64,000 nucleotides of DNA from Klebsiella sp. RIT-PI-d (lineage in GTDB: Bacteria; Pseudomonadota; Gammaproteobacteria; Enterobacterales; Enterobacteriaceae), in the NCBI RefSeq assembly GCF_001187865.1, contig NZ_LGIT01000009.1, positions 868,001-932,000 of the forward strand. Direction: 5' to 3'. The translations under genes were made by a program, and so were the position numbers. The notes below the pieces were generated by a model. That model made no database searches. It saw only the letters and a program-made list of their open reading frames with translations, and was not told the DNA's origin. How positions within the stretch are numbered: position 1 is the first letter of the stretch; each line of letters starts with the position of its first letter. Shown piece after piece: positions 1 through 64,000 of this stretch.

Positions 1-1168
1 CAATAGCTTTATCTATCAAAGAGACTAAATCTGCAGTTAGTTGCTGTTGCCATGTTGCACGAAGCAACTCTTTAATGCCAACTGCTTCGGCATTGGCTTC
101 AGTTAGTCGCACCCATTTTGCGAATGAGATAAATAAAGGTAGGTGAAGTCCCCATTTTTTAGCTACATCAGAAAATCGCTCCTGTTCGCCAAGAAGATCA
201 AGTGCCATGCATCTCAATACAGTACTTTTACCTGTTCCAGCTTGCCCAATTATGGCAATTCTATCCGACTCAGCCAGCCATTTTGCGATAGGGGTACGGC
301 GATACTGCTCGGTTTGAAGATTTTCTTCGGTCTTTAGTTGTGAAATTGTTTCTTTTGGCTGGTGCTCACGCCTTGGTGCGGCTAATTCACTCTCCTTTTT
401 TTGTACTATGTAGTTTATTGAACTTTCTTTCAATAGAACGTCTGGCACCGAAAAACGTTCTAGTAGTGAGATGGGAACGGAAGGTTGATCTGAAAATGGC
501 GATGGTGTATTTACAGGGATTTTATCAAGAAGCTCAAACCCGGCTTGATAAACCCGCTGCAACTGAGCTCTTACCTGATGGATTTCTCCCCCATCTAGCT
601 TTTGGAGATGATGTTTATCTATTGTATCGCCAAAAAAGTTTTTCGCACATTCGCGGCCAAAAAACTCCAGAACTATGTCAGGGTGTTCACGTAATAATGA
701 ACTTAAATCATGACCACCAAGTACTATTAAAGAAATTCCTTGGGCTCGAAAAAACTTAGCTTGTTCTTCTATCGCATCCTGCAAATTGACATCATCGACG
801 GCGCATTGTACTGCAATATAAAAGACATCTGTTTTACGTGACCATTCTCCATTTAGGAAGGTCGAACAGGCATCTTTTAAATTAGTGGAAGTATATTTGT
901 TGTAACACTTAGCTTGCCATGTATTATATCTACTGTTGCGTTTGCGAGCAAAAATATCTATACCTTGTTGGGCTTGACCAGTTCGACCATATAAACTATG
1001 GGATTCTACATCTGCATCCTTACCAGCTAGCCGATAACATAGTTTCTCAAAGTTTACCCAGCGCAATTCACCGAATGGTAGTACCTGTGAAACTGTCTGA
1101 ACTGGGATAAAATGTGGCACGTGGCTAGCTGGTGCTGTAATAGCATTTTCTTTCTTTTTTTGTTCCAT
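1..1168 (-). CDS. NACHT/STAND NTPase with N-terminal nuclease-like domain (partial, NLR-related defence protein)
   Basis: The gene runs off the left edge; 389 N-terminal codons are visible. Residues about 35-175 look like an Mrr/PD-(D/E)xK nuclease domain: E41 in 'NFEKL', D71 in 'GIDIF', and Q85/K87 in 'WQAKCY', the usual E...D...QxK order. After a linker rich in charged residues comes a P-loop, GQAGTGKST at 308-316, followed by a NACHT-like strand ('LPLFISFAKW', 343-352). This nuclease-NACHT order is that of bacterial NLR-related and Avs anti-phage proteins, where the NTPase module oligomerises on sensing phage and the nuclease is the effector; the sensor would be C-terminal, outside the window. 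The chosen ATG has GGAGGGG upstream; in-frame ATGs at 1207 and 1216 are alternatives. Base composition is clearly more AT-rich than the neighbours, suggesting transfer. The anti-phage role is inferred from architecture. Confidence 0.8.
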   Translation of the reverse strand, partial: MEQKKKENAITAPASHVPHFIPVQTVSQVLPFGELRWVNFEKLCYRLAGKDADVESHSLYGRTGQAQQGIDIFARKRNSRYNTWQAKCYNKYTSTNLKDACSTFLNGEWSRKTDVFYIAVQCAVDDVNLQDAIEEQAKFFRAQGISLIVLGGHDLSSLLREHPDIVLEFFGRECAKNFFGDTIDKHHLQKLDGGEIHQVRAQLQRVYQAGFELLDKIPVNTPSPFSDQPSVPISLLERFSVPDVLLKESSINYIVQKKESELAAPRREHQPKETISQLKTEENLQTEQYRRTPIAKWLAESDRIAIIGQAGTGKSTVLRCMALDLLGEQERFSDVAKKWGLHLPLFISFAKWVRLTEANAEAVGIKELLRATWQQQLTADLVSLIDKAI

Positions 1169-1466
1169 AAATTGGTGCCCCTCCAATTGAAATGGTTCAG
1201 CATTCATGCGATTCATATCAATGCTACCTTTTATGAGGCATAAAATACCGAATTACATTCTTTCAGTCGAAGATAATTTACCAACTAACACGTGATGATT
1301 TTGTGGCTTTAGTCATGTCCGCTCCTGGCACACAGCAGACCCTCTGATGCGCGGTAAAGTGAGCTATAAGCGAAGACAAACCCAGCTATGCGGCTGCAAA
1401 ATGCGAAGGAACTGGTCATCTGCGGTGATACACAAGAAACGGCATACTGTCAGTCTTGCGTATTGA
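1169..1466. other. Intergenic region between the NACHT gene and the aldolase gene
   Basis: About 300 bases without a convincing gene on either strand. It marks the change from AT-rich sequence (left) to ordinary enterobacterial composition (right). I see no tRNA or clear attachment repeat in it. It should contain the promoter of the NACHT gene, but I cannot place one. Confidence 0.5.
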
Positions 1467-2360
1467 TCACTTCAGCTTCAGTAGATTTATGACATGCGCA
1501 ACATCCGCAATATCACCTGCCGATAACGGTTGCAGGGGACGAGGCAGACAATCCGTATCGGTAAATCCGAGCACACCGGCGGCGGCAGCAATAACGCGAA
1601 GGCTTCCGCCATGTTTACGGAACAGCGACCATAATGGCTCAAGGCGGGTTGTCAGGGCAGTAACGCGTTGATGATCCTGTGCCGCTGCTGCCTCAGTGAT
1701 CTGTTTTGCTGTTTCCGGAAACAGACCACCGCACACCGAATACCAGACTTCACAGCCGGCATTTAATCCTCTTCCGGCATCAGCATCGCCACTAATCCCA
1801 ATTGTTACGCCGGGGCGCAGATGTTGACGCAACGCATTCACTCGTTCGATCGCTGCGGCCGGGTGCTTCGGAACACCGGGGATTTTAACTGAGCGAATCC
1901 CCTCAAGTGACGAGAGACGACCGTGCAGTTCATCCGTAAAGGTAAAATGCGTGGTGCCTGGATTATCATAGATGCACACCGGTACAGACACGTGGCGGGT
2001 AACGGTCTCGAAAAGTGAGAACACTTCTTCATCACGAAGTGACTGATAGCTTACCGCCGGAAGCAACAGGGCACTGGCGCCGGCAGCCTGTGCGTCATCA
2101 GCCAGATGAAGAATGGCATCGGTACTGACTGATCCAATACATACCATAACAGGGATATTCCCGGCATGTTGTGTTGCCAGAGTTGCGACGCGTCTGCGCT
2201 GTTCCCGGGTCAGATAGGCGTAGCTTCCGGTTGATCCCAGTATGCCCATAGAATTAACCCTGGCCGCGGTAAGGCGGGAAAGAATATGGCTAAACCCTTT
2301 TTCATCCACCTTGCTGGCGATGATCGGGGTTAGTGGAAACGCTGACAACCCGGTAAACAT
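1467..2360 (-). CDS. Dihydrodipicolinate synthase/N-acetylneuraminate lyase family aldolase
   Basis: A 297-residue class I aldolase-type TIM barrel, the usual family length. Recognisable landmarks are the pyruvate-carboxylate binding loop 'GSTGSYAYL' (about 42-50, GTTGE-like), 'YDNPGTT' (about 135-141, equivalent to the catalytic-Tyr motif of DapA), and a Lys in 'SVKIPG' (about 164) as the Schiff-base residue. Family members condense or cleave 2-oxo acids; the real substrate here is unknown. The housekeeping dapA sits elsewhere in these genomes, so this is a paralogue. It lies 21 bp downstream of the B3/B4-domain gene on the same strand and is probably cotranscribed with it. Confidence 0.85.
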   Translation of the reverse strand: MFTGLSAFPLTPIIASKVDEKGFSHILSRLTAARVNSMGILGSTGSYAYLTREQRRRVATLATQHAGNIPVMVCIGSVSTDAILHLADDAQAAGASALLLPAVSYQSLRDEEVFSLFETVTRHVSVPVCIYDNPGTTHFTFTDELHGRLSSLEGIRSVKIPGVPKHPAAAIERVNALRQHLRPGVTIGISGDADAGRGLNAGCEVWYSVCGGLFPETAKQITEAAAAQDHQRVTALTTRLEPLWSLFRKHGGSLRVIAAAAGVLGFTDTDCLPRPLQPLSAGDIADVAHVINLLKLK

Positions 2361-2381
2361 AAGCCGTTCTCCTGAATAATC

Positions 2382-3077
2382 TTACTGCCGTTGTTCTTCA
2401 ATCAGCACAACGTCAAACCACACCCCAGGCATCATTTTTTCAAGGCCGTCAGTCAGCATTTTTCCGGCTTCATGGAGCATCGCCAGCGGCATTTGCGGCA
2501 GGCTTTCCAGAATGAACCACATCTGCGGAGCATCTATGTCTAAACGGGTTCTGATCCCCTGTCGCCAGTTCCAGCGACGGCAGGTTACGCCCCTGTCATC
2601 ACACCAGATAACCTCGTTTTGTGCAGGGTACTCTACGGCGGCTTCTCCCGCTTTAACGGTATCAAAAGGCTCTGTGCCCATTGCCACGGTCAGACGCGGT
2701 GAACCCTGATAGGCCTGAATAGCCTCTCCGCCCACCGGGACGGCGTAGCGGAGACTAACAGCATTATAAAGATCAACAACAGGATCGATCGCGGGCAGCG
2801 TTCCGTCACGCAGTACGCGCTTGCGTAACGCATCTGCTGAGCAAGGGGTGCGTTTGGGTTTAGCGCCAAACATCTGGAACACGTCGGCCCATGCCGCCAG
2901 GTGATCTTCTGCCCAGTCAGGCTGACCGGTCAGAACGGCTTCACACGCTTCTCGCAGTGCGGCTTCACCCGCGCCGGGGTTCAGCACGGGAGCGGCGTTG
3001 ACAGAGATACTGAGCGCCCGAAAGCCGGGCGCAATACGATAAATTTCCGGGGCAATTGACGGAGAGACTGTTAACAC
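2382..3077 (-). CDS. B3/B4 domain-containing protein (PheRS-beta-like tRNA-editing fold)
   Basis: A protein of about 231 residues resembling the free-standing B3/B4 domain family (the editing module of phenylalanyl-tRNA synthetase beta). The start 'VLTVSPSIAPEIYRIAPGFRALSISV' region and 'LYNAVSLRYAVPVGGEAI' (about 125-142) are characteristic of the family. I choose a GTG start at 3077 because CAGGA lies just upstream and the protein then begins where family members normally do; an upstream in-frame ATG at 3137 would overlap the divergent regulator. Solo B3/B4 proteins may hydrolyse mischarged aminoacyl-tRNA or act on amino-acid derivatives, but this is not established for this protein. First gene of a two-gene unit with the aldolase. 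Confidence 0.75.
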   Translation of the reverse strand: MLTVSPSIAPEIYRIAPGFRALSISVNAAPVLNPGAGEAALREACEAVLTGQPDWAEDHLAAWADVFQMFGAKPKRTPCSADALRKRVLRDGTLPAIDPVVDLYNAVSLRYAVPVGGEAIQAYQGSPRLTVAMGTEPFDTVKAGEAAVEYPAQNEVIWCDDRGVTCRRWNWRQGIRTRLDIDAPQMWFILESLPQMPLAMLHEAGKMLTDGLEKMMPGVWFDVVLIEEQRQ

Positions 3078-3090
3078 GGGATAATCCTGT

Positions 3091-3150
3091 AATGACCAAT
3101 TTATCCCATGATAATGACCAATGACTAAAAAAGTCAATATAATGACCGAC
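3091..3150. promoter_or_regulatory. Direct repeats AATGACCAAT in the divergent promoter region (candidate operator)
   Basis: AATGACCAAT occurs at 3091-3100 and again at 3113-3122, 22 bp apart (two helical turns). AATGACT (3120) and AATGACCGAC (3141-3150) are related copies. They lie between the divergent B3/B4 gene and the XRE-cupin regulator and overlap the regulator's start, so they are plausible operators for that regulator. Confidence 0.45.
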
Positions 3151-3723
3151 GCGGACGGTATCGTCAGTGCCGTTAATGAAGCCGTATCTCAGCGAATTAA
3201 GCTGTATCGTAAGCAAAAGAAAATATCTCTCGATGAACTCTCCCGCCGGGCAGGCGTCAGCAAAGGCGCGCTGGTTGAAATTGAGGGATGCCGTGCGAAT
3301 CCTGGTATTGCTCTGCTGTGCCGCCTGGCGGCGGCAATAGGTGTTTCGGTGGCTGATTTTGTGGATGTCAGCGCTAAACCGACGGTACACCTCATTGATG
3401 AACACGAGATCCCGCAGTTGTGGCGCGGTGACAAAGGTGGGAGAGCAAGGTTGCTCGCAGGCTCGGGCGGTCCTGATATGACCGAACTCTGGATGTGGGA
3501 AATGCAGCCGGGAGAAACGTTTGCTTCCCCGGGCCATTCAGCCGGGACGCTTGAACTGTTTTATGTGCAGAGCGGCACGCTCACGCTGGGGGTACAGGAG
3601 CAGCTGTATCGGGTGAAGACCGGGTGTTCAGCAACGGCCAGAACGGATGTCGCTCATTTCTATGAAAACCGGGAAGACAGCACGCTGATTTTCATCATGA
3701 CAGTACAGGAAAAAGCCTCCTGA
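3121..3723 (+). CDS. XRE family regulator with C-terminal cupin sensor domain
   Basis: A 200-residue transcription regulator. Residues about 22-80 form an XRE helix-turn-helix ('ISLDELSRRAGVSKGALVEIE'-type core) and about 105-195 a cupin ('PGETFASPGHSAGTLELFYVQSG...'), the layout of many one-component regulators of amine and amino-acid metabolism. It is divergent from the B3/B4-aldolase pair and most likely controls that pair and itself through the direct repeats at 3091-3150. No good ribosome-binding site supports either the ATG at 3121 or the in-frame ATG at 3142; the latter gives a seven-residue shorter protein and may be the true start. The effector bound by the cupin is unknown. Confidence 0.85.
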   Translation: MTKKVNIMTDADGIVSAVNEAVSQRIKLYRKQKKISLDELSRRAGVSKGALVEIEGCRANPGIALLCRLAAAIGVSVADFVDVSAKPTVHLIDEHEIPQLWRGDKGGRARLLAGSGGPDMTELWMWEMQPGETFASPGHSAGTLELFYVQSGTLTLGVQEQLYRVKTGCSATARTDVAHFYENREDSTLIFIMTVQEKAS

Positions 3724-3861
3724 GCGTGGCGCAATACCGAATCAGGCTCCGGCACGAGTACGCGTCTTACCACAGAAGGGCAGGTGCAGTGGAGAATACG
3801 CATTTTAAATCAGGCGGAGTGCCACACGCGATCCTGCTTCAGATAATACCTATTACCTGAC

Positions 3862-3893
3862 GTAAAAATGGGGCCTTTCGGCCCCACGTTTTA
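3862..3893 (-). terminator. Rho-independent terminator of the PQQ dehydrogenase operon
   Basis: A TGGGGCC/GGCCCCA stem with a TTTC loop, followed on the minus strand by five T residues. It lies 14 bp past the stop of the quinoprotein gene and may also stop the regulator transcript from the other side. Confidence 0.8.
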
Positions 3894-3906
3894 TCCCTGC
3901 GTCAGG

Positions 3907-6003
3907 TTATTCAGGCAGGGCGTAAACCACTACCTGGTCGCCGACCTGATCCTTCAGGATGGTATTTCCGCCTGCAACAAATGCCACATATTGACGGCCT
4001 TTGTATTCGTAGACAGATGGGTTGGCCACCGCAGGCGCTTCAGCCTGATCGGACCACAGCTCTTCGCCAGTTTCAATTGAGTAGGCGCGAACTTTAGCAT
4101 CCATTGAAGCACCAATGAATACCAGTCCACTTGCTGTTACGGCCGGACCACCGATGGTAGGTGAACCCCAGCTTTCCGGCATGAAGAAGCCATACTGCTG
4201 GGATGCGCCAACCGGGCGACGCCATTTCACATCACCGGTGTGCATATCCAGCGCGACGATCTCACCGAACGGCGGCTCCCAGCAAGGCATTCCCAGCCAG
4301 TTATTCGCTACCAGCAGGCGCATACCGTAAGGCGCGCCTTGCTGCGGCGCAAAGCCGTTCTCGTTGCCGGAGTCTTTATCCGCGTTGTCGTAATCTTTGC
4401 GGCTGTAAAGCTTCACGTACTGCACGATGTGCGAGGTGTTAACGATAGCAATCTGTTTATTCGGATCGAATGCTACGCCACCCCACTGGACGCCACCGGC
4501 GCTGTCCGGATAGGTCAGCGTGCCTTCGCCTTTGGTGGTCGGCGGCGTGTACATCCCATCATAGGTCAGATTATCCCACAAACGAGAACACTGTCCGGCA
4601 CCCACAACATCTGCCAGTTTCCAGATCTCAGGCTTTTTAGATTGATCGAGTAATGGCGCAGGTTTGGTCGGGAAGGGCTGCGTAGGCGAGAGTTTCTCAC
4701 CCTGCACCGTGCCGTCGCCCTGCGGTACCGGACGCTCTTCGATAGGCCACACATCCTCGCCCGTCAGACGGTTAACCACAAACAGAAAGCCCTGTTTTGT
4801 GGCCTGAATCAGCGCCGGGATCTGTTTGCCATCGACGGTGATATCCATCAGCGTAGGTGCAGAGTTGATATCGTAATCCCATACGTCGTGATGCACCCAC
4901 TGGCGTGACCAGACGACTTTACCGGTGTTTACATCCAGCGCGGTCGTTGAGGTGCCGAGCGGAATGGCATCGACACGATTGCCGCCCCAGTAGTTAGGTG
5001 ACGGGGAGGAGACCGGCAGGTAGACCAGACCATGTGCTTCATCAGCAGACATGTGGGTCCAGACGTTGGCCGTGCCGGTACGCTTGCGGATCTCTTCCGG
5101 GATAGCCTCGAAGGTCCACTCACGCTCGCCGGTCTGCGCATTAATGGCAAACATGCTGCCTGGAGGGGCTTCCGCATAGGCCCAGTCTTTGCCTGCCCAG
5201 CCGACCAGCAGATGATTACCCACGACGGTTGGCGGTTGCAGGATGGAGAGCGGGTATTTAGCGTTAACCGTGTTCCACTGATTTATATCCAGTACGCCAT
5301 TGTCCGCAAAGCTGGTGCAGGGCTTGCCGGTGTCGGCGTCCAGCGCAAAGAGCTTGCCATCAACGTTGCCCATATAAACCATCTTCTGACAGGCCGATCC
5401 GGCAACCGGATTTTTAGCCTGCCAGTAGGAGACACCACGGTTTTTCAGTACTGGCTGGGTCAGGGCTTTACGTGATGATTTAGTATCGTAGTGCCACTTC
5501 TCTTTCCCTGTACCAGGGTCGAGCGCAATCAGGCGATCGAAAGGAGTGCCGATGTAGAGCGTTTCATTCGCAAAAATAGGCGTCGCTGACCAGACGGTGG
5601 CAGGGGTGTCACCTTTACCATCCGAAACATCGCCGGTATGAAACTCCCAGATCTTGGTTAATTTTTTGACGTTTTCCGGGGTGATTTGCGTCAGCGGGCT
5701 GTATTTTTGCGCATTAAGCTGACCGTGGAAGCTGTCCCAGGTCGCCGTAGTAGGAACCAGTGGCGTTGCCGGTTGCGCGGCAGATTCTACTTTCTGATCA
5801 TCATTTTTGCCGGTTGAGACGTCGTCTGTGGTTTTAGTGGTACCCGGCGCCTGTTGATCGGCAGCGTCAATATTGAGTTTTTCCTGCGTACCCTGAGAGG
5901 CTTCAGTAGCGTTGTCCTGTGCCTGTAGCGTCAGCGGCGTAACCAGCAGCGCCAGCGTTGTCAGGCTTATTTTTAGTAGTGGTGAATGTTTATGGCTATG
6001 CAC
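3907..6003 (-). CDS. Exported PQQ-dependent dehydrogenase, large subunit (polyol/glucose/quinate dehydrogenase family)
   Basis: A 698-residue quinoprotein. Residues 1-28 are a signal peptide ending 'LTLQAQ'. A low-complexity T/D/Q-rich linker (30-85) follows, then an eight-bladed propeller with repeated tryptophan-docking-like segments ('LIALDPGTGKEKWHYD', 'FAINAQTGEREWTFE', 'ALDVNTGKVVWSRQW', 'VALDMHTGDVKWRRP', 'RAYSIETGEELW'). The family oxidises sugars, polyols or quinate in the periplasm and passes electrons to ubiquinone. In E. coli Gcd the membrane anchor and the propeller are fused; here the anchor is a separate gene just upstream (11 bp between the genes), as in the sldBA polyol dehydrogenases of acetic acid bacteria. 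The substrate cannot be read from sequence. No PQQ biosynthesis genes are present in the window. Confidence 0.85.
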   Translation of the reverse strand: MHSHKHSPLLKISLTTLALLVTPLTLQAQDNATEASQGTQEKLNIDAADQQAPGTTKTTDDVSTGKNDDQKVESAAQPATPLVPTTATWDSFHGQLNAQKYSPLTQITPENVKKLTKIWEFHTGDVSDGKGDTPATVWSATPIFANETLYIGTPFDRLIALDPGTGKEKWHYDTKSSRKALTQPVLKNRGVSYWQAKNPVAGSACQKMVYMGNVDGKLFALDADTGKPCTSFADNGVLDINQWNTVNAKYPLSILQPPTVVGNHLLVGWAGKDWAYAEAPPGSMFAINAQTGEREWTFEAIPEEIRKRTGTANVWTHMSADEAHGLVYLPVSSPSPNYWGGNRVDAIPLGTSTTALDVNTGKVVWSRQWVHHDVWDYDINSAPTLMDITVDGKQIPALIQATKQGFLFVVNRLTGEDVWPIEERPVPQGDGTVQGEKLSPTQPFPTKPAPLLDQSKKPEIWKLADVVGAGQCSRLWDNLTYDGMYTPPTTKGEGTLTYPDSAGGVQWGGVAFDPNKQIAIVNTSHIVQYVKLYSRKDYDNADKDSGNENGFAPQQGAPYGMRLLVANNWLGMPCWEPPFGEIVALDMHTGDVKWRRPVGASQQYGFFMPESWGSPTIGGPAVTASGLVFIGASMDAKVRAYSIETGEELWSDQAEAPAVANPSVYEYKGRQYVAFVAGGNTILKDQVGDQVVVYALPE

Positions 6004-6013
6004 GGATGGCTCC

Positions 6014-6379
6014 TCAGGCGCTAACGCGGGGATGGTGACGAACGGAATTGCGGCTCAGCGCAATCAGACCAATCAGGCCGACTACCATTGCTGCGGTAAT
6101 GATGTACTGGTGCAGCAGCGCGGCGGCAAAACCCGTACCAAACAGCACCACGAGGGTGACAATAATCAGAAAAATGCGTGCGCCGCGACGGGTGGCGGTA
6201 CGCAAAAGAAAAGTCAGTACGGCCAGTAATACACAGGCGATAGCCACGCCCAGCGCGCCAATGCTCCCGGTAACGCCGGTCAGCGGTGTCAGCCAGGCAT
6301 AGACCGCCACCACCAGACCGATGAGCGCAGCCAGCAGCAGCAATCTACTGCCGGTGCGTGAAGATTGAGAGTGCAACAT
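6014..6379 (-). CDS. Small membrane subunit of the PQQ dehydrogenase (SldB-like)
   Basis: A 121-residue hydrophobic protein with four clear transmembrane segments (about 13-32, 38-60, 68-88, 93-108) and a basic C-terminal tail. It is the first gene of a two-gene operon with the exported quinoprotein. The arrangement matches the N-terminal membrane domain of membrane-bound glucose/quinate dehydrogenases and the small SldB subunit of polyol dehydrogenases, which anchors the catalytic subunit and is needed for its activity. GGAG lies 10 bases upstream of the ATG. The function is inferred from topology and neighbour. Confidence 0.75.
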   Translation of the reverse strand: MLHSQSSRTGSRLLLLAALIGLVVAVYAWLTPLTGVTGSIGALGVAIACVLLAVLTFLLRTATRRGARIFLIIVTLVVLFGTGFAAALLHQYIITAAMVVGLIGLIALSRNSVRHHPRVSA

Positions 6380-6854
6380 ACCAGGAAGTCTCCTTTAAAA
6401 TAAAAAATAACCAAAAAGCCGCTTTCACGGGTAATCGTGGCTGTTATCTGCCTGAGCAATCGAATAACAAAAAATTTACGCAGTATGGAAAACAGCAGCA
6501 GCGTTAAGTAAACGTTAATGAGTATAGAAGAGGATTTTTCTTAAGGGGAATTTGAGCACTTGTTGCTAAAACAATGCCTTAAACCCTACATAGCCTGAGC
6601 ATTAAAGACCACCAATGAGCTGCTAATGCAGCCAGAGATAAGCCGGACTTTTGCATATCAAACGTAAAGATATTGGTAACGAATTACTACTCTCCCGCGA
6701 TCTTACGTTTTTCTTTGCTATTTTGATTTAATCAAACGAGCAAGAGATGTACAGGCCTGCATATCCAGGCATGCCGGTGAAATTCGATTTATTCAATTTT
6801 CCCCCTCCAACACCTCGTCGAATCATCACTAACCTTAATAAAACAGGATGCATT
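6380..6854. other. Divergent intergenic region upstream of the PQQ operon and the YdeP-like gene
   Basis: About 475 bases. It must hold the promoters of both divergent transcripts. An in-frame ATG at 6747 could extend the oxidoreductase by 36 residues, but the extension has no family similarity. I see no recognisable operator, RNA gene or further coding sequence. Confidence 0.5.
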
Positions 6855-9155
6855 ATGAGCTTGAAAAATCGTCGTACCGTACCCGGAGTGCATCCCTATG
6901 ACGGGCCAGCAGGCGGGTGGGGAGCACTCAAGGCCACCGCAATCGCGGTCAAAAATCAGATGGATACGCTGAAAGCGCCGCCCACGCTGTTACGAACCAA
7001 TCAGCCGGATGGTTTTGACTGCCCCGGCTGCGCCTGGCCGGATAAAAATGATGGTTCAACCTTTGAGTTTTGCGAGAACGGTGCCAAGGCCGTCACGTGG
7101 GAAGCCACGGCAAAGCGCGTGACGCCGGTATTTTTGGCTGAAAACACCGTTACGTCGCTGCTGAAACGAACGGACTTTGAGCTTGAAGGATATGGCAGGT
7201 TAACCACGCCGCTGCGCTACGACGCAGCCAGCGATACCTTCAGAGAAGTAAGCTGGGACGAAGCATTTGCACATATCGCTAACAGTTTACAGGCGCTTAA
7301 GCCGGACGACGTCGAATTTTATACTTCAGGCCGGGCATCAAATGAAGCGGCCTATCTTTTTCAACTGTTCGCCCGTGAGTTTGGGACAAACAACTTCCCC
7401 GATTGCTCCAATATGTGTCACGAGGCAACGAGCGTAGGCTTACCGAAATCAATAGGTATCGGTAAAGGCACTGTCTCACTGGATGACTTTGACAGCGCAG
7501 AGCTAATTATATCAATGGGGCATAATCCTGGGACCAATCATCCACGTATGATGGGGACGTTACACGAACTGTCGCGTCGCAACGTGCCTATTATCGTTTT
7601 TAATCCTATGCGCGAGCGGGCGCTTGAGCGTTTTGCCGATCCACAAAATGTGATGGAGATGGCCACTTACAGCTCGACGGATATCGCATCAACCTACTAT
7701 CTGGTTCGCGCCGGAGGCGACTCGGCTGCACTGAAAGGCATCGCTAAAGCCGTTCTGGAAATAGAAACAGAAACAGGCGCGGCGCTGGATCACGATTTTA
7801 TCAATGCGCATACGGAAGGCTTTGCGCCGTTTGCCGCAGAGATCACTGCCACGTCATGGCAGGATATCGAGCATGATTCTGGCCTGACCCGGGCAGATCT
7901 CAGCAGCGTCGCAAAAGCCTATGTGAAATCAAAAGCTACCATACTGACCTACGGCATGGGGATCACCCAGCATAATCGCGGGACGGAAAACGTCCGCCTG
8001 CTGACCAATCTCTTGCTGATGCGCGGTAATATTGGCAAGCCTGGCGCTGGTGTGTGTCCGCTACGGGGCCACTCTAACGTTCAGGGGAACCGCACCGTTG
8101 GAATAACCGAAAAGCCCTCGGCGGATTTTCTCAGCAAGCTGGAAAGCGTATTTGGCTTTACGCCGCCGTCCCATCATGGACACGATGCGGTAGAGGCAAT
8201 GAAAGCCATGGTCGAAAAACGCGCCAAGGCCCTGATTTGTCTCGGTGGTAATTTTGCTGTGGCGCTGCCCGATCCTGAGGTGTGCTTACCGGCAATGCGC
8301 GAACTCGAGCTCAGCGTTCACATCGCCACTAAACTTAACCGCACGCACCTTCTTACCGGAAAAGAAACGCTGCTGCTGCCCTGCCTCGGACGCACAGAGC
8401 TTGATGAGCAATCCGGTATCCGCCAGTCGATCACCGTTGAAGATTCAATGTCCATGGTACACGCCTCCTCCGGTAAACTTAAGCCGGCATCGCCCCTGCT
8501 GCGCTCTGAACCTGCCATCGTCGCCGGAATGGCGAAAGCGGTTCTTCCCGACACGAAAGTATCGTGGAATGAACTGGTTGCCGACTACGATCTAATCCGT
8601 GATCTGATAGAAAAAACGATACCCGGATTTGACGATTATAATGCGCGTATTCGTCATCCCGGCGGCTTTCAGATGCCGCTTCCTCCCAGGGAGCGTGTAT
8701 GGCCCACTGAATCAGGAAAGGCCGTGTTCTCAGTGTATCGCGGAACGCATGAAGATTTAGTGGTTAACGGTGAGGATGTTCTGCGGCTGATTACCTTGCG
8801 CAGCCACGATCAGTACAACACAACCATCTACGCGTTAGACGATCGCTACCGGGGCATATTTGGCCGTCGCGATGTGCTGTTTATGTGCGATCAGGATCTT
8901 GAGCGTCTGGGCCTTGAACACGGGGATGTCGTCGATCTTGAGTCAGCGGTACCGGGATACAGCATGCGTCTTGAGTCAATGACGGTCGTTCGTTACGCTA
9001 TTTCACCGGGGTCGATTGGTGCCTATTATCCCGAAGCCAACGTGCTCATCCCACTTGACTACATCGATAAAGAAAGTGGCACGCCCTCGTATAAATCAGC
9101 GCCGGTTCGTATCACTCTCCGGTCACACGACATAGCCACGATGCCGGGCATCTAA
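6855..9155 (+). CDS. FdhF/YdeP family molybdopterin oxidoreductase
   Basis: A 766-residue protein matching E. coli YdeP over its whole length. Shared blocks include the N-terminal 'GFDCPGCAWPD' (about 51-61), 'EFYTSGRASNEAAYLFQLFARE', 'NFPDCSNMCHEATSVGLP', 'GHNPGTNHPRM', 'GNIGKPGAG', 'CPLRGHSNVQGNRTVGITEKPS' and C-terminal 'RSHDQYNTTIYALDDRYRG'. The family binds a bis-MGD molybdenum cofactor; YdeP is linked to acid resistance in E. coli but its substrate is unknown. The ATG at 6855 is preceded by AGGA and gives the family's normal N terminus. Divergence from E. coli YdeP and the different neighbourhood suggest a paralogue rather than the strict orthologue. Confidence 0.88.
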   Translation: MSLKNRRTVPGVHPYDGPAGGWGALKATAIAVKNQMDTLKAPPTLLRTNQPDGFDCPGCAWPDKNDGSTFEFCENGAKAVTWEATAKRVTPVFLAENTVTSLLKRTDFELEGYGRLTTPLRYDAASDTFREVSWDEAFAHIANSLQALKPDDVEFYTSGRASNEAAYLFQLFAREFGTNNFPDCSNMCHEATSVGLPKSIGIGKGTVSLDDFDSAELIISMGHNPGTNHPRMMGTLHELSRRNVPIIVFNPMRERALERFADPQNVMEMATYSSTDIASTYYLVRAGGDSAALKGIAKAVLEIETETGAALDHDFINAHTEGFAPFAAEITATSWQDIEHDSGLTRADLSSVAKAYVKSKATILTYGMGITQHNRGTENVRLLTNLLLMRGNIGKPGAGVCPLRGHSNVQGNRTVGITEKPSADFLSKLESVFGFTPPSHHGHDAVEAMKAMVEKRAKALICLGGNFAVALPDPEVCLPAMRELELSVHIATKLNRTHLLTGKETLLLPCLGRTELDEQSGIRQSITVEDSMSMVHASSGKLKPASPLLRSEPAIVAGMAKAVLPDTKVSWNELVADYDLIRDLIEKTIPGFDDYNARIRHPGGFQMPLPPRERVWPTESGKAVFSVYRGTHEDLVVNGEDVLRLITLRSHDQYNTTIYALDDRYRGIFGRRDVLFMCDQDLERLGLEHGDVVDLESAVPGYSMRLESMTVVRYAISPGSIGAYYPEANVLIPLDYIDKESGTPSYKSAPVRITLRSHDIATMPGI

Positions 9156-9184
9156 TCGCTCAGGACAACATTGATAGCGGAGAC

Positions 9185-9233
9185 AAAAAAGCCCGAATCG
9201 GTATTGCGGCGCTGTGCCGGAACGGGCTTTTAA
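9185..9233. terminator. Bidirectional terminator
   Basis: AGCCCG ... CGGGCT outer stem with an inner CGG/CCG pairing, flanked by A-rich and T-rich tracts on the two sides. It separates the YdeP-like gene from the convergent DUF6404 gene. Confidence 0.7.
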
Positions 9234-9257
9234 TCTTGTCAGCAGACAGTGAGGCGG

Positions 9258-9605
9258 CTAAAGATCTTTCCAGTCGGGCAGATTATTCGCCTTTTTACGC
9301 CACCGGTGAAACGCGGCGAGGGTGACGCCAAACAGAAGACCACTGCACACACTGCTCACTATCGCCGTGGAAGGCGGAATGCCCGAACGTTGCCACGTGG
9401 AAAACCACATAATAACTCCCCACATAAGGCCAAATCCTGATCCTGTTACGAAAGTAATTTGCCAGAATGGCGCAAAAGGCAGAGGAGGGATCTTAAATCC
9501 TAACTTCCATAACCCCAGTAACGCAGGCGGAGCATAGTTGCTGCGCCACATTTTTTTACTTTCCATTATGGCCAGCGCACGTTCTTTTTTTCGCTCAAAA
9601 CTCAT
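9258..9605 (-). CDS. DUF6404-like small membrane protein
   Basis: A protein of 115 residues with a charged N terminus ('MSFERKKERAL'), a conserved-looking 'WRSNYAPPALLGLWKLGFKIPPLPF' block (about 20-44), two membrane segments (about 47-68 and 78-96) and a basic tail. It resembles the DUF6404 family of enterobacteria, whose function is unknown. I prefer the ATG at 9605 to the GTG at 9614 because GGTGA is well spaced from it. It is a single gene between two terminator-bounded units. Confidence 0.7.
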   Translation of the reverse strand: MSFERKKERALAIMESKKMWRSNYAPPALLGLWKLGFKIPPLPFAPFWQITFVTGSGFGLMWGVIMWFSTWQRSGIPPSTAIVSSVCSGLLFGVTLAAFHRWRKKANNLPDWKDL

Positions 9606-9660
9606 TTCGATCACCCATTGATACTAAATGGCCCGAACACTATCTGAACCTGGTTATATT

Positions 9661-10413
9661 TTATTTTGGCCCGAACATCGCTTCCAGCTGTTTTTCGTCA
9701 GGCATACCGACAATCTGCTGAAGTTCCTGCTTGTCATTCATATAGTAAATTGCTGGGGTGGCCCCTGCGCCAGTTTCATCCATCAGTTGCTGGTGGTATT
9801 GCAGCTGACTAAAGGTCTTTTTAGACGTACTTGCAGGAGATTGCGGTATTTTTTGCCCGTTGGACAGCTCGTAGTCACTCCAGGCTTTGGCCGGGTCGGG
9901 CGCGTTAAGGATGGCGGACGCATATTGACCGCTCTTTGGATTAATAATGGCGACCAGTAACGTATTAACTTCTACTTTTCCGGATGCGATCCACGGCTGC
10001 GCGGCGGCCCGGAACTGTTTGCAGTAGGGGCAAAACGGGTCGGCGAACACCACCACTTTCCGTTTCGCCGTTGGACTGCCTTCCTTAATGCCCTGTGCAG
10101 CGCTGAGTTTTTCCCACAATTTGCGTCCTTCGGGAATATAGATCTGCTGCTGGAAAATGGCTTCGCTCAGGTTCTCGCCTTTCTCATTGTACAGATAGCC
10201 CGAAATAGCGTGTTGACCGTCCGGCGTCAGCCAGACAGTGACGCCCATATCCTGATAGCGTCCCAGCCAGCTGCGTAATCCGCCTTCAGTTTTAATCTCT
10301 TTGATAATAGTGATGCCTTGCTTCTCTATTTGCTGCACTGCCGGTGGCAGGGCATCTTTGGCCGAGGCCAGAAACGGGAGGGCGATAAGCAGAGCAAGAG
10401 AGGTGTAGCGCAT
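9661..10413 (-). CDS. dsbG: Periplasmic thiol:disulfide interchange protein DsbG
   Basis: A 250-residue protein with a signal peptide (1-16, 'LPFLASA'), an N-terminal dimerisation domain (about 17-80, 'IEKQGITIIKEI...LGRYQDMGVTVWLTPDGQHAISGY') and a thioredoxin-like domain with active site 'FADPFCPYCKQF' (about 122-133) and a cis-Pro loop 'ATPAIYYM'. The sequence follows E. coli DsbG closely and the CPYC motif is diagnostic. DsbG reduces sulphenylated or misoxidised cysteines in the periplasm and is kept reduced by DsbD. The ATG at 10413, with AGGA seven bases upstream, replaces an upstream in-frame ATG that would spoil the signal peptide. In E. coli dsbG lies beside ahpC; here it is in accessory surroundings. 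Confidence 0.88.
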   Translation of the reverse strand: MRYTSLALLIALPFLASAKDALPPAVQQIEKQGITIIKEIKTEGGLRSWLGRYQDMGVTVWLTPDGQHAISGYLYNEKGENLSEAIFQQQIYIPEGRKLWEKLSAAQGIKEGSPTAKRKVVVFADPFCPYCKQFRAAAQPWIASGKVEVNTLLVAIINPKSGQYASAILNAPDPAKAWSDYELSNGQKIPQSPASTSKKTFSQLQYHQQLMDETGAGATPAIYYMNDKQELQQIVGMPDEKQLEAMFGPK

Positions 10414-10615
10414 AACGATAATCCTTGTTGTTAGCGGCAGGGCAGCACGCGAAAGACGACCCATGCGTCCAGCTCGTGGTGCAGTTTCTGGACGGGTTCA
10501 CTTTCCCGGGTGAATTTAACATGAAGCAAAAAGTCTTATGCTTATCGCATCCGGGCCCACTGACTGGCTGGCTAACATGTGGCTGAGTGGAGCCGGAGTC
10601 ATTATTACAACGTAT

Positions 10616-11230
10616 TTATAGCTTAGGCGCGGTTTTTTTCTGTTGATTGCTATAACCGATGACCGCCTGTTGCCATGCGGGATCAATCAGCTCAATCTTG
10701 GTATTTCCCATTGATAGACTTGCCGTACCGCTCTCACATCCCATTCCTGAGCTAGGCATGGGTTTCTCACACCAGATCGGGAAGACCCCACCTGTGGATA
10801 CCGGCCCGTACTTTTGCAGGGCAGCTTTAACCATGTTGTCTTCATTTTCTTTGGTCCACGGTATTTCGTAGATGACGTGCGAAACAGCCACTGGATTAGC
10901 CTTGTCATACGGAACACGTGGTTCAAAACTTACCTGCATACGGGTACCCTTATCTTCGTACACAAGGAACGCAACCTGCTGGCTTCCGGTAATAACACTG
11001 GTCATCTGACTCTTCATCGACTCAGATGTTCTTATCTGGTCGGAAGAGATGCCAAAGTTTTTTTGCATTGCCGCGCGGGCTTCCTCAACGCTCATCCCTG
11101 TTTTAACCCCACCAACGTCAAATGATTTAACTTCTGCGGCACGAACCGGCGGAATGGCATTAGCGGATAAAGAGACCAATGAAGAAGACAGGACGACCAA
11201 AGGTAAAGTTTTAAATAGGTGGATTCTCAT
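10616..11230 (-). CDS. Exported protein of unknown function
   Basis: A 204-residue protein with a clear signal peptide (1-25, 'VSLSANA'). The mature part starts with a segment 'FDVGGVKTGMSVEEARAAMQKNFG' (about 38-61) that resembles the 'vkiGMtreeV' type start of BamE/SmpA-like folds, but the rest has no obvious match. Two cysteines (about 154, 165) could form a disulfide. It is separated from dsbG by about 200 bp with no terminator that I could see. Function unknown. Confidence 0.65.
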   Translation of the reverse strand: MRIHLFKTLPLVVLSSSLVSLSANAIPPVRAAEVKSFDVGGVKTGMSVEEARAAMQKNFGISSDQIRTSESMKSQMTSVITGSQQVAFLVYEDKGTRMQVSFEPRVPYDKANPVAVSHVIYEIPWTKENEDNMVKAALQKYGPVSTGGVFPIWCEKPMPSSGMGCESGTASLSMGNTKIELIDPAWQQAVIGYSNQQKKTAPKL

Positions 11231-11538
11231 TTTTCCTCTAGCGTGTTGTATTATAGTTAAAATTGTAATTTACATGCTCAAGTATTGTTATGCAACAATT
11301 GCGGTAAGTGAGTATCAGTTTAATTATGCAACGGATGCCAGAACGGCCTCGGGCATTATTGTTGCCATCGTTCATTATTAAAAATCGTAATTTTGATATT
11401 GCTGTAACCCTGAAATGCTGGCCTTAAATATTATTTGAGAGCCGCCTCCCTGTTTTCCTGAAGAGTAAAAAATTACGCCGTCAATAAAAATTCAGGTAGT
11501 TGTCGATGCTTTAATCTGACGGTAATAATAGACGAAAA

Positions 11539-11567
11539 ACAATGAAGCCTGAGACAGGCTTCATTGT
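11539..11567. repeat. Perfect 13-bp inverted repeat just upstream of the MORN-repeat gene
   Basis: ACAATGAAGCCTG and CAGGCTTCATTGT flank a three-base loop and would form a very stable hairpin ending 24 bp before the downstream ATG. It could be an attenuator-type stem, a terminator remnant or an operator. The remainder of the region from 11231 to 11538 is AT-rich and shows no gene. Confidence 0.7.
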
Positions 11568-11591
11568 TAGATGTCAAATTCAGGAGCAGGA

Positions 11592-13400
11592 ATGAAGCCA
11601 GCACTCTATTTACTTTCCATTATCACATTAACGCATTCGGTCTGGGCTGAAACACGTAATATTACCCGTGAATGGCACCTTGCGACCGCAGGCGAAGAGA
11701 CAGCCTGGCGGCTCGACTGGCCAGTCAAATCCAATGAGAAATTTACCCTGCGCTATCCCGACGGCAAACCCTATCTTCAGGCCACCTTACAGGATAGTCA
11801 TCACGATGATCTTCTCGCCAGCGAAAATATGACCGGAAAATATCGCTTCTATTATCCGAATGGAAAAATCAAAAAAGAGGGTGAGTGGGATAAAACCGGA
11901 ACCTCTGTCGGTTTACAAACCACATATAATGAAAATGGTTTTCCCACGGGCGTGAAACGATATCTCGCCGACGGATGGTCTGTTGATGAGCGAACCTATT
12001 ATGATAACGGTCAGCTGAGTTATGAAGGTATTGATTTCGACGGTGAAGAATATAAAGAATCCAGATATTACGCTGAGGATGGCGTACTGATACGCAAAAA
12101 ATACCGTAAAACGGTGAACAGCGTTAAGAAGGAAATTGATGATAGTTTTGATGAGAAGGGGGCGTTACAAAAGCGCATTGAAAAATATGGACGCGATCCG
12201 TTAATAACCGTTACCTACGGCGCAGAGGGTAAAATTATCGAGAAGAAAACCCTCATGATAAATTTAGCCCGCAGCAAAACTGAAACCTTTGACGGCCAGG
12301 GGCAACTGACCGATTTATTACAATACAGAACCGACGGGCCTCTGCAAAAAGAGGGGGAGCAAGTCACCAGCCATGATGGACAAACCACCTATGTCACTTA
12401 TATAAACGGTGTTAAAGAAGGGGAACAAAAAACGGTAAAAGCGGGCCACGTTATTGCTTACTCCCATTTCGAGAAGGGCCAGGAAACGGGGGACGGTTTC
12501 GCACTTGACGACGATGCTGACGCTATTCTTTTCACGACACGCGCATCCGATAAGCACCCCGCGGTGAGTTACAGCGCAGGACGTGATTATATTTCCAGCG
12601 ATGATCGGGGAATGCCGCATGTTAAGCTCCCTTTCAATATTGACTCACGGAAATTGCCGAAACCAGGCACCGTCTGGGAATATAGCTCAGACGGCAAGCG
12701 TTATAGTCAACTGGAATTAATTACCGCCGACGATAAGACGGCGACCTGGCGTACCAGGCACGGTGAAATAAAAGAAAATCTTAATAGCTATACCTGGATC
12801 AAGCCGGATCAGCCCCCGCAGGACAGGCAGATCCTCTCTTTTCCGCTGACGCCCGGTAAGGTATGGAATAACCGTTACCAGACCCGGATCACCGTGCCGC
12901 AGGAAAATGGGGCAGGATGGGAATATACCTATAGCGCGACCTCCTCATCAAAAATTGCCGGCATTGAGAAAATAACGGTGGCCGGCGGAACCTTTGATAC
13001 ATTGCTTATTACCCGTGATATTCACTGGACCAAATCCCGTCCACGCTTTACTGGCACCGGGACCTCAGAAATGGCCTGCGACACACCGGCGTGCGAGGTT
13101 TCCGGTTATACCGCTGAAGTGATTTGGTATGCGCCTGAAATTGGCCGTGCGGTGATGAAGGCCGTTGAGATAAACGGTTCGTCTCAGGTCCTGATGAATT
13201 CGCCTGACAGCCTGCTCAAACATCGTAATGCCCTTATTTCTGAATTGACCAGGTTTGGTCCGTCATCAGTCGAAAACAAGCCGGCCTCCGACATCCGCTA
13301 TGCGCATCAGGTGCCGGACAGTGCGTTCAGCCAGGGGTTTGCTCTGATGCCAAATAATACCTGGGAGTTCAGGATGATCCACAGTCCGATGATTGAGTAA
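11592..13400 (+). CDS. Exported protein with MORN-variant (YwqK-type) repeats
   Basis: A 602-residue protein. Residues 1-19 form a signal peptide ('ITLTHSVWA'). From about 75 to 260 there are at least seven repeats of the type 'Y(Y/N)xNGxxxxEgxY': 'YYPNGKIKKEGEW', 'YNENGFPTGVKRY', 'YYDNGQLSYEG', 'YYAEDGVLIRKKY', 'FDEKGALQKRIEKY', 'YGAEGKIIEKKTL', 'FDGQGQLTDLLQY'. These are MORN_2-like repeats, also found in proteins annotated as YwqK antitoxins. A second region (about 335-560) is a different, beta-rich domain with two close cysteines ('CDTPAC'). The ATG at 11592 follows AGGAGCAGGA. A periplasmic or surface role is likely; no toxin partner is adjacent. Confidence 0.75.
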   Translation: MKPALYLLSIITLTHSVWAETRNITREWHLATAGEETAWRLDWPVKSNEKFTLRYPDGKPYLQATLQDSHHDDLLASENMTGKYRFYYPNGKIKKEGEWDKTGTSVGLQTTYNENGFPTGVKRYLADGWSVDERTYYDNGQLSYEGIDFDGEEYKESRYYAEDGVLIRKKYRKTVNSVKKEIDDSFDEKGALQKRIEKYGRDPLITVTYGAEGKIIEKKTLMINLARSKTETFDGQGQLTDLLQYRTDGPLQKEGEQVTSHDGQTTYVTYINGVKEGEQKTVKAGHVIAYSHFEKGQETGDGFALDDDADAILFTTRASDKHPAVSYSAGRDYISSDDRGMPHVKLPFNIDSRKLPKPGTVWEYSSDGKRYSQLELITADDKTATWRTRHGEIKENLNSYTWIKPDQPPQDRQILSFPLTPGKVWNNRYQTRITVPQENGAGWEYTYSATSSSKIAGIEKITVAGGTFDTLLITRDIHWTKSRPRFTGTGTSEMACDTPACEVSGYTAEVIWYAPEIGRAVMKAVEINGSSQVLMNSPDSLLKHRNALISELTRFGPSSVENKPASDIRYAHQVPDSAFSQGFALMPNNTWEFRMIHSPMIE

Positions 13401-13429
13401 GCGACGATCAATCGTCCGGCCGGTGTGAT

Positions 13430-13567
13430 CTATCTCACCACACACATCGGCCTGCCCGACACTGGCTCGGGGTGTATTTCTGCCTCCACGCTGAATACCT
13501 CTTTAAGCAGTTCAGGTGTCATTACCTCTTTCGGTGTGCCTTGCGCGCGTATATGCCCGTTCGCCAT
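13430..13567 (-). pseudogene. C-terminal remnant of an iron-siderophore ABC transporter ATPase
   Basis: The minus strand reads 45 codons 'MANGHIRAQGTPKEVMTPEL...EPVSGRPMCVVR' then TAG. This is the typical tail of FepC/FecE-type siderophore ABC ATPases ('...G.IvAqGtP.eVlT.elL..VF.v.a.i..dPvsG.Pmc'). The frame is cut at 13568 by the end of the IS30-family element, and no Walker A or signature motif is present beyond the element, so the rest of the gene and its transporter are gone. Confidence 0.75.
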
Positions 13568-13594
13568 TGTGAGTTCAATGGATCGATGCAACGC
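13568..13594 (+). repeat. Left terminal inverted repeat of the IS30-family element
   Basis: Pairs with 14421-14447 at about 22 of 27 positions. The outer eleven bases, TGTGAGTTCAA, are identical in both ends. Confidence 0.75.
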
Positions 13595-13619
13595 TATCCT
13601 TGATCAAGGGGGCGTTGCC

Positions 13620-14440
13620 ATGAAACGAAGAACTCGCATTTACTACACGCCAGAACAAAAGGCGATTATCTGGGACAGATACAAGCAAGGTGATTCCCTG
13701 CATGATATCGCCAGAATGTTCGACAGATTTCACTCTTCTATTATACCTACAATCCATCAGACTGGTGGATACCGTCCCCCTGTCCGAAAGCGGCACCGGT
13801 TAGCACTTTCGCTTGATGAAAGAAAGGAGATATCCAGAGGACTGGTAGCAAAAAGAAGCATCAGGGACATCGCTGACAAATTATCAAGAGCCCCCTCAAC
13901 GATTAGCCGCGAGATTAAGAGGCATGGAGGTGCAAAACAATACCGGGCAGCAAAAGCGGATACTGCTGCGTGGGAAAGTGCATTGAGACCAAAACCTTGT
14001 AAGCTAATTGAAAGCCCCACGTTGTGTAAAATCATTGCAGAAAAGATGCATCAGGACTGGTCGCCGGAACAAATCGCCGGTTGGCTTAAACGCTGTTATC
14101 CGGATAATCAGGAAATGCATGTGTCACATGAAACGATTTATAAAACGCTTTTTATACAAACCCGGGGAGCATTAAAAAAAGAACTGCAGCAATGCCTCAG
14201 AAGCGGAAGAGTCGTGCGTAGATCCAGAACATCATCGCTTAAAGGGAAAGGATTAGGGAAAATCCCGAATGCGATACCTGTCAGCAAAAGGCCACTGGAA
14301 GTCGCAGACAGAGCCATACCTGGTCACTGGGAAGGTGATCTGATAGTGTTGCCAGACAGCTCAATGAAAGGCCGAGAAAAACGCTATACTATGAATCACC
14401 CGCAGAGCGGTTTAATAAGTGTGTTGCATCCATCGGTTGA
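13620..14440 (+). pseudogene. IS30 family transposase, internal deletion with frameshift
   Basis: From the ATG at 13620 the protein has the IS30 N terminus: a helix-turn-helix region with 'IRDIADKLSRAPSTISREIKRHGG', then 'QDWSPEQIAGWLKR', 'HVSHETIYKTLF' and 'RAIPGHWEGDLIVL', which carries the first catalytic Asp. After 'GDLIVLPDSSMK' the frame enters unrelated codons. A shifted frame then gives the normal IS30 C terminus 'PRKTLYYESPAERFNKCVASIG' ending at TGA 14438-14440. The segment with the second Asp and the Glu of the DDE triad is missing, so the transposase is inactive. Confidence 0.85.
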
Positions 14441-14447
14441 ACTCACA
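14421..14447 (-). repeat. Right terminal inverted repeat of the IS30-family element
   Basis: Mirror of 13568-13594. The transposase stop codon at 14438-14440 lies within it, as is common in this family. Confidence 0.75.
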
Positions 14448-14520
14448 GCACAGAGCGGACGTGTCAGCTTGCTAAGGTCTGCTGTAAGCGAAAAGAGGAA
14501 ACTGACCATACTGCTCAACG

Positions 14521-15273
14521 TTACCCAATTAAGTTCCTGTCTCTTAGGCCTTCGCGGGTAGGGCCCTGAAAGTAGATGCTACTTATATGGCAGCCACGCG
14601 GTTGTGTCAGCACAAAACGAATTGTTTCCCAGACCGACCGTCCATTCATCAGGCGTTCCCCCATTCTGGATTGACTCTCGACATACGTATCTAACCCCGT
14701 TATTTCAAAATCAGGAGGATACAAACCGGTAACCCGTATATTTTCTTCAGATAGCTGCTGTGCCAGTTTAGTTGTAAATCCGCTCAGCCCATGTTTGCTG
14801 GCGAAAAAAGCTGGGTGAGCAACGGAATCGGTAAAATTCGGGATCCCACATGAAGATATAATTGAGATGATATCCGCATTGTCTGACCGCCTTATTCCAG
14901 GTAACAGGGCCTGGGTCAGTAGAATTGAACCTGTCAGACCTGAACTAATGGTATTGATAATCTCTCTGTCAGGCTGATCTTCTATTCTCCCTGATAACCA
15001 CTGAGCCGCATTGAGGATTAAGATGTCTATAGGCTTGTCTGAAAGTAACAGCTGTGAAGAAAACTGAGACAGAGATTCAGGCTGGGTCAAATCACAGATA
15101 TACCCTTTTGCAAGGCCGCTTTCATCACTAATAATGGCGCAGGTTTTTTGAATATCTTCAGCCCGACGTGCACAAAAATCTACCTCAATGCCCTCTCGAG
15201 CCAGCCACACGCACAGCGCCTGACCAAACCCCGTGCCACCACCGGTAATAACCGCTCTTTTACCTCTCAGCAT
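14521..15273 (-). CDS. SDR family oxidoreductase with Phe in place of the catalytic Tyr
   Basis: A 250-residue Rossmann protein of classical SDR length. The cofactor motif is 'TGGGTGFG' (11-18), the NAG-like motif 'LILNAAQW' (about 84-91) and the catalytic Ser lies in 'IISIISSCG' (about 138). The YxxxK motif reads 'HPAFFASKHG': the Lys is present but the Tyr four residues before it is Phe (codon TTT). Classical SDRs use that Tyr as general acid/base, so this protein may be inactive, altered in reaction, or a binding protein. The ATG at 15273 is preceded by AAGG; a longer upstream ATG adds an implausible extension. Its 3' end abuts the IS30 relic. The substrate is unknown. Confidence 0.8.
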   Translation of the reverse strand: MLRGKRAVITGGGTGFGQALCVWLAREGIEVDFCARRAEDIQKTCAIISDESGLAKGYICDLTQPESLSQFSSQLLLSDKPIDILILNAAQWLSGRIEDQPDREIINTISSGLTGSILLTQALLPGIRRSDNADIISIISSCGIPNFTDSVAHPAFFASKHGLSGFTTKLAQQLSEENIRVTGLYPPDFEITGLDTYVESQSRMGERLMNGRSVWETIRFVLTQPRGCHISSIYFQGPTREGLRDRNLIG

Positions 15274-15383
15274 CTTTATTCGCCTTTTCTGATAACTGTA
15301 TGTAGAGATAGATATACATGAAGAAGTTAAGTCACATCTGTCAGTTGATGCCATTTCTACATGAGGGACACAAAATGAGAGAG

Positions 15384-15400
15384 TATCAGCGCTGCTGATA
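15384..15400. promoter_or_regulatory. Palindrome TATCAGC-GCT-GCTGATA upstream of the SDR gene
   Basis: A perfect 7-3-7 inverted repeat 110 bp upstream of the SDR start. Its size suits a dimeric regulator such as a TetR or LysR type, but no regulator gene is adjacent. The rest of 15274-15571 shows no gene. Confidence 0.4.
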
Positions 15401-15571
15401 CAAGGCGTTTATCAGGAGTGCCTTTTGCCTGTACTATCCAGATTGACGTTCAGAAGGTGGCCGTAAAACGCTACCTGTTGACAATGTACAGAAAAAAGCG
15501 ATAGCTATGCCCGCTGAAGCCGTGGTCATAGCCGTTGAAGAGGTGTTCGATGTTGAGTAAGAAATTAAAAG

Positions 15572-15602
15572 ATAACCGGGGGAAATACTATGCCCCGGTT
15601 AA
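15572..15602 (-). terminator. Terminator of the lipoprotein gene
   Basis: An AACCGGGG/CCCCGGTT stem with a ten- to eleven-base loop, followed on the minus strand by a T-rich tract. It lies 16 bp beyond the lipoprotein stop. Confidence 0.65.
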
Positions 15603-15617
15603 ATCTTGGGACTAATA

Positions 15618-16004
15618 TCAGGTCGGCATCGAGAATGTGGTGACTTTATTGGTTTGGGGATCGATTGAGATAACGCAAATGGCTAAGTTACCGCCAAAGC
15701 GATCTTTACGATCGGATATTTTAAGATTATAGGTCTCAGAGAAAGACGTGTAGCCAGATGAATTACTTTCGTTAAGCTTAAATCCAACCAGTTGTTCAAA
15801 GTAAGAGCGCGTCTGACCAACGCTATTTTTGCACTGGTCATTAGTAATAGTGCCCACTTTCCTTGAGGACGTTGTCTGCACAGCATTAGATGATTTAGGC
15901 GTCAGTGCCTGATTTACAGCTTTCATCTGTTCGCTAACGTTTTTCGAAAAATCAGCACATGAGGACGTCGCCAGAACAATCCCGCACAGTAAAATCTTTT
16001 TCAT
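15618..16004 (-). CDS. Small lipoprotein of unknown function
   Basis: A 128-residue protein with a type II signal peptide 'MKKILLCGIVLATSSC' (lipobox ATSSC, Cys16), a Ser/Thr-rich linker (about 30-50) and a C-terminal domain (about 55-128) containing a Cys pair ('DQCKNS', 'LAICVISI'). GAGGA sits six bases before the ATG at 16004. Asp/Phe after the lipid Cys does not give a confident sorting call, because Asp at +2 would retain it in the inner membrane. I do not recognise the family. It is a single gene with its own terminator. Confidence 0.7.
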   Translation of the reverse strand: MKKILLCGIVLATSSCADFSKNVSEQMKAVNQALTPKSSNAVQTTSSRKVGTITNDQCKNSVGQTRSYFEQLVGFKLNESNSSGYTSFSETYNLKISDRKDRFGGNLAICVISIDPQTNKVTTFSMPT

Positions 16005-16499
16005 TAAAATCCTCAGAGTATTAAAGGGTTTGTTAATTTTATAGTTCATTTATTACAAAGCGTTGACCATATTCGACTTGCTTTTATCTGTCAATGCGAA
16101 TAATCGGTGATATTATTCATTAGGTACTACCAGAAATAGTCTTGACGCAACTGCTCGATTATGGAATGAAAACCAATCAGAAAGGCTATTGCCTGCGGCT
16201 ATCAAAATTTACCCATGTGGTGGCATGTGCAGTGAAACTATTGAGTACGGCAGCGTAATACTTCCGGTATTCGTTCTTGCTCTGACATTATCCGATATCC
16301 ATAATGCAAGAGTAAATGAGGTCATTGTCATCGAGAGTGTGAGTTCGTCGTACTACGACACCATCATCTTAAAATTCCTGTCAGTTAACCCGTTCAAAGA
16401 ATGGTAATCTCAATCGTTATGTAGTCTGGTATATACCGATAATTGTACTAAGAGAGAGTCTATGAATTTATATATATTCTATATTAATCCATAAGGTTT
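16005..16499. other. Gene-poor stretch with one open frame of doubtful reality
   Basis: A plus-strand frame stays open from about 16108 to 16407, but it has only a TTG start (16189), no ribosome-binding site and no family resemblance. It may be the remnant of a decayed gene. Nothing else convincing is seen. Confidence 0.4.
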
Positions 16500-16703
16500 T
16501 TATGATTTGTTGTCAGCCATTTTTACTGCAAGCAGTACGGATGAAGCCTTGATGAGGGCAATGACTCGCGTACCTTCATTAATCCCCATCTCCACCAGAC
16601 TTTCGTTAGTGATAACCGCTATGAGGGCTGTACCTTCGTCCGTCTGAAGGTGAACGGTAGCATTGACCGCGCCTTTTTCCAGTGACAGGCTATTATAGCC
16701 TTT
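16500..16703 (-). pseudogene. Remnant of a molybdate-binding Mop/TOBE-domain protein
   Basis: The minus strand reads 'SLEKGAVNATVHLQTDEG...AVITNESLVEMGINEGTRVIALIKASSVLLAV' then TAA. This is the second half of a Mop (TOBE) domain as in ModE, ModG and small molybdopterin-binding proteins. The frame is closed by TGA just upstream and lacks an ATG and the usual N-terminal 'SARNqlxGkV' strand, so it looks truncated at its 5' end. It belongs to the scarred segment from 13.4 to 16.9 kb. Confidence 0.65.
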
Positions 16704-16968
16704 TCAGCGTCGGCGTCGGGCCCGTAAAACATCCCATAATCATGTTGGGCACAGCATGTCCAGGAACCACTCCCTCTGCACCGGACGCCATGTGTACATT
16801 GCGACAGCGGAATTTGCGCCGCGAAAAATTGTTCGATGCGCGTCCCGGTACTACCTTTGTAGTTCTTTTTTCAGGTCATCTGTTCAGCTTCTTCTTTATC
16901 AGAACGGTTCGCCCGCGTGAAAGATAACGTGGTGCGGGCGACAGATTGACCTAATTGCAGGGGAAACT

Positions 16969-19512
16969 ATGTCATTCGAAAAACCAGTTAAAAGCCTAAG
17001 CGCACAGCCCCACGACATTAGCACCAGCGTAAGCGTCCAGGGAGCGAGGACCCATAACCTTAAGGACGTGTCGTTTTCCTTCCCTCGCGATGCAATGGTG
17101 GTGTTCACCGGGATATCCGGCTCTGGCAAATCCTCTCTGGCTTTTGATACGCTTTATGCTGAGGCCCAGCGCCGGTTTATGGAATCTGTCGCACCGCATG
17201 CGCGCCGGCTGATTGAACAAGCGTCCACGCCGGATGTGGACGGTATAGACGGACTGCCGCCTGCCGTAGCCCTCCAGCAAAGCCGCGCCGGTGCACAGGA
17301 ACGCTCCACGGTCGGCAGTCTGACGCGGATCGCCGCCACGCTGAGGCTGCTTTTTTCCCGTGCAGGCCATCGGCCCGCTGATGTTCCGTTCCTGCCAGCT
17401 GAATCATTCTCGCCTAATAATCCGCAGGGCGCATGCCCGGTCTGTCAGGGAATAGGGCGTGTGCATAAAGTCAGAGCCGAAACGCTGGTCCCGGATGGCT
17501 CGCTGAGCATCCGCGAAGGCGCAATAGCGTGCTGGCCATACGGCTGGCAGGCGAAGAATTTGCGTTCGATTCTGGAAACACTCGGCTACGATATCAATGC
17601 GCCGTGGAATACGCTAACTGTAGAAGATCGGGAGTGGATACTCTTTACTGAGGAACAGCCCTCGGTGCCCATTTTTACACGTCTTAACACTGAAGAGCGG
17701 CAGGCAGCCCTGGCAGAAGGCGTGGAGCCTGATTATATGGGGACGTATACCAGCGCCAGAAAATATCTGCTTCAAAGTTACTCAGGCGGCAAAGAGTCCG
17801 TTAAAAAACGTCTTTCACGCTTTATTACCGTGGCACCTTGCGATGAATGTCACGGCAAGCGGCTCAACCGCGCTGCTCTGGCCTTTACCTTTGCGGGCTA
17901 TGACATTGCCGAAATCGGTGAGCTAACAATAACGCAGTTAAAAGCGCTGCTATTACCCTATGCTAAAGGCGATTCACAGCAGCTGCCCGGTGAGGCAGCG
18001 CTGCGTGAGGCCACCATCAGAATGACGGCCGACATCTGCGGGCGTCTCGATCAGCTTGAAAAGCTGGGTCTTGGTCACCTCTCTCTCGGCCGACGAACTA
18101 CGATGCTGTCATCCGGCGAGCTACAGCGGGTCCGCCTGGCCACGCAGCTTATCTCCCGACTATTTGGCGTTCTCTACGTGCTCGACGAGCCTGCGGCTGG
18201 CCTGCATCCGGAAGATGTCCGGGCCTTGCTCCAGTCCCTGCGCTTACTTTTGCAGGCCGGTAACTCGCTGGTTATTGTCGAACATAATCTGGATGTCATT
18301 GCTGAAGCCGACTGGTTGACGGAAGTCGGGCCGGGACCCGGGCGACTGGGAGGGGAAATCGTTTATAACGGTTTGCCCTCAGGGCTGGAACAGGTGTCCC
18401 GTTCGCCCACGGCAGGCTACTTGTTCGACAAACAGCGTCCGGGCCTGCGCCAGCGTCGGCTTCCTGAGGACTGGCTGACGCTTGAGCACGTGACCTGCAA
18501 TAACATTCGCGGACTGGATGCTCGCATCCCCCTTGAGCGGATGACTGCGATCACCGGCGTATCCGGCTCGGGCAAGTCCACGCTGCTGGTTCGGGTACTA
18601 CCTGCGCTACTTCAGCGACTCGATAAAATGCCGCAGGATGAGGAGATCGACGAGGACAACGTGGCTTTGGAGGTCAAAGGGAACATTACGGCAGGCGGCA
18701 CATCCCTCAAGCGCCTGGTGCGCATCGATCAGCGTCCTATCGGGCGCACGCCGCGCTCGAATCTGGCGACCTATACCGGTTTTTTTGACACCGTGCGCAA
18801 GCTCTTTGCCGACACCGACGATGCGAGAAAACGCGGCTTTGATGCCAGTCGATTTTCATTCAACCTGCCTGCCGGACGGTGTGCTGCCTGCGAGGGGCAG
18901 GGGCATATAACCATTGAGTTGTTGTTTATGCCGGAAGCAAGCGCGCCATGTTCCGCCTGCGGTGGCCGTCGCTACAATGATGAAACCCTGGAGGTACGCT
19001 GGCATAACATAACGATAGCGGACGTCCTGGATCTCACCGTTGACGAAGCGATCGCCGTATTCAGGGATAATGACGTCATTCAGCGCTCCCTTGCCGCACT
19101 GGCGTCGCTTGGTCTGGGTTACCTGAAGCTGGGCCAGCCTGCGACTGAACTGTCGGGCGGAGAATGCCAGCGCATCAAGCTTGCCTGGGAGCTGCAGCGC
19201 GTTCAGCGAGGTAAAACGCTCTATCTGCTTGATGAACCGTCCACGGGACTGCATCCGTCCGATATGGATAAGCTGATGCGGGTTCTTGATAAATTGGTTC
19301 AGCGTGGCGATACAGTGGTGATGGCAGAGCATGATATGCGCATTATTGCGGAGGCCGACTGGGTTATCGATCTCGGACCTGGCTCAGGTGAAAACGGTGG
19401 ACGCATCGTTGTCGCCGGTACGCCTGAAGCGGTAAGTCTTTCGCAGGAGAGCCTTACCGCACCCTGGCTGGCTGTCGGGCTAAAAAAGCGAGCGGACGAT
19501 CCCAGACAATAG
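16969..19512 (+). CDS. UvrA2-type (class II) excinuclease A-like ABC ATPase
   Basis: An 847-residue tandem ABC ATPase, about 90 residues shorter than housekeeping UvrA. First Walker A 'GISGSGKSS' (about 47-55), first signature 'LSSGELQRVRLA', second Walker A 'GVSGSGKST' (about 530-538), second signature 'LSGGECQRIKLA', and Walker B 'LYLLDEPSTGLHPSDM'. Zinc-binding CxxC modules are seen at 'CPVCQGIG', 'CDECHGKR', 'CAACEGQG' and 'CSACGG'. The length and lack of an obvious UvrB-binding insertion match the UvrA2/DrrC group, linked in other bacteria to tolerance of DNA-damaging or DNA-intercalating compounds. It is a single gene with AGGGG before the ATG and its own terminator. Role inferred from family. 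Confidence 0.85.
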   Translation: MSFEKPVKSLSAQPHDISTSVSVQGARTHNLKDVSFSFPRDAMVVFTGISGSGKSSLAFDTLYAEAQRRFMESVAPHARRLIEQASTPDVDGIDGLPPAVALQQSRAGAQERSTVGSLTRIAATLRLLFSRAGHRPADVPFLPAESFSPNNPQGACPVCQGIGRVHKVRAETLVPDGSLSIREGAIACWPYGWQAKNLRSILETLGYDINAPWNTLTVEDREWILFTEEQPSVPIFTRLNTEERQAALAEGVEPDYMGTYTSARKYLLQSYSGGKESVKKRLSRFITVAPCDECHGKRLNRAALAFTFAGYDIAEIGELTITQLKALLLPYAKGDSQQLPGEAALREATIRMTADICGRLDQLEKLGLGHLSLGRRTTMLSSGELQRVRLATQLISRLFGVLYVLDEPAAGLHPEDVRALLQSLRLLLQAGNSLVIVEHNLDVIAEADWLTEVGPGPGRLGGEIVYNGLPSGLEQVSRSPTAGYLFDKQRPGLRQRRLPEDWLTLEHVTCNNIRGLDARIPLERMTAITGVSGSGKSTLLVRVLPALLQRLDKMPQDEEIDEDNVALEVKGNITAGGTSLKRLVRIDQRPIGRTPRSNLATYTGFFDTVRKLFADTDDARKRGFDASRFSFNLPAGRCAACEGQGHITIELLFMPEASAPCSACGGRRYNDETLEVRWHNITIADVLDLTVDEAIAVFRDNDVIQRSLAALASLGLGYLKLGQPATELSGGECQRIKLAWELQRVQRGKTLYLLDEPSTGLHPSDMDKLMRVLDKLVQRGDTVVMAEHDMRIIAEADWVIDLGPGSGENGGRIVVAGTPEAVSLSQESLTAPWLAVGLKKRADDPRQ

Positions 19513-19574
19513 CTTTAGTCGGGTCCATATATGCGGCTATTTTAGTGAACATGTCCGGAAATTATCCTTTATAT

Positions 19575-19602
19575 AAAAAGAGAGCCTTCAGGCTCTCTTT
19601 TT
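19575..19602. terminator. Bidirectional terminator between uvrA2 and the MscS-like gene
   Basis: AAAAAGAGAGCC-TTCA-GGCTCTCTTTTT: a symmetrical GC stem with an A-tract and a T-tract, serving the two convergent genes. Confidence 0.9.
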
Positions 19603-19620
19603 ATATTATCAACGCGGCTT

Positions 19621-20736
19621 TTATTCAGTTTCGAGAGCCGGCTCCTGATTATATGTTCTGGCTTTTTGCAGTTGCAGGGGCGATTTTACCACCAGGCTAG
19701 GTAGCGCCAGTTCTATATCCTTATCAATAAGCCCTTCAATGATGCGGATATTAATTTCCTGCTGAATGTCCATATACTTATTGTAATCTGCCGTATTCAC
19801 AATATGAACTACTTCAAACGTCAGGCGATCCTGATTAAATGCCAGCAAATGCGCACGGTCGAATTTTGTTTCGCCCACTTCGGTAATGATTTTTTTAACC
19901 ATATCACCAATGAGGCGCAGTTTTTCCGGTGCGGTGGAGGTGGCGACGCCAAAGGTAAATACGATGCGGCGCGTTTGCATTCGTTTGTAATTATGAATAG
20001 TTTGCTGAAGTAATTGTGCGTTAGCGCAGACAATTTGCTCGCCGCTAAGGCTGCGAATACGCGTTGTTTTCAGACCGATATGCTCAATAGTGCCTGCAAC
20101 ATCATTGAACACCACAAAATCACCGATTTCGAACGGCTTGTCGAATCCAATAGATAAAGAGGCAAAGACATCGCTTAAGACGGTTTGTACCGCCAGCGCA
20201 ATAGCAATACCGCCTACGCCAAGGCTGGCGACCAGGGCGGTAATATCGACGCCGCCGTTCGCCAGGATGGACAATAGCATCATCGACCAGACGAGCGCCC
20301 TGAGGATCATCCCCAGTATGACCAGCGTAACCGGGTTTTTATTATTCCCCGGCGCGTATAGCAAATGACGCATCCATGATTGCACACTTTGGTCGAGCCA
20401 GATGGCTATCTGGATCGCCAGCACCAGAAACCAGGCGTGAGAGATAGTCGAAAACAGCCGGTCGGGGAGGGCAACGAAGCGTAAGCTGAAAAGGAACGCG
20501 GCGACCAGAATAAGCATCTTATTTGTTTTTTTCAGCATATCAAAAACAATGTACCGAAGGCGCTCGTCGTGCCCCTCATGCTTGCTGGCGTGCTGAAAGG
20601 TTTTATGCACAAAAGCTAATAACCGATTGATGCACCAGTAGGTTATTATTGTAATAAAAAATACCAGTGCAAAATTAATCCAAAAAGCCGTTGACATTAA
20701 TACAGTAACTATATTCAGTCTTGCCAGATACTCCAT
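19621..20736 (-). CDS. MscS family mechanosensitive ion channel
   Basis: A 371-residue protein with about five membrane segments in the first 180 residues, then the MscS pore helix and beta domain: 'GGVDITALVASLGVGGIAIALAVQTVLSDVFASLSIGFDKPFEIGDFV' (about 158-205), where Gly/Ala-rich TM3 packs the pore. A C-terminal cytoplasmic domain follows to about 350. Members open under membrane tension to release solutes during hypo-osmotic shock. It is longer than MscS (286) and close in size to YnaI and YbdG, but is not clearly either. The ATG at 20736 has TGGAGG just upstream; an earlier ATG adds only seven residues. Confidence 0.85.
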   Translation of the reverse strand: MEYLARLNIVTVLMSTAFWINFALVFFITIITYWCINRLLAFVHKTFQHASKHEGHDERLRYIVFDMLKKTNKMLILVAAFLFSLRFVALPDRLFSTISHAWFLVLAIQIAIWLDQSVQSWMRHLLYAPGNNKNPVTLVILGMILRALVWSMMLLSILANGGVDITALVASLGVGGIAIALAVQTVLSDVFASLSIGFDKPFEIGDFVVFNDVAGTIEHIGLKTTRIRSLSGEQIVCANAQLLQQTIHNYKRMQTRRIVFTFGVATSTAPEKLRLIGDMVKKIITEVGETKFDRAHLLAFNQDRLTFEVVHIVNTADYNKYMDIQQEINIRIIEGLIDKDIELALPSLVVKSPLQLQKARTYNQEPALETE

Positions 20737-21037
20737 TTTACCTCCAGTCTGACGCATGTGAACCCACAGTATAGACTTTACTGATAAATATTCTGTATTT
20801 TGGGCAGATCGCTATTTATTGCCGGAGAGTAGCGGATATTCTCCGCACTGCATATTTTTGGGAGCTGAGGTATGCGTATAGTTATCAACTTCAGACGTCT
20901 CTTATTGCCTGTTAGTAATTGGCGGGAAGTGCGCCATTTTTTGGCGACGGTCAGCAAGCAATTGCATCCTGGCGCTTGGCTAAATCTCTTTCTTTGTCCA
21001 GACTGATTAATACTGAAATGACGAAAAGAGGTGAGAT

Positions 21038-21364
21038 ATGCACCAGGATGCCCTGAAATGTATAGAGTTATGCTACAAATGTGCGGCCATGTGTGATTTC
21101 TGTGCGGCATCATGTCTTAAGGAAGAAAATCCGGGTTTAATGACTGATTGTATTCGCCTGGCAGTACAGTGTGCCGGTATTTGTCGTCTCTCCGCGCAAT
21201 TTATGAGTCTTGATAGCGATTATTTTAAGCAAACCTGTCGTATTTGTGTCGATATTTGTAAAGCCTGTGCTGAAGAGTGTGCCAAGCATCAGAGCGATCA
21301 CTGCCAGCGCTGTGCAAAAATATGCCGCAATTGTGCTAATGCCTGCCTGCGAATGGTGGCATAA
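21038..21364 (+). CDS. Cys-rich four-helix-bundle copper-binding protein (DUF326/Csp family)
   Basis: A 108-residue protein with 19 cysteines spaced as CxxxC and CxxC along predicted helices (positions 8, 12, 15, 19, 22, 26, 38, 45, 49, 67, 70, 74, 77, 81, 89, 92, 96, 99, 103). This is the pattern of Csp copper-storage proteins, whose four-helix bundle is filled with Cu(I) bound by Cys pairs. There is no signal peptide, so it would be the cytosolic (Csp3-like) type. AGAGGTGAG precedes the ATG. It is a single gene; no copper efflux gene is adjacent. Function inferred from family. Confidence 0.85.
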   Translation: MHQDALKCIELCYKCAAMCDFCAASCLKEENPGLMTDCIRLAVQCAGICRLSAQFMSLDSDYFKQTCRICVDICKACAEECAKHQSDHCQRCAKICRNCANACLRMVA

Positions 21365-21548
21365 CGTTTAAGGTATGCGGCTTATGACGGGGTATCTGGA
21401 TTGCCACTTTCAGCTGATGACCAGCTACCCCACAAAAAAATGTGCGGGTTGTTGATAAAAAATAGTGCTAAAATAAGAGTTTACGGCATATCATAAATAA
21501 AAAAAATAATACTTGTATAAAACTAAGAATCATGCGTAAATGGTCTGT

Positions 21549-21693
21549 CGGTTTGATACACAGACAATACCTTGAGCAGTTACTAAAGCAGTTCTCATCA
21601 AAGATATCCTCTCTTGAGTCTCCATTTGAAGCTTCGATTCGCATCTGTATTCAAACCATGAATGCCACCAGGCGCTTATGTAAGGAAATAATT
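21549..21693 (+). promoter_or_regulatory. Cold-box 5' leader of the YmcF-like gene
   Basis: The sequence CGGTTTG..ACACAGAC at 21549-21564, followed by TAAAGCAGTTCTCA at 21584-21597, is shared with the leader of the csp gene at 24269-24314 and resembles the cspA cold box. Such long leaders refold at low temperature to allow translation. An in-frame ATG at 21532 would read through this leader and is therefore not the true start of the downstream gene. Confidence 0.65.
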
Positions 21694-21879
21694 TTGAAAA
21701 TACAATTCAGATGCCCGGCTTGTCACGGGTCGCAATACAGGACGTCACCCTATGATGTGACGGAAAAAAATCGCATGGGTGCTAAATGCATTTTTTGCAA
21801 AACCGCAATGATTGCTGGCGACGACTTATGTCATCTTGCCATTACCAGCGCACCCAAGCTTGCGGAATATCACCGTTAA
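21694..21879 (+). CDS. YmcF/YnfQ-like small cold-shock zinc-ribbon protein
   Basis: A 61-residue protein beginning at TTG, with AAGGA seven bases upstream. 'FRCPACHGSQYRTSPYDVTEKNRMGAKCIFCKTAM' (5-39) has two CxxC pairs and is almost the same as the E. coli cold-induced small proteins YmcF and YnfQ ('HFRCPCCHGSQYRTS.FDVT..NP.GAKCIFCKS.M'). The length also fits (62 in YmcF). The cold-box leader in front supports cold induction. The molecular function is unknown; a zinc ribbon is likely. The start is unusual, but the family alignment and leader both favour it. Confidence 0.78.
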   Translation: MKIQFRCPACHGSQYRTSPYDVTEKNRMGAKCIFCKTAMIAGDDLCHLAITSAPKLAEYHR

Positions 21880-21920
21880 GCGTCAGACCGGACGCAGGTC
21901 CGGTTGATGTTGTGATTATA

Positions 21921-22259
21921 TTAAGTTGACCGGGCACCGTAGGGGCATAATGTAAACGCACATTCGTTGCTCTGAGGGCAGTTAATCATTGTTTGATTAT
22001 CATTGCCCGGGCAGGAAATCCTGTTTTTAAATATTTGCCATAATGCCGTCGAGTGATGAAAAGTATGGATAATTGTTATTGGGGTTTTTCTTCCATTAAC
22101 GCTGATGCCAGAGGGACCATTATTGAGAGCATTGCCGGTACGTAAAAAGTAGTTGCCTTTATACCATAATATTAGCTTCGTATTTTTTACGGCTGTGGCA
22201 ACGGCAAATCCAGTACCTGTTGCCGGGCAAACCAGCGTGTCTTCAATTTCCCAATCCAT
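21921..22259 (-). CDS. Hypothetical protein, 112 residues
   Basis: GGAG lies ten bases upstream of the ATG. The protein starts 'MDWEIEDTLVCPATGTGFAVATA', has a beta-rich middle ('TKLILWYKGNYFLRTGN') and a Cys-containing tail ('CPGNDNQ', 'NCPQSNECAFTLCPYG'), five cysteines in all. There is no signal peptide or membrane segment. I do not recognise the family. It is a single AT-rich gene, convergent with the YmcF-like gene. Confidence 0.5.
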   Translation of the reverse strand: MDWEIEDTLVCPATGTGFAVATAVKNTKLILWYKGNYFLRTGNALNNGPSGISVNGRKTPITIIHTFHHSTALWQIFKNRISCPGNDNQTMINCPQSNECAFTLCPYGARST

Positions 22260-22507
22260 TAGTTAAATTCTCCGTCAGATATGAGTAATACGATCCTTGA
22301 TTAGTCAGTTTTATAAATATAGCAACGGAATAAGATAAGTCTAATAGGATTAATTAACTATGACAAAAAGGAGATATAATGTTTTTTCTTTGCGGTAATT
22401 TACATTGTAAACTGTGAGACGGTTCAAATTTACGACAATCCGGGCTTCGCAAACGTTAGATTGTTGCGAAACCTTCGGCTATCTTTTATACAAAATAAGC
22501 GATGTGA

Positions 22508-22582
22508 CTACCACCACCCCAATTGTGTACCCGCCAGTGCAATAATCGCTACAATCAGCATGATAATCGTTGTTTTTTTCAT
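22508..22582 (-). CDS. Small hydrophobic protein, 24 residues
   Basis: ATG with AGGA eight bases upstream encodes MKKTTIIMLIVAIIALAGTQ followed by LGWW and a stop. A Lys-rich start and a single 17-residue hydrophobic segment are typical of enterobacterial membrane small proteins. It is shorter than ordinary gene-calling limits, so it would usually be missed. A terminator-like hairpin lies about 130 bp upstream, so it would need its own promoter. Function unknown. Confidence 0.55.
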   Translation of the reverse strand: MKKTTIIMLIVAIIALAGTQLGWW

Positions 22583-22712
22583 AGTATAAATCCTGTCAAT
22601 TTATCTGCCCCAGAGAAATAGCGGGCTATAAGTTACTGTGGACAATCGCCTGGTATAGTAGAGCATGATTGAATAAAATTTGATATATTCGGCATAAAGG
22701 TATCGCATAGTG

Positions 22713-22740
22713 CAAAAAATCCCCGCTGTAGACAGCGGGG
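22713..22740 (-). terminator. Rho-independent terminator
   Basis: A CCCCGCTGT/ACAGCGGGG stem followed on the minus strand by six T residues. It probably ends the minus-strand DUF523-yeaO transcript after it crosses the opposing yoaF gene. Confidence 0.75.
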
Positions 22741-22875
22741 AAAGCGTGACAAATTATGGAATGGGGTGCTCCCGGTCATGAAGAGAGCATCGTTATATTA
22801 AGTGAATAACGTCCCGTAAAAATGAAGAAATCTTGGATTTCCTCTTTGTCTCCCGCATAAAGAAAAGGAGAGGTG

Positions 22876-23109
22876 ATGAAGCGAGTATGCCTGTTTTTAT
22901 CGGTTGCCCTGGCCGGCTGTGCCACTGAGCAAGACCCGCCAGTAAAAACAACGTTGGCCAATCCGGCAGCGGTATGGTGTGTACAGCAGGGCGGTACCCG
23001 AGAGCCAGTGCAAAGCCCTCAGGGTGTGAAAACGCAGTGTCGCTTCAGCGACGGGCAAACTATTGACGAATGGGAGCTGTGGCGGCGCGATCATGCCTCT
23101 GCGCGCTGA
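22876..23109 (+). CDS. yoaF: DUF333 lipoprotein YoaF
   Basis: A 77-residue lipoprotein with a signal peptide 'MKRVCLFLSVALAGC' (lipobox ALAGC) and a DUF333 domain 'NPAAVWCVQQGGT...TQCRFSDGQTIDEWELWRR' (about 30-73) holding two conserved Cys. YoaF in E. coli sits beside yeaO in the same order, which supports the name. GGAG precedes the ATG; the GTG one codon earlier is less likely. Its last 19 bases overlap the 3' end of yeaO on the other strand. Function unknown. Confidence 0.75.
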   Translation: MKRVCLFLSVALAGCATEQDPPVKTTLANPAAVWCVQQGGTREPVQSPQGVKTQCRFSDGQTIDEWELWRRDHASAR

Positions 23110-23453
23110 GCCAGTTTTTCCAGCCAGTCGGCCAGAATCAATGCATGATTCTGGCGCGTATTGCTGGAGGCATAAAGTAACGTTAACTTTTGCGTTCCCG
23201 CCTGATGAAGAAGTCGTAATCCTTCCTCTTTATGCGCAGCAAGTTCTTCGCGGTAATGCTGACTGAAAGTGGCAAAGTCAATAATCTCAGCATGAAACGC
23301 CTTGCGCAATTCCGTGGAGGGCGCAAGTGTTTTACACCATTCATCATGATGTAACGTCTCTTTTTTTACCCCGCGCGGCCATAATCTGTCGACCAGTATA
23401 CGGTAGCTACCGTCGCGATCCGCATTGTCGTATACGCGTTTACATTGGATCAT
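23091..23453 (-). CDS. yeaO: DUF488 family protein YeaO
   Basis: A 120-residue protein matching E. coli YeaO throughout: 'IQCKRVYDNADRDGSYRILVDRLWPRG' at the N terminus, 'STELRKAFHAE', and 'LTLLYASSNTRQNHALILADWL' near the C terminus. DUF488 proteins are small, cytosolic and uncharacterised; a conserved Arg/Trp/His set suggests a binding or enzymatic site. The upstream DUF523 gene overlaps it by 14 bp, so the two are translationally linked. Confidence 0.88.
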   Translation of the reverse strand: MIQCKRVYDNADRDGSYRILVDRLWPRGVKKETLHHDEWCKTLAPSTELRKAFHAEIIDFATFSQHYREELAAHKEEGLRLLHQAGTQKLTLLYASSNTRQNHALILADWLEKLAQRAEA

Positions 23454-23949
23454 ATGATGCCTCCATTTTTTCCATCCACGCGATCAGTTCAGGGATTTGC
23501 TGTTCAGAAAAAACGGTGATGCCATGCTCTCTTAAAAGCGCTGTGGCAACACCTGTTCCCGGCCTGCGGGTGCCGCTAAAGCTGCCATCATAGATAAACT
23601 GGCTGCCGCACGTGGGGCTGCCATTCGTAAGCAGAGCCGCGCCGCATTTCTCACTTATCGCCGTTTGCAAAGCCAGCCATGCAGCAAGTTGATAATGTGC
23701 CGTAACGTCATGGCCACTGTTTTCAATGATTTTTGCCTGCGCGTTGATGACGTCCCGGCCATCAGCAGCCACAATTTCGGCGGGCAAGCGCGGGGTAGCC
23801 AGACCGGCGGCCAGTTCCGGGCAATGAGTGACCAGCCGTCCCTGATGCTGCCAGCGGGAGAGAAGAGAAGTTAGATCGGCTTTGTGGCTACCGTTGTAAC
23901 GCACGCTAAATCCCATCAAACAGGCGCTGACCAGCAATTTATTTTTCAT
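23440..23949 (-). CDS. DUF523 domain-containing protein
   Basis: A 169-residue protein of the DUF523 family: 'KLLVSACLMGFSVRYNGSHK' (4-23), 'THCPELAAGLATPRLPAEI', 'LTNGSPTCGSQFIYDGSFSGTRRPGTGVATALL'. Conserved Cys in 'SAC', 'HCPE' and 'SPTCG' suggest a metal or redox site. The ATG at 23949 gives the family's usual N terminus; a longer frame to 24015 is unlikely. Its stop region overlaps the yeaO start by 14 bp. E. coli lacks this gene at this place. Biochemical role unknown. Confidence 0.8.
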   Translation of the reverse strand: MKNKLLVSACLMGFSVRYNGSHKADLTSLLSRWQHQGRLVTHCPELAAGLATPRLPAEIVAADGRDVINAQAKIIENSGHDVTAHYQLAAWLALQTAISEKCGAALLTNGSPTCGSQFIYDGSFSGTRRPGTGVATALLREHGITVFSEQQIPELIAWMEKMEASYDPM

Positions 23950-24015
23950 ATTGCGTCCGCTTATTTCGTTATTGCGGTATAAGAGTAATATATATTTTGC
24001 GCGGAATACAGTCAC

Positions 24016-24189
24016 ATGGCGTGGAGAGCATATCTTAAAGCGCCACTCATTTATGCAGGGTTATTTACGGTTCTTTACGTAAATGCCGTTGTTTTGCCAT
24101 TTAATTCTACCTTTCAGGATTGTCAGATTAATTTCTGCCGTACCTGCACGGTATTTGATATTTTCTACATAATCCCGGCCGTCATTTAG
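24016..24189 (+). CDS. Possible small membrane protein, 57 residues
   Basis: An open frame from ATG to TAG encoding two hydrophobic stretches (about 8-29, 'APLIYAGLFTVLYVNAVVLPF', and 47-57) and four Cys between them ('CQINFCRTC'). It has no clear ribosome-binding site and no recognised family, so it may not be real. It is divergent from the DUF523 gene. Confidence 0.3.
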   Translation: MAWRAYLKAPLIYAGLFTVLYVNAVVLPFNSTFQDCQINFCRTCTVFDIFYIIPAVI

Positions 24190-24268
24190 CCATCCGGGTG
24201 TTTAAGTGGTTAAAAAAATAAAAGTTAAACCTTGCCAAAAGAATTTACCTGTGTCTTAATGTGTTCAG

Positions 24269-24437
24269 CGGTTTGGAACACAGACCTTATGAAAGCAGTT
24301 TTAGTAAAGCAGTCCTCAGTTCAAGTGTTATCCACAGATACTCTTCTTCATGAGCCTCCTCCTAAGTGCCAAATAAGTAACTCTAAATACAGGCCATCAC
24401 AGTCACATCAGTGGCTCATCAATTAAGGAACGTATCT
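24269..24437 (+). promoter_or_regulatory. Cold-box 5' leader of the csp gene
   Basis: CGGTTTG..ACACAGAC at 24269-24284 and TAGTAAAGCAGTCCTCAGTTCAAG near 24302-24325 repeat the leader seen before the YmcF-like gene and resemble the cspA/cspB cold box. The leader continues about 110 bases to the AAGGA ribosome-binding site at 24425-24429. Confidence 0.7.
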
Positions 24438-24650
24438 ATGTCTAATAAAATGACTGGTTTAGTAAAATGGTTTAACTCTGATAAAGGCTTTGGTTTTATC
24501 ACGCCTGACGACGGCAGCAAAGATGTATTCGTACACTTCTCTGCAATTCAGAGCGACAGCTATAAAACGCTGGATGAAGGACAGAAAGTCTCCTTCACCA
24601 TTGAAAGCGGCGCTAAAGGCCCGGCTGCAGGTAATGTTACCGCGCTGTAA
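24438..24650 (+). CDS. CspA-family cold-shock protein (CspB/CspG/CspI-like)
   Basis: A 70-residue single cold-shock domain: '[38 protein letters not shown]' carries RNP1 (KGFGFI) and RNP2 (VFVHF). The MSNKMTG start is that of the cold-inducible CspB, CspG and CspI, not of CspC or CspE. It binds single-stranded RNA and melts structure at low temperature. A cold-box leader lies upstream and a strong terminator downstream. It lies between E. coli yeaO and yeaN positions, where E. coli has no csp gene. Confidence 0.92.
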
Positions 24651-24728
24651 GCCACGCTTATTATCAGCGATGCTTACAATAGCGATGAAGGCAACAGCCT
24701 GAGCAGTTAACATAACTGATAAAAAATT

Positions 24729-24752
24729 AACCCGCCTTGTGCGGGTTTTTTT
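24729..24752 (+). terminator. Terminator of the csp gene
   Basis: AACCCGC-CTTGT-GCGGGTTTTTTT, 80 bp after the csp stop codon. Confidence 0.9.
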
Positions 24753-24953
24753 ATGCTTTCGACTTAACTCAAATCACCTTTACATCCATCCATGCTGGTG
24801 GTCCGCTATTTAGTCTTGTCAGGTCAATAGCACTATTTTTTCGCCAAAAGTGCTTTAGTATCTTCTTAGTGCAGTACATCATGATTTTTGAGATTAATCC
24901 GCCACCGCAAACATTTCCAGACACTAATCTGTGATAGCTATCGTAGCGATACG

Positions 24954-24980
24954 TAATGCAGACAGAAACATTGCCGATAA
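24954..24980 (+). promoter_or_regulatory. Sigma-28 (FliA) flagellar promoter for the chemoreceptor gene
   Basis: TAATGCAG (-35) and GCCGATAA (-10) are separated by exactly 11 bases. The -10 is a perfect match to the FliA consensus TAAAGTTT-N11-GCCGATAA; the -35 matches at four of eight positions. It lies 33 bp upstream of the chemoreceptor ATG. Confidence 0.75.
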
Positions 24981-25013
24981 CGCTTACTGTTATTCTTCTA
25001 CCCGGTGTACCTG

Positions 25014-26324
25014 ATGCCACTGAACTTATTAAAATCTTTTTTTTCCCGACGTCGTTTGCACTCAGCTGCGTCATTTAATGCCCTGGTGCAGGCAATGCCC
25101 ATGATTGAGTTCAGCCCCGATGGTGTTATCCGGGGGGCAAGCTCACTTTTTCTTACCACGATGGGATATCGCGCCGACGAAATTATCGGGCAACATCACA
25201 GTCTGTTTTGTCCGCCTGAACTGGTAAGTTCTGCGCAATACCGCCTCTTCTGGCAGCGTCTGGCAGCAGGTGAGAGTTTTAGCGACAAGTATCTTCGTCT
25301 GGCCAAAGGAAATCGTCCGGTATGGCTTGAGGCCAGTTATATTCCGGTCACGGACTCCCGCGGCAAGGTATACAAAATTATTAAAATAGCGGCTGATATC
25401 TCGAACCGAATGCAATCGGCCCTTGAGCAGGAATCTCTCATCAATGCCATTAGTCGCTCAATGGCCGTCATTTCATTTGATCCCGCTGGCCATGTTCTTG
25501 CTGTGAATGACAATTTTTTAGCGTGTACGGGTTATCAGCGCTCTGAGGTTCTCGGGCAGCATCATCGCATGTTTTGTTCTGCCACCCTCCACAAAAGCGA
25601 AGAATATAGGCAGTTCTGGGCAAGGCTTAATCAGGGGGAATTTTTCTCAGGACAGTTTTCCCGGCTTAATCGTCAGGGAAAGGCGCTCTGGCTGCGGGCA
25701 ACCTATAACCCGGTTTTCGACAGTGATGGAAAACTCTACAAAATTACTAAGTTTGCGACAGATGTGACGGAGCAGGTGATGCGTAATCAGCGAGAGCAGG
25801 ATGCGGCCGTTCACGCCTGGGATATGGCCGTACAAACGCGCGACAGTGCGCAAGCCGGTGCGGATGTCATTGAGAACAGCATTCGGATGATTGACCAGAT
25901 TTCGCAAGGGATGAGTGTTGTTTCGGCCGACGTTACACGTTTGAACAGCCAGTCAGATAGCATTGACGGCATGGTCGGCACTATCCGCAATTTTGCCATG
26001 CAAACCCGACTTATCGCGCTCAATGCGGCCATTGAAGCCGCAAAAGCCGGCCCCTCTGGCCGGAGTTTTGCTGTTGTTGCCGAAGAGGTGCGTCATCTGG
26101 CTGCCAATGTCAGTCTGGCAACGGAAGAGATAGAACGGGTGGTCGCGAATAATAATAAGCTTGCCCGAACCGTGCTTAACGGTATTGAAAGTAACCGTGC
26201 TAATACCGGAAAGGGCGTTGCGTTGATGCGTGAAGCGGGTGAAGTCATCGCCAGCATTCAGAAGAATTCAGAAGGGGTGGAAAATGCCGTTATGGACGTG
26301 GCTCGTTCGGTGAAAGCGGGGTAA
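25014..26324 (+). CDS. Cytoplasmic PAS-PAS methyl-accepting chemotaxis protein (BdlA-like)
   Basis: A 436-residue protein without membrane segments or HAMP. PAS-1 covers about 20-132 ('MIEFSPDGVIRGASSLFLTTMGYRADEIIGQHHSLFC') and PAS-2 about 143-254 ('VISFDPAGHVLAVNDNFLACTGYQRSEVLGQHHRMFC'); the two are clearly duplicated, each ending 'YKI.K.A.D..'. A short MCP signalling domain follows (about 275-436) with the hairpin tip 'IALNAAIEAAKAGPSGRSFAVVAEEVRHLA'. This is the BdlA/Aer-2-like layout of soluble receptors that sense ligands or redox state and feed CheA. A FliA promoter is just upstream. The conserved NPxxY-like or NWETF CheR tether is not seen at the C terminus. Confidence 0.88.
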   Translation: MPLNLLKSFFSRRRLHSAASFNALVQAMPMIEFSPDGVIRGASSLFLTTMGYRADEIIGQHHSLFCPPELVSSAQYRLFWQRLAAGESFSDKYLRLAKGNRPVWLEASYIPVTDSRGKVYKIIKIAADISNRMQSALEQESLINAISRSMAVISFDPAGHVLAVNDNFLACTGYQRSEVLGQHHRMFCSATLHKSEEYRQFWARLNQGEFFSGQFSRLNRQGKALWLRATYNPVFDSDGKLYKITKFATDVTEQVMRNQREQDAAVHAWDMAVQTRDSAQAGADVIENSIRMIDQISQGMSVVSADVTRLNSQSDSIDGMVGTIRNFAMQTRLIALNAAIEAAKAGPSGRSFAVVAEEVRHLAANVSLATEEIERVVANNNKLARTVLNGIESNRANTGKGVALMREAGEVIASIQKNSEGVENAVMDVARSVKAG

Positions 26325-26493
26325 TTATTCTCCCTGTATACCCGACGTAAATTTGACCGTTGATGTCAGGTAGTTGATGAATATCCGCTTATGCTGTTAG
26401 CTGCTTGCATTAAGGTATTGTCTTTTAGCATCAATATCACTAGTCTGAGGTTCCTTGTGCCGTTAGTGATTAGTCCAGACATAAGGTAACCCC

Positions 26494-27198
26494 ATGGAAA
26501 CGACACCTTCCCACGCCCTGCGCATTGCGCTTGTTGGCGATTATAACGCCGATGTTCTCGCTCATCAGGCGATCCCTCTGGCCATTGATGATGCCGCAGC
26601 GGTACTGAATACCCCGGCACAATACGACTGGCTGCCGACCCGCACTATTCGCAATGAGGACGATCTGGCCGGATATGATGCCATCTGGTTAGTGCCTGCC
26701 AGTCCTTATGACAGCCTCGAGGGTGCCATCACCGCGGTCCGTTATGCGCGGCAAAACGCGATCCCTTTTCTTGGCACCTGCGGCGGATTCCAGCACGCCA
26801 TCCTGGAGTATGCGCGCAACGTGATGGGCTGGAGCGATGCCGCACATGCAGAGACTGACCGTGAAGGACGGATGGTGATTTCACCCTTAGCCTGTTCTCT
26901 GGTAGAAAAAAGTGATGCCATTGAACTGCGCGCCAATACGCATATTGCCCGCGCCTACGGTAAAGAGACGATTGAAGAAGGCTATCATTGTAACTACGGG
27001 GTCAATGCGGATTTTGCGCGGGCGTTAGAGAATGAACCTTTACACGTCACCGGCTGGGATGAGGAGGGAGAGATCAGGGCCGTTGAACTGACCACACATC
27101 CGTTTTTTGTCGCTACCCTGTTTCAGCATGAACGACATGCGCTGGCAGGACGACCTGCACCGCTGGTGCAGGCCTGGTTATACGCGGCCAGCCACTAA
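26494..27198 (+). CDS. Stand-alone CTP-synthase-like glutamine amidotransferase
   Basis: A 234-residue class I glutaminase domain. 'RIALVGDYNADVLAH' starts the fold, the nucleophile elbow is 'FLGTCGGFQHAI' (Cys about 94), and 'THPFFVATLFQHE' holds the catalytic His about 206. The sequence is nearest to the C-terminal glutaminase half of PyrG, but the synthetase half is absent. Related proteins are annotated only as CTP-synthase C-terminal region-related. It may supply ammonia to, or hydrolyse a gamma-glutamyl compound for, an unknown partner. AAGG lies before the ATG. Its stop overlaps the convergent yeaN stop by 4 bp. Confidence 0.82.
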   Translation: METTPSHALRIALVGDYNADVLAHQAIPLAIDDAAAVLNTPAQYDWLPTRTIRNEDDLAGYDAIWLVPASPYDSLEGAITAVRYARQNAIPFLGTCGGFQHAILEYARNVMGWSDAAHAETDREGRMVISPLACSLVEKSDAIELRANTHIARAYGKETIEEGYHCNYGVNADFARALENEPLHVTGWDEEGEIRAVELTTHPFFVATLFQHERHALAGRPAPLVQAWLYAASH

Positions 27199-28382
27199 TT
27201 CATATCAATCTCACGGTCGCGTCCGGCGCAGGCACCGAAAACAGCCATCAGTACGGATAGCACTGCACAGGCCAGCAGCGGCACATGCCAGTCGCCGCTG
27301 GCATCGTGGATCTTACCCATGACCGGCGGGCCACAGGCCGCCAGCAGATACCCCACCGCCTGAGCCATACCGGAGAGGGCCGCCGCCTGATGCGCTGAAC
27401 GCGCCCGTAATCCAATAAACGTTAAGCCAAGGATCATGGTTGCACCGGAGCCAAAACCAAACAGCAGCGTCCACAAGACTGCGCTTTGCGGGAAGAACCA
27501 GTAACCCGCTGCGCTAATGGCACACATCAGGGCGACTAGCGCTGCAATTCCGCGCTGATCGCGAAGTTTATGTAAAATTAATGGGATAGCCAGGCCTGGT
27601 ACCGCCGTCGCCAGTTGCAGCAAACCGTGTAGCGATCCTGCCTCGGCTTCGCTGTAACCCTGACCGGTCAAAATAGCCGGCAACCAGCCGATAATGACAT
27701 AGTAAATCAGCGAGTTAATGCCTAAAAATAAGGTAACCTGCCAGGCGAGCGCCGAGCGCCAGATCCCCCGGCTGTGCTGCATCCCCGACGTGGTTAGCGC
27801 CACCGGTTGCTGTCGACGCCATTGTGGAAGCCACAGCAGCAAGGCTAACAACGGGAAGATCATCAGCATCAGTAGCGCCCCGCGCCAGCCGAAGCCGCTT
27901 AATGCCAGCGGAACCACCAGCGCTGAACCGAGGGCCGCGGCGCCACCCATCGTCAGTGAATATGCCCCGGTCATTTTTGCCACGTGCTGCGGGAAATCGC
28001 GTTTAATCAACCCCGGAAGCAGGACGTTACCCAGCGCAATACCGCAGCCAATAATCGCCGTGCCGGTAAACAGCAGGAGCGATGACGGCAGAGAACGGAT
28101 GGCGATCCCGACGCATATTAGCAGCATAGCTAAAAACAGACTGCGTTCTATCCCTATACGACGCGCGACGCCTGCGGTCAGCGGCGATATCAGGCCAAAG
28201 GCCAGCAGAGGAAGGGTAGTCAGTAGCCCGGTCTGGGCCGTTGTCAGCCCATAGTCTGCGCGTATCGCATCCAGCAGCGGTGCCGCACCGGTAAACGTTA
28301 CCCGTAGTGTGGTTGCGATCATCAGAATACCGGCAATTAACAGGATGCCGCGTCGTACCGGAGGATTTAAAGCAGAGTTCAT
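27195..28382 (-). CDS. nimT: CynX/NimT-family MFS transporter YeaN
   Basis: A 395-residue inner-membrane transporter with about 12 hydrophobic helices, close in length and sequence to E. coli NimT/YeaN (393), linked there to 2-nitroimidazole export. Landmarks: 'MIATTLRVTFTGAAPLLDAIRADYGLT' and the MFS loop 'AGVARRIGIERSL' after TM2. I use the ATG at 28382 (GAGAAATTT before it); much longer upstream frames are not supported. The regulator gene nimR (yeaM), which precedes yeaN in E. coli, is missing here. Confidence 0.85.
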   Translation of the reverse strand: MNSALNPPVRRGILLIAGILMIATTLRVTFTGAAPLLDAIRADYGLTTAQTGLLTTLPLLAFGLISPLTAGVARRIGIERSLFLAMLLICVGIAIRSLPSSLLLFTGTAIIGCGIALGNVLLPGLIKRDFPQHVAKMTGAYSLTMGGAAALGSALVVPLALSGFGWRGALLMLMIFPLLALLLWLPQWRRQQPVALTTSGMQHSRGIWRSALAWQVTLFLGINSLIYYVIIGWLPAILTGQGYSEAEAGSLHGLLQLATAVPGLAIPLILHKLRDQRGIAALVALMCAISAAGYWFFPQSAVLWTLLFGFGSGATMILGLTFIGLRARSAHQAAALSGMAQAVGYLLAACGPPVMGKIHDASGDWHVPLLACAVLSVLMAVFGACAGRDREIDMN

Positions 28383-28444
28383 AAATTTCTCACAACGTAG
28401 AACTGAGGCGTAATCAGTCATGATTACGCCCGATGTAAACAGCG

Positions 28445-28891
28445 TTACTGCTTGCCAATTAATAAGGATACCAGTCCGGCGGCTATCAACGGACCCACCG
28501 GTACGCCGCGAAACAGAGCTACTCCCAGTACGGTTCCAACCAACAAACCGGCGACCAGCTGAGGCTGGTTGCCCATCAGCGTTACGCCGCGACCGCCAAG
28601 CCATGAAACAAAGATCCCGATAACAATGGCGACCAGCGATTTCCAGTTCACAAATGAGTGAAGTAGCGTGGAAGGTGGCAGGGTACCGCTGGCGATAGGC
28701 GCCATTACGCCAATGGTCAGAATAATAATCCCAACGGTCAGCCCTTGTTTTTCAATCCATGGAAAAAAGGTGCTGAGTGGCGTGACACGGACAATAATCA
28801 GTACCAGAATCGCCACTGCGACGGTCGTGTTATGACTGATAAATCCCAGCGCTGCCAGTCCCAACAGGACGAGCAGAGTGATATCAAACAT
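28445..28891 (-). CDS. yeaL: DUF441 inner-membrane protein YeaL
   Basis: A 148-residue protein identical in length and nearly in sequence to E. coli YeaL ('[40 protein letters not shown]'). It is composed of about four membrane helices with conserved 'GGRGVTLMG' and '[16 protein letters not shown]' near the C terminus. UPF0756/DUF441; function unknown. The start at 28891 matches the E. coli protein. Confidence 0.92.
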
Positions 28892-29055
28892 GATAGTAAT
28901 CCTTACCAAAATAATAAGCGTGCTCATTTTACGCACATGTGCGCGAGTAAAAAGGCTTTTTTGATATTGTTTAACTACACAGCATACGGATCACAGGCGA
29001 TATAAAACCTGAGGCCGTTACCAGGTCATGTTAGCAGAAACAAATTAAAGAAGGG

Positions 29056-29087
29056 CGTTTCCCCCGGCGCAGGCGCGGGGGGAAGCG
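29056..29087 (-). terminator. Terminator-like hairpin after yeaH
   Basis: CGTTTCCCCC and GGGGGGAAGCG pair around a GC-rich loop immediately after the yeaH stop; a short TTCTTTAA tract follows on the minus strand. Confidence 0.55.
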
Positions 29088-30398
<1,311 letters not shown>

Positions 30399-30463
30399 TC
30401 ACGCGGCGCGATTATCTGCCGAAGGCTTAGCGCTCCCGCCAGACAGCACGCATCTTTATTCTG

Positions 30464-30489
30464 GCCCGGCGAGCATCGTGCTGCCGGGC
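30464..30489. repeat. REP-like hairpin between yeaG and yeaH
   Basis: GCCCGGC-GAGCATCGTGCT-GCCGGGC forms a GC-rich stem of the size of an enterobacterial REP. Such elements inside operons protect upstream mRNA from 3' decay, which would favour yeaG over yeaH. Confidence 0.55.
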
Positions 30490-30496
30490 ATCAGTA

Positions 30497-32431
30497 TTAT
30501 GATGATTTACGGACGCGTAAATACCATTCACACAGCAGGCGAACCTGCTTGCGGGTATAGCCTTTTTCCATCATCCGATCGACGAAATCGTCGTGCTTTT
30601 TCTGTTCGTCTGTTGACGTCTTAGCGTTAAACGAGATAACCGGCAACAGTTCTTCGGTATTCGAGAACATTTTCTTCTCTATGACAGTACGCAGTTTTTC
30701 GTAGCTGGTCCAGTTCGGATTCCGTCCGCTGTTATTCGCTCTGGCACGCAGTACGAAGTTAACAATTTCATTACGAAAATCTTTTGGATTACTGATCCCC
30801 GCCGGCTTCTCGATTTTCTCAAGCTCGGCATTGAGTGCCTCACGGTCGAATAGCTGCCCGGTGTCGGGATCGCGGTACTCCTGATCCTGGATCCAGAAAT
30901 CCGCATAGGACACATACCGATCGAAAATATTTTGTCCATATTCGGAGTAAGACTCCAGATACGCAGTCTGGATCTCTTTGCCGATAAATTCAGCATATTT
31001 CGGGATCAGGTACCCTTTGAGAAACTCAAGATAGCGCTCAGCCAGGTCCTGCGGGAACTGTTCGCGTTCGATTTGCTGCTCCAGCACATAAAAAAGATGT
31101 ACCGGGTTTGCGGCCACTTCTGCATGATCAAAGTTGAAAACGCGGGATAAGATTTTAAACGCAAAACGGGTGGACAGGCCGTTCATACCTTCATCCACGC
31201 CAGCGTAGTCCCGATACTCCTGATAGGATTTCGCTTTCGGATCGGTGTCCTTCAGACTTTCACCATCATACACGCGCATTTTGGAGTAGGTACTGGAGTT
31301 TTCCGGCTCTTTAAGACGAGAAAGAATGGTAAAACGCGCCAGCGTTTCCAGTGTACCCGGTGCGCAGGGCGCATGGGTCAGTTCACTGTGATCGAGCAAT
31401 TTCTCGTAGATTTTTATCTCTTCAGAAATCCGCAGGCAGTACGGCACCTTAACGATATAGACACGGTCAAGGAATGCCTCGTTATTTTTGTTATTACGGA
31501 ATGTCACCCATTCAGATTCGTTTGAGTGGGCAAGAATAATGCCGTTAAAAGGCAGCGCTGAAATGCCTTCTGTACCGTTATAGTTGCCTTCCTGGGTAGC
31601 CGTGAGCAGGGGATGCAGCACTTTAATCGGCGCTTTGAACATCTCGACGAATTCCATGATCCCCTGATTTGCGCGGCACAATGCCCCTGAATAGCCGTAG
31701 GCATCGGGATCGTTCTGCGCGTGGTTTTCCAGTTTGCGAATATCGACTTTACCCACCAGCGCGGAAATATCCTGATTATTTTCATCGCCCGGCTCGGTTT
31801 TAGCGATGGCAATCTGTTCCAGGATAGAAGGCCAGACCTTCACGACGCGAAATTTAGTGATATCGCCGCCAAACTCATGCAGGCGTTTTGCCGCCCACGG
31901 CGACATAATTGTGCCAAGATAACGGCGAGGGACGCCATACTCTTTATCCAGAATTTGTGCATCTTCCTGAGGGTTAAACAGGCACAATGGATGATCGTTT
32001 ACCGGACTACGATCGCCATCCGCACTTAACACATAGATGGGTACGCGCTGCATAAGCGCTTTCAGGCGTTCAGCTAATGACGATTTACCACCGCCAACAG
32101 GCCCAAGCAAATACAGGATCTGTTTCTTCTCTTCCAGCCCCTGAGCCGCATGTTTGAGATACGATACAATTTGCTCAATGGCGTCTTCCATACCGTAAAA
32201 CTCTTCAAAAGCCGGATAGCGTGCGATGACCCGGTTCGAAAAGAGACGTGATAGCCGTGGCTCCTGAGCAGTATCAACCATTACTGGCTCACCGATTGCC
32301 GTTAATAATCTTTCTGCCGCATTGGCATAGGCGCTGCGATCCTGGCGGCAAATAGTAAGAAATTCCTGCAATGTGAACTCTTCGTCCTTGGCAGCTTCAT
32401 AACGCTGGCGATAGTGATCGAATATATTCAT
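30497..32431 (-). CDS. yeaG: PrkA-type serine protein kinase YeaG
   Basis: A 644-residue protein, the same length as E. coli YeaG. The N-terminal AAA-like PrkA domain has Walker A 'LLGPVGGGKSSLAERL' (about 105-120), and the C-terminal part resembles a kinase-like domain (about 400-640). The kinase is induced by nitrogen starvation and stationary phase in E. coli and affects stress tolerance and persistence. The ATG at 32431, preceded by AAAGGACGGC, matches the E. coli start. The sigma-54 promoter at 32532-32547 drives it. Confidence 0.95.
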   Translation of the reverse strand: MNIFDHYRQRYEAAKDEEFTLQEFLTICRQDRSAYANAAERLLTAIGEPVMVDTAQEPRLSRLFSNRVIARYPAFEEFYGMEDAIEQIVSYLKHAAQGLEEKKQILYLLGPVGGGKSSLAERLKALMQRVPIYVLSADGDRSPVNDHPLCLFNPQEDAQILDKEYGVPRRYLGTIMSPWAAKRLHEFGGDITKFRVVKVWPSILEQIAIAKTEPGDENNQDISALVGKVDIRKLENHAQNDPDAYGYSGALCRANQGIMEFVEMFKAPIKVLHPLLTATQEGNYNGTEGISALPFNGIILAHSNESEWVTFRNNKNNEAFLDRVYIVKVPYCLRISEEIKIYEKLLDHSELTHAPCAPGTLETLARFTILSRLKEPENSSTYSKMRVYDGESLKDTDPKAKSYQEYRDYAGVDEGMNGLSTRFAFKILSRVFNFDHAEVAANPVHLFYVLEQQIEREQFPQDLAERYLEFLKGYLIPKYAEFIGKEIQTAYLESYSEYGQNIFDRYVSYADFWIQDQEYRDPDTGQLFDREALNAELEKIEKPAGISNPKDFRNEIVNFVLRARANNSGRNPNWTSYEKLRTVIEKKMFSNTEELLPVISFNAKTSTDEQKKHDDFVDRMMEKGYTRKQVRLLCEWYLRVRKSS

Positions 32432-32531
32432 GGCATGCCGTCCTTTCGTTTTTAGCACAGGTAAAGAGCCGTTCATATGAATAATAGAGGCTCCAGAAAG
32501 AGGTAGGCTGAGCCACGCTCATTCACACTCC

Positions 32532-32547
32532 AGCAACCATTATGCCA
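32532..32547 (-). promoter_or_regulatory. Sigma-54 promoter upstream of yeaG
   Basis: On the minus strand TGGCATAATGGTTGCT has the invariant GG and GC separated by ten bases and fits TGGCAY-N5-TTGCW. It lies 101 bp upstream of the yeaG ATG. E. coli yeaGH is known to be NtrC/RpoN activated. I did not find a clear NtrC site. Confidence 0.8.
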
Positions 32548-32862
32548 GGTTGTAAGAGACCAGAAGACCACGTGCCCGGCGATACACCTTCTCAATAAAG
32601 CGTAGATGGCATTTGCAAAACCTGCCTGTGAGCCAAACCCAATTTCAATGACATATCAATAACTCATCGCCAGAAAATCCGGATCGTCTGAGGCAGGATG
32701 GCGGTAATTCACTGGGCTGTCATGAATATGAAAACCTTTTGTCATTGATGGTAATGATATTAAAAAGTTTATCCACGTAATGTTCTTGTAAATAACTTGG
32801 GATGTGGGGAAAGGGCGGTTACACTTTCACGGCAGATAATTTGATACAGGAAAGAGCGAATT

Positions 32863-33609
32863 GTGACTAAATTCAAACTTCTGGCACTGAGTGTGCTAAT
32901 TGCTTCTTCAGCATCCGTGGCGCAGGCCGCCGGCCCCTGGACTGTGGGCGCGGGTGTTGGCGTCATACAGAACCCCTATAAACAGTACGATGATGACGTT
33001 TATCCTGTACCGGTAATCGCTTATGAAGGTGATGATTTCTGGTTCCGTGGCCTCGGCGGCGGATATTACTTGTGGAATGACAAAACGGATAAGCTCTCGA
33101 TCACGGCCTATTACTCTCCGCTTCATTTCAAACCGCATGACAGTGATAACAATCAGCTGCGCCAGCTCGATCGTCGCCGTTCAACGCTTATGGCCGGTCT
33201 GACATACGTTCATGAAACGCAGTATGGCTTCCTGCGCACTACGCTTGCGGGCGACACGCTGAATAACAGTAACGGGATCAGTGCCGATGCAGCCTGGCTT
33301 TACCGTTATACCAATGACCGTCTGCGCGTTACGCCGGGTATTGGGGTTGAGTGGAATAGCGAAAACCAGAACGACTACTACTATGGCGTTTCCGGTAAGG
33401 AAGCGCAGCGTAGCGGCCTCAAGCGCTACAATCCAAACAGCAGCTTCGATCCGTATCTCGAGCTGACCGTCAGCTATGGGCTGAACGACAACTGGAATAT
33501 CTACGGCTCAGGGCGTTATACGCGCCTGTCAGACGAAGTGTCTGATAGCCCAATGGTTGATAAGTCCTGGTCCGGACTTTTCTCGACCGGGGTAACCTAT
33601 ACTTTCTGA
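32863..33609 (+). CDS. mipA: MltA-interacting protein MipA
   Basis: A 248-residue outer-membrane protein with a signal peptide ('LIASSASVAQA', to about 23) and a mature part of amphipathic strands ending in Phe ('GVTYTF'), as for porin-like barrels. 'GPWTVGAGVGVIQNPYKQYDDDVYPVPVIAYEGDDFWFRGLGGGYYLW' is the family N-terminal block. MipA links the lytic transglycosylase MltA to PBP1B in peptidoglycan turnover. The start is GTG. In E. coli mipA is likewise divergent from yeaG. Confidence 0.92.
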   Translation: MTKFKLLALSVLIASSASVAQAAGPWTVGAGVGVIQNPYKQYDDDVYPVPVIAYEGDDFWFRGLGGGYYLWNDKTDKLSITAYYSPLHFKPHDSDNNQLRQLDRRRSTLMAGLTYVHETQYGFLRTTLAGDTLNNSNGISADAAWLYRYTNDRLRVTPGIGVEWNSENQNDYYYGVSGKEAQRSGLKRYNPNSSFDPYLELTVSYGLNDNWNIYGSGRYTRLSDEVSDSPMVDKSWSGLFSTGVTYTF

Positions 33610-33640
33610 TAGTGCAAACTAACAGTGCATTCTGTGCAAT

Positions 33641-33666
33641 AAAACAGGGCGATTTCGCCCTGTTTT
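33641..33666 (+). terminator. Terminator of mipA
   Basis: AAAACAGGGCG-ATTT-CGCCCTGTTTT, a symmetrical stem 31 bp after the mipA stop. Confidence 0.85.
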
Positions 33667-33701
33667 GCATTACGGTAGTGCAGAAGATCTCAGGAGGCGT
33701 T

Positions 33702-34556
33702 ATGACAGACAAAGTGATTCATTTCAGCGAGGGGGCCACGCTTGCAGCCATCGGCCAGGGCACATGGTATATGGGTGAAAATCGCAGCCAGCGCGCTGCA
33801 GAGGTCGCTGCATTGCGTGCGGGCGTAGAGCACGGGCTGACGCTTATTGATACCGCTGAAATGTACGCCGATGGTGGGGCTGAAGAAGTCGTAGGTGAAG
33901 CGTTGAAAGGCATCCGCGACCAGGTTTTTCTGGTTTCGAAGGTCTATCCGTGGAACGCCGGGGGCAAAAAAGCGATTGCCGCCTGCGAGGCCAGTTTACG
34001 CCGTTTAGGCACCGATCATCTCGACCTTTATCTGTTGCACTGGCGAGGCAACTATTCCCTGGACGAAACCACAGAAGTCATGCAGACGCTTATTGAGCAG
34101 GGGAAAATTGCCCGCTGGGGTGTCTCCAATCTGGACCACGACGATATGCAGGCGTTGTGGCAGGTTGATGGCGGAAAACAGTGCGCGACCAATCAGGTGC
34201 TTTACCATCTCGCCTCACGCGGAATTGAATATGATCTGCTGCCATGGTGCCAGCAACAATCGCTGCCGGTGATGGCGTATTGCCCCCTGGCGCAGGCGGG
34301 GCGCTTACGCAGCGGTCTGATGAACAACAGTACGGTGACAGACATTGCCGCGGCACACAATGCCACTGCGGCGCAGATCCTGCTGGCCTGGGTTATCCGC
34401 CATCAGGGCGTAATGGCCATTCCGAAAGCGTCAAGCGTGGCGCACGTCGCGGAAAATGCCGCAGCGATAAACATTGTGCTCAGTACCGACGATCTCGCAA
34501 GGCTGGATAGCGCCTTCCCGCCACCGCAGCGTAAGATGCCGCTCGACGTCGTGTAA
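33702..34556 (+). CDS. yeaE: Aldo/keto reductase YeaE (methylglyoxal reductase)
   Basis: A 284-residue AKR of E. coli YeaE length. The catalytic tetrad is visible: D ('LIDTAEMY', about 49), Y ('AEMY', about 54), K ('LVSKVYPW', about 79) and H ('YLLHWRG', about 112). The C-terminal 'IPKASSVAHVAENAAA' binds the NADPH 2'-phosphate. YeaE reduces methylglyoxal to acetol. The ATG at 33702 follows CAGGAGG; an earlier frame start would run through the mipA terminator. Confidence 0.93.
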   Translation: MTDKVIHFSEGATLAAIGQGTWYMGENRSQRAAEVAALRAGVEHGLTLIDTAEMYADGGAEEVVGEALKGIRDQVFLVSKVYPWNAGGKKAIAACEASLRRLGTDHLDLYLLHWRGNYSLDETTEVMQTLIEQGKIARWGVSNLDHDDMQALWQVDGGKQCATNQVLYHLASRGIEYDLLPWCQQQSLPVMAYCPLAQAGRLRSGLMNNSTVTDIAAAHNATAAQILLAWVIRHQGVMAIPKASSVAHVAENAAAINIVLSTDDLARLDSAFPPPQRKMPLDVV

Positions 34557-34608
34557 CAGGAGCAGAACGGAGAGGGCAGGTGCGCATCATCTGCGTTACC
34601 CCATAAAT

Positions 34609-34634
34609 GCCGGGTAAGCGAGCGCCACCCGGCA
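34609..34634. repeat. REP-like palindrome between yeaE and yeaD
   Basis: TGCCGGGT-AAGCGAGCGCC-ACCCGGCA, the typical form of enterobacterial REP/PU units, between convergent genes. Confidence 0.75.
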
Positions 34635-34646
34635 CACCGGCAGAGG

Positions 34647-35534
34647 TTACTGACGTTTAGCGATGCGAATGGTCTGCGCCAGACGAGACGGTTTTTCTTC
34701 GCTGGTTTTTTGCGTCGCCGTTGCGCACGCTGACTCAACACACACGAACGTTTTATAACCGTCATCAGGCATATCACCCATGCTGGCAGAGAGCGCCGGG
34801 CCCGGGTTCCAGCCAACCACATTATTATGGTGATGGTGGATCACTTCGATGCTGCGATTAAGCGCGCTATCGTGGATCACGCTGCACGCTTCTGGATTCA
34901 GGTACACCCGGTCGGTGCGATCGGGAAAGGTCTGTACGCCGTCCGTCAGTACGCCTTCCTGTGCGTCATTCACTTTATCAATATAACGATCGCCAAGACC
35001 GCTCACCTTGACCGCACTGATATCACCCACATTAAAATAGGTGTGCAGCGCTGAAGTGGTTTCAAATTCACCGTGCGCTTCCAGCTCAATCTCACAGGTT
35101 TTACCCAGTTTGTAGCGGGCATACAGGGTGAAATCATGCGGCCAGTACTGGCGTGACGCATCGCTGCTTTGCAGTTCAAACGTCAATACCACGCCGGTAT
35201 CATCTTCGTTATGCGCTTTCAGCGTCCACGGCAGGTTGCGGGCAAAGCCGTGAGAGGGCAGACCTGACTGCTGTGCCGGACCAAACCACGGCCAGCAAAT
35301 CGGGACACCACCGCGCAGCGCAACGCCGTGCTTAAACGGCGTGTTGCCACTTAGCCACAGGACGTCTTCTTCTCCTGCCGGTTTCCAGGAGAGCAGATGC
35401 GCACCCTGCAGCGCAATTGAAGCTTTTACCTGCGGATGGTCAATAACAATGACATCCAGCTCGTCAAGCTGTCGTTGAGAAAGAACCGGGGTGATCTGTT
35501 CGACTACAGGTAGAGCAAAAATTTGATTAATCAT
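34647..35534 (-). CDS. yeaD: D-hexose-6-phosphate mutarotase YeaD
   Basis: A 295-residue galactose-mutarotase-like protein. Family landmarks are 'GAHLLSWKPAGEEDVLWLS' (about 44-62), 'RGGVPICWPWFGP' (about 74-86), 'PSHGFARNLPW' (about 92-102) with the catalytic His, and 'LHTYFNVGD' (about 163-171). It interconverts the alpha and beta anomers of glucose-6-phosphate. It is immediately downstream of gapA on the same strand, behind a terminator. Confidence 0.92.
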   Translation of the reverse strand: MINQIFALPVVEQITPVLSQRQLDELDVIVIDHPQVKASIALQGAHLLSWKPAGEEDVLWLSGNTPFKHGVALRGGVPICWPWFGPAQQSGLPSHGFARNLPWTLKAHNEDDTGVVLTFELQSSDASRQYWPHDFTLYARYKLGKTCEIELEAHGEFETTSALHTYFNVGDISAVKVSGLGDRYIDKVNDAQEGVLTDGVQTFPDRTDRVYLNPEACSVIHDSALNRSIEVIHHHHNNVVGWNPGPALSASMGDMPDDGYKTFVCVESACATATQKTSEEKPSRLAQTIRIAKRQ

Positions 35535-35563
35535 TTAACGCAATCCTCTGTCTTCAAAACAAA

Positions 35564-35589
35564 AAAAGAGCGACCTAAGTCGCTCTTTT
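35564..35589 (-). terminator. Terminator of gapA
   Basis: AAAAGAGCGAC-CTAA-GTCGCTCTTTT with further T residues on the minus strand, 22 bp after the gapA stop. Confidence 0.9.
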
Positions 35590-35610
35590 GTATTCATGTC
35601 TCATCTCGTC

Positions 35611-36618
<1,008 letters not shown>

Positions 36619-36813
36619 CTATTTGTTAGTGAATAAAAGGTTGCCTGTAAAATTACAAAAACCTTACGCAGCGTCAAGCGGAATCGTGTCAATCATTGCG
36701 ACAAATCAATCCTCTGCCTAACCTTTAGACGACTGACGCTATCCGCTTTTCTTTAGGGCTAAATAGCACTTGAGGGCTGCGCCCGGAATTTTAAAGGGCC
36801 AGCCGGATAAAAA

Positions 36814-36829
36814 TGTGAGCGCCATCACA
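36814..36829. promoter_or_regulatory. CRP site between gapA and msrB
   Basis: TGTGA-GCGCCA-TCACA is a perfect CRP half-site pair with six-base spacing, in the 341-bp divergent gapA/msrB intergenic region. CRP control of gapA is known in E. coli. The rest of the region shows no gene and should hold the several gapA promoters. Confidence 0.8.
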
Positions 36830-36947
36830 ATAATCGGGGTAACCCGACACACCGGGTAAGTTTAGAACAAATATCGCAGGCTTGATGTTAATGTTTTGTT
36901 AGAATAGGCTTATAAACGTAAGTGAGACTACCGCGAGATGTAAGAAA

Positions 36948-37361
36948 ATGGCAAATAAACCCTCTTCCGAAGCGCTCAAAGATACGCTTAACGAAATGCA
37001 ATTTTATGTGACGCAAAATCATGGCACTGAACCGCCGTTCACCGGGCGTTTACTGCATAATAAACGTGAAGGCGTTTATCATTGTCTGGTTTGCGATGCG
37101 CCGTTGTTCAATTCTCAGTCAAAATACGAGTCAGGGTGTGGCTGGCCGAGTTTTTTCGAGCCGGTCAGTGAAGAGGCCGTTCGTTCACTGAACGATTACT
37201 CACACGGAATGCAACGTATTGAGATTCGGTGCGGAAACTGTGATGCTCATCTTGGACACGTGTTTCCCGACGGGCCACAGCCGACCGGCGAGCGTTTTTG
37301 TGTTAACTCTGCGTCCCTGAGCTTTACGGATGACAACGACGGTGAACAAATTCAGGGCTGA
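36948..37361 (+). CDS. msrB: Peptide methionine-(R)-S-oxide reductase MsrB
   Basis: A 137-residue protein with E. coli MsrB sequence. Zinc is bound by the CxxC pairs in '[10 protein letters not shown]' and '[13 protein letters not shown]'; the catalytic Cys lies in '[11 protein letters not shown]' (about 118), and 'SGCGWPSF' carries the substrate-binding Trp. It reduces the R-epimer of methionine sulphoxide using thioredoxin. It is followed after 40 bp by yeaC, as in E. coli. Confidence 0.96.
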
Positions 37362-37401
37362 AAAATCGATTCAGCCATTATTCCAGTAGCAGGAGCAGAG
37401 C

Positions 37402-37677
37402 ATGGATCTCGACAAAATGATTGAGAGCATGACCCCGGAAGTTTATCAGCGGTTGATGACTGCCGTTGAGTTAGGTAAATGGCCCGATGGCGTGGTGCTG
37501 ACGCCGGAGCAAAAAGAGAACAGTCTGCAACTGGTGATGTTATGGCAGGCCCGGCACAATACCGACGCTCAGCACATGACAATTGACACCCGCGGTCAGA
37601 TGGTTATGAAGACGAAACAGCAGCTAAAAGAAGATTTTGGTATTACGCCGCAGCCCATTGCCACGTTCAAATCCTGA
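37402..37677 (+). CDS. yeaC: DUF1315 family protein YeaC
   Basis: A 91-residue protein nearly identical to E. coli YeaC: 'MTPEVYQRLMTAVELGKWPDGVVLTPEQKENSLQLVMLWQARHN'. It is small, acidic to neutral, cytosolic and uncharacterised. AGCAGGAGCAGAGC precedes the ATG. It is probably cotranscribed with msrB. Confidence 0.92.
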   Translation: MDLDKMIESMTPEVYQRLMTAVELGKWPDGVVLTPEQKENSLQLVMLWQARHNTDAQHMTIDTRGQMVMKTKQQLKEDFGITPQPIATFKS

Positions 37678-37740
37678 ACACGGCTGAGCATCTATTTTTT
37701 CACGCCCGACGAACCTGTGCAGTCGGGCGAATGAGCGAGA

Positions 37741-38085
37741 TTACTTTTTATTCAGCATCGACTTCAGGTCGGCAAACGGATTGTATTTTGCCGCGCCGAC
37801 ACTGTCCTGAGCATCTTCTCCCGCCACCACCGTCGAGCCATACTGATCGGCCTCGGTATATTTTGAGTGCTCATGGTCGTGGCAGAACAGGCACAGCATC
37901 TCCCAGTTACTGCCATCTTCAGGGTTATTTGAGTGATCGTGATCGATATGATGCACGGTCAGCTCGCGAAGATTGGAATAGACGAACTCGCGGCTGCACC
38001 GTCCGCAGACCCACGGGAACAGCTTGAGAGCTTTCTCACGATACCCGACTTCTAGCCGGGCATAATTTTTAGGAATAAAGGCCAT
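37741..38085 (-). CDS. yajD: HNH nuclease-like protein YajD
   Basis: A 114-residue protein matching E. coli YajD. An HNH-type fold is shown by 'CGRCSREF' (CxxC), 'LTVHHIDHDHSNNPEDGSNWEMLCLFCHDHEHS' (HH...N...CxxCH). The role of YajD is unknown; the motif suggests zinc-stabilised DNA cleavage. GGAAGC precedes the ATG at 38085. In E. coli yajD lies far away near tsx, so its presence between yeaC and pncA is a rearrangement. Confidence 0.9.
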   Translation of the reverse strand: MAFIPKNYARLEVGYREKALKLFPWVCGRCSREFVYSNLRELTVHHIDHDHSNNPEDGSNWEMLCLFCHDHEHSKYTEADQYGSTVVAGEDAQDSVGAAKYNPFADLKSMLNKK

Positions 38086-38188
38086 ATTTAAAGCTTCCAA
38101 AGTAATGATGATGCCCGTGATGGCAGACATCATCTGAGTCCTATTAATTAAGGCGCACGGGAACAGGCACCAGAGTGCTGTCGCGGCG

Positions 38189-38830
38189 TTAATCCTGCGT
38201 TTCGAGCCAGTCCGCCAGCGTATAAAGCGTGGCTCCGCTCACCGACATCTCCATAAAGGCGTGCGCGCCATCTTCTGCTGTGAGGTTTACCGCCCGGCAG
38301 CCATCGGTAATGACATTAACGTTGTAGCCAAGCGCCAGCGCATCCAGCACGGTAAATTTCACGCAGTAGTCCGTCGCCAGTCCCAGAATGATAAGCCCGG
38401 TAATATTGTTCTCATGCAGCCATGCATCAAGGCCAGTTTGCTGACGATGTTCGTTATCAAAAAAAGCGCTGTAGCTGTCTATCAGTGGATTCTGGCCCTT
38501 ACGAAAAACGGCGTCAATGGCACCCGCATTAAGCAGCGGGTGTAACCGGGCGCCTTCACTTTCCTGAATAGCATGATCGGGCCAGAACGTCTGGGGAATG
38601 CCGTCCAGCGTGCCCTGGGTAAAAGGCTCCACGCGTTGTTGACTGGCAAAGCTGCCATGATCGGCCGGATGCCAGTCCTGACAGGCGACAATCTTGTCAC
38701 CGCGCAGACGGCACCAGGCGATTAGCGCGTTAGCCACATCAACGGTGCTGTCGCCTTCGGGAACCGCCAGCGCGCCACCAGCGCAGAAGTCATTCTGGAT
38801 ATCAACCAGCAACAGGGCTCGTGTGGTCAT
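38189..38830 (-). CDS. pncA: Nicotinamidase PncA
   Basis: A 213-residue isochorismatase-fold amidase. Catalytic triad residues are visible: Asp in 'LLVDIQNDF' (about 10), Lys in 'VFRKGQNP' (about 111) and Cys in 'GLATDYCVKF' (about 156). Metal ligands are in 'DWHPADHGSF'. It converts nicotinamide to nicotinate for NAD salvage and also activates pyrazinamide. It follows ansA after 17 bp, the same operon as in E. coli. Confidence 0.95.
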   Translation of the reverse strand: MTTRALLLVDIQNDFCAGGALAVPEGDSTVDVANALIAWCRLRGDKIVACQDWHPADHGSFASQQRVEPFTQGTLDGIPQTFWPDHAIQESEGARLHPLLNAGAIDAVFRKGQNPLIDSYSAFFDNEHRQQTGLDAWLHENNITGLIILGLATDYCVKFTVLDALALGYNVNVITDGCRAVNLTAEDGAHAFMEMSVSGATLYTLADWLETQD

Positions 38831-38846
38831 TATTATTCCTTATTTA

Positions 38847-39863
38847 TTATTCATCCGGGGTTAATTCGCCGCGCAGGTTTTGCATCATCGCACGGCGGAT
38901 CGCCGCAGTACTCAAATCCTGGCTTAGCAGGTAGTGAAGCTTGGTCAGCGTTGCCTCAACGGTCATATCAAAGCCGCTGATCACCCCCGCATGCGCCAGC
39001 GCATTGCCGGTGGCATAGCCGCCCATATTGACCTTGCCCGACATACACTGGGTCAGGTTGACGACCACAATACCGCGCTGACTGGCATCCGCCAGCTCGT
39101 TCAGAAACTCTGCATTCTGCGGCGCATTGCCCACCCCGTAGGAGCGCAGGATCAATGCTTTAACCGGCTGGCGCAAAAAGTTGCGTACTACGTCTGCTGA
39201 AATCCCCGGATATAGCGTGACCACGCCAATAGGCTGCGGAGTAATCGGGTGGACGACCAGATCGCCACTTCCCCGTGGAGCTGGCGGCGTGCCGAGACGG
39301 CGAATATGAATACCGGCCTCCAGCAGCGGTGCCAGATTAGGCGAGGCAAACGCATCGAAACCGTCCGCATGGGCTTTAGTGGTCCGGTTGCCCCGATAAA
39401 GACGGTTATTAAAAAACAGCGCTACTTCATTGATGGGGTAGTTCGCAGCAACATATAACGCATTCAGCAGATTGATTTGCCCGTCGGATCGCAACTCTGC
39501 CAGCGGGATTTGTGACCCTGTCACAATTACCGGCTTGCCAAGATTATCGAGCATAAAAGAGAGTGCAGAGGCGGTAAACGCCATGGTGTCCGTGCCGTGC
39601 AGGATCACAAAACCGTCGTAATCGTCGTAGTGGGTTTTAATATCTTCTGCGATATGCTGCCAGTCTTCTGGCGTCATATCGGATGAGTCCATCAGCGGCT
39701 GATATTCGTGGATCGCGAAATCCGGCATTTCCTGACGGTGAAATTCCGGCATCTGTGCCAGCTGCTGCTGAAGATGGCCGGAAACAGGAATATATCCCTG
39801 ATCGGAACGTTGCATGCCGATGGTGCCACCGGTATAGGCGACGTAAATGGATTTCTTGTGCAT
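38847..39863 (-). CDS. ansA: Cytoplasmic L-asparaginase I
   Basis: A 338-residue type I asparaginase, the same length as E. coli AnsA. 'YVAYTGGTIGM' (about 8-18) holds the first catalytic Thr and 'GFVILHGTDTMAFTASALSFML' (about 85-106) the second Thr and Asp. It hydrolyses asparagine to aspartate and ammonia. There is no signal peptide, unlike AnsB. It is first in the ansA-pncA operon. Confidence 0.95.
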   Translation of the reverse strand: MHKKSIYVAYTGGTIGMQRSDQGYIPVSGHLQQQLAQMPEFHRQEMPDFAIHEYQPLMDSSDMTPEDWQHIAEDIKTHYDDYDGFVILHGTDTMAFTASALSFMLDNLGKPVIVTGSQIPLAELRSDGQINLLNALYVAANYPINEVALFFNNRLYRGNRTTKAHADGFDAFASPNLAPLLEAGIHIRRLGTPPAPRGSGDLVVHPITPQPIGVVTLYPGISADVVRNFLRQPVKALILRSYGVGNAPQNAEFLNELADASQRGIVVVNLTQCMSGKVNMGGYATGNALAHAGVISGFDMTVEATLTKLHYLLSQDLSTAAIRRAMMQNLRGELTPDE

Positions 39864-39990
39864 AGTGACCTGATAGTGTCAGTGAATGCGAAGGATTATA
39901 ACGTGAGGGACAGGAAAACGGCAGTGCCGGGCAGGTGACCTGGCAAAATGAATGTCAATCGTTCCTGACAGAGGGCTTTCGAAGAGAAAA

Positions 39991-40019
39991 GCTATGCGCC
40001 GCGACGGCGGCGCATAGCC
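39991..40019 (-). terminator. Terminator of sppA
   Basis: CTATGCGCCGC and GCGGCGCATAG pair in a long GC-rich stem, with TTTT following on the minus strand. It begins 8 bp past the sppA stop. Confidence 0.75.
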
Positions 40020-40026
40020 AGGCAGA

Positions 40027-41880
40027 TTAACGAATATTGGCGCAGGTCAGGCAAAACGCATAGCGATTCTGCGGATCGTTAAAGGCCGCAAGTTTATCGC
40101 TCTCTTCTTTAACCCGGCTCGCCGCCCCCGCCAGCGGAGCGGGAATATAAGCCTGCATCGCCTGCGGCAGCATAGCCCGGACTGAACCGGTCAGACTGCC
40201 GACGACCATATTCAACATCCCCGGCTCTTCAACCAGGTAATCCAGCTGCCACTGCTTGAGCTTCGCCAGCTCAGCCGCTTTGGCAACCGCATCATCAAAG
40301 TCGCCGAGGCTGTCGACCAGACCGTTGCTTTTTGCATCCTGACCGGTCCAGACGTGCCCCTGGGCAATTTTATCGATTTGCTCAGGCGTACTTTTACGGG
40401 CCGCGGCCACCAGCGAGATAAAGCGCTGATAGCCATTTTCGATGCTCAACTGCATGATCTGCTGAACTTCGGGCGGCAGATTTTTGGTAATGGAAACGTC
40501 GGCCAGCGGAGAGGTCGCTACACCATCGGTATGAACACCAATGGAATCCAGGCTGTTTTCAACCGTATTAATCACACCAAAGATGCCAATAGAGCCGGTC
40601 AACGTGCTCGGGTTCGCTACAATATAATTCGCAGGCGTGGAGATCCAGTATCCGCCGGATGCCGCCATGCCGCCCATGGAAACCACAATCGGCTTACCGG
40701 CAGCTTTGGCCGCCGCCAGTTCTGCGCGGATCATTTCTGATGCGCTGACGCTGCCGCCTGGGCTGTTAACGCGTAGCACAATCGCTTTAACGTCGGCATC
40801 AAGACGCGCCTCGCGGATCTGCGCCGCGGTGGTATCCCCGCCGACGTTACCCTGTGTGGCTTCACCGTCCATAATTGCGCCGCTGGCAAAAATTACCGCG
40901 ATTTTACCGCCTTGCGCGGTCGGTTTTTTCAGCGCGTAGTCATACAGGCTGACGGCGCTGAACGCGTTATCTTTATCGCTCCAGCCGAACTGTTTGTTAA
41001 GCGCTTTTTCCATGTCGGCGCTGGAGGCAAGTTCGTCCACCAGTTTATTATCCAGCGCATATTTTGCCGTATCGCCGCCGGTTTTACGTAATCCGTCAAG
41101 CACGCCCTGCGCGCCCGGGAAAATTTGCTGCGCAGGGACGTTACGGTTGCTGGCAATCGTCGTGAGGTAATTTTGCCACAGTTCGCCAATCCAGCGGCTG
41201 TCAGCTTCCCGGGCAGCCGGAGACATATCGTCACGAATGAACGGCTCGACGGCCGATTTATAGGTGCCGACGCGGAAAACGTGGGTCGATACTTTTAGCT
41301 TATCGAGCAACGATTTGTAGTACAGACCATTGGTCGCAAACCCGTGCAGATCGACTGTGCCCTGCGGTGAAAGCCAGATTTTGTTCGCAAAGCTCGCCAG
41401 ATAGTACTGCCCCTGGGTATAGCTGTCGCCCATCGCATATACCGGTTTACCGCTGTCGCGGAATTCGCGCAGTGCTTTACCGATATACTGCATTGAAGGC
41501 TGATCGGCACCGGCAAAGTTTTTCAGATCCATCACAATGCCCGTGATATTGCGATCATCTTTGGCCTGGCGGATCGCATGAACAATATCAAACAGGGAGT
41601 TTTCCTGAAGGCGATCGGAATTGGCGCCGAACAGCTGGCGAGTAACCGCACTCAGCTTACTGGTGGGAGACGGGTTATCAACCACAACGCCGGTAATATC
41701 CAGTAGCAGCGCGCCGCGCTGGGAATTCTCTTCCGGACCGCTGGTAAACTGCATCCAGATCCCGACGCACACCAGCAGCACGACAATAAACACCACGTTA
41801 AGGACTAGCTGGCGAATAAAGTTCAACAACCGCCATGTCCATTTAAAAAATCCGGCGATATAACGCCAAAGGGTTTTCAT
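40027..41880 (-). CDS. sppA: Signal peptide peptidase A (protease IV)
   Basis: A 617-residue inner-membrane protease with one N-terminal anchor (about 24-46). It contains tandem SppA domains: the catalytic Lys lies in '[13 protein letters not shown]' (about 208) and the Ser in '[12 protein letters not shown]' (about 408). It degrades cleaved signal peptides in the membrane as a tetramer. The sequence and length match E. coli SppA (618). Confidence 0.96.
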
Positions 41881-42047
41881 GCAATCTCCCTGACCAAACA
41901 GAATGAAAAAATTTGCCGTAGCGGCAAAATCGTGTCGCTATCCTAAATACACCGTCGCCACTTGTCAGCAGGAATCATTGCCGGTGCTGTAACAAAATGG
42001 CCGTACATGTTAATTTTGTGAAGAATTAACATAACAGGAGTTAATTA

Positions 42048-42599
42048 ATGGACGCACTTGAACTGCTCGTCAACCGCCGCAGCGCTTCGCGGCTGGCAGA
42101 ACCTGCTCCGGCAGGTGAACAACTGCAAAATATCTTACGTGCCGGGATCCGCGCGCCCGATCACGGGACTTTGCAGCCGTGGCGATTCTTTATTGTAGAA
42201 GGCGAGGGGCGAGAGCGCTTCGGCGAACTACTTGAAAAAGGCGCAATCGCTGCCGGACAGGATCAGAAAGCCCGCGACAAAGCGCGTAATGCCCCTCTAC
42301 GTGCGCCGCTGATTATCGCGGTGGTGGCGAAATGTGAAGAGCACCATAAGGTGCCGCGCTGGGAGCAGGAAATGTCCGCAGGTTGTGCGGTCATGGCCAT
42401 GCAAATGGCGGCGCTGGCGCAGGGATTTAACGGCATCTGGCGCAGCGGGCCGCTGACCGATAACCCCATCGTGCGCGACGGTCTGGATTGCCGACCTCAG
42501 GATAAAATCGTCGGTTTCCTCTATTTAGGCACGCCACAATTAAAGGCCTCGACCACCATTGAGCTGGCCGATACCGCGCCGTTTGTTCACTATTTCTGA
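42048..42599 (+). CDS. ydjA: NAD(P)H nitroreductase YdjA
   Basis: A 183-residue minimal nitroreductase. '[20 protein letters not shown]' and '[16 protein letters not shown]' are the FMN-binding blocks. The family dimerises and reduces nitro compounds; the native substrate of YdjA is not known. AGGAG lies before the ATG. In E. coli ydjA is next to sppA and selD, as here. Confidence 0.94.
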
Positions 42600-42715
42600 A
42601 ACGCACGATAAAACTGTCTGGATTATGAGCGAAAGCAGCATGATTCAGACGGTAGTACTTATCACTGCTCGCTTCTGGCGCTACCATAGCGGCAGTGCAT
42701 TGACAGGAGAGGTCC

Positions 42716-43759
42716 ATGAGCGCGCAAGCTATTCGTTTAACCCAGTACAGCCACGGAGCGGGTTGCGGTTGTAAAATTTCCCCTAAAGTGTTGCAGACGA
42801 TCCTGCACAGCGAACAGGCAAAGTTTACCGACCCCAGGCTGCTTGTCGGCAATGAAACCAGTGATGATGCCGCCGTCTATGATTTGGGCAACGGCACGTC
42901 TGTTATCAGCACCACCGACTTTTTTATGCCGATTGTGGATAATCCCTTCGACTTTGGCCGCATTGCCGCGACTAATGCCATCAGCGATATTTTTGCCATG
43001 GGCGGCAAACCGATTATGGCGATTGCGATCCTGGGCTGGCCGATTGATAAGCTGGCGCCTGAAATCGCTCGTGAAGTCACTGAGGGTGGGCGTTTTGCCT
43101 GTCAGCAGGCCGGTATCGTGCTTGCGGGCGGGCATTCCATTGATGCGCCTGAACCTATTTTTGGGCTGGCAGTCACCGGAATTGTGCCCACCGAACGGGT
43201 GAAGAAAAATAGCACCGCTGAGGCGGGCTGCAAACTATACCTGACCAAGCCGCTGGGTATTGGCGTTCTGACCACCGCTGAGAAAAAATCGTTGCTCAAG
43301 CCTGAGCATCAGGGACTGGCCACGGAGGTGATGTGCCGGATGAATCTGGCCGGAGCCGCCTTTGCGGATCTGGAAAGCGTCAAAGCGATGACTGACGTCA
43401 CCGGTTTTGGGCTGCTGGGCCACCTGAGCGAAATGTGTCAGGGGGCAGGCGTCCAGGCGCAAATTCGCTTTGAAGACGTCCCAAAACTGCCGGGTGTGGA
43501 AGAGTATATCCAGCTGGGTGCAGTGCCTGGCGGGACCGGACGGAATTATGCCAGCTACGGGCATCTGATGGGCGACATGCCGCAGGCCTGGCGCGATCTG
43601 CTGTGCGATCCGCAAACCTCTGGCGGCCTGCTGCTGGCGGTCACTGAGGACGGTGAAGCCGATGTGCAGGCCGCCGCCGCCGGGTTTGGCATTACGCTAA
43701 GCGCCATTGGCGAACTGGTCCCCGCCCGTGCGGGACGACCGATGATCGAGATCCGTTAA
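42716..43759 (+). CDS. selD: Selenophosphate synthetase SelD
   Basis: A 347-residue protein matching E. coli SelD. The Gly-rich N-terminal loop '[13 protein letters not shown]' includes the essential Cys17 and Lys20 and is followed by Asp ligands in '[13 protein letters not shown]' and '[17 protein letters not shown]'. It makes selenophosphate from selenide and ATP, the donor for selenocysteine and 2-selenouridine. AGGAGAGGTCC precedes the ATG. topB follows after 4 bp. Confidence 0.97.
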
Positions 43760-43763
43760 GTCG

Positions 43764-45680
43764 ATGCGGCTGTTTATTGCGGAAAAGCCAAGCCTCGGAC
43801 GGGCCATTGCGGATGTGCTACCGAAGCCGCATCGCAAGGGCGATGGCTTTATTGAATGCGGAAATGGGCAGGTTGTCACCTGGTGTATCGGCCATCTTCT
43901 CGAACAGGCGCAGCCTGACGCTTATGATGGCCGCTATGCGCGCTGGAACCTGAGCGATCTGCCTATCGTCCCGGAAAAGTGGCAATTACAGCCGCGACCG
44001 TCGGTGACTAAACAGCTCAATGTCATCAAGCGATTTTTGCATCAGGCTGAAGAGGTGATCCACGCGGGTGACCCGGACAGAGAAGGGCAACTGCTGGTGG
44101 ACGAAGTTCTGGACTACCTGCAACTGGCCCCGGCAAAACGTCAGCAGGTTCAGCGTTGTCTGATTAACGATCTGAATCCGCAGGCGGTTGAGCGTGCGAT
44201 TTCACGCCTGCGGGCGAACAGCGAGTTTATTCCGCTGTGTGTTTCCGCCCTGGCGCGGGCGCGTGCTGACTGGCTTTACGGTATCAATATGACCCGCGCT
44301 TATACCATTCTTGGCCGTAATGCCGGCTACCAGGGTGTGCTGTCGGTCGGGCGCGTGCAGACGCCGGTACTGGGTCTGGTGGTCAGACGCGATGAAGAAA
44401 TTGCCAACTTTGTGGCTAAAGATTTCTTTGACGTTAAAGCGCATATTGTGACGCCGAAAGATGAGCGATTTACCGCGCTATGGCAGCCCAGCGAAGCGTG
44501 TGAACCGTATCAGGATGAAGAAGGGCGGCTTTTGCACCGTCCGCTGGCCGATCATGTCGTGGGGCGCATAGCCGGGCAGCCCGCGCAGGTAACCGCCTAT
44601 AATGATAAACGGGAATCAGAACCTGCACCGCTGCCGTTTTCACTCTCATCGCTGCAGATAGAAGCTGCCAGACGGTTTAACCTCAGTGCACAGAACGTGC
44701 TGGATATCTGCCAGAAGCTGTATGAAACCCATAAGCTCATTACTTACCCACGTTCCGACTGCCGCTATTTGCCGGAAGAGCATTTCGCCGGACGCCAGGC
44801 GGTCATGAATGCCATCGGCGTTCATGCGCCAACGCTGTTGCCGCAGCCGGTCGTCGATCCTGCCCGCCGCAATCGCTGCTGGGATGATAAAAAGGTCGAC
44901 GCGCACCATGCCATCATTCCTACCGCCCGCAGCTCGTCCGTTAATCTCAATGACAACGAAGCCAAAGTTTATGGTCTGATTGCCCGTCAATATCTGATGC
45001 AATTTTGCCCGGATGCGGTATTTCGCAAATGCGTGATTGAACTTGATATCGCCAACGGTAAATTTGTGGCTAAAGCACGTTTTCTCGCCGATGCGGGATG
45101 GCGTACGCTGCTGGGGTCAAAAGAGCGGGATGAGGAGAACGACGGAACGCCGTTACCGGTGGTGAAAAAAGGCGATACGCTATTGTGCGAAAAAGGCGAA
45201 GTCGTTGAGCGGCAAACCCAGCCGCCGCGCCATTTTACCGATGCGACGCTGCTGTCTGCGATGACCGGGATTGCCCGTTTTGTACAGGATAAAGACCTGA
45301 AGAAAATCCTGCGTGCAACCGATGGTCTGGGCACTGAGGCGACGCGCGCAGGGATCATTGAGCTGCTGTTTAAACGCAGCTTTTTGCACAAGCAGGGGCG
45401 ATATATTCACTCAACGGAGGCGGGACGCGCGCTGATCCACTCTCTGCCGGAAATGGCTGCCAGGCCGGATATGACCGCACACTGGGAGTCGGTGCTCACG
45501 CAAATCAGTGAAAAGCAGTGTCGCTATCAGGACTTTATGCACCCGCTGGTAGGCACCCTGCACGAACTGATCCATCAGGCTCGCAGTACGCCTGCGCGTC
45601 AGTTTCGCGGCATTGTCGCCCCGTCGACGGATAAAAAGAAACCGTTTCGCAAGCGAAGCAGCAAAAAAGCCGCCGGATAA
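43764..45680 (+). CDS. topB: DNA topoisomerase III
   Basis: A 638-residue type IA topoisomerase. TOPRIM motifs are '[14 protein letters not shown]' and '[17 protein letters not shown]' (DxDxE); the active-site Tyr is in '[12 protein letters not shown]' (about 328), and '[14 protein letters not shown]' is conserved. It ends in a basic tail rich in Lys/Arg. It decatenates replication intermediates and works with RecQ. It is slightly shorter than E. coli TopB (653). The start is 4 bp after selD, so they are cotranscribed. Confidence 0.97.
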
Positions 45681-45717
45681 ACGGGCTGAAAATGCAGCAC
45701 CATCTTAATATTGTCTG

Positions 45718-45757
45718 AAAAATGCCTTTAAGGCCTTCTGGCGCAAAGGCATTTTTT
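45718..45757 (+). terminator. Terminator of selD-topB
   Basis: AATGCCTTT and AAAGGCATT pair around a longer inner loop and are followed by T7; 38 bp past the topB stop. Confidence 0.8.
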
Positions 45758-45837
45758 TATCCCCTGATAAGGTAATGCCGACATTTAAGCCCTGGATTTC
45801 TTCATGCAAAAGGGACCGGTATTCATCAGGTGAAAGT

Positions 45838-46650
45838 ATGGATAACAAATATATACTGGTGGCGGCGCTGTTGTTTATTTCTACAGTGGCCCAGGCAACT
45901 CAGAACGAGAATATTCAACATCAGCTATTTCGCCGCGCAACACTACAGGAAACAACGTGGCTTAATCAGCAGGCCGATTTACACTCTGTCCATTGTGCCG
46001 ATCTGTTTGTTGCCAGCGATATCAGCACCACGACGGCCTATTCTCTTGCGCCGGTCGTTATGACCTTCTCGTCCCGACCGTTATTTGTACAGGGCCGCAT
46101 GACCTGCCAACTGACCCTGAGCCGCAATACGCCAGGTTCACTTGAGCTTTTTGCCAGAGAAGACGGTTATCTTGGTAACGCGCAGTATACGTTGACCCAT
46201 ACCGGCGTAAATGCCGACGGCTATATTAGTAAGGGCGTTGAGGGCTGGCATTTTTCCTGTGAGACTCGTGAAAATGTCAATGAACAGGAAGCCGATTTTC
46301 ACGGTTGCTTTATTAACGACGATAATTTTTATATTCAAAAAGTGCCGGAATTAACGGCCCTTGAGGTTCCTGAGGGGTATTTAATCAGCGTCGGAAAAAT
46401 GCGCTTTAACCCTATTTCTCAGTTACGCATCGGTAAGTCTGAGTTTATTACCGCCGCGGACTTCCCGTTTATTTATGGCGATAATGCCGCGCAAGCTATT
46501 GCTAACCTGGAGGGGGATAAACGGGTCAGCTGGTCATGGGGTGACCTGCGCTCGCGTCAGATCAGAACCCGAACCCTGTCACCGCAAATTGCGACCCTCG
46601 CACGCCCGGCCGTTAAAGTACTGGATCGCGCATGGGCCAGCTATCAGTAA
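45838..46650 (+). CDS. Secreted protein of unknown function
   Basis: A 270-residue protein with a signal peptide ('AALLFISTVAQA', to about 19). The mature part is beta-rich with six Cys (in 'HCADLF', 'TCQLTL', 'SCETRE', 'GCFIND' and others), suggesting disulfides in the periplasm or outside the cell. GGTGA precedes the ATG at 45838. It lies where E. coli has the unrelated ynjI, between topB and gdhA. I do not recognise the family. Confidence 0.65.
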   Translation: MDNKYILVAALLFISTVAQATQNENIQHQLFRRATLQETTWLNQQADLHSVHCADLFVASDISTTTAYSLAPVVMTFSSRPLFVQGRMTCQLTLSRNTPGSLELFAREDGYLGNAQYTLTHTGVNADGYISKGVEGWHFSCETRENVNEQEADFHGCFINDDNFYIQKVPELTALEVPEGYLISVGKMRFNPISQLRIGKSEFITAADFPFIYGDNAAQAIANLEGDKRVSWSWGDLRSRQIRTRTLSPQIATLARPAVKVLDRAWASYQ

Positions 46651-46689
46651 GGGTACAGCGCGCCTCTTTTCAGCAGAGGCGCATCAGAT

Positions 46690-48048
<1,359 letters not shown>

Positions 48049-48258
48049 TTATGGTGTGATGGGTTGTATTTATTATGGTTACGATTAAAAAGCGTCTGCT
48101 TTTCGACTATAACATTCGCGGCCCGGCGGTTTGCAAGGAAAAAAACCCATTGGGGAATAAATTCATACGCGGCAATCCATCATAATAAAAAGTGATGACA
48201 GCACTTTTAACTGGCATTGGTTATAGTAAGCAATAAATATATTCAGGAAATAAATAAT

Positions 48259-48534
48259 ATGAAGAAGATCAGCGCCGTCGCTATTATGATCCTCACCTGT
48301 TCCGGTGTGCACGCGGAGCAGCGCATTCGTCCCGATGTCGAGGTCAATGTCCCGTCGGAGGTATTTACATCCACCGGTCAGCGCCCTCAACCCTGCAATC
48401 AGTGCTGCATTTATCAGGATCGGAATTATTCTGAAGGGGCGGTTATCACTGCCGAAGGGGTGATGCTGCAATGCCAGCGCGAGGCCAAAACGCTTAGCAC
48501 TCATCCCCTGGTGTGGCGGCGCGTAACACCCTGA
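48259..48534 (+). CDS. ynjH: DUF1496 exported protein YnjH
   Basis: A 91-residue protein with a signal peptide ('LTCSGVHA', to about 19) and a DUF1496 domain with 'CNQCCIYQDRNYSEGAVITAEGVMLQCQRE' (about 46-75). The closely spaced Cys suggest disulfides or metal binding. AGGA lies nine bases before the ATG. Its 3' end overlaps nudG on the other strand by 41 bp. Function unknown. Confidence 0.87.
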   Translation: MKKISAVAIMILTCSGVHAEQRIRPDVEVNVPSEVFTSTGQRPQPCNQCCIYQDRNYSEGAVITAEGVMLQCQREAKTLSTHPLVWRRVTP

Positions 48535-48907
48535 AGGCTTGTAATAAGGGAATATCTGCCGGAGCCAGCGGATAGGTTAGCGCAGTGTCAGGTGAGCACC
48601 AGCACAGTTTCTGGTGCTCAATGGCAGTGAGTGTGCCGCTAAAATCCGGGACGTGCCAGGCATGTAAACAAATCATTCTGCCTGATACCTCACGCTGATG
48701 GCTGGCAATATAGCGGCCCACCGTGGCACTAATACCTAATTCTTCCCGAAGTTCGCGCACCAGCGCATCAGGCTGGCTCTCGCCTGGCTCGACTTTCCCG
48801 CCAGCAAACTCCCATAAACCGGGCTGATCCGCATGTTCGGATCGCTGGGCCAGCAAAATGTTGCCGTCACGCTCAATAATGACGGCAACAACATCAAGTG
48901 TTTTCAT
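48494..48907 (-). CDS. nudG: CTP pyrophosphohydrolase NudG (Nudix)
   Basis: A 137-residue Nudix hydrolase. The Nudix box 'GGKVEPGESQPDALVRELREELGI' (about 38-61) is complete (GX5EX7REUXEEXGU). NudG removes oxidised and modified pyrimidine nucleotides such as 5-hydroxy-CTP and 8-oxo-dGTP. The ATG at 48907 gives the E. coli-like N terminus. It lies downstream of the TVP38 gene and xthA, which fits a small DNA-repair operon. Confidence 0.92.
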   Translation of the reverse strand: MKTLDVVAVIIERDGNILLAQRSEHADQPGLWEFAGGKVEPGESQPDALVRELREELGISATVGRYIASHQREVSGRMICLHAWHVPDFSGTLTAIEHQKLCWCSPDTALTYPLAPADIPLLQAFRVLRAATPGDEC

Positions 48908-48927
48908 TATTTTCATCTCGCCGCACT

Positions 48928-49623
48928 TTAGCACGCATCTTTTCTACGGGTAATACAGATGATAAGCCAGCGTGACAGCAGCGGCAACAGCCCCAATAGC
49001 GCAAAAGCTGCCAGTATCCCAGGAGAGATAATGTCACTTATAGAGGTTAACTGGCTTAACTGGCTGCCGGCATTAAGATAAATAACGGTGGCTGGCAGCA
49101 TCCCGGCCTGACTGATCCACCAGAATTGCCGCACCCGCACATTTGCCACGCCGCACAACAGGTTAACCAGCGAGAACGGAAACAGCGGCATTAAGCGCAG
49201 GGCAAACAGATAAAATGCACCATCCCGGACCATTCCTTCATCGATCCGCGCCAGCTGGCGGGAGAAACGACGGGAAATCCACCCGCGCAGCAGATAACGA
49301 CTGGTTAACATCGCAAACGTCGCCCCCAGGGTTGAAGCGAAGGACACCAGCAGCGTACCTTCAGCTAAACCAAATAGCGCGCCACCCAGCACCGCCAGCA
49401 ATCTGATGCCAGGGATTGATAACGTTGCGATCAGGGTGTAAAGCAGAAAAAAGATCCCGGCGAAGGGCAGCGGCGATTGCTGCTGCCAGTTTGCCAGCAG
49501 TCGATGATAATGCTTCAGGCTTTCCAGAGTCAGCAGGCCCGCAGACATCGCCCATACCGCGCTGGCCACTATAAGGGTGACAACCGTGGCCAGCAGGATT
49601 TTTTTCACATTACCCTCGTTCAT
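48928..49623 (-). CDS. TVP38/TMEM64 family inner-membrane protein
   Basis: A protein of 231 residues with about six membrane helices and the family core 'GGALFGLAEGTLLVSFASTLGATFAMLTSRYLLR' (about 75-108) and 'RLMPLFPFSLVNLLCGVANVR' (about 141-161). The family is related to DedA proteins, some of which move lipids; the role here is unknown. E. coli has the related ydjX and ydjZ in the xthA-nudG interval; I cannot say which this equals. The ATG overlaps the xthA stop (TGATG); a GTG at 49608 with GAGG upstream is an alternative start. Confidence 0.85.
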   Translation of the reverse strand: MNEGNVKKILLATVVTLIVASAVWAMSAGLLTLESLKHYHRLLANWQQQSPLPFAGIFFLLYTLIATLSIPGIRLLAVLGGALFGLAEGTLLVSFASTLGATFAMLTSRYLLRGWISRRFSRQLARIDEGMVRDGAFYLFALRLMPLFPFSLVNLLCGVANVRVRQFWWISQAGMLPATVIYLNAGSQLSQLTSISDIISPGILAAFALLGLLPLLSRWLIICITRRKDAC

Positions 49624-50429
49624 CAGACCTGAAAGGTAGCCCATACCGGCGCATGGTCAGAGGGTTTTTCCATACTGCGGATTTCATAGTCAATGCCGGT
49701 CTCTACGCAGCGCTCTGCCAGCGGGGGGCTTGCCAGCAGCAAATCAATACGCAAGCCGCGGTTATCATCAAAACCTCTGGAACGGTAATCAAACCAGGAG
49801 AACCGATCGGCAGTATGTGGATTCGCCTGGCGGAAAGTATCCACCAGTCCCCAGTCAAGCAGACGCTGCATCCACTCGCGCTCTTCCGGCAGGAAGGAAC
49901 ATTTACCGGTACGCAACCAGCGCTTGCGGCTGTCTTCACCAATGCCAATATCCAGATCGGTCGGGCTAATATTCATGTCGCCCATAATGAGTACCGGATT
50001 ATCCTGCTTCAGTTCGTTTTCCAGTAGCGCCTGTAGATTCTGATAAAACTGCGCCTTAGCCGGAAACTTAAGCGGATGATCGCGGCTTTCACCCTGCGGA
50101 AAATAGCCGTTGATCACCGTGATGTTGCCGAGCGGTGAAGGCACCTCAGCAATGATAATGCGCCGCTGTGCTTCTTCATCATCATCAGGAAAGCCGCGTC
50201 GCACCTGAACCGGCATCTCTTTTGTCAGCAATGCCACACCGTAATGCCCTTTCTGACCGTGATAAAAAACGTGATAGCCCAGTTTCGCGACCTCCTCCAG
50301 AGGAAACATATCGTCATGGACCTTCGTTTCCTGCAAACCGATCACGTCAGGCTGATGCTTATCGACAATTTCGGCAAGCTGATGAGGGCGGGCGCGCAGG
50401 CCGTTGATATTAAAAGAGACAAATTTCAT
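49623..50429 (-). CDS. xthA: Exodeoxyribonuclease III
   Basis: A 268-residue protein matching E. coli ExoIII. '[18 protein letters not shown]', '[13 protein letters not shown]' (metal-binding Glu), '[11 protein letters not shown]', '[16 protein letters not shown]' and the C-terminal '[11 protein letters not shown]' (catalytic Asp-His) are all present. It is the main AP endonuclease and a 3' exonuclease in base-excision repair. The ATG at 50429 gives the known start; four more upstream codons are open. Confidence 0.97.
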
Positions 50430-50601
50430 AGTCGCTGCCACTGTTCGATGTGAATAGAGCTGCGATGGTAGCAGAAATTAGCGTGGCTGGCTCGGCGTTG
50501 AACGCAATGGCGCGCAGGTGGGCATGTTGCGCACACTATCGGGGCACAATGCCCTGTTTTGAGGCACAGAGCTACGGAAAATTTCGCAGGCGATCACAAT
50601 T

Positions 50602-50636
50602 CCAGAATTATATTTTATCAATGAATAATATTTCTG
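50602..50636. promoter_or_regulatory. Candidate ArgR boxes upstream of astC
   Basis: TGAAT-AATA-TTTCT (50622-50635) and AGAAT-TATA-TTTTA (50604-50617) resemble the ARG box TGAAT-N4-ATTCA. They lie in the 424-bp xthA/astC intergenic region upstream of the sigma-54 promoter, where E. coli ArgR acts on ast. The matches are imperfect (about 8 and 6 of 10). Confidence 0.4.
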
Positions 50637-50764
50637 ATTATCCCACTGCAAATCATTATTTCTGCGTTTTTATGCACTTTTTATGCAAATACATTGCATA
50701 TCGTTAGGCTGTAACTCATTGATATTGCGTCCATGCACAAGATTTATGCATTTTTTTCGCTGGC

Positions 50765-50780
50765 TGGCACGATGCCTGCA
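50765..50780 (+). promoter_or_regulatory. Sigma-54 promoter of the ast operon
   Basis: TGGCACGATGCCTGCA has GG and GC ten bases apart, as in TGGCAC-N5-TTGCA. It is 74 bp upstream of the astC ATG, agreeing with the known NtrC/RpoN-driven ast promoter of E. coli. Confidence 0.85.
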
Positions 50781-50838
50781 ATCTACATTTACAGCGCAAA
50801 TGATCATTAAATTTAACATTTAATAAACTTATTATTAA

Positions 50839-55902
<5,064 letters not shown>

Positions 55903-55913
55903 ACGAGGTCGAT

Positions 55914-56891
55914 ATGAAGCATCTTTTGGCAGCAACGCTGGCTGATGCGCCACCGCTGGCAACACGGGGCGAAACGCCGCATTTTCACTGGCGCTGGCTG
56001 GGGGAGGGGATCGTCGAGTTAACGCCGCATCTCCCGGTATCGCAGGCGCTGGTACTCTCTGCCGGTATTCACGGCAATGAAACTGCGCCGGTTGAAATAG
56101 TGGATCAGTTGCTGAAGGCGCTGTTTGCCGGGGAGATTACTCTGCGCTGGCGACTGCTGGTGATTCTTGGTAATCCAGCCGCGCTGCGGCTGGGTAAACG
56201 CTATCTGGCAGCCGATCTTAATCGCATGTTTGGTGGCCGCTGGCAGCAGTTTCCGCACTCTGATGAAACGGTGCGCGCCGTACGGCTTGAAGAAACGGTC
56301 AGTCGTTTCTTTCAGGAGGATGAGCGGGCACGATGCTGGCATCTGGACTTGCATACTGCAATCCGCGGTTCACATCATCTGCGCTTTGGTGTCCTGCCCG
56401 CACGAGCCGCACCCTGGGATACCTCTTTTTTACAGTGGCTGGCGGCGGCAGGTCTGGAAGCGCTGGTCTTTCACCAACATCCGGGCGGCACCTTCACCCA
56501 TTTCAGTGCAGAACACTTTGCCGCACAGGCGTGCACGCTTGAACTGGGTAAGGCGCTGCCGTTTGGTGAGAACGATCTCTCGCTGTTTGCCACCACTGGC
56601 CGGGCACTGGCCCGACTGCTCGGCGGGGAAATGGCGGAACAGGATTGTTCACCGCCGCTGTGCTATCAGGTGGTACAGCAAATCACCCGTCAAGATGCCA
56701 GATTTACACTGCACATGTCGGCTCAAACGCTGAATTTCACTCCCTTTGCCCCCGGTACGCTTCTGGCGGAGGAGGGAGAATATGCCTGGCACGTTGGCGA
56801 CGTTGAAGAGTATGTTTTATTCCCTAATCCTGACGTCGCACCGGGATTACGGGCGGGTTTAATGTTACAACGAATACCTGCGCCCGATTAA
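55914..56891 (+). CDS. astE: Succinylglutamate desuccinylase AstE
   Basis: A 325-residue zinc hydrolase of the AspA/AstE family. The zinc motif '[19 protein letters not shown]' (HxxE, about 50-53) is followed by the third His in '[18 protein letters not shown]'. It splits succinylglutamate into succinate and glutamate, ending the pathway. CGAGG precedes the ATG, 11 bp after the astB stop. Confidence 0.96.
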
Positions 56892-56899
56892 AATTTACC

Positions 56900-56926
56900 C
56901 GGCCATGAATTAATTATTCATGGCCG
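56900..56926 (+). terminator. Hairpin at the end of the ast operon
   Basis: CGGCCATGAAT-TAATT-ATTCATGGCCG is a perfect 11-bp stem, 8 bp past the astE stop. No strong T-tract follows, so termination may be partial. Confidence 0.55.
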
Positions 56927-57065
56927 AAATCATCCGCCATGAGTTATACAGATTTATCCTGGTAAAATGCTTTATTATTAATCTGCGTTAATTTATACTT
57001 CTGCACAATGCCTTCTTAATCAGTCAATTAACTATTTTTGTTATTGTTCTCCATCTTTTTTTCAT

Positions 57066-57083
57066 ATTTCCTCCATAATTGAT
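57066..57083 (+). promoter_or_regulatory. BaeR-like box upstream of spy
   Basis: ATTTCCTCCATAATTGAT matches 14 of 18 positions of the published BaeR consensus TTTTTCTCCATDATTGGC, 126 bp upstream of the spy ATG. BaeR activation of spy is known in E. coli. I could not place the CpxR site with confidence. Confidence 0.6.
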
Positions 57084-57209
57084 GAAAAATTGCTTTTTTC
57101 ACTTTCAATGCTTTACTCTTACACTGATTTATTGACGATAAAGCGCGTACAGTTAATATCGTCAACACGGCAAACAGCCGAAAGAATAACTGAAAGAAAG
57201 GATAAAACC

Positions 57210-57692
57210 ATGCGTAAATTAACTGCTTTGTTTGTTGCTTCTACTCTGGCTTTTGGTGCGGCTAATCTGGCCCACGCGGCGGATACCACTGCAGCACCGA
57301 CCGCAGTGAAAACTGCGCCGCAGCATAAAGGTCCGATGGGACCGCATCACGATATGATGTTTAAAGATTTGAATCTGACCGATGCGCAGAAACAGCAGGT
57401 TCGCGACATCATGAAAGCCCAGCGCAGCGAAATGAAGCGTCCGCCGGTTGAAGAGCTGCGGGCAAACCATGCGTTGATTGCCAGCGATAGCTTCGACAAA
57501 GCGAAGGCTGAAGCGCAAATCGACAAAATGGCGGCCCAGCACAAATCACAAATCCTGGCCCGAATGGAAGCTCAGAACAAAATCTATAACATTCTGACCC
57601 CGGAACAGAAGAAGCAATTTAATGCTAATTTTGAGAAGCGTCTGACAGAACATCATGCGCAAGACGGTAAAATGACCCCGCCAGCTGAATAA
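57210..57692 (+). CDS. spy: Periplasmic ATP-independent chaperone Spy
   Basis: A 160-residue protein with a signal peptide ('AFGAANLAHA', to about 23) and the all-helical Spy/CpxP fold: 'LNLTDAQKQQVRDIMKAQRSEMKR' and 'YNILTPEQKKQFNANFEKRL' contain the paired LTxxQ motifs. It forms a cradle-shaped dimer that holds unfolding proteins during envelope stress. The ATG at 57210 follows GAAAGGATAAAACC. Confidence 0.95.
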   Translation: MRKLTALFVASTLAFGAANLAHAADTTAAPTAVKTAPQHKGPMGPHHDMMFKDLNLTDAQKQQVRDIMKAQRSEMKRPPVEELRANHALIASDSFDKAKAEAQIDKMAAQHKSQILARMEAQNKIYNILTPEQKKQFNANFEKRLTEHHAQDGKMTPPAE

Positions 57693-57713
57693 TTCAGCCG
57701 ACAACATTCAAGA

Positions 57714-57767
57714 CCGCCGGTCTTGTCCATAGCCTTACGGGCGGTGGGCAGGCCCGGCGGTTTTTTT
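57714..57767 (+). terminator. Terminator of spy
   Basis: CCGCCGG (57714-57720) and CCGGCGG (57754-57760) pair at the base of a longer, imperfect hairpin, followed by T7. Confidence 0.65.
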
Positions 57768-57972
57768 ATGACTGGATCCTGCCTGTTACCACAACATTTT
57801 TTCGCCTGAAAGCGGACCTTCTTCATTTTATTGGCATTTTTTTTTCATTTCGCCATAAGGTATTGCTAAGGCCAGCTGCTTTGCTGCCGATAATTGACCC
57901 TGATCTGATAACAATATGCCACCGCGCATCCCCGGCGGAATGGCAAATCGACGGTGCCTTTCAGGAGTGATG

Positions 57973-58530
57973 ATGGATTATTTTGATATGCGCAAAATGC
58001 CGGTTAATTTATGGCGCAACGGTGCCGGTGAAACGCGCGAACTGTGTTGCTTTCCGCCCGCAACCCGCGATTTCAACTGGCGCGCGAGTATCGCCTCAAT
58101 TGCAGCCAATGGCGAATTTGCCGTTTTCCCGGGCACCGAGCGAGTCATTACGCTGCTTGAAGGCGGAGAGATGACCCTGGATGCAGGAGGCGAATTTCGT
58201 CATACGCTGCGCCAGTTTCAGCCGTTTCGCTTTTCCGGCGAGCAGGCGGTACGCGCGCATCTTACGCAAGGGCGCATGTCGATGGATTTTAACGTGATCA
58301 CCCGCCGCGACCGCTGTCAGGCGAAAGTGCGGGTAGCCGATCGATCGTTTACTACTTTCGGCTCACGCGGTGGTGTGGTATTTGTGCTGACGGGAGCCTG
58401 GCAGCTCGGCGACAAACTGCTTACCGCCGAGCAGGGCGCATACTGGCAGGAGGGTTGCCATACGCTGCGGCTGCTAAAAAATGAAGGACAGCTTTTGTTT
58501 AGCGAAATAACCTGGCTACCGGGACACTAA
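57973..58530 (+). CDS. ves: HutD/Ves family environmental stress-induced protein
   Basis: A 185-residue cupin-like protein: '[20 protein letters not shown]' (about 8-27), '[32 protein letters not shown]' (about 32-63), typical of HutD/Ves. E. coli Ves is cold- and stress-associated but its function is unknown. The second of two adjacent ATGs (57973) has AGGAG at good spacing. Its 3' end overlaps cho on the other strand by 15 bp. Confidence 0.9.
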
Positions 58531-59385
58531 CTCACTGATGTCATAATTACCCGCGATCAGCGGTTTGCAGAGAATTTTATAGCCGTCCTGATCGAACCCG
58601 GCAGGCGTTCGTAGCAGTGAGGACGCCTCGTCGGGGCTGTTAACCGACCCCAGCCATAGCCAGTTATCAATAATATGATACTGGGTCATATCCGGGCCGC
58701 TTTCTTTCATCGCCACCGGACCTTGCCACGGCCAGCAAACGACCTGCAGACGCACCAGCGCCTCCTGCAACCGCTGATTATGCTCTTCACTACTTTCTTT
58801 GCCGCAGCAGGCGCCGGCACAGCGGCCCAGAGCGGAACGAAAGCAGGCGCGTCCACGCGTAACCGACTCCAGACCGAGCAGGCCATAACAGAGCTTGTGC
58901 TGATCGGCGATACTTTGCAGCGCACCCAGCGCGGTACGACGGTTGGCAAAAAGACCGTACAGGCCGGGCTGGTGAGAAAAGTCAACGTCGCGGGCGTAAA
59001 CGACCTGCGGTTTACCGTCCACCATGAGCAGGGAGCAGAGCTGGCGATTGCGGCGCAGGCGTTTATTGAATAGCGGCTGCTGCTCCTTGATCAGCTGCGC
59101 TTCCAGCAGCAGCGCACCGACTTCACCCGCCGTACGGATCCAGGTGATCCGTCTGGACTGGCGCAGCATGGCGGCTTCCGCAGGCGTACGTAAATGTGAC
59201 AGCACGCGGCTGCGAATATTAATGCTTTTGCCTATATAAAGCGGCATTGCTTCGCTTTCACCATGGAAAAAATACACCCCGGGCAGTTTGGGCAGAGCCT
59301 CAAGCCAGGGGCGTAAATGTTCGGGATACTCATAAATTGCCGATGTCTCATAATTGAGACGCGGGGCAGAAGGACGCCTGGCCAC
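58516..59385 (-). CDS. cho: Excinuclease Cho (UvrC homologue)
   Basis: A 289-residue protein homologous to the N-terminal half of UvrC. The GIY-YIG nuclease domain is '[37 protein letters not shown]' (about 37-73), and a Cys-rich part '[21 protein letters not shown]' follows (about 182-202). Cho makes the 3' incision at lesions poorly cut by UvrC. The start is GTG with AGGAG five bases before it. A LexA box lies directly upstream, as expected for an SOS gene. Confidence 0.95.
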
Positions 59386-59397
59386 ATTAACTCCTGA

Positions 59398-59417
59398 TAC
59401 TGTTTACACATACAGTG
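59398..59417. promoter_or_regulatory. LexA box of cho
   Basis: TACTGTTTACACATACAGTG contains CTGT-N8-ACAG with the usual flanking T and A positions; 13 bp upstream of the cho GTG. It matches the SOS control of cho in E. coli. Confidence 0.9.
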
Positions 59418-59485
59418 TAGCAAGATAAACCTGGCGAAAAAAGAGGCAAAATGCAAGGCCGGGTCACATCATGACCCGGCGGCGA

Positions 59486-60313
59486 TTATTTTTTCCAGAA
59501 ATCGTCAAATACGGTGATTGGCGGGCGACGCTTATGTTCAGTCTTCAGATACCAGCCTTCAATAATGCGTGATGTCCCTTCATCGACGGCTTTGCCCTCA
59601 AGATAATTATCAATATCTTCATAGGTTACGCCAAGTGCGGCTTCATCTGGCAGCGATGGCCTGTCATCTTCCAGGTCGGCTGTCGGCAGTTTTTTATACA
59701 GATGCTCCGGGCAGCCCAGCTGGGCCAGCAGCTGTTTACCCTGACGTTTATTCAGGCGAAACAGCGGGTTAATATCCGTGCCGCCATCGCCATACTTGGT
59801 GAAAAAACCGGTCAGTGCTTCTGCGGCATGGTCAGTACCGACCACCACACCTTTAGTCATTCCCGCGATACTGTATTGTGCTTTCATGCGTTCGCGAGCT
59901 TTTTCATTACCGCGGACAAAGTCGCTCAATTCAATACCTGCCTCACGCAGTGCCTGCTCGCTGGCCAGCACTGCGCCTTTGATATTGACCGTCAGCACGC
60001 GATCGGGCTGAATAAAAGCAATGGCATCCTGGCAATCCTGTTCATCAGCCTGCACGCCATAAGGCAGACGGACTGAGATAAATTGCAGATCGTCAGCGCC
60101 GCCTTCTGCCCGCAGTTCACTGATGGCTAATTGACTCAGTTTTCCGGCAAGCGTCGAATCCTGGCCGCCGCTGATCCCCAGTACCAGCGTTTTAATAAAG
60201 GGATAGGTCGTTAGATAGGACTTAAGAAAATCGATGCTGCGGCGAATCTCTTCCTGCGCATCAATTTGTGGTTTAACGCCTAGCGTACGAATAATGTCTT
60301 GTTGCAGAGCCAT
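59486..60313 (-). CDS. nadE: NH3-dependent NAD synthetase
   Basis: A 275-residue N-type ATP pyrophosphatase, identical in length to E. coli NadE. The PP-loop is '[15 protein letters not shown]' (about 45-59), and '[25 protein letters not shown]' (about 160-184) binds the nicotinate ring and ATP. It amidates nicotinate adenine dinucleotide to NAD. No glutaminase domain is present, so free ammonia is used. Confidence 0.97.
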
Positions 60314-60554
60314 GTCACCCCCGTAAGTAAATGTAATCAGGTCATCAACAATTCTGGACGATACCTTAAACCTACCTCCTCAGCGCTAAAACGACAACAT
60401 CTGGGCGGCGAGTGTGAGCTAATTGATGCATTTTCGGCCTCATCCGCTGTTTATTAAGGATTTTTCCGAAAGACCGGAGATTTTCACCGTCAGGTTGATA
60501 AATCCGGATATCTATTCCAGGCTTATAACACGCTGATAAACAAGAGGACGGAAT

Positions 60555-60896
60555 ATGAATAAGAATGTAGCAGGAATTTTAAGTGCAGCGGCAGTACTGA
60601 CCATGTTGGCGGGTTGTACCGCCTACGATCGTACTAAAGACCAATTCACACAGCCGGTGGTTAAAGATATTAAGAAAGGGATGACACGCCAGCAGGTGCA
60701 GCAGATTGCCGGCCGTCCTTCTTCTGAAGTGTCAATGGTTCATGCTCGTGGTACTTGTCAGACCTATATCCTGGGTCAACGTGATGGTAAAGCAGAAACC
60801 TATTTTGTGGCGCTGGATGATGCGGGTCGCGTGCTCAACTCTGGTTACCAGACCTGTGCCGAATACGACACCGATCCTCAGGCTCCAAAGCAGTAA
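60555..60896 (+). CDS. osmE: Osmotically induced lipoprotein OsmE
   Basis: A 113-residue lipoprotein with lipobox 'TMLAGC' (Cys about 22) and a SmpA/BamE-like domain '[40 protein letters not shown]' (about 36-75). E. coli OsmE (112) is induced by osmotic stress and stationary phase. AAGAGGACGGAAT precedes the ATG. It is divergent from nadE across 241 bp, as in E. coli. Confidence 0.95.
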
Positions 60897-60916
60897 GTCT
60901 CTCTTCCTGCCCAGGA

Positions 60917-60957
60917 CAAAAGCAGAAACCGGCGCACATGCCGGTTTCTGCTTTTTA
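60917..60957 (+). terminator. Terminator of osmE
   Basis: AGCAGAAACCGGC-GCACAT-GCCGGTTTCTGCTTTTT, a perfect 13-bp stem with a T-tract. Confidence 0.95.
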
Positions 60958-61001
60958 GTATTTCCTTAAAATTTTGGCTCCCCGGCTTTTTTAACGACGC
61001 G

Positions 61002-61033
61002 AATTATTTGGTCGAAATGTGAGGGCTGTCAAA
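61002..61033. promoter_or_regulatory. Candidate NagC and CRP sites upstream of chbB
   Basis: AATTATTTGGTCGAAATG (61002-61019) resembles a NagC site, and TGTGA-GGGCTG-TCAAA (61018-61033) is a CRP-like site. Both regulators are known to control the E. coli chb promoter. The matches are moderate and the two overlap by two bases. Confidence 0.45.
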
Positions 61034-61201
61034 GCCACAGGTCAATGGGAGACAATTTATGTGTCTCACGCATTATCATCCTCTTGTCGAAAATCGTATA
61101 CTTCGTTCAGGCACCGCAATATCATTTACTATTGCCAGTGATGGCGAATCAGATTAATAATTCGACGCATAATGTTTGTTCGTAAAATTATGGAGGGTTT
61201 T

Positions 61202-61522
61202 ATGGAGAAGAAAAGAATTTATTTGTTTTGTTCCGCAGGGATGTCCACTTCGCTGCTGGTATCCAAAATGCGTGCTCAGGCAGAAAAATATGAAGTACCG
61301 GTGATAATAGAGGCCTTCCCCGAGTCGCTGGCCGCAGATAAAGGTCCTGAGGCAGATGCCATTTTACTCGGCCCACAAATTTCTTATATGTTAGCGGATA
61401 TTCAAAAAGCTGTTCCTGGTAAGCCTGTTGAAGTTATTGACTCTATTTTGTATGGCAAGGTTGATGGATTGGGTGTGTTAAAATCTGCCGTTGCCGCAAT
61501 TAAAAAAGCAGCAGTGCATTAA
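61202..61522 (+). CDS. chbB: PTS N,N'-diacetylchitobiose EIIB
   Basis: A 106-residue EIIB of the lactose/cellobiose class. The phosphorylated Cys is in '[15 protein letters not shown]' (Cys10). It receives phosphate from ChbA and passes it to sugar entering through ChbC. GGAGGGTTTT lies before the ATG at 61202. First gene of the chbBCAR(FG) operon. Confidence 0.96.
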
Positions 61523-61536
61523 TTTTATTTATTTTT

Positions 61537-61556
61537 CCCGTCAAAGAGTAATTTCA
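61537..61556 (+). promoter_or_regulatory. ChiX sRNA pairing site in the chbB-chbC spacer
   Basis: CCCGTCAAAGAGTAATTTCA is complementary, apart from about one mismatch, to the ChiX segment ending ...CTCTTTGACGGG as I recall it from E. coli. In E. coli this spacer acts as a decoy that traps ChiX when chb is induced and so frees chiP. ChiX itself is not in this window. Confidence 0.65.
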
Positions 61557-61603
61557 CATTTCATCGCCGCAGTATTTTATTGCGGCATTACAGGATGCTA
61601 TTT

Positions 61604-62962
61604 ATGAGCAGAGCGATTGATTCACTTGAAAGGGTTCTCCTTCCCTTTGCTGTGAAATTGGGCAAGCAAGTCCATGTTAATGCAATCAAGAATGGCTTTA
61701 TTCGTTTAATGCCGCTGACGCTTGCCGGTGCAATGTTTGTTCTAATTAATAACGTGTTCTTAAGTTTTGGACAGGGATCGTTTTTTTATTCATTGGGTAT
61801 AAGACTTGACGCATCGACAATTCACACATTAGATGGATTTAAGGTTATTGGTGGCAGCGTCTATAACGGTACGCTGGGTATTATGTCACTGATGACACCG
61901 TTCTTTATTGGTATGGCGCTGGCAGAAGAACGAAAAGTCGATCCGCTGGCGGCAGGCTTACTGTCTATAGCCGCCTTTATGACCGTCACGCCGTTTAGCG
62001 TGGGGGAAGCCTACGCCGTTGGCGCTAACTGGCTGGGTGGACAAAACGTTATCTCCGGTATCATTATTGGTCTGGTGGTAGCAGAAATGTTCACCTTTAT
62101 TGTCCGCCGCAACTGGGTGATTAAATTGCCGGACAGCGTGCCGGCCTCCGTTTCCCGATCTTTTTCTGCACTCATTCCAGGCTTTATTATTCTGCTCATT
62201 ATGGGCTTTGTTGCCTGGGGCCTGACCCTTATCGGCAGCAACTTCCATCAACTCATTATGGACGGCGTCTCTAAACCGCTGGCGTCCATGGGGAGCGTAG
62301 TGGGCTGGGTATACGTGATATTCAACGCGCTGCTGTGGTTCTTTGGCGTTCACGGTGGGCTGGCGCTGACCGCGCTCAACAGCGGTATCCTGGGGCCGTG
62401 GGGCATGGAAAACATGGCGACCTACACTCAGTTTGGTTCAGTTGAAGCGGCTATTGCAGCCGGTAAGTCCTTCCATTTCTGGACCGGGCCAATGCTTGAA
62501 TCCTATATCTTCCTCGGGGGGACGGGGGCCACACTGGGTCTTATCTTCGCCATTTTTATCGCTTCACGTCGTGCCGATCACCGTCAGGTGGCGAAGCTGG
62601 CGTTGCCATCAGGGTTATTCAATATTAACGAACCGATTTTGTTCGGCATGCCAATCATCATGAACCCGCTGATGTTAATCCCCTTTGTCCTTATTCAACC
62701 GATTCTGGCCGGTATCACGCTGGCAGCGTATTCACTGCATCTGATTCCACCCTCAACGAACTTTGCCCCATGGACTATGCCGCCTGGGCTCGGCGCGTTC
62801 TTTAACTCTAACGGCAGTATCGGCGCACTTATTCTGGCGTTATTCAACCTTGGGGTTGCCACCCTGTGTTATCTGCCATTCGTTATCATCTCCAACAAAG
62901 CACAGGCCGCGATCGAGGAAGAAGAAAGCGAAGAAGATATTAAAAACGCACTGTCATTTTAA
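61604..62962 (+). CDS. chbC: PTS N,N'-diacetylchitobiose permease EIIC
   Basis: A 452-residue membrane protein, the same length as E. coli ChbC, with about ten membrane helices. '[33 protein letters not shown]' at the N terminus and the EIIC signature '[16 protein letters not shown]' (about 345-360) are conserved. It brings chitobiose into the cell with phosphorylation. The ATG at 61604 matches the E. coli start. Confidence 0.96.
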
Positions 62963-63010
62963 TCCCACGAGGAGCGGGATACCCCCGCTCCTGACGTAAA
63001 GGAAAAGAGT

Positions 63011-63358
63011 ATGTTTGACGTAGAAGAGATTGTAGATACTGATACCGAAGCTGATGAACTGGAAGAAGTGGTGATGGGGCTGATTATTAATTCTGGTTCC
63101 GCGCGTAGCCAGGCGTACGCAGCGCTTAAAAAAGCGAAGCAGGGCGATTTTGTTGCCGCGCATGAGATGATGGCGCAATCGCGCCTGGCGCTCAATGAGG
63201 CGCATCGGGTACAGACTCAACTGATTGAAAGCGATCAGGGGCTGGGGAAAATGAAAGTAAGCCTGGTGCTGGTACATGCTCAGGATCACCTGATGACCTC
63301 CATGCTGGCACGCGAGCTGATTGCCGAACTGATTGAGCTACATCAGAAAATGCAATAG
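63011..63358 (+). CDS. chbA: PTS N,N'-diacetylchitobiose EIIA
   Basis: A 115-residue all-helical EIIA of the lactose class. The phosphorylated His is in 'LVLVHAQDHLMTSML' (about 87-93 region). An acidic N terminus precedes the 'VMGLIINSGSARSQAYAALKKAKQGDF' helix, typical of ChbA. GGAAAAGAGT precedes the ATG. It follows chbC after 48 bp and precedes chbR. Confidence 0.96.
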   Translation: MFDVEEIVDTDTEADELEEVVMGLIINSGSARSQAYAALKKAKQGDFVAAHEMMAQSRLALNEAHRVQTQLIESDQGLGKMKVSLVLVHAQDHLMTSMLARELIAELIELHQKMQ

Positions 63359-63391
63359 GCTACCATGACGACCGGGCAACAGGAGAGTGCG

Positions 63392-64000
63392 ATGGAAATC
63401 AAAACGGTACGCGCAAGCCAGTTTATGAACAATGAAGATTTTCATATGTTCATATTTGATAAGGTAGAGAGCGTGAGTGGATTACATCAGCACGACTATT
63501 ACGAGTTTACCATTGTCCTGACCGGAAGCTGCTATCAGGAGATCAACGGCAAACGTGTACTGCTGGAGAGAGGTGATTTTGTCTTTATTCCCGTCGGCTC
63601 TCATCATCAGACGTTTTATGATTTTGGCATGACGCGTATTTTAAATATGGGGATCCGCCGTTCGTTCTTCGATGAGCACTATCTTTACCTGTTGCCGTTT
63701 TGCTTCGTGGCGTCACAAAAATATCATATACAGAAGCAATTTCTGACCTACATCGAATCGGTGATCGCCTCGCTGGACTTTTGCGATAATGAATTTGATG
63801 AGTTTAACAAGCTACTGGCTTTTTATGTCGTCAACCGCTTACAGCATTTTAAAGAGCAAATAGAAGATGATGATATACCCGTATGGCTCAGGCGAACGGT
63901 AAAAGAAATGCATGATAAAGCCATGTTTGGTGAGAATGCGCTGGAGAAAATGATTACGGTTTCAGGCAAGAGCCAGGCTTATCTGACGCGCTCTACGCAG
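63392..64000 (+). CDS. chbR: AraC-type regulator ChbR, 3' part outside the window
   Basis: 203 codons are visible of a protein of about 280. The N-terminal cupin ('[51 protein letters not shown]', about 26-77) binds sugar signals; the AraC helix-turn-helix begins near the right edge ('ALENMI'-type helix, here '[21 protein letters not shown]'). ChbR represses or activates chb depending on chitobiose-6-P processing by ChbG. AGGAG lies six bases before the ATG at 63392; an in-frame ATG at 63365 is possible. Confidence 0.92.

Follow-up and report, generated by a model that had tools for sequence, protein, structure and literature searches.

Animal NLRs carry LRRs, and the sensors of the bacterial Avs1-4 proteins are of the TPR type. 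The nucleases of Avs1-4 cut both phage and host DNA after the terminase, the portal, or another phage protein has been sensed (PMC12931631). For bNACHT25 and bNACHT32, PMC12169576 describes a nuclease that is required for defense and degrades DNA on infection, and an NCH1 domain in both proteins. As described there, this clade 6 combines a PD-(D/E)XK nuclease, a NACHT module, and a C-terminal helical sensor, and it is by description only that the protein analyzed here resembles it. A likeness to Avs2 and Avs4 is also evident in the N-terminal Mrr-like nuclease joined to a STAND NTPase within one large protein.

The gene lies at the left edge of the window, the whole 64,000-nucleotide stretch of DNA analyzed (G000:C9:868001-932000), where a real open frame runs on the minus strand from position 1168 (or 1216) to the edge. 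Beyond the edge the frame reaches G000:C9:864273, and the full gene occupies L002:12273-17216 on the minus strand, without an internal stop. The preliminary description was thus right that the window truncates the gene: leftward extension yields a protein of 1,631 amino acids from the ATG at 1168, or of 1,647 from the ATG at 1216. We prefer the start at 1168, because the closest homolog, P0002 (97% identical), is also 1,631 amino acids long and because GGAGGGG stands nine bases upstream. Residues are numbered below according to the 1,647-residue form, P0001; subtracting 16 gives the numbering from the ATG at 1168, from which the earlier count of 389 visible residues and the positions K314, D71, and K87 (P0001 K330, D87, and K103) are correct. 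The features within the window are as follows.

1..1168, minus strand: visible 5' part of the nuclease-NACHT-solenoid gene, 389 codons; start agrees with P0002
1178..1184, minus strand: GGAGGGG, as read from the sequence; probably the ribosome binding site for the ATG at 1168, which follows after 9 nt
1046..1048, minus strand: E41 (P0001 E57), candidate active-site glutamate; E in 64/65 sequences, with one gap
956..958, minus strand: D71 (P0001 D87), candidate catalytic aspartate in GID; 65/65
908..916, minus strand: Q85-A-K87 (P0001 Q101, K103), candidate catalytic QxK; Q and K 65/65
647..1084, minus strand: Mrr/PD-(D/E)xK-type nuclease domain, P0001 45-190, by profile and motif
317..646, minus strand: linker region, P0001 191-300, partly of low confidence in the predicted model
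1..262, minus strand: N-terminal portion of the NACHT domain, as far as the window reaches; Pfam match at P0001 319-485, with the whole module extending to about residue 690
221..247, minus strand: Walker A loop GQAGTGKST with K314 (P0001 K330); K 65/65

The Pfam NACHT model matches P0001 319-485 with 36.8 bits, above its cut-off of 26.7. Both the Walker A and the Walker B motif of this domain are intact, with K330 and D415-E419 present in every sequence of an alignment of the protein with 64 relatives (32-97% identical, chosen from 120 listed). The Walker A motif does stand in a NACHT context, as first proposed. The predicted model of the NACHT module has a fold like those of NLRC4, NOD2, and NLRP3. 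These animal NLRs differ from the present protein, which has a predicted HEAT-like solenoid and carries a nuclease effector in the same chain. In a motif search of the 165 relatives retrieved, the Walker B pattern was found in 164, the winged-helix pattern in 148, and the Walker A pattern in 144.

The N-terminal domain shows the E, D, QxK active-site pattern of PD-(D/E)xK and Mrr nucleases. Mrr_cat_2 scores 20.4 on the protein's own domain, under the cut-off of 22; among ten domain sequences searched at E ≤0.1, Mrr_cat_2 matches nine and Mrr_cat five. Precomputed annotations place PF13156 on P0034 and PF04471 on P0124, P0131, P0144, and P0146. A profile of the nuclease compared by sequence with solved structures found no nuclease. 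The nuclease-like domain of the preliminary description is upheld by these restriction-endonuclease profiles and by motif residues kept in 64 or 65 of the 65 aligned sequences; identical throughout the alignment are G85-I86-D87, Q101, K103, G327, G329, K330, D415-E419, and H659. Judged from sequence, the nuclease and P-loop motifs are not there by chance. The nuclease pattern recurs in 158/165 retrieved relatives, and the seven without it comprise four that are cut at the N terminus and three, P0142, P0143, and P0162, in which the catalytic lysine is replaced by arginine. These three may be either inactive effectors or examples of a tolerated change.

The approximately 950 residues that follow the NACHT module are predicted to form a HEAT-like α-solenoid. 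A C-terminal sensor had been expected past the left edge; a long helical arm is indeed predicted there and may have a role in sensing. The corresponding region of a 70%-identical relative is predicted as an α-solenoid of 980 residues with a pLDDT of 91.3. The solenoid region gives HEAT-type matches, with PF13646 precomputed in several relatives, and the Pfam scan of the full protein listed no TPR model. Searched by sequence at E ≤0.1, the full protein matched no solved structure; the matches of the family profile were for the most part to P-loops and to HEAT repeats of designed or natural origin. The best 50 matches listed for the solenoid against solved structures included no Avs chain, which tells little.

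In all 64 comparisons with relatives, conservation is lower in the solenoid than in either the nuclease or the NACHT domain (median divergence ratio 1.5). Direct binding of varied phage proteins predicts such a pattern, which therefore counts, not decisively, against a variant of our preferred explanation in which the solenoid is a guard that monitors a host protein or chaperone and responds to its disturbance by infection. Well-conserved patches within the solenoid across relatives, such as P0001 1302-1313 (mean 0.77), favor this variant, again not decisively, as does the host DnaJ that bNACHT25 requires for activation according to PMC12169576. We consider guarding of this kind rather unlikely; it is compatible with the preferred explanation, an NLR-type receptor of phage infection.

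Lengths in the family are uniform, with 156 of the 165 retrieved relatives at 1,570-1,690 amino acids, a figure that the search itself favors by selecting similar lengths. The idea that effectors are swapped within the family was dropped, as a search with the solenoid only (47 matches; limited depth, with the best word-sharing candidates scored) gave no member with a different effector. Its four members without the nuclease motif are all cut at the N terminus. An apparent split effector on the Deinococcus plasmid NZ_AP026563, where the annotation has a NACHT gene after one for a restriction endonuclease, looks like a frameshifted single gene (L013, about 10340-10780): the first annotated gene loses homology midway, and the remainder can be read by eye in another frame. 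It was therefore set aside as evidence of modularity; either a sequencing error or natural decay would account for the frameshift.

Neither PADLOC nor NCBIfam offers a model that spans the full nuclease-NACHT-solenoid protein. At E ≤0.1, five PADLOC models match parts of it. One is Avs2, which at 4.4e-5 aligns to the nuclease through positions 16-108 of its 1,504; the other four, mad8 and three PtuA models, fall on the P-loop. Among ten domain sequences at E ≤0.01, one Avs2 model matches eight, a second Avs2 model four, LmuA two, and Avs4 one, and three Aga or type IIG models each match one or two. The NCBIfam matches are weak and fall in the NACHT part; EruA (NF058535) leads them with E 2.9e-4 and 19.1 bits, where the cut-off is 1,000. 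The similarity to EruA is thus weak, confined to the NACHT region, and below the equivalog cut-off. Papers judged on titles and the openings of abstracts gave no description of an Mrr-NACHT-HEAT architecture or of EruA.

Comparison with the Avs and bNACHT clades, which the preliminary description had proposed, was run for Avs and made by description for bNACHT. The Avs4 structure 8dgf aligns with the predicted model over the nuclease and the NACHT module, but no Avs1-4 model matches the whole protein, Avs4 included at E ≤0.1 in PADLOC, and the C-terminal arm here looks HEAT-like. By whole-protein model the protein is not an Avs, and EruA fails its cut-off. Features of bNACHT proteins, namely a NACHT domain with Walker A and B and a putative N-terminal effector domain of Mrr type, are present. 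The protein may differ from clade 6, as no NCH1 is listed at E ≤1 in a Pfam copy that may not include the NCH1 model. It is very likely of a known kind, and its subfamily appears uncatalogued, though it may coincide with a published bNACHT clade.

The alignment with Avs4 over nuclease and NACHT, together with the NLR-like fold of the NACHT module, also bears on whether the protein might be an NTP-dependent, type IV-like restriction system, in which the solenoid or nuclease would itself read modified or foreign DNA and the NACHT module would do no more than power or gate cutting. Both argue against it, as does the lack of any DNA-modification reader domain in Pfam at E ≤1, and we regard such a system as very unlikely.

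The family is thinly and patchily spread. A search of the protein set returned 299 proteins at E ≤0.001, and the 120 matches listed include members named from Yersinia, Aeromonas, Serratia, Salmonella, Pseudomonas, and others; further members come from Myxococcus, Cylindrospermum, and one ANME-1 archaeon. Eight plasmid records match at E ≤1e-20. The conjugative IncHI2A plasmid NZ_CP156945 of Enterobacter hormaechei carries a relative 70% identical over the whole protein, and the Deinococcus, Pantoea, four Streptomyces, and one Lysinibacillus plasmid show 24-40% identity over 12-87% of the protein. The gene is rare: within the sample from the taxonomic family, 3/392 genomes, including this one, have it at E ≤1e-30, the other two at 63% and 26% identity; in the class (369 genomes) and phylum (398) samples only the genome of origin matches at E ≤1e-60. 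None of 50,697 phage records carries it at E ≤1e-10, none of 29 viral contig stretches that matched a pattern codes for a relative, and a distant blastn of 4,000 bases of the gene against E. coli genomes gave no match. With somewhat less than even confidence, we tentatively suggest that these "Mrr-NACHT-HEAT" proteins of about 1,630 residues are bacterial and archaeal NLRs that make up an ancient, uniform clade of their own. Absent from the defense catalogs, they would read phage infection with a giant HEAT solenoid rather than a TPR arm and would have a trigger unlike the terminase and portal of Avs.

In identity to the present copy, those of Aeromonas (69-70%) and Rheinheimera (68%) rank above those of Dickeya and Edaphovirga (63%); this, combined with the low GC content of the gene, suggests acquisition by horizontal transfer. 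GC amounts to 35-43% within the gene. On its left, the nearest 6 kb have 46-56% and more distant sequence (L002 1-5000) 43-50%; on its right, the last 1 kb window has 54%. Of the earlier contrast between an AT-rich gene and a GC-rich core, the first half stands relative to the flanks; 2-kb windows run at 45-58% GC and do not bear out the second. Empty-site searches with the flanks in 40 genomes, this one included, gave partial matches to either flank only and thus no evidence of insertion at this site.

The immediate neighbors are metabolic or regulatory, with no obvious defense genes, contrary to the earlier statement that other accessory genes adjoin. They comprise DHDPS-family, B3/4, cupin-HTH, RpiR-type, and ASCH genes, and one that we take to be murQ/anmK-like. 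The ASCH-domain protein (Pfam PF04266) is encoded at L002:11607-12026 on the plus strand, left of and convergent with the NACHT gene. Farther into the window, at 13425-14561, an open frame with two stretches of HTH_38 presumably derives from an IS30-type transposase, given its look, with a C terminus unlike the usual sequence; it is probably a broken insertion element. The flanking genes are a few hundred bases off on either side, the left one oppositely oriented, and a 9-bp inverted repeat read by eye about 30 bases beyond the stop (L002 12218-12241) is a possible terminator. For these reasons it may be that the gene is transcribed separately from its neighbors.

No defense gene was placed beside this copy, and no promoter-like site was found upstream in window positions 1000-1600, as might be the case for an accessory gene that has decayed or fallen silent, or for a STAND regulator without a role in defense. 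The full-length frame without stops, the retained catalytic and P-loop residues, and the 97% identical full-length copy in the protein set speak against degeneration, and a nuclease pattern kept in 158/165 relatives is unexpected for a regulator. We give this explanation little credence and favor the phage receptor.

The surroundings of relatives were compared across nine loci, using ORFs of at least 150 amino acids within 10 kb on each side (120 ORFs, 178.8 kb), with nine 20 kb control stretches 50-80 kb away in the same records (141 ORFs, 180 kb). PADLOC at E ≤1e-20 gave 32 families near the gene and 6 in the controls; the 32 are not a gene count, because many are several models of one protein, such as 14 RmrA models. 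Among 25 of the near-gene families listed are RdrA, RdrB, RmrA, PDC-S04, a phospholipase effector, ThsB, and mad3. The control families (QatD, mad3, SspA, DndA, a GlgB model, and mad2) are likely housekeeping paralogs, and the control stretches held no RADAR, CBASS/TIR, or RmrA genes. Such genes lie within 10 kb at 3/9 loci, a small sample for which we claim no significance: RdrA and RdrB in Aeromonas, ThsB and a CBASS phospholipase (the latter by annotation) on the Enterobacter plasmid, and RmrA at the G304 locus. This count leaves out the unplaced PDC-S04, a second mad3, and seven further families, perhaps with HEC-04 and a Toprim type among them. A tyrosine integrase is present in the Dickeya locus, whose one mad3 and a helicase-like HEC-04 match were excluded from the defense count. 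A SIR2-domain gene in the Pseudomonas locus falls short of the E 1e-20 threshold. The same holds for Cas4-Cas1, which lies 1.4 kb from the relative in the Thiosymbion locus, a locus not long enough to yield a control.

On that Candidatus Thiosymbion oneisti contig (L008), the relative adjoins a Cas4-Cas1 fusion gene, and downstream reading frames resemble a translated CRISPR array. On NZ_CP156945 (L012), four TIR-domain genes and a CBASS-type phospholipase gene occupy positions 4030-9351 upstream of the relative, with insertion sequences between.

We consider it likely that this single protein, with its Mrr-like nuclease, NACHT module, and predicted HEAT-like solenoid, is an NLR-type (bNACHT/Avs-like) phage receptor that would cut DNA. 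This is the best explanation because of the domain order, the catalytic-type residues, the NACHT fold match, the faster divergence of the solenoid, the patchy distribution that includes plasmids, and the defense genes near relatives. The preliminary description was correct about the architecture, and the anti-phage NACHT sensor with a nuclease effector that it proposed is very likely the right kind of protein. By analogy with bNACHT25/32 and Avs1-4, direct or guarded sensing by the solenoid, followed by NACHT oligomerization and DNA cutting, is the most likely mechanism. At rest, the solenoid would keep the NACHT module closed with ADP. Binding of a phage protein, or of a host protein altered by infection, to the solenoid would allow exchange for ATP and oligomerization of the NACHT module. 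Clustering would switch on the nuclease domains, whose attack on phage and host DNA would stop phage production and sacrifice the cell.

Surveys that use catalogs without a model for this family would miss such genes. The bacterial relatives of animal inflammasome sensors are single-protein NLR-like receptors whose activators, as PMC12169576 notes, are hard to find. With well-bounded lengths, a nuclease and switch that are steadier than the arm, and a member on a conjugative plasmid near defense genes, the family is well suited to finding out what a sensor of the HEAT type recognizes.
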